The position numbers were made by a program, and so were the translations under genes. A DNA stretch of 41,348 nucleotides. It comes from Candidatus Aegiribacteria sp. (GTDB lineage: Bacteria > Fermentibacterota > Fermentibacteria > Fermentibacterales > JCC-6). Each line of letters opens with the position of its first letter. The stretch's first letter is position 1. The stretch covers positions 1-41,348 of the forward strand of contig JAUVEU010000018.1 in assembly GCA_030594645.1 (NCBI GenBank), read 5' to 3'. Shown here piece after piece: positions 1-41,348 of this stretch. The notes under the pieces were generated by a model. It did no database searches. It saw only the letters and a program-made list of their open reading frames with translations, and was not told where the DNA came from.

Positions 1-37
1 TATTTTCATTAACACCGTCAACGAAATGGTTTTACTT

Positions 38-60
38 AAAAGGGGAATAGGCCCCTTTTT
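38..60 (-). terminator. Rho-independent terminator after the TlpA-like gene
   Basis: An 8-bp perfect inverted repeat (AAAAGGGG at 38-45, CCCCTTTT at 52-59) with a 6-nt loop lies just past the stop codon of the thioredoxin-like gene. Read on the minus strand, the stem ends in a T run. The plus strand also has a T run (56-60), so it may work in both directions. Confidence 0.7.
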
Positions 61-68
61 CTTATTCC

Positions 69-1286
69 TTATTCAGATGCCAGCAGGCTGTCTATTACTT
101 CTGTTAGTGTTAAGCCGAGGTCAGAGCTGGATCCCACTTGAGCGAAAGCAATATTCCCTTCCTGATCGATAACATAGAGCGTCGGGATTCCAGATACTTT
201 GTATTCTTCTGCGACAGCATCACCTTCGAGAAGAAGGCCGTATGTGAAGGCGTTCTCCTGCATGAAAGCAGCAGCATCACCGGATTCCCACACATTAACT
301 CCAAAGATCATTACAGGCTGATCCGCATATTTCTCATGAAGGGATTGAATATCCGGCATCACAACCTTGCATGGGCCGCACCAGGTTGCCCAGAAATCAA
401 TAACGACAACATTCCCTCTTAACGATTCGAGTGAAACCATATTGCCATCGCTGTCAGAGAGATTCCATTCAGGGGCAGGTGTTCCGGTCGTCAGGAAAGC
501 GCTGTAATTTTCTACTTCAAGTTCTGCAGGCGGAACAAGGGTGAACATGGAATCCGGAAGATCCGGAGCGGTTTCGAGGTTATAGACTTCCAGTATGACT
601 GAAGCCGGGTTTCCATCCTGACCTGTTGTCATCCTTTCAACACGTCTGGGAAGATGATCGGTAACGCCAAGAGACCATCTTGCCTGCTGTCCTCTGGCAT
701 ATGTAACCAGATAAGTATTACAGTCTTCAGAACCAATAGAATCTACGCCTTCGAATACGATGGATTGTGACGCAATCTCATCGGCGAATGGATCGCTGAG
801 GAAGTACTCGTTCATTATGGCGTAACTTGCATGCCGGAGCAGATCTCTTCCGCCCTCTTCCAGAGAACTCTTACGGAAGACACCGTCCAGCTCGTCATAG
901 AAATACACTGAATCAGTTCCCGATGCGAGCGTAAGAGACAGTTCTATATCATCTTCAATATCAGGCGTAGTGTCCTGGCCGATTTCAGCAAACAGGAGCA
1001 ATTTTTCTTCTCCGTAAGATTTTCCTGAAATATTGCCAACCAGCATGGGGGCTTCAGCGTATGCACCTGTACCAAACACTTTGAAAGTGTAAGAGCAGGC
1101 TTCAAGAGCTTCTGAAGCGCTGTCAGCAAGGATGAAATCCTCCTGATTTGCCGATGGCTGCGAGACTGCTGCATCGACATCCTGAGCCCCTGCAGGCAGC
1201 TCAGTTTCAGCCTCCCCGCATGAGCTGACGGTCAGCATCAAAGACATTATCGAAACGGACAGTGCAATTATTTTCCAGAGTGACAT
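69..1286 (-). CDS. TlpA/ResA-type thioredoxin-fold lipoprotein with an N-terminal LolA-like region
   Basis: Probable membrane-anchored thiol-disulfide oxidoreductase. The ATG at 1286 is chosen because a GGAG ribosome site precedes it and it gives a lipoprotein signal: Lys, a hydrophobic run, then a Val-Ser-Ser-Cys lipobox (Cys23). Residues about 60-260 form a beta-rich region resembling LolA/DUF2092-type outer-membrane sorting domains. Residues about 270-405 are a TlpA-like thioredoxin domain with the active-site motif WCGPC (302-306) and the cis-proline in IPTL (367-370). Proteins of this build usually reduce or isomerise disulfides outside the cytoplasm, often serving cytochrome c maturation or oxidative-stress repair. 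It is the second gene of an operon, 10 nt after the desulfurase gene. The redox role is secure; the substrate is unknown. Confidence 0.9.
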   Translation of the reverse strand: MSLWKIIALSVSIMSLMLTVSSCGEAETELPAGAQDVDAAVSQPSANQEDFILADSASEALEACSYTFKVFGTGAYAEAPMLVGNISGKSYGEEKLLLFAEIGQDTTPDIEDDIELSLTLASGTDSVYFYDELDGVFRKSSLEEGGRDLLRHASYAIMNEYFLSDPFADEIASQSIVFEGVDSIGSEDCNTYLVTYARGQQARWSLGVTDHLPRRVERMTTGQDGNPASVILEVYNLETAPDLPDSMFTLVPPAELEVENYSAFLTTGTPAPEWNLSDSDGNMVSLESLRGNVVVIDFWATWCGPCKVVMPDIQSLHEKYADQPVMIFGVNVWESGDAAAFMQENAFTYGLLLEGDAVAEEYKVSGIPTLYVIDQEGNIAFAQVGSSSDLGLTLTEVIDSLLASE

Positions 1287-1296
1287 TCTATCTCCT

Positions 1297-2688
1297 TCAC
1301 ATTTCAATCTCATAGGGATCCCAGAAAGGTTTGTAATCATCAATAAAGTTTTTCGGTACAAATTCTCCGGTTTTAGGAATCTGATAATAATCACCGTGAT
1401 ATTCACCGTTCTTAATCATGTTAAGCGCTTCCATGAGTCGATCAACGTCCTCAGTGTTACTGTAACATCCGAAACTCATTCTGACCATGCCCGGCATTCT
1501 GGATTTATCCCCCTTTTTGAACTGATCCTGCCAGCTCATGATTTCACTCTTGTCGAGTTTGAGAATCTTTACCACATAGGGATGAGCACAGAAACAACCG
1601 TTTCTAACACCTACTCCGGCTTCGTAACCGGCAATCGCAGCTAGAAGCGCATGATCAGTACCCTCAAGATTGAACGGTATCACGCCTACTTTTTCATGTG
1701 CCTTTGCAGGATCGGTTTCCCCGTACACATGTATACCGGGCATATCGCCAAGCTTCTGCAGCGCGTATGCAGTCAATATTCTTTCATGCTCTGCGATTGT
1801 ATCCAATCCCTTGTCCATCAGAGTTTTTGCTGCAACAGCCATCGCAATCGCTCCCATCACATTAGGACTGCCTGCTTCATCCCTGTCCGGCATTCCAGCC
1901 CAGTATACTTCGTCGGGAGTGACCATATCAACAGTCCCTCCCCCGCTGTAGTCAGGACCACTGCTGAGAAACTCCTGTTTGGGACCGATAAGCGCCCCCG
2001 TTCCGTAAGGGGCGTACATCTTGTGACCTGCAATTACAAGGAAATCCAAGTGTTCCGGATCATCATCGGATTTCATATCTATCCGCCTGTGCGGAGCAAG
2101 CTGGGCGGCATCAACCATTATTCTCGCTCCAGCTTCATGCGCTTTCATTGCAAGACGGTATATTGGTTGTATGTAACCCGTTACGTTTGAAGCACCAGTT
2201 ACTGTCACAAGGGCTGTTTTCCCAGCGTTCTCTCTTAGAAGCATATCGAAATGTTCTTCGTCGAAGCGTCCATCATCAGTTACTCTGACATGCAGTGTCC
2301 TGAAGTGATCGCGCCATGGCAGGTCGTTTGAGTGATGTTCCATGCATGTGGATATCACTACCGAATCCTCCGGTATATTTATCCTGTGTGAAAGCTTGTT
2401 GATGGCTTCTGTGGCATTCTTCACAAAAATGACTGTATTCAGTTCAGTATTCACTCCAACAAATTCAGCGATTATCTCATGGGCGCGATCGTATGCGTCA
2501 GTACAAAGCCTTGATTTGAATCCGGTTCCACGATGAACACTGGAGTACAATGGAGCGAGTTCCGTGATGGCGTCCACAACCTTCACAAGCGGAGGTGTAC
2601 TGGCTGCATTATCAAGATTCACGTAACGAACCATGCTTCCGTCCAGAAGCGGAACTTTCACGTCAAGACCGTATATACAATCACGCAT
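1297..2688 (-). CDS. Class-V aminotransferase, cysteine desulfurase family (SufS/CsdA-like)
   Basis: PLP enzyme of 463 aa expected to take sulfur from cysteine and hand it on as a persulfide for Fe-S or other sulfur transfer; group II members can also act on selenocysteine. The PLP-binding lysine is K223 in an AGHK motif, with the pyridine-ring aspartate in VDAAQ (D193). The catalytic cysteine region reads NGCFCAHP (C365, C367), with C367 aligning to the SufS active-site loop. A C-terminal extension of about 30 residues beyond the usual fold ends in a Pro/Trp-rich tail. It starts at an ATG with a weak ribosome site and is followed by the TlpA-like gene. No sufBCD genes are nearby, so its exact acceptor cannot be assigned. 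Confidence 0.88.
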   Translation of the reverse strand: MRDCIYGLDVKVPLLDGSMVRYVNLDNAASTPPLVKVVDAITELAPLYSSVHRGTGFKSRLCTDAYDRAHEIIAEFVGVNTELNTVIFVKNATEAINKLSHRINIPEDSVVISTCMEHHSNDLPWRDHFRTLHVRVTDDGRFDEEHFDMLLRENAGKTALVTVTGASNVTGYIQPIYRLAMKAHEAGARIMVDAAQLAPHRRIDMKSDDDPEHLDFLVIAGHKMYAPYGTGALIGPKQEFLSSGPDYSGGGTVDMVTPDEVYWAGMPDRDEAGSPNVMGAIAMAVAAKTLMDKGLDTIAEHERILTAYALQKLGDMPGIHVYGETDPAKAHEKVGVIPFNLEGTDHALLAAIAGYEAGVGVRNGCFCAHPYVVKILKLDKSEIMSWQDQFKKGDKSRMPGMVRMSFGCYSNTEDVDRLMEALNMIKNGEYHGDYYQIPKTGEFVPKNFIDDYKPFWDPYEIEM

Positions 2689-2740
2689 TTATCTTCACCC
2701 CGCTATTCAGATTATTGAAATGAAATCCATTGATTCGAGA

Positions 2741-2763
2741 ATTATAAAGGCTGAATTCTATCA
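2741..2763 (-). promoter_or_regulatory. Putative sigma-70 -10 box upstream of the desulfurase operon
   Basis: A perfect TATAAT is read on the minus strand at 2746-2741, with a poor TTCCCC about 17 nt upstream as the -35. It would give a leader of about 45 nt before the desulfurase ATG and would separate this operon from the propeller gene upstream. Confidence 0.4.
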
Positions 2764-2782
2764 GGGGAACCAGCCGCACTCG

Positions 2783-3547
2783 CTATTCTGTAATATCAAT
2801 ACTGCAGATGATACCCTCCTGGTTATTACTGACCCAGAGGTTCCCTTCAGTATCAATTGTGATTCCGGTTGCTGATGATACTATATCTCCACTAATGCTG
2901 GAAACCATTCGTCCCGATGAATTATAGCAGCGAACAGGTATCTCCGAATCGTCTGTTGCCACCCATATCAGGCCTTCCGAATCCCTGGCTATATCTCTTG
3001 TTCTGCTGTTATTCCCGAATCTGGTAGAATCGTTCCGTCCATGCACGCCCGGCAGTGAGTATCTGTAGGTTCTGTTCTGTTCTCGTGAAGAGAGGTAGAG
3101 ACAATCCATATGAGCTGTGAGTCCCGTCACCGACGAGACAGGGTTCCCTCAACCGCCACACATTCTTGTCGATCCCTTATTAAGACCATCCAGAGTGTAC
3201 TGATAAACGTACCCGTTCGTGCCGTAATCCCAGAATCCCACAAGCAGAACATTGTATTCCTCACTGAAAGCAAGACCTGTAGCTCGGAGATTCGCCGAAT
3301 GGCTGACTGAAAAGGAATCAACAATATCACCTGTTGATGTATCAATACTGAAAACCATATTGGAGGAAGCGTCAACTGCCCAAAGTAAACCGGCTCCCCA
3401 GGCCAGACCGCTGATCTCATCACCTGGAGACACAATTGTGCTGGTCGTCTGGATTTCAGGAACATTTTCATCTGATTCACCTGAATTGCCGGTGCAGGCG
3501 TTGAAAAGCAGCGTCGGAATGATAATAAGAGAAAAATGCATCTTCAT
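2783..3547 (-). CDS. Small beta-propeller (NHL/SMP-30-like) lipoprotein with an in-frame TGA: candidate selenoprotein or nonsense-interrupted gene
   Basis: One continuous reading frame of 254 codons is crossed by a single TGA at 3151-3149 (codon 133). The ATG at 3547 is preceded by GGAGG at 5-nt spacing and starts a signal peptide with an atypical lipobox (Leu-Phe-Asn-Ala-Cys). Both halves carry the same propeller blade pattern, with repeats such as ISGLAW...LWAVD, ATGLAF...LLVGF, VTGLTA...LYLSS, RDIARD...IWVAT and ATGITI...LWVSN. The blades run through the TGA without a shift, so the downstream part still looks like protein. The codons before the TGA spell Cys-Gly-Gly, so decoding would give a CxxU motif (Cys130, Sec133). 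A GGU-loop hairpin follows at SECIS-like distance. A point nonsense mutation or a sequence error would look the same. Restart at the GTG at 3130 is unlikely because no ribosome site precedes it. Confidence 0.7.
3121..3139 (-). promoter_or_regulatory. Candidate bacterial SECIS hairpin after the in-frame TGA
   Basis: On the minus strand, GUCUCGUC (3139-3132) pairs with GACGGGAC (3128-3121) through seven Watson-Crick pairs and one U-G pair, closing a GGU triloop (3131-3129). Seventeen nucleotides separate the TGA from the loop. As I recall the bacterial SECIS consensus, the spacing is 16-37 nt and a G is needed in the first two loop positions; both are met. No SelB or tRNA-Sec gene is in the window to support it, and a chance hairpin cannot be excluded. 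Confidence 0.35.
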
Positions 3548-3567
3548 CAAAACCTCCAATTTCGGAT

Positions 3568-3595
3568 AATATATGTTTCCATACTTCTCGAACAA
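3568..3595 (-). promoter_or_regulatory. Putative sigma-70 promoter for the propeller lipoprotein
   Basis: Minus-strand TTGTTC (3595-3590) and TATATT (3573-3568) are separated by 16 nt and end about 20 nt before the ATG at 3547. The rest of the 3548-3819 gap, between this gene and the divergent pepF, holds no other feature I can support. Confidence 0.4.
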
Positions 3596-3819
3596 CAATA
3601 CACAACTGGAAATCTTGATAAGACGGAACCTTCAAGTATATTAGTGTTTCTGTTAAAGTAACTCCTCCATACGAACTATTTTCAGGGAGAATCAGCATAG
3701 AACTGAAATTTCTCACATAATCCGGTTTTCCGGTTGAGATTGTTGTTGAAGACTCAACTGCTGCATCAGCCATCAGATCAGGAGATAGAGAAAATGAATT
3801 CTGGAAGGAATGATAGAAA

Positions 3820-5637
3820 ATGTCAAAAGAGCTCAGGAATAGAACTGAAGTCCCGCTGAATGATCGATGGGCTGTAGAAGCCATTTACGCATCAGATGAA
3901 GCATGGGAAAAGGATTTCAGCATAACAGATGCATTTGCTGACAGCTTCAGGCAGTGGACGGGAAGACTGAGCGAATCCCCTGGAATTCTCAAATCGGCAG
4001 TTGAGGAGATGCTCTCGCAGAACAGGCTGATTGCCAAGCTTTCAACGTACACCGAAATGAAGAGGGATGAGGATCTGGGCAACTCTCACTACAGCGGTCT
4101 TTCGGCGAAGATCTCAAGCAGAGCGGTTTCAGTTAGAACCGCTCATTCATTCTTCACTCCTGAACTTCTTTCAATATCTCAGAATACCATAGAATCCTGG
4201 CTTGTAACTCCTGAGCTGGCACCATACAGGATCTGGCTGGAGAACATCCTGAGGTATCGTCCTCACACTCTTTCGGATAAGGAAGAGAAACTCATCGCAA
4301 TGTCAGGTGAAATAACAAGCGGCTTCAGCACTGTATTCGGTAAAATGAACAATGTCGATATGCCGGCAAGACTTCCTGAAATTGTTGATGAAAAGGGACA
4401 TGCTGTTAAACTGACAAACGGTAATTTTGCTGCATTCCTTCAGAATAAAGACAGAAGAGTAAGAAAGGATGCTTTTGAGGGGTTTTACGGAGAAATCTCC
4501 GGTAACATAGCAACTCAGGCTGCTCTGCTTGAAGGTCAGGTACGTACGAATATCTTTTACGCCAGAGTACAGAAGCACAGTTCAGCACTGGTTTCCTCTC
4601 TTTTCAATGACAAGGTCAGTACAAGAGTATACGATTCCCTGATCGACTCTGTTCACAACAATCTGCCGACACTTTACCGGTATCTTGACCTGCGCAAGAA
4701 AGCGCTTGGATTCGATTCGATGCATCTGTACGATGTGCAGGTTCCGATAGTGCCTGAATCCAAAGGAGAATACACCTGGGATGAAGCCGTACATCTCACT
4801 CTTGAAGCTGTGGCTCCACTTGGCAGTTATTATGTGAACACACTGAAAAAGGGTTTCGAGGACAGATGGGCTGACAAATACGAGAACACAGGCAAGAGAT
4901 CAGGCGCGTATTCGGGTGGCTGTTTTGATTCCTATCCATATATCCTGCACAATTTTAATGGAACGCTCCGCAGTGTATTCACGCTTGCACATGAAGCAGG
5001 GCATTCCATGCACAGTCTCCTTTCAAAGAACACTCAGCCTTACCATATGTCTTCATACAAAATACTTCTGGCCGAAGTTGCTTCCACCACAAACGAGATG
5101 CTCCTCGTAGATCTCCTGTTGAAAAGAACGGAAGACAGAGATGAAAAAGCATATCTTCTTGATCATCTCCTCAGCAAATTCAAATCAACTCTGGTAAGAC
5201 AGACCATGTTCGCTGAATTTGAGAAATACATACATGAACATGTTGAAGCAGGAGGATCCCTCACGCCGGACTTTCTGAACGAGGCGTACCTCAAGATAGT
5301 AAAACTCTATCACGGAAACAGCTTCGCCTTCGATGATATCGATTCTGCTATAGCATACGAATGGTCCAGGATTCCCCATTTCTACTACAATTTCTACGTA
5401 TACAAATACGCAACCGGTCTGGCTTCCGCTGTAGATATCTCATCGAGGATTATAGCAGGTGAAAAAGGAGCAGTTGAGAACTTCATTGACTTCCTTAGGG
5501 GCGGCTCGTCCAAACCACCTCTTGATCTCCTCAAAGGCACCGGTGTTGATCTCTCCACACCTTTGCCGGTGAATTCCGCTCTGCAGAAGATGGACAGCAC
5601 ACTGACTGAACTCGAGGATTTGATTGCGGTAGAATAG
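3820..5637 (+). CDS. pepF: Oligoendopeptidase F, M3 family zinc metallopeptidase
   Basis: Cytoplasmic peptidase of 605 aa, the normal family length, which cuts short peptides of roughly 7-17 residues. The N-terminal half is the oligopeptidase F helical domain and the C-terminal half is the M3 catalytic domain. The zinc site is plain: HEAGH at 391-395 (ligands H391 and H395, general base E392), with the third ligand most likely E419, 28 residues on. Downstream substrate-binding residues around RIPHFYYNFYVYKY are also typical. It starts at an ATG about 11 nt after GGAAGG. It stands alone on the plus strand, divergent from the propeller lipoprotein and convergent with the DUF116 gene, whose stop is only 24 nt away. 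Confidence 0.95.
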   Translation: MSKELRNRTEVPLNDRWAVEAIYASDEAWEKDFSITDAFADSFRQWTGRLSESPGILKSAVEEMLSQNRLIAKLSTYTEMKRDEDLGNSHYSGLSAKISSRAVSVRTAHSFFTPELLSISQNTIESWLVTPELAPYRIWLENILRYRPHTLSDKEEKLIAMSGEITSGFSTVFGKMNNVDMPARLPEIVDEKGHAVKLTNGNFAAFLQNKDRRVRKDAFEGFYGEISGNIATQAALLEGQVRTNIFYARVQKHSSALVSSLFNDKVSTRVYDSLIDSVHNNLPTLYRYLDLRKKALGFDSMHLYDVQVPIVPESKGEYTWDEAVHLTLEAVAPLGSYYVNTLKKGFEDRWADKYENTGKRSGAYSGGCFDSYPYILHNFNGTLRSVFTLAHEAGHSMHSLLSKNTQPYHMSSYKILLAEVASTTNEMLLVDLLLKRTEDRDEKAYLLDHLLSKFKSTLVRQTMFAEFEKYIHEHVEAGGSLTPDFLNEAYLKIVKLYHGNSFAFDDIDSAIAYEWSRIPHFYYNFYVYKYATGLASAVDISSRIIAGEKGAVENFIDFLRGGSSKPPLDLLKGTGVDLSTPLPVNSALQKMDSTLTELEDLIAVE

Positions 5638-5661
5638 ATACAGGAATCTCCTGCGGGGAAA

Positions 5662-6375
5662 TTACTGAAGAAACATCTCCAGAGCAGCTTCGAGTTCCGC
5701 GGGGTTGACCCATGTATCGAAGCATGGTCCGTGACGCCATTCATTGAGAACCCCTATTGTTGTAACCGGGTGAACATCAAGGATTCCAAGAGAAAGATCC
5801 ACAGGACAGGCGACAGCAACAATAAGTGAAGGCTTTATCCGCTCTACTATCCTTCTTGCGGAAGTACCTCCAGAAGCAATGGCGAAATGGGTATTGAATC
5901 TGCTTCTGATTTCAAGCAGATCTCCAATTGGACACCTGCCGCATCTCTCACAGGATTCAGGATTGAATGTCAGCCTGTGAGAACACTCATGATTCTGCAG
6001 GCAGTGAGGAACCAGAATAAGGGTTTCTTCTCCCTGGAATTTCCTTGAGCAGTCGGAAACGGCTTTTCGGTTGTTCATCGTGATTACCATCTTCTCAGGC
6101 GTATGAGTACCCATTGAAAGAACAGGCTGCATCATCTTCAATGTCCAGAATGAAACCCTCAGTATGAAAGGATGCCTGATTATTCCTCTTCCATATAGCA
6201 GACCGGTGACCTGAACAGCGAGAAGAATTGTCAGAGCTGAGAAAAGTGACCACAGGAAGCCCGTTCCGGCGACAAGCAGAACCAGAAACACAATCGCAGA
6301 CGGAGCGATCGAGAAAAGAAGCAAACCACTCTGAAACAGAGTATTTATCTTACTTTCATCGATCAAGTTTATCAC
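5662..6375 (-). CDS. DUF116 family membrane protein with cysteine clusters
   Basis: Protein of about 237 aa. Residues about 15-65 form two membrane helices. The rest is the DUF116 domain, with conserved cysteines in HCLQNHEC and CERCGRCPIGD and a later GPCFDTWV; the pattern suggests metal or Fe-S binding, but no activity is established for the family. It follows fmt and overlaps its end by 20 nt, and def-fmt-DUF116 linkage is familiar from other bacteria, which hints at a link to translation initiation. The longest frame starts at a GTG (6375). A TTG at 6366 is a good alternative because AGGTGA lies just upstream of it. Confidence 0.85.
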   Translation of the reverse strand: MINLIDESKINTLFQSGLLLFSIAPSAIVFLVLLVAGTGFLWSLFSALTILLAVQVTGLLYGRGIIRHPFILRVSFWTLKMMQPVLSMGTHTPEKMVITMNNRKAVSDCSRKFQGEETLILVPHCLQNHECSHRLTFNPESCERCGRCPIGDLLEIRSRFNTHFAIASGGTSARRIVERIKPSLIVAVACPVDLSLGILDVHPVTTIGVLNEWRHGPCFDTWVNPAELEAALEMFLQ

Positions 6376-7273
6376 CTGTTCTCATTGAAGTTCCCCTGAG
6401 ATAATCCGCCGTGTCCATGATTCGCTTCGAAGCCGGCTGCAAAGTCAGTATTCTAAGGCTCCCCTCGCCACAGCCGATAAAAAGAGTATTTTCCTCTATC
6501 GTAATTTCTCCTGGTGCCGATTCCATCGAAACCGGTATAACTTTGATCAGCTTGATCATATTTCCGAGATGCTCAGTTCTGGCCCCCGGAAACGGCTGAA
6601 AAGCCCTTACCTGCCGTTCGAGTTGTTCAGCAGACATGCTCCAGTCCAGCCATGTTTCAGCTGATGATATTTTTTCTGCGTAAACGGTCTTGCCTTTTTG
6701 AGGTTCGGGAATAATAGAACCTGCAGCATATCTTTCAATAACAGCCTGCATATTCGCGGCAGCAATATTTGAAAGCCTTTCCTCCAGCAGTCCCGTCGTG
6801 TCATCCGGCATGATTCTCTCTCTGAAACTCTCGAGAAGCGGCCCTGTATCCCATCCGCTGTCTGTCAACATGAATGAGACTCCGGTTTCATCTTCTCCAT
6901 CAATTATCGCCCTTGCTACAGGAGCAGCTCCTCTGTAGGCCGGCAGGAGTGAAGGGTGGATGTTGACCACTCCAAGTGGTGCTGATTCAAGAAGCTTGCG
7001 TGGAAGCCAGGCTCCATACGCGGCAGAAACCATCACGTCAGGTTCCAGTGCATGTAGATAACTGATTACATCATTGGTCAGCTTATCAGGCTGCAGCAGT
7101 TCAAGTTTGTGCGCTACAGCATAATCCGCTACAGGAGGATTCCTTGGTTTTCTTCCTCTTCCGGCTCCTCTTGGTGGTCTGGTTACAACAAGAACCAATT
7201 CATGAACTGATTCCATAAGCGATTTGAGCGGGGGCAGCGCAAACGATGAAGTACCAAGAAATATGACTCTCAT
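6356..7273 (-). CDS. fmt: Methionyl-tRNA formyltransferase
   Basis: Transfers a formyl group from 10-formyl-tetrahydrofolate to initiator Met-tRNA. At 305 aa it is close to the usual length. The N-terminal Rossmann domain opens with VIFLGTSSFALP. The catalytic triad of the formyltransferase family is visible as N104 and H106 (in NIHPSLLPAYRG) and D142 (in DSGWDTGP). The C-terminal OB-fold region (about 205-300), used to grip tRNA, is present. Its ATG overlaps the stop of def by one base (TGATG), so the two are translationally coupled, matching their consecutive roles in adding and removing the formyl group. Confidence 0.96.
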   Translation of the reverse strand: MRVIFLGTSSFALPPLKSLMESVHELVLVVTRPPRGAGRGRKPRNPPVADYAVAHKLELLQPDKLTNDVISYLHALEPDVMVSAAYGAWLPRKLLESAPLGVVNIHPSLLPAYRGAAPVARAIIDGEDETGVSFMLTDSGWDTGPLLESFRERIMPDDTTGLLEERLSNIAAANMQAVIERYAAGSIIPEPQKGKTVYAEKISSAETWLDWSMSAEQLERQVRAFQPFPGARTEHLGNMIKLIKVIPVSMESAPGEITIEENTLFIGCGEGSLRILTLQPASKRIMDTADYLRGTSMRTGDKLDR

Positions 7274-7803
7274 CAGAGAATCCTTTTTCCGCTCCCGTAT
7301 TCATCTTTTATCTCAGAAAGCCGCTTTCTGATGAGCCGTTTTTTGATGGGGCTGAGTATGTCAATAAAGAGTATGCCCTCGAGATGGTCGTATTCGTGCT
7401 GGACAGCACGTGCGGCGTAATCATCAAGTTCAAGTGAAAATGATTTGCCATCCTGATCAAGAGCGGTGAGGTTTACATGAGAGGGCCGTTTCACCAGTTC
7501 AAATATCCCTGGGATGCTCAGGCAGCCTTCCTCGTCCTTCAACAAAGTACCGGACATCTTGATTGTTGGATTGATAAAGACACTATGTCCGCTCAGGGCA
7601 AGCTCTTCCGGGTTGAGTATGAACAATCTGACGTTCTCTCCGGATTGAGGTGCCGCTAAACCAAGACCGTTTTCCGTATAAAGGATTCTTCTCATATCAT
7701 TTATCAGAATCTCTATAAAATCCTGCTCGGTGGAGCAGTCAAGTTCCCTGGATTGTTTTCGGAGAATCTCAGAGCCGAAATACTCCAATGATCTGAATTG
7801 CAT
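7273..7803 (-). CDS. def: Peptide deformylase
   Basis: Removes the N-formyl group from nascent proteins. All three signature motifs are present: GLGLAAPQ (46-53), EEGCLS (91-96, metal ligand C94) and HEYDH (136-140, metal ligands H136 and H140, catalytic E137). Length (176 aa) is normal. It lies directly upstream of fmt and is separated from yajC by a 99-nt gap with a strong hairpin. No strong ribosome site precedes the ATG. Confidence 0.96.
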   Translation of the reverse strand: MQFRSLEYFGSEILRKQSRELDCSTEQDFIEILINDMRRILYTENGLGLAAPQSGENVRLFILNPEELALSGHSVFINPTIKMSGTLLKDEEGCLSIPGIFELVKRPSHVNLTALDQDGKSFSLELDDYAARAVQHEYDHLEGILFIDILSPIKKRLIRKRLSEIKDEYGSGKRIL

Positions 7804-7853
7804 GATTCAAAAGCGCTTTCTTCGTGCGGGCATATCAATCCAATTGATGTTAT

Positions 7854-7882
7854 CAGTGACATGCGGAATACGCATGTCACTG
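7854..7882. repeat. Perfect 12-bp inverted repeat between yajC and def
   Basis: CAGTGACATGCG (7854-7865) and CGCATGTCACTG (7871-7882) form a perfect stem around a 5-nt loop (GAATA). Neither side has a clear T run, so it is either a weak terminator after yajC, an RNA stability or attenuation structure, or a protein-binding palindrome. Confidence 0.6.
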
Positions 7883-7902
7883 TAATTCATATGGAACCAG
7901 GC

Positions 7903-8352
7903 TTACTTCGTAACTGCGCAGGATCCACCTTCAGTTCCTTCGACCTGAAGAGAGTTCCTGTCAACATCAATCTTGACACCATCTGCAATTTTCACCGTGA
8001 TGATATCTCCCTTGATATTTGTGATAGTCCCGTGAATCCCGCCTGCGGTAACGACTCTGTTATTGAGTTCAAAAGCTTCACGCATCTGGCGAAGCATTTT
8101 TGACTGTTTCTGCTGTGGACGAATCATGAGGAAGTAGAATATCCCGATTATCGCTATCATGGGCAGGAAACTCATAATACCGCCGCCGCCAAGGCATGTT
8201 GCCGGCGCAGAAGCTTCTTCTGATGTTGTTGTCGTCTCGGTGGTTGTGCCTTCCTGGATTCCCTGTCCTGCCGGTGCCGGATCCAGTCTTGATTCGCTCT
8301 GCGCAAAAGTAAGACCAGATAAAATTACAAGAACTATCAACATTTTTTTCAT
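7903..8352 (-). CDS. yajC: Sec translocase accessory subunit YajC, with a long N-terminal leader
   Basis: Auxiliary inner-membrane partner of SecDF-SecYEG. The YajC core is clear: a single membrane helix (about 59-78, SFLPMIAIIGIFYFLMI), then the hallmark RPQQKQ and a small cytoplasmic domain with GGIHGTI and VKIADGVKIDVDR. At 149 aa it is longer than the usual 90-110 because a predicted signal-peptide-like segment (1-17) and a Thr/Glu/Ala-rich linker (about 18-55) precede the helix. A GGGGGAT ribosome site precedes the ATG. It follows ftsX with a 12-nt gap; secD and secF are not in the window. Confidence 0.93.
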   Translation of the reverse strand: MKKMLIVLVILSGLTFAQSESRLDPAPAGQGIQEGTTTETTTTSEEASAPATCLGGGGIMSFLPMIAIIGIFYFLMIRPQQKQSKMLRQMREAFELNNRVVTAGGIHGTITNIKGDIITVKIADGVKIDVDRNSLQVEGTEGGSCAVTK

Positions 8353-8364
8353 TTTATCCCCCTG

Positions 8365-9240
8365 TCAGGAACGTGGTTTCGGAATACCGGATCTCATACC
8401 CATCCAGCTTCCCGCTGCACCGGAGGATGCACCAAGGAGAAGAACCAGTAAGATCCATCTTCCGGGCAAAAAGTCATGTGGTATGCTGGATGATAAGATA
8501 CTGGAAATAATTCCTGTGAGAAAAAGACTTCCAGCTGAACCGGTAATACCCGTCAGCAGTCCCTCCCCCAGAAAAGGCATTCTTACAAACCATCCCGGTG
8601 CCCCTACTATACTCATTATTTCAACCGTAAGCGCTCTTTTTGCTACCGCCAGCCTTACCGTATTGGCTACTATCAGAGACAGGCTTATCGCAAGGACCAG
8701 CCCTGCAAGTACTACCAGTTTCCCCATCATATCCACAGCTCTGGTCAGGCCGGGAAGGTATTCCTGACCGTAAACTACGTCCTCCACCCCATCCATCCCT
8801 GAAACAGTACGGGCAAGTCCACTCACTTTTTCAGATGTTCTGCAATCAGGATGTAATGAAATTTGAATTGATGGGGGCAGGTGAAATTGAGGTCCGAGAA
8901 GTATCAGGAGATCCGCCTGTTCAGGAAGATCCGCTCTGAATACAGCCTCAGCCTCAAGAGAAGACACGTAATATACCGATCTCACACCTTCCATCACAGA
9001 TATCAGATCCGCCAGATTCACCGCTCCTATTTCGGTGACATCTTCCCTCAGAAAAATTTCTATTCCGACACTTTCCTGTTCGTCACTTAAAACGGTTCCA
9101 ACATTCCAGGAAACCATGAGGAAAATATCAAAAACCATGAATGAGAGGCTGACCATCAGGAGTGTTACAAGAAATGAACCAAGTTTTTCCCTGATATTGA
9201 GCAGACCTTCATGAAATGAGGTTTTCAGAAGATGTATCAT
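8365..9240 (-). CDS. ftsX: Cell division protein FtsX, permease-like subunit
   Basis: Membrane partner of FtsE. The 291-aa protein has the expected plan: an N-terminal cytoplasmic stretch, a first membrane helix (about 22-45), a large extracytoplasmic domain (about 50-165), then three membrane helices (about 175-285). FtsEX does not transport; it uses ATP to switch on murein hydrolases at the septum, usually through M23-type activators. Its start overlaps the ftsE stop by four bases (ATGA). An M23 peptidase is encoded about 7.5 kb away. Confidence 0.92.
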   Translation of the reverse strand: MIHLLKTSFHEGLLNIREKLGSFLVTLLMVSLSFMVFDIFLMVSWNVGTVLSDEQESVGIEIFLREDVTEIGAVNLADLISVMEGVRSVYYVSSLEAEAVFRADLPEQADLLILLGPQFHLPPSIQISLHPDCRTSEKVSGLARTVSGMDGVEDVVYGQEYLPGLTRAVDMMGKLVVLAGLVLAISLSLIVANTVRLAVAKRALTVEIMSIVGAPGWFVRMPFLGEGLLTGITGSAGSLFLTGIISSILSSSIPHDFLPGRWILLVLLLGASSGAAGSWMGMRSGIPKPRS

Positions 9241-9920
9241 AACTGGTTGTACCCATCCCAGGAGACGGGATCCGCAAGATGTCCTCTGTCCAGATAGAGA
9301 TACTTCGCAGTACCGGCCGGAATCTGCCTGGGATCATGTGTCGCCAGAATAATCGCTGTTCCGGTTCTGTTAATCTCCAGCAGCAGTTCAATTACATGCT
9401 TTGAAACTTCGGGATCCAGATTGCCTGTTGGTTCGTCAGCAAGAAGAATTGCCGGATGCGCAACCATGGCTCTTGCAATAGCAACCCTCTGCTGCTCTCC
9501 ACCGGACAGCTCGTGTGGATAAGATAAACGTCTATGGTTAAGCTCCATCTCCGCAAGAAGTGAGAAGACACGCTTTCTGACAGCCCTGGGAGAAGCTCCC
9601 GCAACCTGAAGGGGCAATGCTACGTTGTCGAACACAGTTCTATCCGAAAGAAGCCGGAAATCCTGAAATACAATACCCAGTTTCCGTCTTAGAAAAGAAA
9701 GATCCCCTTTTCGAATTCTGTCAGATCTGTAACCGCTGACTTCAACCACACCCGAAGTAGGGAAATCACCCATCCAGATAAGCCGGAACAGTGTGGTTTT
9801 CCCTGCACCGCTTGGTCCGGATAGAACCAGGAATTCGCCGGATTCTACAGTCAGGTCAATGTTTTCAAGGGCTGGCCAGTCATTATAGTATCTGCTTACA
9901 TTCTGAAAGGTTATCAGCAT
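9237..9920 (-). CDS. ftsE: Cell division ATP-binding protein FtsE
   Basis: ABC ATPase of 227 aa. Walker A is GPSGAGKT (35-42), the Q-loop lies in VFQDFRLL, the signature is LSGGEQ (138-143), Walker B is ILLADEP (158-164) and the switch histidine is in THD. Motif spacing and the adjacent ftsX identify it as FtsE rather than a lipoprotein exporter ATPase. Its ATG overlaps the TAA of the S4-domain gene (TAATG). Confidence 0.94.
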   Translation of the reverse strand: MLITFQNVSRYYNDWPALENIDLTVESGEFLVLSGPSGAGKTTLFRLIWMGDFPTSGVVEVSGYRSDRIRKGDLSFLRRKLGIVFQDFRLLSDRTVFDNVALPLQVAGASPRAVRKRVFSLLAEMELNHRRLSYPHELSGGEQQRVAIARAMVAHPAILLADEPTGNLDPEVSKHVIELLLEINRTGTAIILATHDPRQIPAGTAKYLYLDRGHLADPVSWDGYNQL

Positions 9921-10189
9921 TAGTACTCCGGTCCGGCTGTTTTAAAGAAGAGAGGCCTTTCCTTCCTGGAAACCTGTTTACCTGATGGAATATCAAGAAT
10001 TTCAATTGAAAGAACAGAACCATCCGGTTTTGTGATTTCAAGTATGTCTCCCCTGCTTATCTCATGTGACGATTTCACTGCACTGCCGCCAATTGCTACA
10101 CAGCCGGCCTTGCAGGCTTTACCTGCGACTGTTCGTGTTTTGAAGATACCTGTGAGCTTGAGATAAACATCAGTTCGCACTGTCATCAT
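9920..10189 (-). CDS. Small S4-domain RNA-binding protein (Hsp15/RqcP-like)
   Basis: An 89-residue protein made almost wholly of an S4 domain: RTDVYLKLTGIFKTRT, then the GCVAIGG turn and the SRGDILEI strand. Free-standing S4 proteins of this size include Hsp15 (HslR) and RqcP, which bind ribosomal 50S-nascent chain-tRNA complexes during ribosome rescue. That is a family-level inference. It overlaps the end of the foldase gene upstream by 20 nt and ftsE downstream by one base. Either ATG of the initial Met-Met pair could be the start. Confidence 0.85.
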   Translation of the reverse strand: MMTVRTDVYLKLTGIFKTRTVAGKACKAGCVAIGGSAVKSSHEISRGDILEITKPDGSVLSIEILDIPSGKQVSRKERPLFFKTAGPEY

Positions 10190-11426
10190 CCGTATTCAGA
10201 TAGTAGATAACCGGAATTTCTTTTCTGAGAGAATCAATAATAGTCGTGTATGTATCATGATAGATGACCTGCTGTACGATTCCTGTCAGCTCAGCATCGG
10301 TATATGTGCTCCAGTCAATTTCTCCGCTATCGTCATAGATCTTCAGTAATACCACAGCTCCCGCTTCAGACAGGAATATCGGTTCAGATACCGATCCATC
10401 CTCAAGTAGAAGAGCAGCTTCCGCCAGTGCGGGAAGCCAGAGTTTCAGAGGTACTGTTCCAAGATCTCCACCAGCTTCAGAGCTGGTTCTGTCAAGGCTG
10501 TACAACCTTGCTGCCTGCTCGAATGATACCCCGCCTGGAGAAAGAATACTGTCAAGAAGTGCATCTGCGGCAAGATTTGCAGTATCAATGTCCATCTGAT
10601 CGACATAAACTGTTAAAAGTATATGGCTTGCTTCTATCGTGCCGTCTTCATGAATATTGTCAATGCGGATGATATGAACACCGAAAGGCGTAATAACAGG
10701 AAGACTGATCTCACCGAGTTCAAGGGAAAACGCGGCATCTTCGAAAGCCGGAGTCATCTCCCCCGGACCGAATACACCCAGTGCTCCACCATTAACGGCA
10801 GAACCGTCGTCTGACCATAGCGCCGCAAGTTCTTCAAAAGATGCGCCATTGATTATCTGATCTCTGAGCTGCATGATCTCTTCAACTGCCTGATCAAGAT
10901 CAGTTCCTGAAGGAAGCACGGGCAAATATATCCAGCCGACATGTTTCGGCATTACGATGTTCTCTACCAGTTCAGCATTGGAAATCATAAATGTTTCAGG
11001 ATTTACCGGCATATCCCGAAGCGCCATCTGAACCCTGGAGCCTAACAATGTCTGAGCGGCCATGCGGTTACCAAGGATTACTGCAAGATAATCCCTGTAC
11101 TCCCTCATATCCGATTCAGTCGGAAACTGATCGGACATATTCGCTATTTCTTCATCCACAAGAATCTGAATCTCAGCATCTGTCGGATAATAGCCGGCGT
11201 CAATCGCAGCATGAACAAGCAGATGCTCATCGACTAACTGCTCAAGAGCATCAAGGTATTCGGGGGTTTGGGAGTCAGCAAGAAGATTATCCGTCAACGG
11301 AATACCTGACTCAGACATAAATTCCTCAACCTCGGAATGCAGTATTGGTTCGTCACCTACAACGGCAACCACCTTTTCCACCGGAATCATACCGGTAATA
11401 AGGAACGCAAGTACAAGTGCCGTCAT
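10170..11426 (-). CDS. SurA-like periplasmic peptidyl-prolyl isomerase with two parvulin domains
   Basis: Exported chaperone/foldase of 418 aa. An N-terminal signal peptide (1-17) is followed by a SurA N-terminal helical region beginning VEKVVAVVGDEPILHSEVE, the classic opening of the family. Two PpiC-type rotamase domains follow, roughly 175-275 (with GGALGVFGPGEM and FGVHIIRI) and 280-385 (with ASHILL and GGDLGTV). It most likely escorts outer-membrane proteins to the BAM complex, for which a BamD-like gene lies at 29 kb. It is the third of three adjacent foldase genes. GAGGGAGA precedes the ATG. Confidence 0.9.
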   Translation of the reverse strand: MTALVLAFLITGMIPVEKVVAVVGDEPILHSEVEEFMSESGIPLTDNLLADSQTPEYLDALEQLVDEHLLVHAAIDAGYYPTDAEIQILVDEEIANMSDQFPTESDMREYRDYLAVILGNRMAAQTLLGSRVQMALRDMPVNPETFMISNAELVENIVMPKHVGWIYLPVLPSGTDLDQAVEEIMQLRDQIINGASFEELAALWSDDGSAVNGGALGVFGPGEMTPAFEDAAFSLELGEISLPVITPFGVHIIRIDNIHEDGTIEASHILLTVYVDQMDIDTANLAADALLDSILSPGGVSFEQAARLYSLDRTSSEAGGDLGTVPLKLWLPALAEAALLLEDGSVSEPIFLSEAGAVVLLKIYDDSGEIDWSTYTDAELTGIVQQVIYHDTYTTIIDSLRKEIPVIYYLNTDDDSAN

Positions 11427-11474
11427 TCTCCCTCTCTTCCAACTGAATCCCCCTGAACGGATATTCCCCTTCGT

Positions 11475-12329
11475 TCACCGGTGATCAGTGATCAGTGTCG
11501 AATCGATATATACTTCCCGGTTCTCCATCGCTTCAATCAGGAGACTGTCACGAGCCGTACTGAGTCTTTGATTGTATAGATAATCAGCAAGGCTCCAGAT
11601 GACTCTCAATGTGTCCGTAAGCGGTCTCTCTTCACCAACAAGAAAGATATGCCATCCATACTGAGACTCAAAGATATCACTGAGGCCATTGATTATCATC
11701 TGCTCACGAGGCAGACCGTATGCTGTAAGTTCTCCGGCTGTAAGAAATCCAAGATCTCCGCCAATACCTGCTTTCTGCCCGATAGAAAGCCTCTCCGCAG
11801 TTATCTGAAAATTCTCTCCCCTGGAAAGCCTGGTGTAGATTGAGTCAGCAAGGTGCCTGTCAGCAACCAGTATCTGGTAGTATTGCCTTTCAACCATTAA
11901 CAGAAGGCTGTCAGTCCTCATGTATTCAAACACTTCGGTACTGTCAGGAAACGGAATCCGCGAATAGACGGAAGAGAGGAGTTCATCTTTCAGATAAAGC
12001 TGCCTTGCTCTGCTCTGGATCAACCTGCTCAGCCTGATATTCTCAAGACCGTTCTCCACGGCAAGTTCTGCCAGCAGTTCATCTTCCACCCATTCCTTTA
12101 CTGAAGAATTATCAATCCCGATCAGATCAATATCTTCCAGCAGGAGAACAGAGCTATCCACTCTTGCGACCACTTCTCTATCATCCAGAGAGGATAGTGC
12201 TGATGGTTCAATGATGGAAAATGAAGCGGTTCTTCTTCCGGTTACAAGCACCAGCGCGACCGTAGCTCCAATCACAATAGGGATCAGTGCCCATATAAGC
12301 CAGATAAGATGTTTTCTGCTATTCGAGAT
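11475..12329 (-). CDS. Membrane-anchored parvulin-type (PpiC) peptidyl-prolyl isomerase, non-canonical start
   Basis: About 284 aa. A central PpiC domain contains a YYQILVADRHLAD strand, GGDLGFLTAGEL and YGWHIFLV, so the fold is secure, with SurA-like helices around it. The first ordinary start codon is a GTG at 12275, but that would begin inside the membrane helix. The open frame upstream reads SNSRKHLIWLIWALIPIVIG, a textbook signal anchor, and contains no ATG, GTG or TTG. The best fit is an ATC at 12329, ten nt after AAAGG and overlapping the previous gene's stop. The gene sits between two related foldase genes. Confidence 0.8.
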   Translation of the reverse strand: MSNSRKHLIWLIWALIPIVIGATVALVLVTGRRTASFSIIEPSALSSLDDREVVARVDSSVLLLEDIDLIGIDNSSVKEWVEDELLAELAVENGLENIRLSRLIQSRARQLYLKDELLSSVYSRIPFPDSTEVFEYMRTDSLLLMVERQYYQILVADRHLADSIYTRLSRGENFQITAERLSIGQKAGIGGDLGFLTAGELTAYGLPREQMIINGLSDIFESQYGWHIFLVGEERPLTDTLRVIWSLADYLYNQRLSTARDSLLIEAMENREVYIDSTLITDHR

Positions 12330-13137
12330 GCTGAAGCAGCCTTTCAGGATACGTTACCACTGTATACTGAGTTTCAAGACTCTCAACCTGTTCCAGAACA
12401 ACTTCTTCCTGCATGCTCTGCGTAAGCTCCATTGCGACAACCTCCGTAATCTCACTGACGGAGGGCTCCGGTGAAAGAGGCTGTATTTCCACAGCTTTTA
12501 TGATGTGATACCCTACTGCGGTTTCAACGATATCGCTGATGCCACCCTCGGAAAGTCTGAAAGCTGCTTCGTCAAAGGACATATATCCGGATTGGGCTCT
12601 TGTTATCCAGCCGAGATCTCCCCCCTCAACACCGCTTGGTCCAATGGAATACTCCTTCGCGAGTGTTGCAAAATCGGAACCTGCTCTTAGTCTGGCAAGC
12701 AGGGAATTCGCGAGATCGATATTCTGTACAATTATGTGCCTGGCATGGATGCTTTTCCTGTAAGTATCAAGCCATTCATCAACATAGTTCTCTATTTCCA
12801 GTTGTGATGGCTGCAGACCGGATACCAGATCACTCATATATACTTCAAGAAGTATCTGCCTTCTGGCCTGTTCGATTGCATAGGCAACTTCCGGAATTGA
12901 TTCTATACCGTTGTTTTCAGCCGCCAGAACCATTATTTCTTCTCTTACCCAGGATTGCAGAACATCATCAGCTGTAGCTGCAGATGTTATTCCAAGGTAC
13001 TGTGCATTCTGCTCGCCGCCGATCATCAGAACGATATCGTCCCACGACAGAGATGTGTTGTTAACGGTTGCGAGAATATCAGCTGAAGATGCTGCTGTAA
13101 GCAAAAGAAGTACTGTTACGATCAGAAGAAAACGCAT
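12319..13137 (-). CDS. Exported parvulin-type (PpiC/PrsA-like) peptidyl-prolyl isomerase
   Basis: A 272-residue foldase. Residues 1-19 are a signal peptide ending near ASSA. A SurA/PrsA N-terminal helical part opens with ILATVNNTSLSWDDI. A single rotamase domain (about 130-225) carries ARHIIVQN, GGDLGWITRAQSG and VGYHIIKAVE. A C-terminal helix completes the chaperone lobe. It is the first of three foldase genes in a row and has its own promoter upstream, so it probably leads an operon reaching to ftsEX. Confidence 0.88.
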   Translation of the reverse strand: MRFLLIVTVLLLLTAASSADILATVNNTSLSWDDIVLMIGGEQNAQYLGITSAATADDVLQSWVREEIMVLAAENNGIESIPEVAYAIEQARRQILLEVYMSDLVSGLQPSQLEIENYVDEWLDTYRKSIHARHIIVQNIDLANSLLARLRAGSDFATLAKEYSIGPSGVEGGDLGWITRAQSGYMSFDEAAFRLSEGGISDIVETAVGYHIIKAVEIQPLSPEPSVSEITEVVAMELTQSMQEEVVLEQVESLETQYTVVTYPERLLQHLE

Positions 13138-13232
13138 ATTCTACTCCATTTCATTGTCTTTCAATAATCAATAAGATTCTTCATAAATTCATCCATTAAA
13201 GGATAAACTAAAACAGCTCTATCCGCATTTTC

Positions 13233-13262
13233 ATTATAGCACTGCCATTCTATATTCCTCAA
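13233..13262 (-). promoter_or_regulatory. Putative sigma-70 promoter of the foldase-ftsEX operon
   Basis: Minus-strand TTGAGG (13262-13257) and a perfect TATAAT (13238-13233) are separated by 18 nt. It would give a leader of roughly 90 nt before the first PPIase gene. The surrounding gap (13138-13365) holds no other feature that I can see. Confidence 0.55.
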
Positions 13263-13365
13263 CAGTACCTCAGTTCCAGAAGTGTCAGTCCAATTTGCTG
13301 TCCAGTTTGCTTATCGAACCGCGTACTTTGATGAACAAGCGAATATAAGAGATATGATTCATTAT

Positions 13366-16300
13366 TCAACTGCTGCTGGAAATTTCCTCTTTCTGAGACA
13401 GTCTTAGAAAATGAGCAGTCTTTTTTATCTGCTCCTCGTGAGATAGCCCCTTAAGGTCAATGGATACAATGATACGTCCTGTCTTCTCCACTTTCATTGA
13501 TAATCGGATACCGTCAGGAGCGGATCTTGAAACCTCTGTTCCCTGTGAAAAAACAATAAGAGCTTTAAAACCGCTGATGACAACTTCTTCCACTCCTGCT
13601 CCCCTGGAAAGGTAATTCAGACGCGCCCTTTCAGCACAGTTAAGTACGGGCTGCTCCGGTTTTCCGAATCTGTCTGTGAGATATTCGATCCACTCATCTA
13701 TCTTATCTTCAGAATCCACTCTCCAGACACTACGGTATATTTTCACCCTCTCTGATACATCTGGTATGTATTCAGGTGGTATGAAGGAATCATCAGGTAT
13801 TTCCACTCTTACAGTAACCTCTGAATCGAGATTCAAACCTTTCAGCCGTTTTACCTCCTGTTCTATCAAACGTTCGAAGAGCGCGTATCCAATCGAAATC
13901 ATCTGACCATGCTGAGATGCTCCAAGAAGCTCACCGGCTCCTCGGATTTCAAGATCCCGCATTGCGATATTCCAGCCAGATCCCAGTTCTGTATAACGCC
14001 GGATGGCATCCAGGCGATTTCTGGCTTCGGGTTTCAATTTTCGATTCTCCGGCACAATCAGGTAACAGTATGCCTGATGATGACTCCTTCCAACTCTTCC
14101 ACGCAGCTGGTACAGCTCAGCCAGGCCGAACATCTGCGCATTATCAATGAAAATCGTATTCACCCTGGGAAGATCAAGCCCTGATTCAATAATCGATGTG
14201 CAGAGGAGAATGTCATATCTGCCTTCCATGAAAGAATGCATAACATTCTCAAGTTCCCGAGGGTTCATCTGTCCATGCCCGACAATAATCTTAACTTCCG
14301 GAAGAATGGATTCCAGTTTTTCCCTGATCCTCTCGATCGATTGAATCCTGTTATGGACAAAGAACACCTGCCCGTCTCTCTCAAGTTCACGAAGCACAGC
14401 TTTTGCTACTATTCTTGCATTGAATCCTATCAGCTCCGTGTGAATCGGATACCTGTCTCTTGGAGGTGTGGCAATAATGGATATTTTCCTAAAACCGGAC
14501 AGAGCCATATGGAGCGTTCTCGGTATTGGTGTCGCAGTCATGGAGAGAGTATCGACTCCCGCCTTCAACTCTCTGAAATACTCCTTCTGCTTGACTCCAA
14601 AGCGATGCTCTTCATCAGTTACAAGTAATCCAAGTTTGTGAAAACGGATATCCTTCTGAAGAATCCGATGCGTTCCTATGATAATATCGATGTCCCCCAC
14701 AGCGATATCGGCAAGAATCTGTTTCTGCTCCTGCTTCGTTCGAAATCTGCTGAGCATTTCAACTCTCACAGGAAATTCAGCCAGCCTGTCTCTGAATGTG
14801 AAGTAGTGCTGCTCGGCAAGAACCGTCGTCGGAACAAGTACAGCTGCCTGGAATCCTGAATCAACAGTTCGAAACACAGCCCTTAACGCAACTTCAGTTT
14901 TTCCGTAACCGACATCACCGCATACAAGCCTGTCCATCGGGCAATCGCTCTCGAAATCGCCCATTATTTTCCCGATTGTTTTTCTCTGGTCAGGGGTTTC
15001 CTCATACGGAAAACTTCTCTCCAGAGCTTGAACATGATGTCCGGGTATACCGAAAGGATCCCTCTTAATGGCTTTTCTGCGGGCATACAGCATCGCAAGT
15101 CTTCCTGCAATTTCCCTGGCTTTTTTCCTTGCGCCGGATACTCTTCTGGTCCATGATGCTCCTCCGATCTTGTCGAGCCTGGGATTAATCCTGTCAGGGG
15201 CCATGAATTTCTGAACGGAACCTATTTCATTTATAGGGACCAGAAGCCGATCTCCATCACGGTATTCGATTGCGAGACAGTCCAGAATCACACCGGATGT
15301 CTCCACCTGTTCAAGACCTGTGAATCTGCCGATACCGTACCTCCTGTGTACGACCAGTTCTCCTGGAGAAATGTCCCCTGAATCCGTAAGGCCTTCTCCA
15401 CCCCTGAATTTCCTTATCCTTTCGGGTCTTCGCCTTCCCGAAAGCAATCGCCTCTCAGCAAGTATTACCAGTCCCGCTTCAGGCATATGAAAGCCTTCGG
15501 AGATCGATAGAACGCTCAGATCAACCGGAGTGTGTTCAGGAAGCAATTCAGCGAAGGTCTCCTTCTCCGCTTCAGAATCGCAAAGCACTGCAATTCTGCA
15601 TCCATCCGCGGTCCACTGCGTAAACTGACGAAGCATTTCGTTTCTATGGCCAATGAAGTTTTCCTGAGGGAGAGTTTTATAGTAAACATCCACTTCAGAC
15701 CGGGGAAACGGTTCAAGTTTGAGAATTCTACTGAACGTATTAAGATTTTCCAGAATTTCATCAGATCCGAAAAACTGTTCCTCAAACTCAAAAGGAAGCT
15801 TTGCCGAGATGAAATTATCCCTGTGAAAAGCAAGAGAATCCCGCATATGAACAACGATGGATTCAGGATCTGAGAGAACCAGAGTTCCACCATCCGGTAT
15901 GTAATCCAGAATGCTGAATAAATTATCAAAAAATACCGGAAGGTAATGCTCAATTCCCGGAAATCCGTTTGAGGTCCAGAGTTTCTCACTCAATGGGTGC
16001 TCGTCAGGAACTTTTTCTATAGCGATATTCCAGTGTTCCGGTGAGAGGAATGCTTCCCTCGCGGGCAGTAATCTGCACTCCTGGAGGTTCCTTATGCTTC
16101 GCTGCGATCTCTGGTCAAATGTGCGGATGGATTCCAGTTCATCTCCGAAGAACTCCAGTCTGACAGGATTATCCATTCCGTATGTTCCAACATCAATTAT
16201 CCCTCCCCGTCTTGCCCATCGTGCCTGTTCCCATACACTTTCTTCTCTCAGATAACCTGCGGAGAGGAGCCAGTTCTCGAGAATATCGAATGACAGACGC

Positions 16301-16746
16301 ATACCTCTGTAAAGTCTGAAACCGGAAAAGTACTCAGAAGGGGGAATCCGTTTAACCAGAGCTGATGCGGGAGCTACTACAACTGTTGAAGAATTTCCTG
16401 AGAGCAATCCATCCATGCACTCCACCCTGTCGGATATCACGCCTGGATGTGCAGGTTCGCCTTCAAAAGGAAGGGTTTCATACGCGGGGAAATACAGCAC
16501 ATTCCCCAGTATTGATTTCAGATCATCTCTCATACTCATTGAATCAGCTACTGAAGGAGTTATCAGAAGGGTTGGACCTGCCAGCCTGTGAGCAGCTGCT
16601 GCTGCGAAAGATCGTGCTGAACCGTCCAGTCCCCCGACTCTTGTCAGGTCCTTCGAGGCCAGCGAGGTAAGCATCCCTGCGAAAACGGAATCCCAGAAGT
16701 ACTCATCTATCAGCCAGTTGTCCGGATTCTGCTCTGTATCTTTCAT
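13366..16746 (-). CDS. mfd: Transcription-repair coupling factor
   Basis: DNA translocase that pushes stalled RNA polymerase off damaged templates and recruits UvrA. At 1126 aa it has the usual length and domain order: a UvrB-like N-terminal module (about 40-300), the CarD-like RNA-polymerase interaction domain (about 455-520, PGELVVHRRYGIGRF), and a RecG-like motor with Walker A GDVGYGKT (610-617), DEEH (711-714), the TATPIPRTLH motif and RGRVGR. The C-terminal TRCF domain (about 985-1090) is intact. Its ATG overlaps the stop of the M23 peptidase gene (TAATG). Confidence 0.97.
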   Translation of the reverse strand: MKDTEQNPDNWLIDEYFWDSVFAGMLTSLASKDLTRVGGLDGSARSFAAAAAHRLAGPTLLITPSVADSMSMRDDLKSILGNVLYFPAYETLPFEGEPAHPGVISDRVECMDGLLSGNSSTVVVAPASALVKRIPPSEYFSGFRLYRGMRLSFDILENWLLSAGYLREESVWEQARWARRGGIIDVGTYGMDNPVRLEFFGDELESIRTFDQRSQRSIRNLQECRLLPAREAFLSPEHWNIAIEKVPDEHPLSEKLWTSNGFPGIEHYLPVFFDNLFSILDYIPDGGTLVLSDPESIVVHMRDSLAFHRDNFISAKLPFEFEEQFFGSDEILENLNTFSRILKLEPFPRSEVDVYYKTLPQENFIGHRNEMLRQFTQWTADGCRIAVLCDSEAEKETFAELLPEHTPVDLSVLSISEGFHMPEAGLVILAERRLLSGRRRPERIRKFRGGEGLTDSGDISPGELVVHRRYGIGRFTGLEQVETSGVILDCLAIEYRDGDRLLVPINEIGSVQKFMAPDRINPRLDKIGGASWTRRVSGARKKAREIAGRLAMLYARRKAIKRDPFGIPGHHVQALERSFPYEETPDQRKTIGKIMGDFESDCPMDRLVCGDVGYGKTEVALRAVFRTVDSGFQAAVLVPTTVLAEQHYFTFRDRLAEFPVRVEMLSRFRTKQEQKQILADIAVGDIDIIIGTHRILQKDIRFHKLGLLVTDEEHRFGVKQKEYFRELKAGVDTLSMTATPIPRTLHMALSGFRKISIIATPPRDRYPIHTELIGFNARIVAKAVLRELERDGQVFFVHNRIQSIERIREKLESILPEVKIIVGHGQMNPRELENVMHSFMEGRYDILLCTSIIESGLDLPRVNTIFIDNAQMFGLAELYQLRGRVGRSHHQAYCYLIVPENRKLKPEARNRLDAIRRYTELGSGWNIAMRDLEIRGAGELLGASQHGQMISIGYALFERLIEQEVKRLKGLNLDSEVTVRVEIPDDSFIPPEYIPDVSERVKIYRSVWRVDSEDKIDEWIEYLTDRFGKPEQPVLNCAERARLNYLSRGAGVEEVVISGFKALIVFSQGTEVSRSAPDGIRLSMKVEKTGRIIVSIDLKGLSHEEQIKKTAHFLRLSQKEEISSSS

Positions 16747-18155
16747 TAAGGTGATGCGTTGTTGCCGGATATGCTTTCCTGGTGAGGTAACGGTATTGCA
16801 TTTCCAGCCATCAGTGACCAGGCATTCTCAAGTATGGGCAGCTGTTTCATGAAAGTATCAAGATCGTCTCCCTCAAGAGGATCTGCAGGTGGAAGAATTT
16901 CCGTAGCCGGGTTTACGAATGCTCCGTTTTTCTTCATCTCAAAATGCACATGAGGACCGGTTGAAAGACCTGTGCTGCCAATGTAACCGATTATGTCGCC
17001 CTGCCTGACATAGGATCCAATTGACATACCTGACGCAAATCTGCTCATATGTCCGTAGCCTGTTTCGTACCCGTTGGCATGACGAACACGAACCATGTTA
17101 CCGTAACCGCCTAGAACTCCACGTACCGTAATCACGCCATCTCCCACAGCGTATATCTCCGTTCCCATCGGGGCCGCGTAATCTATTCCCCTGTGCGCTC
17201 TTGTATATCCAAGAACAGGGTGCATCCGCGCGCTTGAATACTCAGAACTGATCCTTCCGAATGGTACAGGCATTTTCAGGAACATCGTTCTGAGTGAGGC
17301 GCCATCACGGTGATAATGATCCAGAATAATCGAAGTACCACCTGGAGCCAGTGTATCAGGCTGGTGAAAATACGGCAAAGCTTCTGTCATCCCGCCAAGA
17401 GCAAAGTCGTACTTCGCAGCAATTATTCTGTTGAACGACGTTTCTGATGAACCGGGATATCGTGTCTCTTCAAGAAGAACCCACACCTTGTCTCCCGGCT
17501 GAACATCATGGTAAAAGTCTATATCGTACACAAACAGTCTGTTCGCAAGCTCATTCTCGAATTCTTTAATAAAAGCAATCTTTCTTATTGAATCTCTCGA
17601 CGTGTTAATGTGTCCTGACGGCGTAAGGTCGTGAGGCACCCCTCCTCCATCGATACTCTCCCATACAGAGCTTCTTACTTCAAGTGTTACCGATCGGAGA
17701 CGTGTCCAACGCTCCTCGGGAACCCATTGCCACTCAGAAGGTTCCGAAGAACCTTCGAAGGCAATACGGTAATAGCCGCGACCCCTTCTGGGTCTTGCTC
17801 TTACCTCCCACAGCAAACCTCTTGAATACACTGCTTCCAGCGTATCTCCCACATGAACGGATGTCCATCCAAGGCTGTCAAGAAATATTGAGCAGCAATT
17901 TATGTATCTGTCTCCTTCGATACCAGTTGCGAAAAGGAGCCTGCCAAGTGTTCCATCCTCTTCCACAAAGGCGATTCTTGTCGAAAGTGTGTCAGCAAGT
18001 ATTGTGTTAAGGGAATCGATAACGTGAGTCAGCTCGGAGTGACTCTCATGAAAGAACCACTCGTCACCTGTTCTATCCTTATGCGGTTTACCAAAAATAA
18101 ATGTAGCAACTGCCCCGAGGATGAATAACAGAACCAGAATCAGTCTGGAGCGCAT
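16746..18155 (-). CDS. M23-family murein endopeptidase with N-terminal membrane anchor
   Basis: Peptidoglycan hydrolase of 469 aa. An N-terminal signal anchor (about 4-22) is followed by a long extracytoplasmic region with a LysM/OapA-like segment (about 205-265) of the kind that caps M23 enzymes. The LytM/M23 domain (about 300-420) keeps the zinc ligands H321 and D325 (in HRGID) and H404 (in HVH), plus the catalytic histidines H369 and H402. It should therefore be active and cut peptide cross-links. FtsEX encoded nearby controls M23-type factors in several phyla, so a partnership is plausible but unproven. It precedes mfd with one base of overlap. Confidence 0.92.
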   Translation of the reverse strand: MRSRLILVLLFILGAVATFIFGKPHKDRTGDEWFFHESHSELTHVIDSLNTILADTLSTRIAFVEEDGTLGRLLFATGIEGDRYINCCSIFLDSLGWTSVHVGDTLEAVYSRGLLWEVRARPRRGRGYYRIAFEGSSEPSEWQWVPEERWTRLRSVTLEVRSSVWESIDGGGVPHDLTPSGHINTSRDSIRKIAFIKEFENELANRLFVYDIDFYHDVQPGDKVWVLLEETRYPGSSETSFNRIIAAKYDFALGGMTEALPYFHQPDTLAPGGTSIILDHYHRDGASLRTMFLKMPVPFGRISSEYSSARMHPVLGYTRAHRGIDYAAPMGTEIYAVGDGVITVRGVLGGYGNMVRVRHANGYETGYGHMSRFASGMSIGSYVRQGDIIGYIGSTGLSTGPHVHFEMKKNGAFVNPATEILPPADPLEGDDLDTFMKQLPILENAWSLMAGNAIPLPHQESISGNNASP

Positions 18156-18176
18156 ATCAGTATCTTCCGATCATCA

Positions 18177-19367
18177 TTACCAGCGGAGAAGTTTTGAAAA
18201 CCATGATCGCGCTCTGGACAAAGCATTTTTTTTCGGTGTTCCGGGGACAGTAACAGGAGAACGGAGAGCCTCCAGAATCCCTGCGAGATCAACATTCTCC
18301 CGAACAGTTTCCACTATTTCGGAAATCTTCACTGATTCTCCAGGTTCAACTTTAAAGACTCGCCTGTTTAATATGGAAGCGGAATCTCCAGCGCTTTTTG
18401 TCGTTCTGTAGAGAGGTATTTCAAGTTTTCTGCATGCCTCGACCAGATATGAATCGTGTCCGGCGAAAGAACCGCAGATCACTATCGCGCCGGGTCCTTT
18501 CTCAAGTGTACCTGATAGCCTTCTTGTTATCAGAGCATCAATAACCTCAAGTCTTGTTGCGCTGATAAGCAGAGCGCTGTCAGGGTTTTCAATAACATCT
18601 GCGAGAATTTCTCTGATGCTGCCGAACGCTGTAATAAATCCCTCTACAGGAACATTGGGATCGGGTTTCCAGGAAATAACCGCTTCGAGATTGAGTTCTC
18701 TGCCAAGCATGCTCAGTGACGGTCTCGCGATGGAAGAAACGTATGGAATGTACCCGAATACCGGTATTCCTCTCTCGGAAAACCATGGATCCAGAAATTT
18801 CTTTACCTTTTCCATTTTACTTTTCCGAACACGATTAACAACAACTCCGAGAAGTTGGATATCCCTGTCATGAAAAAGACTGTTACAGAGCGTAAATCTG
18901 TCAATCGTTCTTCCGATACCGGCATCAAGAACAAGCAGAACCGGTACATCAAGCAAGCTGGCCACGCTCGCATTACACAGGCCGAATACTGAACCAACCC
19001 CGGGATGACCTGTACCCTCGACAATAACTATATCGGAGTCTGCTCCCAGATGCCTGAAAGCCTTCTGTATCTTTCCGCTGATATTGAGCGGATGTCCTTC
19101 CGCAAGGAATTTTTCGGAAGCACCGGCAGACATTGCAAATGGTGCTGCGTATTTCAGCTCGCTTTTAAGCCCCAATGAAGTGTTCACAAGAAATGAATCC
19201 TCACCGACTGAAGCTCCATCCAGTAAAGTCGTTTTCTGACCAAGAGGCTTCATGAAGGATGCTCCGCGATCAAGATTATCACAGAGCCAGGAAATAAGTC
19301 CAAGAGAAAATGTGGTCTTTCCTGCATTCATATCGCTGCCAGCTATATATATACCCTGCCGTTTCAT
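18177..19367 (-). CDS. BioD-like P-loop ATPase with a DRTGG-type domain
   Basis: A 396-residue cytoplasmic protein. Residues 1-200 form a dethiobiotin-synthetase-like P-loop domain: GSDMNAGKTT at 10-19 (lysine 17) and VEGTGHPGVGSV as the second conserved loop. Residues about 205-320 resemble the DRTGG domain (GPGAIVICGS). This arrangement is the N-terminal part of long phosphotransacetylases (COG0857), but the phosphotransacetylase domain is missing and replaced by a short basic tail (Lys/Arg/Trp-rich). It is therefore probably a free-standing sensor or regulator of this class; the ligand is unknown. It lies between upp and the M23 gene, with AGGAAG before the ATG. Confidence 0.8.
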   Translation of the reverse strand: MKRQGIYIAGSDMNAGKTTFSLGLISWLCDNLDRGASFMKPLGQKTTLLDGASVGEDSFLVNTSLGLKSELKYAAPFAMSAGASEKFLAEGHPLNISGKIQKAFRHLGADSDIVIVEGTGHPGVGSVFGLCNASVASLLDVPVLLVLDAGIGRTIDRFTLCNSLFHDRDIQLLGVVVNRVRKSKMEKVKKFLDPWFSERGIPVFGYIPYVSSIARPSLSMLGRELNLEAVISWKPDPNVPVEGFITAFGSIREILADVIENPDSALLISATRLEVIDALITRRLSGTLEKGPGAIVICGSFAGHDSYLVEACRKLEIPLYRTTKSAGDSASILNRRVFKVEPGESVKISEIVETVRENVDLAGILEALRSPVTVPGTPKKNALSRARSWFSKLLRW

Positions 19368-19390
19368 TTCACTTCCTGATCATATGGTTG

Positions 19391-20011
19391 TTATTTATTG
19401 CCCTGATAAAGTCTGTCACCGAAGTCACCCAGGCCAGGCAGTATGAACCAGTTATCATCTAGTTCCCTGTCTACCGATACTGTGATGATAGTGAGATTCT
19501 CGTATTCCTGGAGGCGGTGTATCCCCTCCGGAGCCGCAACTATGCATACCAGCGTGATTTCTTCAACACCTTTTTCAATAAGGTAATCAATCACGCCTGC
19601 AGCTGTTCCACCGGTTGCAAGCATGGGGTCAAGGATCAGAACATCTCTCCCTCGCAGATTCTGAATTGAATCGTAGAGCCACTCCGCTTTACCGGTTTTT
19701 TCATCCCGTCTCATTGCTATGAACGCTACAGGTGAATCCGGCAGCATTTCCTGAAACGGAGGAAGGAGGCCAAGACCGGCTCGAAGCACAGGGATGATGA
19801 CTGGATGATTGTTGCATTTTTCGCCAAGTGTCTTTTCCATCGGGGTTTCAACCGAAACCGGTGAAGTTCCTCTATTCCTGGTCGCTTCAACGGCAAGCAG
19901 GAGCCCCAGTCTGTAGGCCAATTTCCTGAACTCATCAGGCCTGGTATTACGATTCCGAATGTTCGTCAGGATGTCCCTTGCTACAGGATGCTCAAATTCA
20001 ATAGTTTCCAT
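19391..20011 (-). CDS. upp: Uracil phosphoribosyltransferase
   Basis: Salvages uracil to UMP using PRPP. The ATG at 20011 is preferred over an upstream GTG (20041) because GGAGAA precedes it and it gives 206 aa, the usual family length. The PRPP loop is DPMLATGGTA, preceded by the dimer-loop region NHPVIIPVLRAGLG. The C-terminal uracil-binding part reads YIVPGLGD-like (WFILPGLGDFGDRLYQG). It diverges from tyrS. Confidence 0.95.
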   Translation of the reverse strand: METIEFEHPVARDILTNIRNRNTRPDEFRKLAYRLGLLLAVEATRNRGTSPVSVETPMEKTLGEKCNNHPVIIPVLRAGLGLLPPFQEMLPDSPVAFIAMRRDEKTGKAEWLYDSIQNLRGRDVLILDPMLATGGTAAGVIDYLIEKGVEEITLVCIVAAPEGIHRLQEYENLTIITVSVDRELDDNWFILPGLGDFGDRLYQGNK

Positions 20012-20028
20012 TATCTTCTCCGGTATTA

Positions 20029-20046
20029 TGTTCTGTGTCACGAACA
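20029..20046. promoter_or_regulatory. Palindrome between upp and tyrS
   Basis: TGTTC (20029-20033) and GAACA (20042-20046) are inverted repeats around an 8-nt centre that is itself nearly symmetric. It lies just upstream of the preferred upp start, so it could be an operator. No known regulator's site is recognised with confidence. Confidence 0.25.
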
Positions 20047-20108
20047 GATGAAAACATAAGCACCAGAGAACTGTTATGCCAGTTGTGATCTTTTGAAAGG
20101 AGCATCCG

Positions 20109-21338
20109 GTGGAACTATTGCGAAAACTCAGCCAGAGAGGTCTTATTTACCAGATGACCGCCGAGGAAAAACTGTCCGAGCTTCTGGATGGACCTTCGCT
20201 GAGCTTCTATATCGGTTTTGACCCTACAGCAGGAAGTCTTCACCTTGGTCACCTTGTGCCGATAATGATAGCACGTCATCTTCAAATGAGTGGACACAGA
20301 CCCATCCTTCTTGTCGGCGGAGCTACTGCCCTCGTTGGGGATCCATCCGAAAGAAGCCTGGAGAGAACCTTTGAATCAAAGGAAACCGTATCGAACTGGG
20401 CTGTATCGATCGGAAAACAGCTGGAACATTTCCTTGAATTCAATGACAATAACCATGGAGCGATTCTGCTTGATAATTATGAATGGCTCAGCAAACTGAA
20501 TCATATTGACTTTCTGAGAGATATCGGGCGTCACTTCAGCGTAAACCGTATGCTTTCCGCGGAATCGGTCAAACTCAGACTGGAGAGTGGTATTTCCTTC
20601 CTTGAATTCGGATACAGCCTCCTCCAGGCTTATGATTTTCTTCATCTGAACCGCAATTTTTCCTGCGTGCTTCAGGTTGGAGGTTCCGATCAGTGGGGCA
20701 ATATCGTTTCCGGAATTGATCTTATCAGGCGCGTTGAACAGAAAGAGGCATGGGGTTTCACATGTCCTCTGGTAACAACCGCTTCAGGCGAAAAAATGAG
20801 CAAGACCCAGGCCGGCGGGGCCATCTGGCTTGACCCTGAACTGACAAGCCCTTACGAATATTACCAGTTCTGGATAAACGTAAATGACAAGGACGCCATT
20901 TATTTCCTCAGGCTTTACACTTTCCTGCCCGGAGATGAAATCGATGAACTGGCCCTTCTTACCGGAGCAGATATCCGGAAGGTTAAGGAAAAGCTTGCAT
21001 TCGAAGCTACAGCCCTCGCACACGGCAGAGAAGAAGCTCTTAAAGCGGAGAAAGCCTCGCGTGCCCTCTTCGCAGGGCAGGGAGATCAGGAAGATGTACC
21101 AACCCTGGAAATCCCTAAGACAAGGCTGAACAACGGAATCAGCTGTCTTGACCTTTTCGTTGAAACAGGTCTCTGCCCGAGCAGAAGCGAAGTAAGAAGA
21201 ATAGCGAAACAGGGCGGGCTTTACATAGATAGTAATCGTATTGAAGATCCCCTCGAGAATCTTGATCCGCAAAACACAGGCAAAAGCATTCTGCTCAGAG
21301 CAGGCAAGAAAAGGTACTACAGGGTCAACTTCACCTGA
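20109..21338 (+). CDS. tyrS: Tyrosyl-tRNA synthetase
   Basis: Class I aminoacyl-tRNA synthetase of 409 aa. The HIGH signature is HLGH (45-48), in the context FDPTAGSLHLGH, and the KMSKS loop is KMSKT (229-233). The tyrosine pocket is seen in GGSDQWGN. A C-terminal S4 domain (about 340-405) binds the tRNA. The start is a GTG seven nt after AAGGAG. It is on the plus strand, divergent from upp. I see no T-box leader in the 97 nt upstream. Confidence 0.96.
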   Translation: MELLRKLSQRGLIYQMTAEEKLSELLDGPSLSFYIGFDPTAGSLHLGHLVPIMIARHLQMSGHRPILLVGGATALVGDPSERSLERTFESKETVSNWAVSIGKQLEHFLEFNDNNHGAILLDNYEWLSKLNHIDFLRDIGRHFSVNRMLSAESVKLRLESGISFLEFGYSLLQAYDFLHLNRNFSCVLQVGGSDQWGNIVSGIDLIRRVEQKEAWGFTCPLVTTASGEKMSKTQAGGAIWLDPELTSPYEYYQFWINVNDKDAIYFLRLYTFLPGDEIDELALLTGADIRKVKEKLAFEATALAHGREEALKAEKASRALFAGQGDQEDVPTLEIPKTRLNNGISCLDLFVETGLCPSRSEVRRIAKQGGLYIDSNRIEDPLENLDPQNTGKSILLRAGKKRYYRVNFT

Positions 21339-21400
21339 CGGGGTCGAGCTAACGGGGTCAGACGCCACTTGCGGCACCTGCAATATTGACAAATGGTGCA
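21338..21400 (+). repeat. Possible relic of a REP-like (Y1 transposase-associated) repeat after tyrS
   Basis: Two copies of ACGGGGTC lie 14 nt apart (21338-21345 and 21352-21359), the second followed by AGACGCCACTTG. The phrase resembles palindromic repeats that accompany IS200/IS605-like tyrosine transposases in many genomes. No transposase or complete palindrome is present here, so this is a tentative call. Confidence 0.25.
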
Positions 21401-21442
21401 GATGGATGTCACTCTTAATTATAACAGATTGAAGAACCAGCA

Positions 21443-22759
21443 TTGCGGGATATCAAAGATTCGGACAATGAGAAAACACGTAAAAGGCTCCTTGAAATCA
21501 GCGCTGAACTTGATGAACAGAAACTTATTAACTCATCTCTTCAGGATGAACTCAACAGTCTTAACCTTGTTTTCCGGAACTCAGTCGATATTCTCCTGAT
21601 TGTCGATCCTGAAACCGTCCGCATTACTCGGGCAAGCGATGCTGCTGAAATACTGCTGGGGTACAATCCTGCCGAACTTGTTGGGAAAATGTTGATGGAT
21701 ATCCTCCCCGATTCATCCGGTGTTGAACCTGACGCAAATCGAACCGCTGTTCCGAAAATCATGGACGGTGTCTTTCTCGATCAGAAGATGAAGTGCAGAG
21801 ACGGCTCGATCAGAAAAATGGACATGACATCGAATCTGGTCAGCGGAAACGGCCATAACGCTATTCTGTTATCATTCCGGGACACCGCCGAAAGGAGGCG
21901 GTTCCAGAGAGAAATGAAAAAGAGAAACAGCGCACTGGATGGCGCGCTCAGCGCGATGATTATTTTCGATACAGACTGGAAAATTGACTACGCCAACCGT
22001 AAGGCAGCGATATACTGGAAACTTGATACAAGTAATATCGCGGATCTGGACATCTCGGCACTCATACCCGACAAAAGCTGTCTCCAAACCATGAAACAGG
22101 CTATTTCGGAGAACAGCGAATGGGAAGATGACATCGACTGCATAAGGAACGATGGTTCCGATTTTTACGCTCATGTTACATCCACTGCGGTATCTGATGA
22201 ACAGGATAAGCTCTGGTACGTTCTCTCATTTGTCGATATTACAAAACAGAAAAAGCTGGAAGAACAGCTCAGAGATATGTCACTTCACGATGAACTAACC
22301 GGTCTGTACAACAGACGGGGTTTCATGACTGTAGGACGACAGCTGCTTGAAACATCGATTCGATCAAAGCCTGAAATTGGGCTTCTCTTCGTTGATCTGG
22401 ATAATCTGAAACTGATTAACGATAAGCTGGGGCATCAAGCCGGTGATAGAGCCATTATCGAGACGGCGAATATACTCAGAAATACTTTTCGAGAATCGGA
22501 TATTACAGCAAGGATGGGTGGAGACGAACTCGTTGCTCTTTTCCTTGGCACTCCCTTGATTAATCAGAAATCATTCAAAACCAGAATCCACTCCAGCATT
22601 AATAAATTAAACGATAAGGGAAATCTTCCATTCAAGCTCTCGCTCAGCTGCGGCTATGCTTCTACAATACTTGATGAGAATACATCTCTTGAGGGACTTC
22701 TCAGCAGGGCTGATTCACTTATGTACTCCGACAAACTTCTCCACAGAAACAGCAGGTAA
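21443..22759 (+). CDS. PAS-PAS-GGDEF diguanylate cyclase with a GGDEL active-site motif
   Basis: A 438-residue cytoplasmic signalling protein. Residues 10-40 are a coiled coil. Two PAS domains follow (about 38-150 and 160-268), then a GGDEF domain (about 275-435). The domain keeps the metal aspartate (FVDLDNLKLIND), and the product-inhibition RxxD (RESD, 350-353) stands exactly five residues before the signature. The signature itself reads GGDEL (359-363), with Leu in place of Phe. All metal and nucleotide residues remain, so c-di-GMP synthesis is still likely. There is no membrane segment, so the signal is probably cytosolic. The start is a TTG with a weak ribosome site; no better one exists in frame. 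Confidence 0.88.
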   Translation: MRDIKDSDNEKTRKRLLEISAELDEQKLINSSLQDELNSLNLVFRNSVDILLIVDPETVRITRASDAAEILLGYNPAELVGKMLMDILPDSSGVEPDANRTAVPKIMDGVFLDQKMKCRDGSIRKMDMTSNLVSGNGHNAILLSFRDTAERRRFQREMKKRNSALDGALSAMIIFDTDWKIDYANRKAAIYWKLDTSNIADLDISALIPDKSCLQTMKQAISENSEWEDDIDCIRNDGSDFYAHVTSTAVSDEQDKLWYVLSFVDITKQKKLEEQLRDMSLHDELTGLYNRRGFMTVGRQLLETSIRSKPEIGLLFVDLDNLKLINDKLGHQAGDRAIIETANILRNTFRESDITARMGGDELVALFLGTPLINQKSFKTRIHSSINKLNDKGNLPFKLSLSCGYASTILDENTSLEGLLSRADSLMYSDKLLHRNSR

Positions 22760-22794
22760 ATCTCACATGAGAAAATATTTCTTATCAGGCCAGA

Positions 22795-23355
22795 TCAGCG
22801 AGACCCGCTGGTGCCAGAGGTGCCGCTGCTGCCTGAGCTTGGTCTTGTTCCGCTTGAGCTTGATGAAGAGGATGATCTTGAAGTTCCAATATGATTAATG
22901 GTATATCTGAGATCAGCGACTTCAGAACGTAGACTGCTGAGTTCGGTTTTCAGTGAATCGTTTTCAAGAATAAGGCTGTCCAATGAAAGAACAACTTCAT
23001 TCAGTGACTCATCAAAAACTGTCATGCTGTCCGTAAGGAGATTCATTGAGTCCTCGAGACCCTCGATATCGGAAATGGTTATAACCTTATCTTCAGAAGG
23101 TTCTATATCACCCGATACATCTCCTTCCTGCACCGAACGTTCGGTTGTCCGGGAGATATCACCGGTTTCAAGGAATGTAATCCTGTCGCCAAGGTCTTCA
23201 ATATCGTCAAAAACCTCATTTAAATTATCTGTAAACTCAGAATCATCATAGCTTACGGAAGTCTCCAGAACATCAACTCTCTCCTCAAGCTCTCCTACCC
23301 CCGGCATATTGCATGCAAGCAGGAGAAACGCACCGGTCAAAATTACGAGCTTCAT
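22795..23355 (-). CDS. Coiled-coil lipoprotein with a Ser/Gly-rich tail
   Basis: Hypothetical 186-residue protein. A short signal peptide ends in a canonical lipobox (Leu-Leu-Ala-Cys, Cys15). The body is acidic and heptad-rich, with two coiled-coil stretches (about 22-66 and 95-150) of the Lpp/YbgF-N type. The last 30 residues are almost only Ser, Gly, Thr and Arg. It overlaps the AMMECR1-like gene by four bases (ATGA) and closes the long operon. A structural or trimerising envelope role is possible; no function can be assigned. Confidence 0.8.
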   Translation of the reverse strand: MKLVILTGAFLLLACNMPGVGELEERVDVLETSVSYDDSEFTDNLNEVFDDIEDLGDRITFLETGDISRTTERSVQEGDVSGDIEPSEDKVITISDIEGLEDSMNLLTDSMTVFDESLNEVVLSLDSLILENDSLKTELSSLRSEVADLRYTINHIGTSRSSSSSSSSGTRPSSGSSGTSGTSGSR

Positions 23356-23909
23356 TCAGAATCAGCCCCTTCCTCCGATTCGCCGAAAACTTCGGCTGTG
23401 TATGTGTATATCTGAACATCCTCCTGACGATAGCTGTCCTGTGGCAGTCCCGCCTTGAGACATGTGTGTGAAAGGAAAGTTTCTCTGTTCCATCCCTGCT
23501 CAATGGCAACCTGAGGAAGCAGAGTTCCTGCTCGGAATCCGGATTTGATATAGATGCCGTGGATTCCGGGAACTACATCTTCTGCTCTGGAAAGGATCAT
23601 CGGGCTTAATAGGGATATTTCCAGATCAATTCCGTCCACTTCCCCTGGTATGACCTTCGGAAATCTTGGATCGCTGACGGCAGCTGAAGCCGCCATATCA
23701 ATCAGGGTCCGCCCCAGAGAACCTGTTCCTGTAAAATGACCTATACAACCCCTGAGTAAGCCATCCTTCCTGAGAGTAACAAAAGCGCCGCCTTCCCTTT
23801 CAAAGACATCTCCTGATGGTATGTCCGGAAGCGGTTTTCCGGCTGCTGCGGCTTCAACAGACCTTCTTGCAAGGTCCAGTATTCTCTTTCTGCAGGCAGA
23901 ATCAGTTAT
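23352..23909 (-). CDS. amrA: AMMECR1-domain protein (AmmeMemoRadiSam system protein A), apparent ATA start
   Basis: About 185 aa, the full length of an AMMECR1 domain. The hallmark LRGCIG is at 52-57, and DPRFPKV and a GWNRETFLSHTCLKAGLP-type C-terminal segment follow. The first ATG in frame (23696) lies 71 codons in, after the hallmark, so it cannot be the real start. Upstream there is no ATG, GTG or TTG, but an ATA at 23909 sits seven nt after a perfect AGGAGGT and overlaps the memo gene's stop. AMMECR1 and Memo homologues are usually linked in bacteria, often with a radical SAM enzyme; their shared reaction is not firmly established. Confidence 0.87.
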   Translation of the reverse strand: MTDSACRKRILDLARRSVEAAAAGKPLPDIPSGDVFEREGGAFVTLRKDGLLRGCIGHFTGTGSLGRTLIDMAASAAVSDPRFPKVIPGEVDGIDLEISLLSPMILSRAEDVVPGIHGIYIKSGFRAGTLLPQVAIEQGWNRETFLSHTCLKAGLPQDSYRQEDVQIYTYTAEVFGESEEGADSE

Positions 23910-24721
23910 TTCTGAACCTCCTTTGCGGTGTAACCGGCAAAATATCCTACAACGGAGTTTCTATCTCCGCTGGCTGTCGCGGATGTATCCCACATGATCT
24001 CACCGAATTTAACAGAACCGGCAATTTTGGAGTAATGCATTAGCGTAAGTATGGGGCCGCCTCCGCATGCCTCGATTCCGCTTGAAAGAACACCATTCAG
24101 ATTAATCGGATCTCCACTGACAAACGCGTCGATCACCTTTCGATCCATTCGCTTCGCTTCGTCATAAGGATGGTAATGTGAAAGGTCACTTGAAGCCACT
24201 ATCAGAATATCCTCTCTGTTCTTCAGAACATCGTGGAGATTCTCAGCTAGAGTTCGCGAATAGCCATTGAACACAGAACCCTGAAGAATAACAACGATGG
24301 ATGCGTCAGGCCACTTTGTCTGGATGAAAGGAATCTGAACTTCTGCTGAGTGCTCTCCTCTGTGAGCAGGAGCCTGAAATGAAAGGCCGGAGTTCAGCAG
24401 ATCTGTCGTTATCTCACTGTCAATCATCGCGACACCAAGCGGTGTTAAGTATCCCTCTCCTTCGTAAACCGACGCGCCATGAACCGGATATCCGTGCGAT
24501 GGCGCCAGTATAATAACTGTATTCACTGCATCGGGAGCAGAGGCAAATGCGGCTCCAGCCACTGCACCGGAGTAAACATATCCGGCATGGGGACTCACGA
24601 TACCGGTTATTGAGCTGTCAGGTTCTATGCCTTTCAGTGACATGAAATCGGTGATCATCGAACTCAGATGTCCTCTGTCTGACGGGTAGAACTTGCCTGC
24701 TACCACAGGATTCCGTATCAT
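23906..24721 (-). CDS. amrB: Memo-like protein (AmmeMemoRadiSam system protein B)
   Basis: A 271-residue protein related to class III extradiol dioxygenases and human Memo1. It opens with the typical NPVVAGKFYPSD and carries SPHAGYVYSG with the conserved metal-region histidine, then HSAEVQIPFI and SSDLSHYHPY. Family members bind a metal (copper or iron has been reported). The gene follows dapB with four bases of overlap (ATGA) and overlaps the AMMECR1-like gene, whose ribosome site lies inside its last codons. Confidence 0.92.
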   Translation of the reverse strand: MIRNPVVAGKFYPSDRGHLSSMITDFMSLKGIEPDSSITGIVSPHAGYVYSGAVAGAAFASAPDAVNTVIILAPSHGYPVHGASVYEGEGYLTPLGVAMIDSEITTDLLNSGLSFQAPAHRGEHSAEVQIPFIQTKWPDASIVVILQGSVFNGYSRTLAENLHDVLKNREDILIVASSDLSHYHPYDEAKRMDRKVIDAFVSGDPINLNGVLSSGIEACGGGPILTLMHYSKIAGSVKFGEIMWDTSATASGDRNSVVGYFAGYTAKEVQK

Positions 24722-25449
24722 TTTTCTTTTCTTTCGCTCATCATGTCCTCCATTGAGTAAAGCCCTGGAGGTTTTCCATAAATGAAATCAGCTGCTTTAA
24801 GCGCTCCGATGGCGAATGTTTTTCTTCCAGTAGCTGAATGAGACAGAAGAAGTTTCTCTCCTTCTCCAAGCAGGTATAACTGGTGATCTCCGACTATATC
24901 ACCACCTCTGACTGAATGAATTCCTGTTTCATCCGGGTCTCTTGGCCCCGCGGGTCCGGACCTGCCATGCATGATCTTCCTTCCGCCGCCATTCTTCTCC
25001 CAGATATCCTGCAGAGTCAGAGCTGTTCCGCTGGGGCTGTCGATCTTCCCTCTGTGATGAAACTCCACAATTTCAAGGTCGAAATCATCGGCAAGCATGG
25101 AGGCTGCGATCTGCAGAAGTTTACCAAGAGCGTATATGCCCATGCTCATATTGGATGCAAAGAATACTGGTCTTACCGAAGACCACTTCTGAAGCAGATC
25201 CATCTCGGTATTCCCAAGTCCGGTTGTTCCTGATACAAGCCCTGCGGAAGTGCCGTGAAGCAGTTTATCAAGGTCTCTCCAGGCGGACGGAAGAGAAAAA
25301 TCTATGACTGTATCAACTTCAGCAGGAAGCGGAATATCAACAGATGTTCCAGGATAGGATCTGTCATAGCACGCAATTACGGATTTGCCAGCCTCTTCCC
25401 TGACAAGTTGCCCCATTCTCCCTTCACTGCCGAATACACAGATATTCAT
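24718..25449 (-). CDS. dapB: 4-Hydroxy-tetrahydrodipicolinate reductase
   Basis: Second step after the branch to lysine and meso-diaminopimelate: NAD(P)H-dependent reduction of the DapA product. The nucleotide-binding loop is GSEGRMG (7-13), a GTTG motif is at 74-77, and the active site reads HHRGKIDSPSGTA (131-143), with H131 and K135 matching the catalytic His and Lys of the E. coli enzyme. At 243 aa it is slightly shorter than E. coli DapB. Its start shares a base with the dapA stop (TGATG). Confidence 0.96.
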   Translation of the reverse strand: MNICVFGSEGRMGQLVREEAGKSVIACYDRSYPGTSVDIPLPAEVDTVIDFSLPSAWRDLDKLLHGTSAGLVSGTTGLGNTEMDLLQKWSSVRPVFFASNMSMGIYALGKLLQIAASMLADDFDLEIVEFHHRGKIDSPSGTALTLQDIWEKNGGGRKIMHGRSGPAGPRDPDETGIHSVRGGDIVGDHQLYLLGEGEKLLLSHSATGRKTFAIGALKAADFIYGKPPGLYSMEDMMSERKEK

Positions 25450-26318
25450 CAGATCAGATCGGCCTGTTCCAGAATATTTCTCAGTTCCGGTTCATATTCT
25501 TCTTTCATTGAGACCAGCGGCAGCCTGAGTTCATCCTGAATTCTGCCCATCAAAGCAAGTGATTTCTTCACCGGCATAGGATTTGTCTCAATGAACATCG
25601 CTTTTATCACGGGATACAGCCTTGACTGAATTTTTCTTGCTTCCTGCAGATTCCCTGAAGCCGCAGTAGAGATAAGTTCAGACATATCCGCAGGCGCAAT
25701 ATTGGATACTACGGAAATAACCCCCGCGGCTCCAAGAGCAACCTGAGCCATTGCTATGGCATCATCACCGCTCAGCACTGTTATATCACAAAGGTTCCGA
25801 ATCGCGGTTACCCTCTCAGCTGAACCGGCTGCATCCTTGATCGCAACAATTCGGGAATGTTCCGACAGTTGAGCGATTACTTCAGGCAGCATGTTCGTGC
25901 CCGTTCTTCCAGGAACGTTGTAAAGAATTACAGAACAGTCAACCGCATCCGCAACCAGGGTATAGTGTTCTATCTGCCCCTCGGGAGTTGGCTTATTGTA
26001 ATATGGAGTGATAAGCAGAACAGCATCCACTCCCAAATTCGCTGTTTCAAGCGAGAGTCTCACCGAAGTTTCCGTATTATTCGTACCTGTTCCGGCAATA
26101 ACCGGAACGCGGCCTTCCGCAGCTTCCAGGACTGTCCTGACCACCTGATGATGTTCTTCATTACTGAGAGATGCGGCTTCACCTGTGCAGCCGCACGCTA
26201 GCAATCCGTTAATTCCCTGGTCGATCTGCCAGTTGACAAGGTCACTTAAGGCAACCGTATCGACTGCGCCGTTTCTGAACGGCGTTACAAGCGCTGTTAT
26301 CGCTCCGCTGAATATCAC
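25449..26318 (-). CDS. dapA: 4-Hydroxy-tetrahydrodipicolinate synthase
   Basis: Condenses pyruvate with aspartate semialdehyde. At 289 aa it is a standard TIM-barrel enzyme. The Schiff-base lysine is K161 (in AIKDAAG), the catalytic tyrosine is Y133 with R138 in YNVPGRTG, and T45 is in GCTGEA. The start is a GTG immediately after the slipin stop codon. With dapB it supplies meso-diaminopimelate for peptidoglycan and lysine. Confidence 0.96.
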   Translation of the reverse strand: MIFSGAITALVTPFRNGAVDTVALSDLVNWQIDQGINGLLACGCTGEAASLSNEEHHQVVRTVLEAAEGRVPVIAGTGTNNTETSVRLSLETANLGVDAVLLITPYYNKPTPEGQIEHYTLVADAVDCSVILYNVPGRTGTNMLPEVIAQLSEHSRIVAIKDAAGSAERVTAIRNLCDITVLSGDDAIAMAQVALGAAGVISVVSNIAPADMSELISTAASGNLQEARKIQSRLYPVIKAMFIETNPMPVKKSLALMGRIQDELRLPLVSMKEEYEPELRNILEQADLI

Positions 26319-27065
26319 CTAGTCACCGAGCTGCTTTATAAAGGGCTTGAGAAGCTCTATAGGCAGCGGGAATATGGTCGTCGAGTTGTTCTCCACAGCG
26401 ATCTCGGACAGTGTCTGCAGGTACCGGAGCTGTAGAGCTACAGGATGAGCACTGATAATGTCCGCGGCATCAGCAAGTTTCTGTGAAGCCTGGTACTCGG
26501 CTTCCGCTCTGATGATCTTGGCTCTTCTGTCTCTTTCAGCCTCGGCCTGCTTGGCCATAACCCTCTGCATCTCCTCGGGGAGATCGACATGCTTGACTTC
26601 GACCGTGCTGACCTTGATTCCCCATGGGTCGGTCATCCTGTCAAGGATATTCTGCAGCTTGCCGTTGATCTCATCCCTCTGCGAGAGAAGCTGATCAAGG
26701 GATGCTTCACCCAGAACACTTCTGAGTGTGGTCTGAGCCATCTGACTTGTGGCGTAAATATAGTTCTCGACTTCGAGAATAGCCTTCTTCGGGTCGATAA
26801 CCCTGAAGTAGACTACAGCGTTCACTCTCACAGATACATTATCCTGCGTAATAACGTCCTGTGGAGGCACATCCATCGCGATAACCCTCAGATCAACACG
26901 CCGGATATTGTCTATCAGAGGCCAGACTATGATCAAACCGGGACCTTTAAGTCCTATGACTTTACCAAGCCTGAAAATAACACCTCTCTGATATTCCTTG
27001 AGCACTTTCAGCGCTGAAACAAGAAAAAAGAAAAGTATGACAGCAATGACAATTAAGAATTCCAT
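26319..27065 (-). CDS. Slipin (SPFH/stomatin-family membrane protein)
   Basis: A 248-residue member of the prohibitin/stomatin family. One N-terminal membrane helix (about 3-20) is followed by the SPFH domain (about 21-180, with [11 protein letters not shown] and [11 protein letters not shown]) and an Ala/Glu-rich coiled coil (about 165-210) used in ring assembly. Slipins form membrane microdomains and are usually encoded beside NfeD proteins, as here. AAGGAG precedes the ATG. The dapA start follows its stop directly, so co-expression with lysine synthesis is likely but the functional link is unclear. Confidence 0.93.
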
Positions 27066-27089
27066 TAGAACTCCTTCCTCTGTTTATCC

Positions 27090-27431
27090 TTATTTACCAG
27101 GAATACGTTTCACTTCAAGAATCAATGAATCCTCTTCAATTCCGGCAACTTCTACAGTTTCTCCCTTTTCAAGCCGGTCATCACCCTCAGGCGGTATGCA
27201 CCACCACAGTTCACCCCTGATTTCTACAATCGATCGGTGTCTGAATCCAGATACTTTTGTGATAATACCGGTTTCGCCAATCATGGCTTTCTCCCCTGTT
27301 ACCTTCGGTCTGCTCTGAGCCCTGAGACCGAGGTAAAGCTGAATCAGAGCAAGAATGACCAGAATGGAACCGGCAGTGATCACAAGCGGAACAATATCAA
27401 AAGTAATACCGAACAGATTCGGGTTCATCAT
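27090..27431 (-). CDS. Short NfeD-like membrane protein
   Basis: A 113-residue protein with one membrane helix (about 13-36) and a C-terminal OB-fold (about 48-110; GETGIITKVSGFRHRSIVEIRG), the NfeD C-terminal domain. It lacks the serine-protease domain of long NfeD proteins, so it is a short-form partner for the adjacent slipin. GGAGG precedes the two tandem ATGs. Only two nt separate it from the pilT stop. Confidence 0.85.
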   Translation of the reverse strand: MMNPNLFGITFDIVPLVITAGSILVILALIQLYLGLRAQSRPKVTGEKAMIGETGIITKVSGFRHRSIVEIRGELWWCIPPEGDDRLEKGETVEVAGIEEDSLILEVKRIPGK

Positions 27432-27433
27432 TA

Positions 27434-28558
27434 TTACATCCTCCAGTCCGAAGCAGTTTCAATACCCTTAAGCTTAAGATCCAGTTTTGTCGGGTTGGAT
27501 GCTGCGGCAAGGGCAGTTTCCCGTTCAATTTTGCCATTCACAATAAGCTGGTGAAGCGCCATATCAAATGTCTGCATGCCGTACTGTGAATAACTTTTCT
27601 CTATTGTCTCTGTAAGAAGGTATGTTTTTTCCGGATGGATTATGCACTCAGTAACAGTGGAAGAACGGACCAGCACTTCAGCAGCAAGTGCTCTCCGGCC
27701 GTTTTCACCTTCTTCATTTTCATCCTGTTTACCGGGGAGAAGCCTCTGAGAGATGATTCCGCAAATAAGCTGACCAAGCTGAAGCCTTACCAGTTGCTGC
27801 TGTGCGGAAGGAAATATGTCGATAATTCGGGATATCGTCTCCATCGTATCGGTTGTATGCAATGTACTCAGGACAAGGTGTCCGGTTTCCGCGCATGTTA
27901 GAGCGGTTGATATTGTTTCAGGGTCTCTCATCTCGCCTATAAGGATTATGTCCGGATCCTGCCTGAAAACAGAGCGAAGTCCTGAACTCCAGCTCTGTGT
28001 ATCAATGCCGACTTCGCGCTGACATATAGTGGATTTGATATCTCTGTGCAGAAATTCTATAGGATCCTCTATGGTTACGATATGAGCCGAACGATTCTTA
28101 TTTATATAATTCAGCATGGCTGCGATTGTCGTTGATTTCCCGCTGCCTGTAACACCTGTAACAAGAATCAGACCACGGGGTTCCATCGCAATCTTCTTTG
28201 CTACTTCAGGAAGACCAAGCTCATCAATATCCGGAATCTCATAAGGTATCCTCCGCATGACTATAGCGGGGGTTCCACGCTGATGATAGATATTTACCCT
28301 GAACCTGGCTTTCCCCGGGAGTGAATAGCCCAGATCGACCTCTTCACCACGGGCTAGACGTTCCGCCTGAAACTCATTCACAAGTTCATCAACGATTTTC
28401 TCTATATGCTCTTCCTTCATGAGAGCAAATTCAGCCACCTGAACAATTTCTCCGGCTTTTCTTATCATCGGTATACTTCCGACTTTGAAATGAATATCGC
28501 TGACATCCTTTTCGAGTACCGCGTTCAGAAGCCTGTCAATCGCCTTTTCACTTGGCAT
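27434..28558 (-). CDS. pilT: Type IV pilus retraction ATPase PilT
   Basis: Hexameric secretion-type ATPase that powers pilus disassembly and twitching. The ATG at 28558 is chosen (374 aa) because GAGGAG lies ten nt upstream and longer starts run deep into nadD. An N-terminal PAS-like domain is followed by the RecA-like core with Walker A GVTGSGKST, the Asp box (TIEDPIEF), the Walker B region (DPDIILIGEMRDPET) and the His box (GHLVLSTLHT). The AIRNLIRE-type retraction motif of classic PilT near the C-terminus is not clearly recognisable. No pilus structural genes are in the window. It overlaps nadD by 11 nt. Confidence 0.92.
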   Translation of the reverse strand: MPSEKAIDRLLNAVLEKDVSDIHFKVGSIPMIRKAGEIVQVAEFALMKEEHIEKIVDELVNEFQAERLARGEEVDLGYSLPGKARFRVNIYHQRGTPAIVMRRIPYEIPDIDELGLPEVAKKIAMEPRGLILVTGVTGSGKSTTIAAMLNYINKNRSAHIVTIEDPIEFLHRDIKSTICQREVGIDTQSWSSGLRSVFRQDPDIILIGEMRDPETISTALTCAETGHLVLSTLHTTDTMETISRIIDIFPSAQQQLVRLQLGQLICGIISQRLLPGKQDENEEGENGRRALAAEVLVRSSTVTECIIHPEKTYLLTETIEKSYSQYGMQTFDMALHQLIVNGKIERETALAAASNPTKLDLKLKGIETASDWRM

Positions 28559-29117
28559 AAAGCTCATTCTCCTCAATATATTTCCGTATACTTTCAGGTA
28601 CAAGATAGCGTGTATTCAATCCTCTGGCAAATCTGTCTCTGAGATCACTTGAAGATATGAACAGACCGGGAACCGGGAAGGTCTCAATCATTGATCTGAT
28701 TATGGGTTCAACAGAGGATATTTCGTATCCAGGTCTTGTTCCAACAATCAGTTTCGCTTTTTCGGAAATACGTTCGGGATCCTTCCAGGTATGCAATTCC
28801 TCGAGACTGTCCATACCCATGATAAAACAGATATCATGCCCTTCATCCGAAAGATTCTCCAGAAGATTTACAGTCCAGGATGGTTTATCATGAGGTTCAA
28901 TATCCGCAACGGACAACTCGGGAGAATCCTGAAGAGCAATTTTCGTCATTTCAAAACGGTGATGAAACGGAGTTACTTCGAATCCGGGCTTGTGTGGAGG
29001 AAATCTGGAGGGAACGAAAAGAACATTATCTAAATTGAACCTGTAATATGCTTCAAGAGCCAGAACCAGATGGCCAAAATGAGGAGGATCGAACGTCCCC
29101 CCCAGAAGCCCTGTCAT
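28548..29117 (-). CDS. nadD: Nicotinate-nucleotide adenylyltransferase
   Basis: Makes deamido-NAD from nicotinate mononucleotide and ATP. The nucleotidyl-transferase motif is GGTFDPPHFGH (6-16) and the second motif is ISSSDLRDRF near the C-terminus. Length (189 aa) is normal. It lies immediately after the BamD-like gene and overlaps the start of pilT. Confidence 0.95.
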   Translation of the reverse strand: MTGLLGGTFDPPHFGHLVLALEAYYRFNLDNVLFVPSRFPPHKPGFEVTPFHHRFEMTKIALQDSPELSVADIEPHDKPSWTVNLLENLSDEGHDICFIMGMDSLEELHTWKDPERISEKAKLIVGTRPGYEISSVEPIIRSMIETFPVPGLFISSSDLRDRFARGLNTRYLVPESIRKYIEENELYAK

Positions 29118-29118
29118 C

Positions 29119-29859
29119 TTATAGTTTTTCCAGAATGGTCTGCAGTTCTATTAACTGCTCATCATTCAATTCACATTCGTCAAGCGCCCTCTGATAAAAT
29201 CTTCTTGCTGAATATTCGTTTCCCCTGAAGGCATAGACGCCGCCGATAGCCATCAGAATCTCAGCTTTGCATTCAGTATCACCATAATCATTCAAAGCCT
29301 CACGAAGGTAGAGAAGAGATGCGTCGTATTCATTTCTTCTGGCGTAGAATTGTCCCACAAAGAGAGCTCTCATCGAAAGAACATTGCTGATGCTGTCGCT
29401 GAGTACAGTGGCTTCCTCAATCAGGGTGGATCCGGGATACTTCTCAAAGAAAGAGATCAACTGATTTCTGGCATTCATGATGGGAGTCAGATCCTTCCTG
29501 TAGTCATGCCTCTGCAGCCACCAGATACGGGCTGCCTGAAATGAACAGTCATCAGCCAGTATGCTCCGGGAGTACTCAGACTGGACACGGTTGAAGTAGA
29601 ACAGAGCGTCTGCCCAGTACCTCATCGCGGCTTCGGACATACCAAGCCTGTAAAGATAAAGATCAGTGTTTGCTGCTCCAGGATATGCGAACATCAATTC
29701 CGTATACAGTTTGGCAGCGTTATTGAAATCGTCATCAAGGAATGCGGTATCAGCAAGTTGCTCCAGCTGTGCATGATCCAGACCTCTGGTATTGTAGGAT
29801 TTTCCGCAGGATGTTACAGCAACCAGAACAAGCAGTGCAAAGGCATAATATTTTATCAT
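29119..29859 (-). CDS. BamD/YfiO-like TPR lipoprotein
   Basis: A 246-residue outer-membrane lipoprotein candidate. The ATG at 29859 gives a signal peptide with lipobox Val-Thr-Ser-Cys (Cys18). Tandem TPR helices follow: AKLYTELMFAYPGAANTDLYLYRLG is the typical BamD first-repeat pattern, with later pairs at about 70-110, 140-175 and 190-235. BamD joins BamA in inserting outer-membrane proteins. An alternative reading as a general tetratricopeptide lipoprotein is possible because BamA is not nearby. An in-frame ATG at 29886 would lengthen it into the preceding gene. Confidence 0.8.
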   Translation of the reverse strand: MIKYYAFALLVLVAVTSCGKSYNTRGLDHAQLEQLADTAFLDDDFNNAAKLYTELMFAYPGAANTDLYLYRLGMSEAAMRYWADALFYFNRVQSEYSRSILADDCSFQAARIWWLQRHDYRKDLTPIMNARNQLISFFEKYPGSTLIEEATVLSDSISNVLSMRALFVGQFYARRNEYDASLLYLREALNDYGDTECKAEILMAIGGVYAFRGNEYSARRFYQRALDECELNDEQLIELQTILEKL

Positions 29860-29872
29860 TCGAATATCCCGT

Positions 29873-30877
29873 TCATTCAATTCCATATGTTAAAGAATCT
29901 CTTCTTGCGGCTGCAAGGCTTGCAGCAAGTGAAGATGATCCCGGTGAGACACTGCATGCTCTTCTGTACCATTGGAGCGCGCTTTCTATGCTGTTGTTTT
30001 CCTCTTCCATCAGACCCAGCATATATGCCGCCTGTATCCTCTCTCCTGAGAAATTGGAATTCCAGACCTCAAGCAATTTCTCACGGGCAAGAATGTTTCT
30101 GCCCGATCCAATATCGTCTTCCGCTGAATCCAGGAGAAGATGTATTCTTCTCTGTCTTTCTTCCGGTTGTATCCCTCCGAGCCTGTCAAGTTCCGTCAAC
30201 ACAGCAAGCTCTTCGCTGATCCGGGATGTATAAGGCAGTAAAGCCGCCCTGGCCTTCAGTATATCCTCTCGAAGATCTGTTCTGGAGCGCGATATTCTTT
30301 CAAGCTCGACAAGGTAAATTTCAGCTGATATTGATAAAAGGCTGTCACTCGCAGGAAGGCCGACAACACTGTCTGGAATATCAGACAGCATTTCCAGATG
30401 ATCACCTGCATAAACTCCGCGAAACAGCCATTCCTCTTCGAATATTCCCTGGATATTATAATCCAGCGCATGTTCAAAGCACTGAAAAGCCTGAAGAGAA
30501 TCCGCATTGCGAGCCATCTCCCATGCCAGTCTTCTCCAGAGTTCCCCGATCTCTCTCATATCAATATCACCGGGATGCTCAGAGAGAATTAGGACCGCTT
30601 CCCTGGCTTTCTGTCTGTAAAGGGAGCTTCTTTCCGCCTGAGCTGCAAGAACAGCTGTTTCCGCAAATTCCAGCAGTAACCCCGGCTGGCTGTCTCCCCT
30701 GACCACCAGTTCTTCAAAAAGCATCACTGACTGCACATAACGTCCTGACTGCCGGAGCAGCCTTGCTTCTTCCAGACTGCTGCTGTCAGGACTATTATCG
30801 CAGGCAAATGATACTGAAAACAAAACAGCAGCTGTTACGAGGGCTGTCATGAAACGGGTCAAGGGAGTAGAAATCAA
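29873..30877 (-). CDS. TPR-rich lipoprotein of unknown function
   Basis: A 334-residue hypothetical protein. The first codon is a TTG; an ATG nine codons later (30850) would also give the signal peptide, which ends at a Ser-Phe-Ala-Cys lipobox. The mature part is all-helical with TPR-like repeats (ARLLRQSGRYVQSVMLFEELV near the start, AYMLGLMEEENNSIESALQWYRRAC near the end). Its position just before the BamD-like gene suggests a shared envelope-assembly role, which is inference. Confidence 0.8.
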   Translation of the reverse strand: MISTPLTRFMTALVTAAVLFSVSFACDNSPDSSSLEEARLLRQSGRYVQSVMLFEELVVRGDSQPGLLLEFAETAVLAAQAERSSLYRQKAREAVLILSEHPGDIDMREIGELWRRLAWEMARNADSLQAFQCFEHALDYNIQGIFEEEWLFRGVYAGDHLEMLSDIPDSVVGLPASDSLLSISAEIYLVELERISRSRTDLREDILKARAALLPYTSRISEELAVLTELDRLGGIQPEERQRRIHLLLDSAEDDIGSGRNILAREKLLEVWNSNFSGERIQAAYMLGLMEEENNSIESALQWYRRACSVSPGSSSLAASLAAARRDSLTYGIE

Positions 30878-30886
30878 TTTACTTTT

Positions 30887-31480
30887 CTAATCGGCTCTGC
30901 TGGAATAGAACAGATAGACAAGGCTGGCGACCACACCGGAAACAATCAAAGGCTCCAGAATGGAAGAACCCGAATCTTCAGGCAGTTCCCTTGACAGCCA
31001 TTCCCATTCAGCAGACCCACTGAGGGTAGAAACATCGGACCATGACACTACGTCATCCGCGGTACCGTTCGTTCTCGCGGTTGTAACAATCTTCCCGTCT
31101 GAATCGACCAGAGTTGCAGAAATCTCACATCTGGCAATTCTCTCAATGCGTTTGCTTCCAATCAGCCATGGTCTACTGACATCTCCGTATTCTACAACAA
31201 TTTCCATCGGTCGAATCATCAGACGATCGAAAGAACGGGATGATGAATCGGAAACTGAGCTTATTATCGAGATACCGTTATCACAAAGCACTGAGGTAAG
31301 TGTCTGTTCAACGAACCATCCTCCAGAATGTTCACCGAGAATTTCAATCATAACATCCTGTACATTATAAGATTCCAGAATGTCCGAAAGAGCTTCACTT
31401 GATATTACAAGCGCCTCTTCAGCGAGTTCCATATTTGACGGTGTAAGAGCAAGAACAATGGTCAGCAGAATTGTATTCAT
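30887..31480 (-). CDS. Exported protein with a C-terminal membrane helix, unknown function
   Basis: A 197-residue protein I do not recognise. A short N-terminal hydrophobic signal (1-13) is followed by an alpha/beta region opening with an acidic helix (about 18-37) and strands such as VMIEILGEHSGGWFVEQTL. The pattern loosely recalls FlgO/CsgG-type periplasmic domains that look for a variable-ligand fold. A second hydrophobic helix (about 174-192, PLIVSGVVASLVYLFY) ends the protein with a tiny basic-acidic tail. AAGGAA precedes the ATG. It leads the segment containing the TPR and BamD-like lipoproteins. Confidence 0.7.
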   Translation of the reverse strand: MNTILLTIVLALTPSNMELAEEALVISSEALSDILESYNVQDVMIEILGEHSGGWFVEQTLTSVLCDNGISIISSVSDSSSRSFDRLMIRPMEIVVEYGDVSRPWLIGSKRIERIARCEISATLVDSDGKIVTTARTNGTADDVVSWSDVSTLSGSAEWEWLSRELPEDSGSSILEPLIVSGVVASLVYLFYSSRAD

Positions 31481-31578
31481 TTCAGTTCCTTCATATCCTC
31501 AGTTGAACACCATACCAGAAGCAGGCTTCACCGACTTCAGGTAATAAAACTAATGCGCACTCACAATAGAACTAAAGA

Positions 31579-31615
31579 TAAAACCGGAGCAATCTCAACG
31601 CCACTCCCGGTTTTA
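31579..31615 (-). terminator. Rho-independent terminator after rimO
   Basis: A 9-bp inverted repeat (TAAAACCGG at 31579-31587, CCGGTTTTA at 31607-31615) overlaps the rimO stop codon. On the minus strand the stem ends in TTTTATCTTT. It separates the ftsK-lolA-rimO group from the genes downstream. Confidence 0.65.
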
Positions 31616-32869
31616 CCGCAGTACTTCAACAATCATCTCCGATCCAAAACATTCGCTGACACGGCAGTTGATTATCTGTCCAGGTTCAACAATCCTGTCA
31701 AAGATGCACACTCCGTCCACGACAGGCGCATCCAGCCGTCCGTGCCCATGTTCCGCTGTATCAGCAAGAACTTCTATTACTTTTCCCTCAATTTTTTCTG
31801 CCCAGACCGAATAAATTCGATCCGATACATCACCAATCCCCATTAATCTCGACTGGACGGTATTCGGTCCCGGCATATCCGCAGGAGTATTTCTGGAATA
31901 TTCTTCTGTTCCCTCTTCATGCCAGTATGGAAATGCCGAGATCGTTCTGAGACAATCATAATCAGAAAGGAAATCAATGAGCATATCAAAATCAGCATCC
32001 GTCTCCCCCGGATACCCTGCAATCACAGTCGTTCTGACGGAAAGCTCAGTATTCGATTTATCGAAGCTATCAAACATATTTCTGAGATATTTTTCCGTAT
32101 AAGGACGGCCCATCCTTTCCAGAACATTGTTAGAAACATGCTGAATGGGCATATCGATATAGGGCATGATATTATGGTGCTTCTCTATTAAATCCGGAAA
32201 TTCATCCGGGAAATGCGCAGGGTGAATATAATAGAGTCTGAACCATACATCCGGATATGTTGAAGCAAGGCGGGAGACCAGATGTGAGATTCCGCCTCTG
32301 CTGCTTTTCCAGCTGCCGGTATCCTGCCCGACAATTCCGATCTCCAGAGCGCCCTGTTCCGTCAGATGTTCTGCATCCATCAGTATATTCTCAAAATTCC
32401 TGTCAACACGGCTCCCTCTGATAAGGGGAATTGTGCAAAAGGAACAATTATTCGAGCATCCCTCGGAAATTTTCAGATATCTGTGATAAATACTTTCAAC
32501 CGGAACCGGTCCGGCAGAAACGGAAGCGGAGAGATAGTCCCTGAGTGCAGCTGTATCACCGGGACCTGTAATCAGATCAAAATCTTCAAGTCCGCCGGAG
32601 TTATCGTTCCGATATCTGCCTGGCAGACAACCCGCAAGTATGAGTTTTCTGCCGGTTTTGCAGTTTTTCCACTCCATAGCCTCAGCTATCGCTTCGAGTG
32701 ACTCTTCAACAGCAGGCTGAATGAACGCGCAGGTGTTCAGAAGGATAAGATCCGCTTTTTCGGAGTTATCAACTATCTCCCAGCCCGCAGCAGAAAAACA
32801 GCCGGCAAATGAGTCGGAATCAGCTTCGTTCTTCGGGCATCCTAGAGTAAGCAGAAAAACAGAGGACAA
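31613..32869 (-). CDS. rimO: Ribosomal protein S12 methylthiotransferase RimO
   Basis: Radical SAM enzyme that adds a methylthio group to the conserved aspartate of ribosomal protein S12. At 418 aa it carries all three parts: an N-terminal UPF0004 domain with cluster cysteines C11, C47 and C81, a radical SAM core with CxxxCxxC (C138, C142, C145), and a C-terminal TRAM domain (about 350-415). The opening LLTLGCPKNEADS is characteristic of RimO rather than MiaB. The start is a TTG, eight nt after GGAG, just after the lolA stop. Confidence 0.93.
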   Translation of the reverse strand: MSSVFLLTLGCPKNEADSDSFAGCFSAAGWEIVDNSEKADLILLNTCAFIQPAVEESLEAIAEAMEWKNCKTGRKLILAGCLPGRYRNDNSGGLEDFDLITGPGDTAALRDYLSASVSAGPVPVESIYHRYLKISEGCSNNCSFCTIPLIRGSRVDRNFENILMDAEHLTEQGALEIGIVGQDTGSWKSSRGGISHLVSRLASTYPDVWFRLYYIHPAHFPDEFPDLIEKHHNIMPYIDMPIQHVSNNVLERMGRPYTEKYLRNMFDSFDKSNTELSVRTTVIAGYPGETDADFDMLIDFLSDYDCLRTISAFPYWHEEGTEEYSRNTPADMPGPNTVQSRLMGIGDVSDRIYSVWAEKIEGKVIEVLADTAEHGHGRLDAPVVDGVCIFDRIVEPGQIINCRVSECFGSEMIVEVLR

Positions 32870-32871
32870 CC

Positions 32872-33462
32872 CTATATCTCCCCCGGATTGATAACCGTAT
32901 AACCATCAGGGACATCCATATCAAAAATACTCTCGGTAAAACTGTTTTCAATCTCAATATTCCACATGTGATATAATGTGCTGTTGCCGTTTACATCGGT
33001 TGTCGAGAAGAGGAAAGGGAGACTGTCCGATGCTGTAAATCCGACACTCATGCGGGTGATACCCTCCCCAAAATCTCCCTCCAGAAGCACAAGCAGACTG
33101 TCTCTGTTAAATTCAACAGTTTCCGCAGCAGATGAATCAGCACATTTTTCTATCATGTGAAGAAAATTGCCGGGTTCCCGCCCCGGATAGATTATCACCT
33201 GCCTTATATCCGGTTCAACTGTAAAGAAACATGATCCATCGTATCCTGTTTCAGCACCCTGTGGATCGGTGTACTTCAGAAGAAACAGATCCGGATGAGC
33301 TATGTACATTGTGCCGGAAGATATCTCCTCCTCAAGGGTCAGCGCCCAGGTATCCGTCTGAGAAAAGGAACCGGTCATGAAAATGGCATTCTGCATCTTC
33401 TCAAGCAATGGCTCCAGGGGAGAGACAGCGATAATTGAAGATAATAGTGCAATATACAGCAT
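32872..33462 (-). CDS. lolA: LolA-like outer-membrane lipoprotein carrier protein
   Basis: Periplasmic chaperone that carries lipoproteins to the outer membrane. The 196-residue protein has a short signal peptide (about 1-13), then the LolA half-barrel pattern: MTGSFSQTDTW, SGTMYIAHPDLFLLKYTDP, and the DMDVPDGYTVIN ending. Neighbour ftsK supports the call because ftsK-lolA linkage is common in Gram-negative bacteria. It fits the many lipoproteins encoded here. The residues around the first strand are divergent from E. coli. Confidence 0.88.
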   Translation of the reverse strand: MLYIALLSSIIAVSPLEPLLEKMQNAIFMTGSFSQTDTWALTLEEEISSGTMYIAHPDLFLLKYTDPQGAETGYDGSCFFTVEPDIRQVIIYPGREPGNFLHMIEKCADSSAAETVEFNRDSLLVLLEGDFGEGITRMSVGFTASDSLPFLFSTTDVNGNSTLYHMWNIEIENSFTESIFDMDVPDGYTVINPGEI

Positions 33463-33503
33463 ACCTGTTCAGTCCTTTCAAAAACCGGGTTAACAGGATT
33501 CAA

Positions 33504-34142
33504 TCAAAATGAAGCATCAACAATCGCATCCGTTCCGATAACGATTACAACTCCCTCATGGTGAGGCGCGACAGTCTCGATAATGTCCCCACCGGGTTGA
33601 ACCGGTACTGATGAATGTGATGAAAGCCAGGAGGATAATGAATCAGATACAATATTAGCCTGAATAAGATAACCCTCAGGGTAAAGAACTAATGTTACAT
33701 CCGGCGCACCATAATCCTCAATAACAGCAGGTGAAGCACCGGCGGAAATGAGGAGTGTTTCAAGCTGAATAATACTCGCAGACACTGCGGGAGTGCTGAC
33801 AACAGCAACATTTGGAAATGGAGTTAATTCAAAATGATTCTGATTTACAGGCTCATACAGATCCGGATTTCCGGACAGTTCAAAATCAATTTTTCGTACT
33901 GCAAGCTGTGCGTCATGATTGAGAGGTGAATCCGGAAAACGATAAATGAGACTGTTGAAGTTCTCTCTGGAACTGGAAAGGCTTCCTCTGAAATACTGCT
34001 GGGAAGCTCTTGCAAAAATCGACGCGTCATCATCACCGACGGTCATGCCGGACCGATCAACGCTCTCGTTTCCCTGACCACAGGAGGTGGCAATCACAAT
34101 AATGGCAAGTAAAATAATTGATACTTTATTCATCACTTTCAC
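33504..34142 (-). CDS. Lipoprotein with a TPR-like segment and a LytR_C-like domain
   Basis: A 212-residue hypothetical protein. The start is a GTG at 34142, chosen because GGAGGG ends five nt upstream; ATG 34133 is an alternative. The signal peptide ends at a Ala-Thr-Ser-Cys lipobox. A short TPR-like helical pair (about 42-88) precedes a domain (about 108-170) with NVAVVSTP and the VIEDYGAPDVTLVLYPEG strand pattern of LytR C-terminal (CpsA/LytR_C) domains. It overlaps the end of ftsK by 17 nt. An envelope or cell-wall role is likely; the exact one is unknown. Confidence 0.75.
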   Translation of the reverse strand: MKVMNKVSIILLAIIVIATSCGQGNESVDRSGMTVGDDDASIFARASQQYFRGSLSSSRENFNSLIYRFPDSPLNHDAQLAVRKIDFELSGNPDLYEPVNQNHFELTPFPNVAVVSTPAVSASIIQLETLLISAGASPAVIEDYGAPDVTLVLYPEGYLIQANIVSDSLSSWLSSHSSVPVQPGGDIIETVAPHHEGVVIVIGTDAIVDASF

Positions 34143-36345
34143 TGGTTCCCTCCAGCTCGTCCGGGGTTATAAGGACATCTCTTGCTTTGCTGCCCTGAAA
34201 CTTACCCACAACACCCGCCTGCTCCAGCATATCGATCAGACTGGCTGCACGGGAGTATCCAACTCTCAGTCTTCTCTGAATAATGGACACTGAACCCTGC
34301 TGAGTGTGAACAACAACCTGTTTTGCTTTTTCAAAAAGCGGGTCATCAATCTTTATCGCACATGGATCCATAAGGTTCCCGCCAATTTCATCAGGGAGTT
34401 CAAATTCAAACGGAATTTCAGGCTGATCTCTTAAATGCTCTACGATTGTTCTGATTTCCTCAGTCGTGATAAACGAACCGTGAACTCTGACCGGTTCAGG
34501 TGTTGCTGTTGGAAGGAACAGCATATCGCCCTTGCCAAGAAGCTTTTCCGCACCGTTCATATCCAGTATTGTGCGTGAATCTGTTTTCGATTGGACATTA
34601 AACGCGATCCTTGACGGGAAGTTCGCCTTTATCACACCTGTGATGACATCAACTGAAGGTCGCTGTGTCGCAAGAACCATATGAATGCCTACAGCTCTGG
34701 CCATATGAGCAAGCCTTGCAATGGCTGGCTCAACTTCCCTTGATACGGTGAACATGAGGTCGGCCAGCTCATCTATGAATACAACAATAAATGGAATGCG
34801 TTCATCTTCAGACTCAGCCGAAATTCTTGCGTTAAATTCAGTAATGGATCGCACTCCAATTCTGGAGAGTCTTTTGTATCGGGTTTCCATCTCTGAAACC
34901 AGTGCGTCCAGCAGCAACGTCGCTTTGTCCGTTTCGAGAATTACGGGTGCCCACAGGTGCGGAATGCCTTCGTAAATCGAAAGTTCGAGCATTTTCGGAT
35001 CGATCATCGCAAGTCTGACTTCCGCGGGGGTTCTGGTAAGAAGAAGAGATGCAATAATGGAATGCATGCAAACGCTCTTTCCAGAGCCTGTAGCTCCCGC
35101 TATCAGAAGATGAGGCATTGTGGTTATATCCGCAATGAACGGTTCTCCTTCGATCTTTTTTCCGAGCGCAATAGGCAAATGCTGATTTGAAATAGAATCC
35201 ATTATTTCTCTGAGATAAACAGTTTCCGGGAAAGGATTCGGAACTTCAATTCCCACTGCTCCCTTCCCCGGTATAGGGGCCAGGATGCGAATTCTGCGGG
35301 CTTTCAGAGCCAGGGCAAGATCATCTGAAAGAGATACGAATCTGTTCACTTTAATTCCGGGTCCGGGAGTGACTTCGAATCTGGTAATCACAGGACCGGG
35401 ATAACTGTTCTCGATCTGGCATTCAATCCCGAAATCATCCAGCTTTTCAACAAGGAGTTCACCCTGCTCCTTCATCATCTGAGGTGAAGTTCTCTTCCTT
35501 AAACGCTCATCAGGCAGATCAAGGCAGGAAATGGGAGGAATGACAAAACCGGCAGCATCCTGCTGATCTGTTCTCATTGTAGTTCGTGGTTTTCCTGAAA
35601 CATGTACGGGGCTGACCGCACGCCTTTTCTTCGTTGATATATCGATTTTGTTCTTATGATCAAGGGAAGGTTCATCAGGAATTCCTTCCGACATAAATGG
35701 AAGATCCGTAACCGCTTCTTCGCTCTGATCTCTTGACCATGCGTTTGAAGCAGAAGTGCCTGATTCTCCTGTTGATCGAATATTCTTCCCCTTCATCTTC
35801 TTCTGCTTCATACCGCCGAGCAGCCTTAAAAAACTGTCTGCGAGAGACTGGAAATCTCTGCCGATATCCCAACCTGTGAAAGCTACAAGAGATGCTACAA
35901 ATGCTGTGAAAAGGATCAGGAATGTGATCGGAGCTCCGATAAGCGGGACAAGTATATCACCGAGTCCGCCTCCGATACTGCCTCCTGGAATATCATGAAA
36001 CACACCGGACAGTCGACTTATCACCAGATCAATAACAGCCGTGAAGAAATATCCGATAACGGCTATTCCTGATAAAATCCTGAATCCGACTTTTTTTATC
36101 CTAAGATCAAGCAGCCAGGCTCCGGTCTGAAAAAGAAACAGTGGAAGAAGGATGGACAGGTAGCCCAGATGCTCAATAAGATAGGCACGAATCTGACCGG
36201 TAAATTCAGTCGAAGGGATCGCAAGTATTATCGCAAGAGCAACACCAAGGAAAAAGAAAAGGACAACAGAGATGTTGCGCAGACGGTTTACTTTTCGCTT
36301 TCGAGTTCTTCTTTTTCTTGCTGACTGCCGTTTTCTTGTTGCCAT
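34126..36345 (-). CDS. ftsK: FtsK/SpoIIIE DNA translocase
   Basis: Septum-located motor that clears chromosomal DNA during division and activates dimer resolution. At 739 aa it is a short-linker type. A basic N-terminus is followed by about four membrane helices (about 24-160), a short hydrophilic linker (about 175-265), the alpha/beta motor with Walker A GATGSGKS (417-424) and Walker B VVFIDELADL (D525), and a C-terminal gamma winged-helix (about 670-730, RRLRVGYSRAASLID) that reads KOPS-type sites. The ATG shares a base with the HU-fusion stop. I did not identify KOPS or dif in the window. Confidence 0.96.
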   Translation of the reverse strand: MATRKRQSARKRRTRKRKVNRLRNISVVLFFFLGVALAIILAIPSTEFTGQIRAYLIEHLGYLSILLPLFLFQTGAWLLDLRIKKVGFRILSGIAVIGYFFTAVIDLVISRLSGVFHDIPGGSIGGGLGDILVPLIGAPITFLILFTAFVASLVAFTGWDIGRDFQSLADSFLRLLGGMKQKKMKGKNIRSTGESGTSASNAWSRDQSEEAVTDLPFMSEGIPDEPSLDHKNKIDISTKKRRAVSPVHVSGKPRTTMRTDQQDAAGFVIPPISCLDLPDERLRKRTSPQMMKEQGELLVEKLDDFGIECQIENSYPGPVITRFEVTPGPGIKVNRFVSLSDDLALALKARRIRILAPIPGKGAVGIEVPNPFPETVYLREIMDSISNQHLPIALGKKIEGEPFIADITTMPHLLIAGATGSGKSVCMHSIIASLLLTRTPAEVRLAMIDPKMLELSIYEGIPHLWAPVILETDKATLLLDALVSEMETRYKRLSRIGVRSITEFNARISAESEDERIPFIVVFIDELADLMFTVSREVEPAIARLAHMARAVGIHMVLATQRPSVDVITGVIKANFPSRIAFNVQSKTDSRTILDMNGAEKLLGKGDMLFLPTATPEPVRVHGSFITTEEIRTIVEHLRDQPEIPFEFELPDEIGGNLMDPCAIKIDDPLFEKAKQVVVHTQQGSVSIIQRRLRVGYSRAASLIDMLEQAGVVGKFQGSKARDVLITPDELEGTSESDE

Positions 36346-36875
36346 TATATCTGCCTCATGGTGCTGCCGTTTGAGTCAATCGGAAATGCCGGATCGCTCT
36401 CCAGCTTCCCGTCAATCCAGTATTTGTATTTCAAAGTCTGTCCTGATACCGTATCTATCTCCGCTACCCAGCTTCCGTCAGGAAGTCTCTGCATCGGATT
36501 TCTGTTTTCATTCCAGTTATTGAATTTACCGACAACGGATACCTTCATCGCATTCTTTGCGGTAAGACAGAGGAAATCAACTTTTACCTTTTTCCCAAGC
36601 TTTGCCTGTATGGACTGCTTAAGATCGTTATATGGCCTGAATACAGGTCGTATTCGAGGAGGAATTTCAATTATACCATCGCCCTGCGGATCGCGCGCTC
36701 TCCTTTTTCTTCCTTCCTTTGATTCGAAACATCCGAATCCTCGAAGGTAAATAGTCTCCCCGGCACAGAGGCGCTCAGTGATGGTCTCCAGGAGCGCTGT
36801 AAGAACAGTACGCGTATCTTTTCGACTAACACCGGTTCTTTCAGCTACTTCACATGCAAGCTCTTCTTTGGTCAT
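36345..36875 (-). CDS. HU/IHF-family DNA-binding protein fused to a CBM48/AMPK-beta-like glycogen-binding domain
   Basis: A 176-residue fusion. Residues 1-94 are an HU/IHF fold: the helical dimer part, LRGFGCFESKEG, and beta-arms where the usual NP tip reads DP (D62-P63), keeping the DNA-intercalating proline. Residues 108-176 match the AMPK-beta/isoamylase N-terminal (CBM48) pattern closely: VGKFNNW (115-121), LKYKYWIDG (148-156) and DPAFPID. The tryptophan (W121) and lysine (K151) matching carbohydrate-contact residues of AMPK-beta are kept; the second contact tryptophan is a Leu. It may couple nucleoid binding to a glycogen or sugar signal, or the domain may be a simple protein-interaction module. 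GGGAG precedes the ATG. Confidence 0.88.
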   Translation of the reverse strand: MTKEELACEVAERTGVSRKDTRTVLTALLETITERLCAGETIYLRGFGCFESKEGRKRRARDPQGDGIIEIPPRIRPVFRPYNDLKQSIQAKLGKKVKVDFLCLTAKNAMKVSVVGKFNNWNENRNPMQRLPDGSWVAEIDTVSGQTLKYKYWIDGKLESDPAFPIDSNGSTMRQI

Positions 36876-36915
36876 GATACTCCCAGCTATCTCACCATGT
36901 TAACAGACGTTGAAC

Positions 36916-36944
36916 TCAATACACTCATTAGTGTTATCCGTCAA
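36916..36944 (-). promoter_or_regulatory. Putative sigma-70 promoter of the HU fusion-ftsK-lolA-rimO operon
   Basis: Minus-strand TTGACG (36944-36939) and TATTGA (36921-36916) are separated by 17 nt. The -35 is strong and the -10 moderate. It would give a leader of about 35 nt. The rest of the gap to the shikimate kinase gene shows nothing further. Confidence 0.45.
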
Positions 36945-37024
36945 GCTGGTACTGCGTATCTGATGTCATTCAAAAGACAAATGTTTCTCTCCCGCAACCT
37001 GTTTTAATGTGTTATCATCATTCC

Positions 37025-37561
37025 ATGAAAAAGCATAACATTCAAACTGCCTCAATCTTTATTGCAGGCCCTCCCTTTTCGGGCAAGTCTTCAACAGGAT
37101 GCATTCTCGCATCCATGCTTGAATTGCCCTTTTACGATCTGGATACCGTTATTGAATCTTTCACGGGAATGCGAATATCCGAGATTTTCAGAACATCAGG
37201 AGAAGAAAAATTCAGAGAACTGGAATCCGACAGTCTGGAGCGACTGCTGAAAAAGAATGAAAGAATGATTCTCGCGCTTGGAGGCGGCTCCCTTCTTAAT
37301 GAAACAAATCTTTTGTCAGTCAAAGAACGGGGAATTCTTTTCACTCTTAACGCTTCTCCTGAAACTCTTCAAATGAGAAGAGAACACCAGAATGGAAAAC
37401 GGCCCCTCGCTCTCAATGGGACCGCACTGCTCAAACTCCTTTCAGTACGAAAACAGCACTATGATTCGCTACCGAACCGGATTGATACCACACACCTGAC
37501 ACCTGTGGAAGCAGCAGCCAGAATCGCAGTTTTAAATAGTGACAGGGACGAATGTCACTAA
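37025..37561 (+). CDS. Shikimate kinase-like protein
   Basis: P-loop kinase of 178 aa, probably phosphorylating shikimate in aromatic amino-acid synthesis. The Walker A is GPPFSGKS (15-22). The substrate-binding DxD is FYDLDTVIE, GG(G) is in LALGGGSLL, and the lid arginine region reads NGKRPLAL. Length matches AroK. The ATG at 37025 is preferred to 37007. No ribosome site precedes either, while a TATCAT sits at the position of a -10 box for a leaderless transcript; that is weak evidence. No other aro gene is nearby, so a related small kinase cannot be excluded. Confidence 0.85.
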   Translation: MKKHNIQTASIFIAGPPFSGKSSTGCILASMLELPFYDLDTVIESFTGMRISEIFRTSGEEKFRELESDSLERLLKKNERMILALGGGSLLNETNLLSVKERGILFTLNASPETLQMRREHQNGKRPLALNGTALLKLLSVRKQHYDSLPNRIDTTHLTPVEAAARIAVLNSDRDECH

Positions 37562-37663
37562 CTTAAGCCTTTCGATATTGTGATTTATGTGGTAGTTCAT
37601 TGAATTGTGTTCTTGTAAAATCACCATTCTATCGTATGATAAAATCTTACATGCTCCGAATCG

Positions 37664-39193
37664 TTAGTCACTTACGACATCCTCGTCGAGATGAACGGTA
37701 AGGCCTATAGGTCCATCATCGTCCTCGCGATTCTTTCTCCATGATGTAAAAACATAGGTGTCATCCCCTTCGGTGAACGTCTGAAGGTCGAAGGCCTGCA
37801 TCTCGAAATCATCGACTTCATAGCTGTCATAGCTGTCTATGGAGAAGTCGTCGAAGTTGGAATCTCCGGTTGTGTCTTCTCCGAAGGGATCCAGAAATTC
37901 CGAGAGATCGAAAAGGCGAAGACCGTCGACCCCTCCCGCGAGGTACACGTGTATGGTTGGCGGATCATCAGATGAATTGGATGCAACTCCGATCCCGAAA
38001 GTCTCCCCTGGAAACGATCCGGCGTCTGCCTGGGAAATAGTATCATCATCCACATTTCCTGATCCGTGCCAGTCCCAGTCCGGGTCTATTCCTGTGCCCT
38101 CACATGGCCTTGTGTCACAGTCCCACTGCCATACGTGTTGAGGGGCATCGGGCTTCGAAACATCGCACACTATGAATCCCATAGTTCTGTTCGAAAAGAA
38201 GAGAAGACGGCTCTCGACCTGGATGCTGCCGAGATCTGAGAACGTACTGCTGCCGCCCTCGAGCACGACAGCCCTGTGAACATCGCCCAATTCTCCATCT
38301 ATATCCTCTCCCGGCTCGTACTCCCAGCCACCGTGCTGAGATGCCGCGATTCGGGAGACAGTAGTAGCATTGGAATCCGCGGGATCCCAGATGAGTACCC
38401 CTCCATTATGGCAAGTCGTATAGCAAAGTGGTCCATCGAATTCACTGCCGTACCGGAAGCGCTGAACAGTAGTCACCCAGGGTCTGGCCTTCGGCGCTGC
38501 ATGCCTTGCCCCGTAGTAGAGATAGGGAACAGTGAACGTACTATCGTCATCGAATCGGCTGCTGTCGCTGTCAAAGCTGGCAAGCAATATCACGTGCTGT
38601 AATGGATTGGCGAATTCTGTTGAAATCGCGTAGTCCCACACAGCAGACGAGGGAAGCTCGGCGACATAGTAGACATTCCCATGGTCACCGTTGTCACATT
38701 TGAAGCAGTTGTCGATAACAACCAAGAGCGAATCCTGATCCCTCTCAGTGAGACGAACGATACTTATTGATCCTCCTTCAGTCCCTTCGGCCATAGTCGG
38801 TATCACAAGGCATGACTCCTCACCGTCACCAGCAACATCCAGATCCATGAAGATCGGTGACCAGGCAATGGGATCATCGATGCTGTCGACCTCGACATTG
38901 ACCTCATCCTCGAATGTGAGCCTGTTGTTTCCGGTGTTGAATGAGTATAATCTTACAGCGTCTAAGCCATCGGTGATTGCGACGAGTAGGGTCGACTCCT
39001 CCTGCAGGCTGTCACCCTCCAGAAACATCACCTCTGCTACTGCCAACTTCGCTCCTGAGTACTGGTTCCCCGAAAAGTTTGCATCCTCGATGGAATCCCA
39101 CGTGTCCGCGAGCGCGAGACTGCTCAGGCAGAGCAGTACTACTGCAGGGATGATTATTCCTCCGCAAGCTCTGCATGATGCTGATGTAACCAT
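37664..39193 (-). CDS. Secreted LVIVD-type beta-propeller protein
   Basis: A 509-residue exported protein. A signal peptide (about 1-30, ending SLALA) is followed by an acidic propeller region with LVIVD-like blades such as FIVCDVSKPDAPQHVW and YLAGGVDGLRLFDLSEF. A run of Asp/Ser/Phe residues (about 435-465) precedes the last blade. Eight or more cysteines are present, several in pairs, so disulfides are likely. It ends without a T9SS sorting domain, unlike its neighbour. It follows the FG-GAP gene by 90 nt, and GGAGGAG precedes the ATG. A surface or periplasmic binding role is plausible; no enzyme motif is seen. Confidence 0.82.
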   Translation of the reverse strand: MVTSASCRACGGIIIPAVVLLCLSSLALADTWDSIEDANFSGNQYSGAKLAVAEVMFLEGDSLQEESTLLVAITDGLDAVRLYSFNTGNNRLTFEDEVNVEVDSIDDPIAWSPIFMDLDVAGDGEESCLVIPTMAEGTEGGSISIVRLTERDQDSLLVVIDNCFKCDNGDHGNVYYVAELPSSAVWDYAISTEFANPLQHVILLASFDSDSSRFDDDSTFTVPYLYYGARHAAPKARPWVTTVQRFRYGSEFDGPLCYTTCHNGGVLIWDPADSNATTVSRIAASQHGGWEYEPGEDIDGELGDVHRAVVLEGGSSTFSDLGSIQVESRLLFFSNRTMGFIVCDVSKPDAPQHVWQWDCDTRPCEGTGIDPDWDWHGSGNVDDDTISQADAGSFPGETFGIGVASNSSDDPPTIHVYLAGGVDGLRLFDLSEFLDPFGEDTTGDSNFDDFSIDSYDSYEVDDFEMQAFDLQTFTEGDDTYVFTSWRKNREDDDGPIGLTVHLDEDVVSD

Positions 39194-39283
39194 TACTTCT
39201 CCTCCTTCATGTTAATGTAAATGCTTCAAAATCCACCAGATGAGCATCCCCAACAGGTAGCACAGGATACCGGAGTGTTCTGG

Positions 39284-41131
39284 CTACTCTATCACCACGA
39301 AGCGCTGTGTTGCAGTAAAGTTCCCTGAAACCATCCTGCAGAAGTAGATACCGGGTGAGAGTTCGTCAAGGAATACGCTGTGATATCCTGCAGGATACTC
39401 TTCCGTGGAAATCTGTTCGAGAAGCCTGCCAGATACATCGAAGATGGAAAGTTCTACTGCTGAAACTTCAGGCAGACCGAATCTCACCGATGGAACGCTG
39501 CAGGCAGGATTAGGATAGAAGGGAAGCAGTTCGAAGGAGTTAGGCCCGGTATCTCCGGAAATACCCAGAGGATCCCAGGTAAGCATCACATCGCTCAGGG
39601 TAGGCGTAATATCAGGATCAGAGGTTTCAAGGATTACTTTGTACTGAACGTACTGCTCTCCATCGGTAAGGATACCCAGCAGATTGCAGGGCACATAGAA
39701 GGTATCAGACCAGGGCCCCATAGCTCCGGAATCGGGATCAATAGAGGATCGCACCTGGAAACCGATTGATGTTTCTGCTGGTTCAAGGGCTGACCAGTCG
39801 ATAGTACTCCAGACAGGGCTGCATTCGACATCGAGAACACTCGACACCAGAGTGCCTTCAGAAGGATAACTCATGACTTCCCACCAGGCTATCTCGTCCC
39901 CGGTCCTGGCAGCACCGATAACGTCCATGATGCCATCGCCGTTGATGTCCTCCGAGTACACGGAATTTACGCCGCCGAAGCTTCCGTAAACGAGATGACT
40001 GCTCCACGATGTCCCAGAACCGTCCAGGTTCTCAAACCAGTGTATATCGGCCTCATAGTAGCCAGCTCCCAGGATGTCCATATCACCGTCGTTATCCATA
40101 TCCGCCGAGTATACGGAGCTTGCACCTAAAAAGAAGTAACTGTGGACGATGTGCTTGACCCATGATGTGCCGCTGCCGTCGGCGTTCTCCCACCAGCTTA
40201 TATCATCGTAAATGCCTTGCTCAGCAGCACCGAGAACATCCATATCGCCGTCACCGTCGATATCCTCCGAGTACACACACCGGGGATCCTTGAAGTAATC
40301 CTCAACTGTGTGCGTAATCCATAAAGTCCCCGATCCTGTCACATTCTCCCACCAGGCGATCTTGTAATTAGATCCGCCAGCACCGAGGACATCCATATCA
40401 CCGTCACCGTCGATGTCCTCCGAGTAAACGGAGCATGCACCTAAGAAACCACCAGTAATGGTATGCTCGGTCCATGAAATCCCGGAACCGTCCAGGTTCT
40501 CCCACCAGGTTATTTTGTCGGCATCGTATTCAGTTCCAAGGACATCCATGTCACCGTCACCATCGATGTCTTCCGAGTATACGGACATAGCATAGTAGAA
40601 GTCCCCGTCAACGGTGTGCTCTATCCAGGATGTCCCCGTGCCGTCGACGTTCTCCCACCAGGCGATTCCGTAGTCCCAGGTGGAAGAACAGAGGACATCC
40701 ATGTCGCCATCACCGTTGATGTCCTCCGAATAGACCGATATGGCACCATAGAAGTAGTCATCAATGGTGTGCTCAGTCCATGATGTCCCGGAGCCGTCCA
40801 GGTTCTCCCACCAGGTTATGTTGTCGTCAATGTAGGCAGCACCGAGGATATCCATGTCGCCATCACCATCGATGTCCTCAGAGTATACGGAAGCTGCGCC
40901 ATCGAAGTCCCACGCCACGTTATGACCAACGACATCATCGATCATTCCAAGCGCGATATCTCCAGAAACGCTGTAGCATGCTATCCCGGAATCAGAGTAG
41001 AACTCGATGCCGAATTCGGTTACCGGTCCCCAGACACCGGAGCCTCCTGACCAGTCGGTCTGAGTAGCGGAATCAGCATATGTGACTGTGATGGAACTGA
41101 TTATCAGCAAAGGCAGGATTCTTCTATACAT
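39284..41131 (-). CDS. Secreted FG-GAP/VCBS-repeat propeller with C-terminal T9SS sorting domain
   Basis: A 615-residue surface or released protein. A signal peptide (about 1-19) precedes seven tandem repeats (about 81-418). Each has SVYSEDIDGDGDMDVLG, where DxDGDGxxD is a calcium-binding loop, and a WWEN...SGTSW segment, so a seven-bladed integrin-like propeller is expected. Residues about 430-525 form a beta-sandwich spacer. The last 80 residues (YPNPACSVPSVRFGL, then FDVSGRLLE and LSPGIYFCRM) are a type A T9SS sorting domain, so export across the outer membrane by type IX secretion is expected. GGAGGT precedes the ATG at 5-nt spacing. Confidence 0.93.
   Translation of the reverse strand: MYRRILPLLIISSITVTYADSATQTDWSGGSGVWGPVTEFGIEFYSDSGIACYSVSGDIALGMIDDVVGHNVAWDFDGAASVYSEDIDGDGDMDILGAAYIDDNITWWENLDGSGTSWTEHTIDDYFYGAISVYSEDINGDGDMDVLCSSTWDYGIAWWENVDGTGTSWIEHTVDGDFYYAMSVYSEDIDGDGDMDVLGTEYDADKITWWENLDGSGISWTEHTITGGFLGACSVYSEDIDGDGDMDVLGAGGSNYKIAWWENVTGSGTLWITHTVEDYFKDPRCVYSEDIDGDGDMDVLGAAEQGIYDDISWWENADGSGTSWVKHIVHSYFFLGASSVYSADMDNDGDMDILGAGYYEADIHWFENLDGSGTSWSSHLVYGSFGGVNSVYSEDINGDGIMDVIGAARTGDEIAWWEVMSYPSEGTLVSSVLDVECSPVWSTIDWSALEPAETSIGFQVRSSIDPDSGAMGPWSDTFYVPCNLLGILTDGEQYVQYKVILETSDPDITPTLSDVMLTWDPLGISGDTGPNSFELLPFYPNPACSVPSVRFGLPEVSAVELSIFDVSGRLLEQISTEEYPAGYHSVFLDELSPGIYFCRMVSGNFTATQRFVVIE
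39878..40891 (-). repeat. Seven tandem repeats of about 153 bp inside the FG-GAP gene
   Basis: Repeat starts fall at residues 81, 132, 183, 234, 285, 339 and 390 of the protein, so the period is 51 codons with one 54-codon unit. The copies are similar at DNA level, especially around the DGDGDMD-coding stretch, which makes copy-number change and assembly collapse likely. Confidence 0.9.
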
Positions 41132-41151
41132 AAGACACCTCCTGTTTTAAA

Positions 41152-41179
41152 GGATTACGGAAAGTTAACAGGATGTCAA
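41152..41179 (-). promoter_or_regulatory. Putative promoter of the two secreted-propeller genes
   Basis: A perfect minus-strand TTGACA (41179-41174) lies 16 nt from a weak TAATCC (41157-41152). The leader would be about 15 nt and include the AGGAGGTG ribosome site (41143-41136). The remaining 41180-41348 shows no gene or structure that I recognise. Confidence 0.4.
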
Positions 41180-41348
41180 GTTGTTCGGATGAACTGAATG
41201 CCCTCTCCCCCGACGAGATTTCTTCAAAAACGTCGTTTGTCACTTTTATTGGTGGGTGGCACTGTTTTGGTACGGAATTTTGAACCGGGTGATAACCTTT
41301 TTCGTGCCAGAATATCGTGAGAATGAGTGATTTTCAGGAGATTTCAGT

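Follow-up and report, generated by a model that had tools for sequence, protein, structure and literature searches.

Does the single TGA codon inside a beta-propeller gene of Candidatus Aegiribacteria (Fermentibacterota) encode selenocysteine (Sec), and what might such a residue do in the protein? The window analysed here, a stretch of 41,348 nucleotides, is contig C65 of a 3.07-Mb MAG (G000), and the gene lies on its minus strand at 2783..3547. Its frame runs from ATG to TAG over 254 residues, counting the TGA as read through. This TGA, the only one in frame, occupies positions 3151-3149 and corresponds to residue 133; reading it as Sec gives Cys130-Gly-Gly-Sec133, as the initial annotation had proposed, with the Cys130 codon at 3158..3160 (minus) and the cysteine invariant in a 52-sequence alignment. 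Without Sec decoding, the UGA would leave a 132-residue product. The ribosome site claimed earlier is also there, a Shine-Dalgarno-like GGAGG at 3557-3553, 5 nt ahead of the ATG, whereas the promoter that had been described as intact is not convincing. An N-terminal signal can be recognized, though the lipobox-like motif that it carries, LLFNAC, is imperfect. From comparison of sequences we consider Sec decoding of this codon near certain and Sec insertion into an exported propeller very probable, and the gene is almost certainly one of more than 100 that specify related Sec-containing surface proteins.

The fold is a prediction, and a consistent one. AlphaFold models of the window protein (pLDDT 87.7) and of a paralogue with a CU motif from the same genome (pLDDT 91.0) each contain 20 strands, five blades in the window protein, and in both paralogues the four-stranded blades are predicted to be ringed as a beta-propeller. 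The Sec position falls, in both models, in an inter-blade loop that leads from the last (outer) strand of the preceding blade to the first (inner) strand of the following one. The closest solved folds found by Foldseek include the five-bladed glutaminyl cyclases 3mbr, 3nol and 2faw (TM-score about 0.68/0.73), which have only 11–16% identity to the protein and no Sec; the likeness is one of fold, and no cyclase activity is claimed. Blade repeats are recognized by the NHL, virginiamycin B lyase, Reg_prop and Pfam DUF6923 models with weak to moderate scores that mostly lie below the cut-offs, the Reg_prop match to the window protein (27 bits) being above it. We know of no Sec in any of these families. 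Three of the four C-terminally extended paralogues tested exceed the cut-off for the TIGR04183 tail of type IX-sorted surface proteins and the fourth falls just below it, which indicates that the family is probably secreted. The window protein is without this sorting tail and has its lipobox-like signal instead, so that both kinds of sequence signal point to probable export.

In the mechanism that we propose, SelB and Sec-tRNA, recruited by a SECIS hairpin at 3139-3121, would serve the ribosome at the UGA at 3151-3149, and insertion of Sec would yield the full-length, exported five-bladed propeller. Sec and the invariant Cys, which form a CGGU motif here and CU in the majority of other paralogue groups, would thereby be placed in the inter-blade loop. 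There they probably act at the cell surface as a thiol-selenol redox pair that forms a selenenylsulfide, re-reduced perhaps by a thioredoxin-like partner. The Cys-Sec spacing varies (CU, CxxU and perhaps CxxxU) yet could always close a selenenylsulfide, which suggests a redox site, and from the motif and its context we infer such a role with a little more confidence than doubt. That the loop instead binds or sequesters a soft metal or metalloid (Hg, As, Cu or Zn) without redox catalysis, Sec still being inserted, we judge unlikely. In its favour, CU and CxxU occur also in the metal-related selenoproteins SaoL, HgcA and MbdU, and predicted Sec-ligand contacts are mostly with metals according to the same review (PMC13188914). 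The differing distance from Cys to Sec among paralogues would be compatible with it as well. Metal binding is less readily reconciled with the columns that are invariant besides Cys and Sec (Gly, Pro, Leu, Ile, Asp and Trp), which are mostly blade-structure residues, or with the neighbouring genes that could be identified, none of which is a metal-resistance gene.

For the redox reading, the neighbourhood offers a putative partner. The gene at 69..1406 (minus) specifies an exported protein whose C-terminal domain is thioredoxin/TlpA-ResA-like (WCGPC; PF00578, 82 bits) and which is a possible electron donor; a TlpA/ResA-like gene is next in order also at the loci L009, L150 and L151. Directly downstream of the propeller gene, at 1297..2688 (minus), lies a class-V aminotransferase of the cysteine desulfurase (SufS-like) superfamily (PF00266, 257 bits). 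The initial annotation had drawn attention to this gene as a SufS-like enzyme from a family that can also release selenium; the superfamily holds, whereas the scores fall below the cut-offs both for SufS (TIGR01979, 266 bits against 475) and for selenocysteine lyase (SclA, 110 against 525). A part of this neighbour in selenium release is thus no more than a hint from genomic context. Orthologues have, where the contig reaches, pepF (oligoendopeptidase F) upstream and the SufS-like gene after the propeller, and this order, conserved within two genera, argues only weakly for a common function. Elsewhere in the window (5662-7803), peptide deformylase-like and methionyl-tRNA formyltransferase-like genes adjoin a gene for an uncharacterized Cys-rich protein of 237 aa with no NCBIfam match.

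The search for selA, selB, selC and selD that had been suggested for this genome shows it to be equipped for Sec insertion. G000 contains selA (506 bits) and selB (341 bits) adjoining on contig C88 and selD (315 bits) on contig C62, all above the NCBIfam cut-offs. Its SelD (L133:91-1017) is itself a Sec form, with an in-frame TGA at GPCAGUAGK, the known Sec site of this protein; the same holds in most relatives. A pattern search located selC in 35 of 44 relatives. ARAGORN, applied to six loci that include one from outside the order, confirmed a tRNA-Sec with anticodon UCA at each. In G000 itself selC was not seen, an Rfam search there returning other tRNAs only. The selC flank of a relative (G017) matches the extreme end of G000 contig C105, which stops at 47521 with about 550 bases still missing before the tRNA, and we therefore consider an assembly gap the likely cause. 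The only genome of the order without matches to selA, full selB, selD and selC (G012, 73% complete) is also without a TGA propeller copy. UGA is an ordinary stop in the neighbouring genes, which rules out reassignment of the genetic code.

These observations leave very little room for a near-cognate or suppressor tRNA that reads the UGA without selenium, the hairpin merely promoting readthrough. Sequence data cannot by themselves tell which residue is inserted, and to that extent the proposal has a foothold; it is made most improbable by the Sec machinery of this genome and the Sec form of its SelD, by UGA acting elsewhere as a stop, by the invariant Cys beside the site and by a hairpin that fits the bacterial SECIS model.

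This hairpin, GUCUCGUC-GGU-GACGGGAC at 3121..3139 (minus), has an 8-bp stem and a GGU loop that begins 17 nt after the TGA. The claim that it follows the rules for bacterial SECIS elements was correct, as it agrees with the model of PMC13188914. The Rfam model SECIS_1 (RF00031) gave no match here and was also silent in all control genomes. With a folding energy of −13 kcal/mol for 40 nt (z −0.26), the region is ordinary, and we do not count this as evidence. The initial annotation had conceded that one such hairpin can arise by chance. This is right for the loose kind, since 0.7–3% of the window's TGAs are followed by some 8-bp hairpin under loose SECIS rules; a hairpin of precisely this type, with a 3-nt loop starting GG, 8 bp and the correct spacing, follows only one of 1963 TGAs, namely that at 3151-3149. 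By itself the hairpin is thus weak evidence, barely beyond chance; what lifts it above chance is its conservation among homologues, and the argument is a comparative one. G000 alone has three TGA propeller genes with a hairpin, and the paralogue group with the motif DCUGSDLD has a different one, GACCGG-GAGGUAA-CCGGUC, which likewise agrees with the bacterial SECIS model.

Comparison of synonymous sites reveals constraint on the RNA itself. Across 47 genes with the CGGU motif, codons +4 to +9 relative to the TGA (GTC TCG TCG GTG ACG GGA) show zero synonymous variation, as does codon −1 (GGT), whereas codons −2, +1 and +10 vary freely. The synonymous-site entropy is 0 at codons +4 to +9, whereas conserved codons elsewhere have approximately 0.5–2 bits (p 2e-4). 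Frozen sites between variable flanks indicate a constraint that acts on the RNA and is bounded by the hairpin. Among 14 distinct stem variants, of which that at L070 (GUCCCUUG-GGC-CAAGGGAC) is an example, 93.8% of cells are paired, and in divergent paralogues six of the eight stem pairs have changed on both sides, so that compensatory substitutions preserve the stem. The covariation score, in counts that include shared ancestry, is 0.563; shuffles give 0.150, with 0 of 500 reaching the observed value, and slid registers no more than 0.152.

The TGA itself is widespread. In a search of 60 genomes, homologues were found in every genome of the order, mostly with exactly one TGA. Seventy-six aligned rows, drawn from dozens of genomes, have the TGA in one shared column behind an invariant Cys; some of these rows are one gene fetched twice, leaving 71 distinct proteins, and most homologues come from one phylum and are not independent of each other. 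A profile of 52 sequences run against 385 genomes returned about 120 best matches that all have an in-frame TGA, for which presence in the frame was scored, the column itself being established for the 76 rows. The Cys-Sec motifs are CGGU, CU and CSGU: MCGGUGNPVSSVT is found in 47 genes, and the others read DCUGSDLDREV, YCUG, LCUGQN, FCUGSYLP and, once, CSGU. The base preceding the UGA is T at 72 of 73 sites. Sequencing error is ruled out by the occurrence of the TGA in independent genomes.

Selection on the protein continues beyond the TGA. In ten of 11 close pairs, dN/dS is 0.14–0.23 before the TGA and 0.09–0.28 after it, and in the remaining pair (L049/L050) it is 0.42 after the TGA; the low values downstream indicate that the protein is translated and constrained past this codon. 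The blades that had been recognized on both sides of the TGA are thus borne out by the Reg_prop match, by the five-bladed model and by selection that is alike on the two sides. It also follows that the UGA is scarcely likely to be a regulatory switch with the truncated half-propeller as the main product and full length rare. Sec insertion is often inefficient and the hairpin would in that case serve as a selenium-dependent gate, but fewer than three blades could not close a propeller, and the truncated product would be without blades that are equally conserved. The rival that the initial annotation had kept, a plain nonsense mutation in what would be a decaying gene, is refuted for practical purposes, and with it an assembly error, by the identical TGA column of the 76 rows and by purifying selection downstream of it, even though the family does have decayed copies (a deletion at L010 in G007 and a fragment at L104).

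A Cys in place of Sec was not found in any homologue among the 385 genomes (E ≤ 1e-10). Homologues of this kind are customary in selenoprotein prediction and not strictly defining. The initial annotation had envisaged TGA or Cys in this column, with the hairpin conserved; the TGA column is indeed kept together with the hairpin, no Cys was found in it, and relatives have either the TGA or lack the whole loop. The TGA-less homologues (L143-L145 and L085-L095) are less similar and without the Cys/Sec loop. A FastTree phylogeny of 83 domains places the CGGU genes in a single clade (support 0.88), nested in a larger one of 64 members that are all Sec forms (support 0.998). The TGA-less homologues make up two further groups with long branches, and support at the root and the deep nodes is too low to tell gain of Sec from loss. 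A genome of another bacterial lineage (G099), which has selA, has a 944-aa frame (L146:2387-5220) in which HCPGGU occupies the homologous position; an 8-bp hairpin follows, its GUC loop 25 nt after the UGA. This one gene represents a possible Sec propeller outside the phylum.

The expectation that a propeller-type selenoprotein would be new was sound. The 2026 inventory of PMC13188914, whose table takes in the families described by Haft and colleagues, lists 119 prokaryotic selenoprotein families and subfamilies, with no propeller among them; NCBIfam (June 2026) has no model for the family, and text searches of the literature returned nothing relevant on propeller selenoproteins or on selenoproteins under the truncated term Fermentibacter. 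We therefore rate this as a new selenoprotein family on a fold previously unreported with Sec, as far as could be found. It resembles the known CxxU and CU selenoproteins (glycine reductase A, SelW-like proteins and HgcA; PMC13188914) in a UGA-coded Sec near a Cys and a bacterial SECIS right behind the UGA, and differs from them in its repeat fold, its probable secretion and the lack of any Cys homologue found. We advance more tentatively a wider reading, in which secreted five-bladed Sec propellers have expanded across the phylum, with Sec obligatory, spacing of CU, CxxU or CxxxU, and a deeply diverged member outside the phylum (G099).

According to PMC12013277, all known selenoproteins now seem to possess Cys homologues, and the method used there may, on its own account, miss selenoproteins that do not. 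If Sec is obligatory in the propellers, they would be a counterexample to this statement and a selenoprotein class invisible to prediction methods based on Cys/Sec pairs. Since no Cys form was found, the question of why some proteins retain Sec and never revert to Cys becomes testable. The family adds to the latest selenoproteome inventory a fold absent from it, in a little-studied anaerobic phylum, and suggests selenium chemistry at the cell surface of anaerobes. One genome can carry several of these genes, likely all truncated or missed by standard annotation.

Three individual copies have features of their own. On contig C3 of G000 (L046:7319-8802), a Sec propeller paralogue is followed directly by a tRNA that overlaps a recombinase-like gene, an arrangement that suggests an integrated mobile element. 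An orthologue in G007 (L010:6001-6460, also L025) has an in-frame deletion directly after the UGA that takes out the hairpin together with the greater part of the C-terminal half, and its UGA may now be a stop. A fragmentary duplicate (L104; G016 C33:1437-1631) lies upstream of an intact propeller gene and is the only copy with GGG, rather than GGT or TGT, ahead of the TGA.
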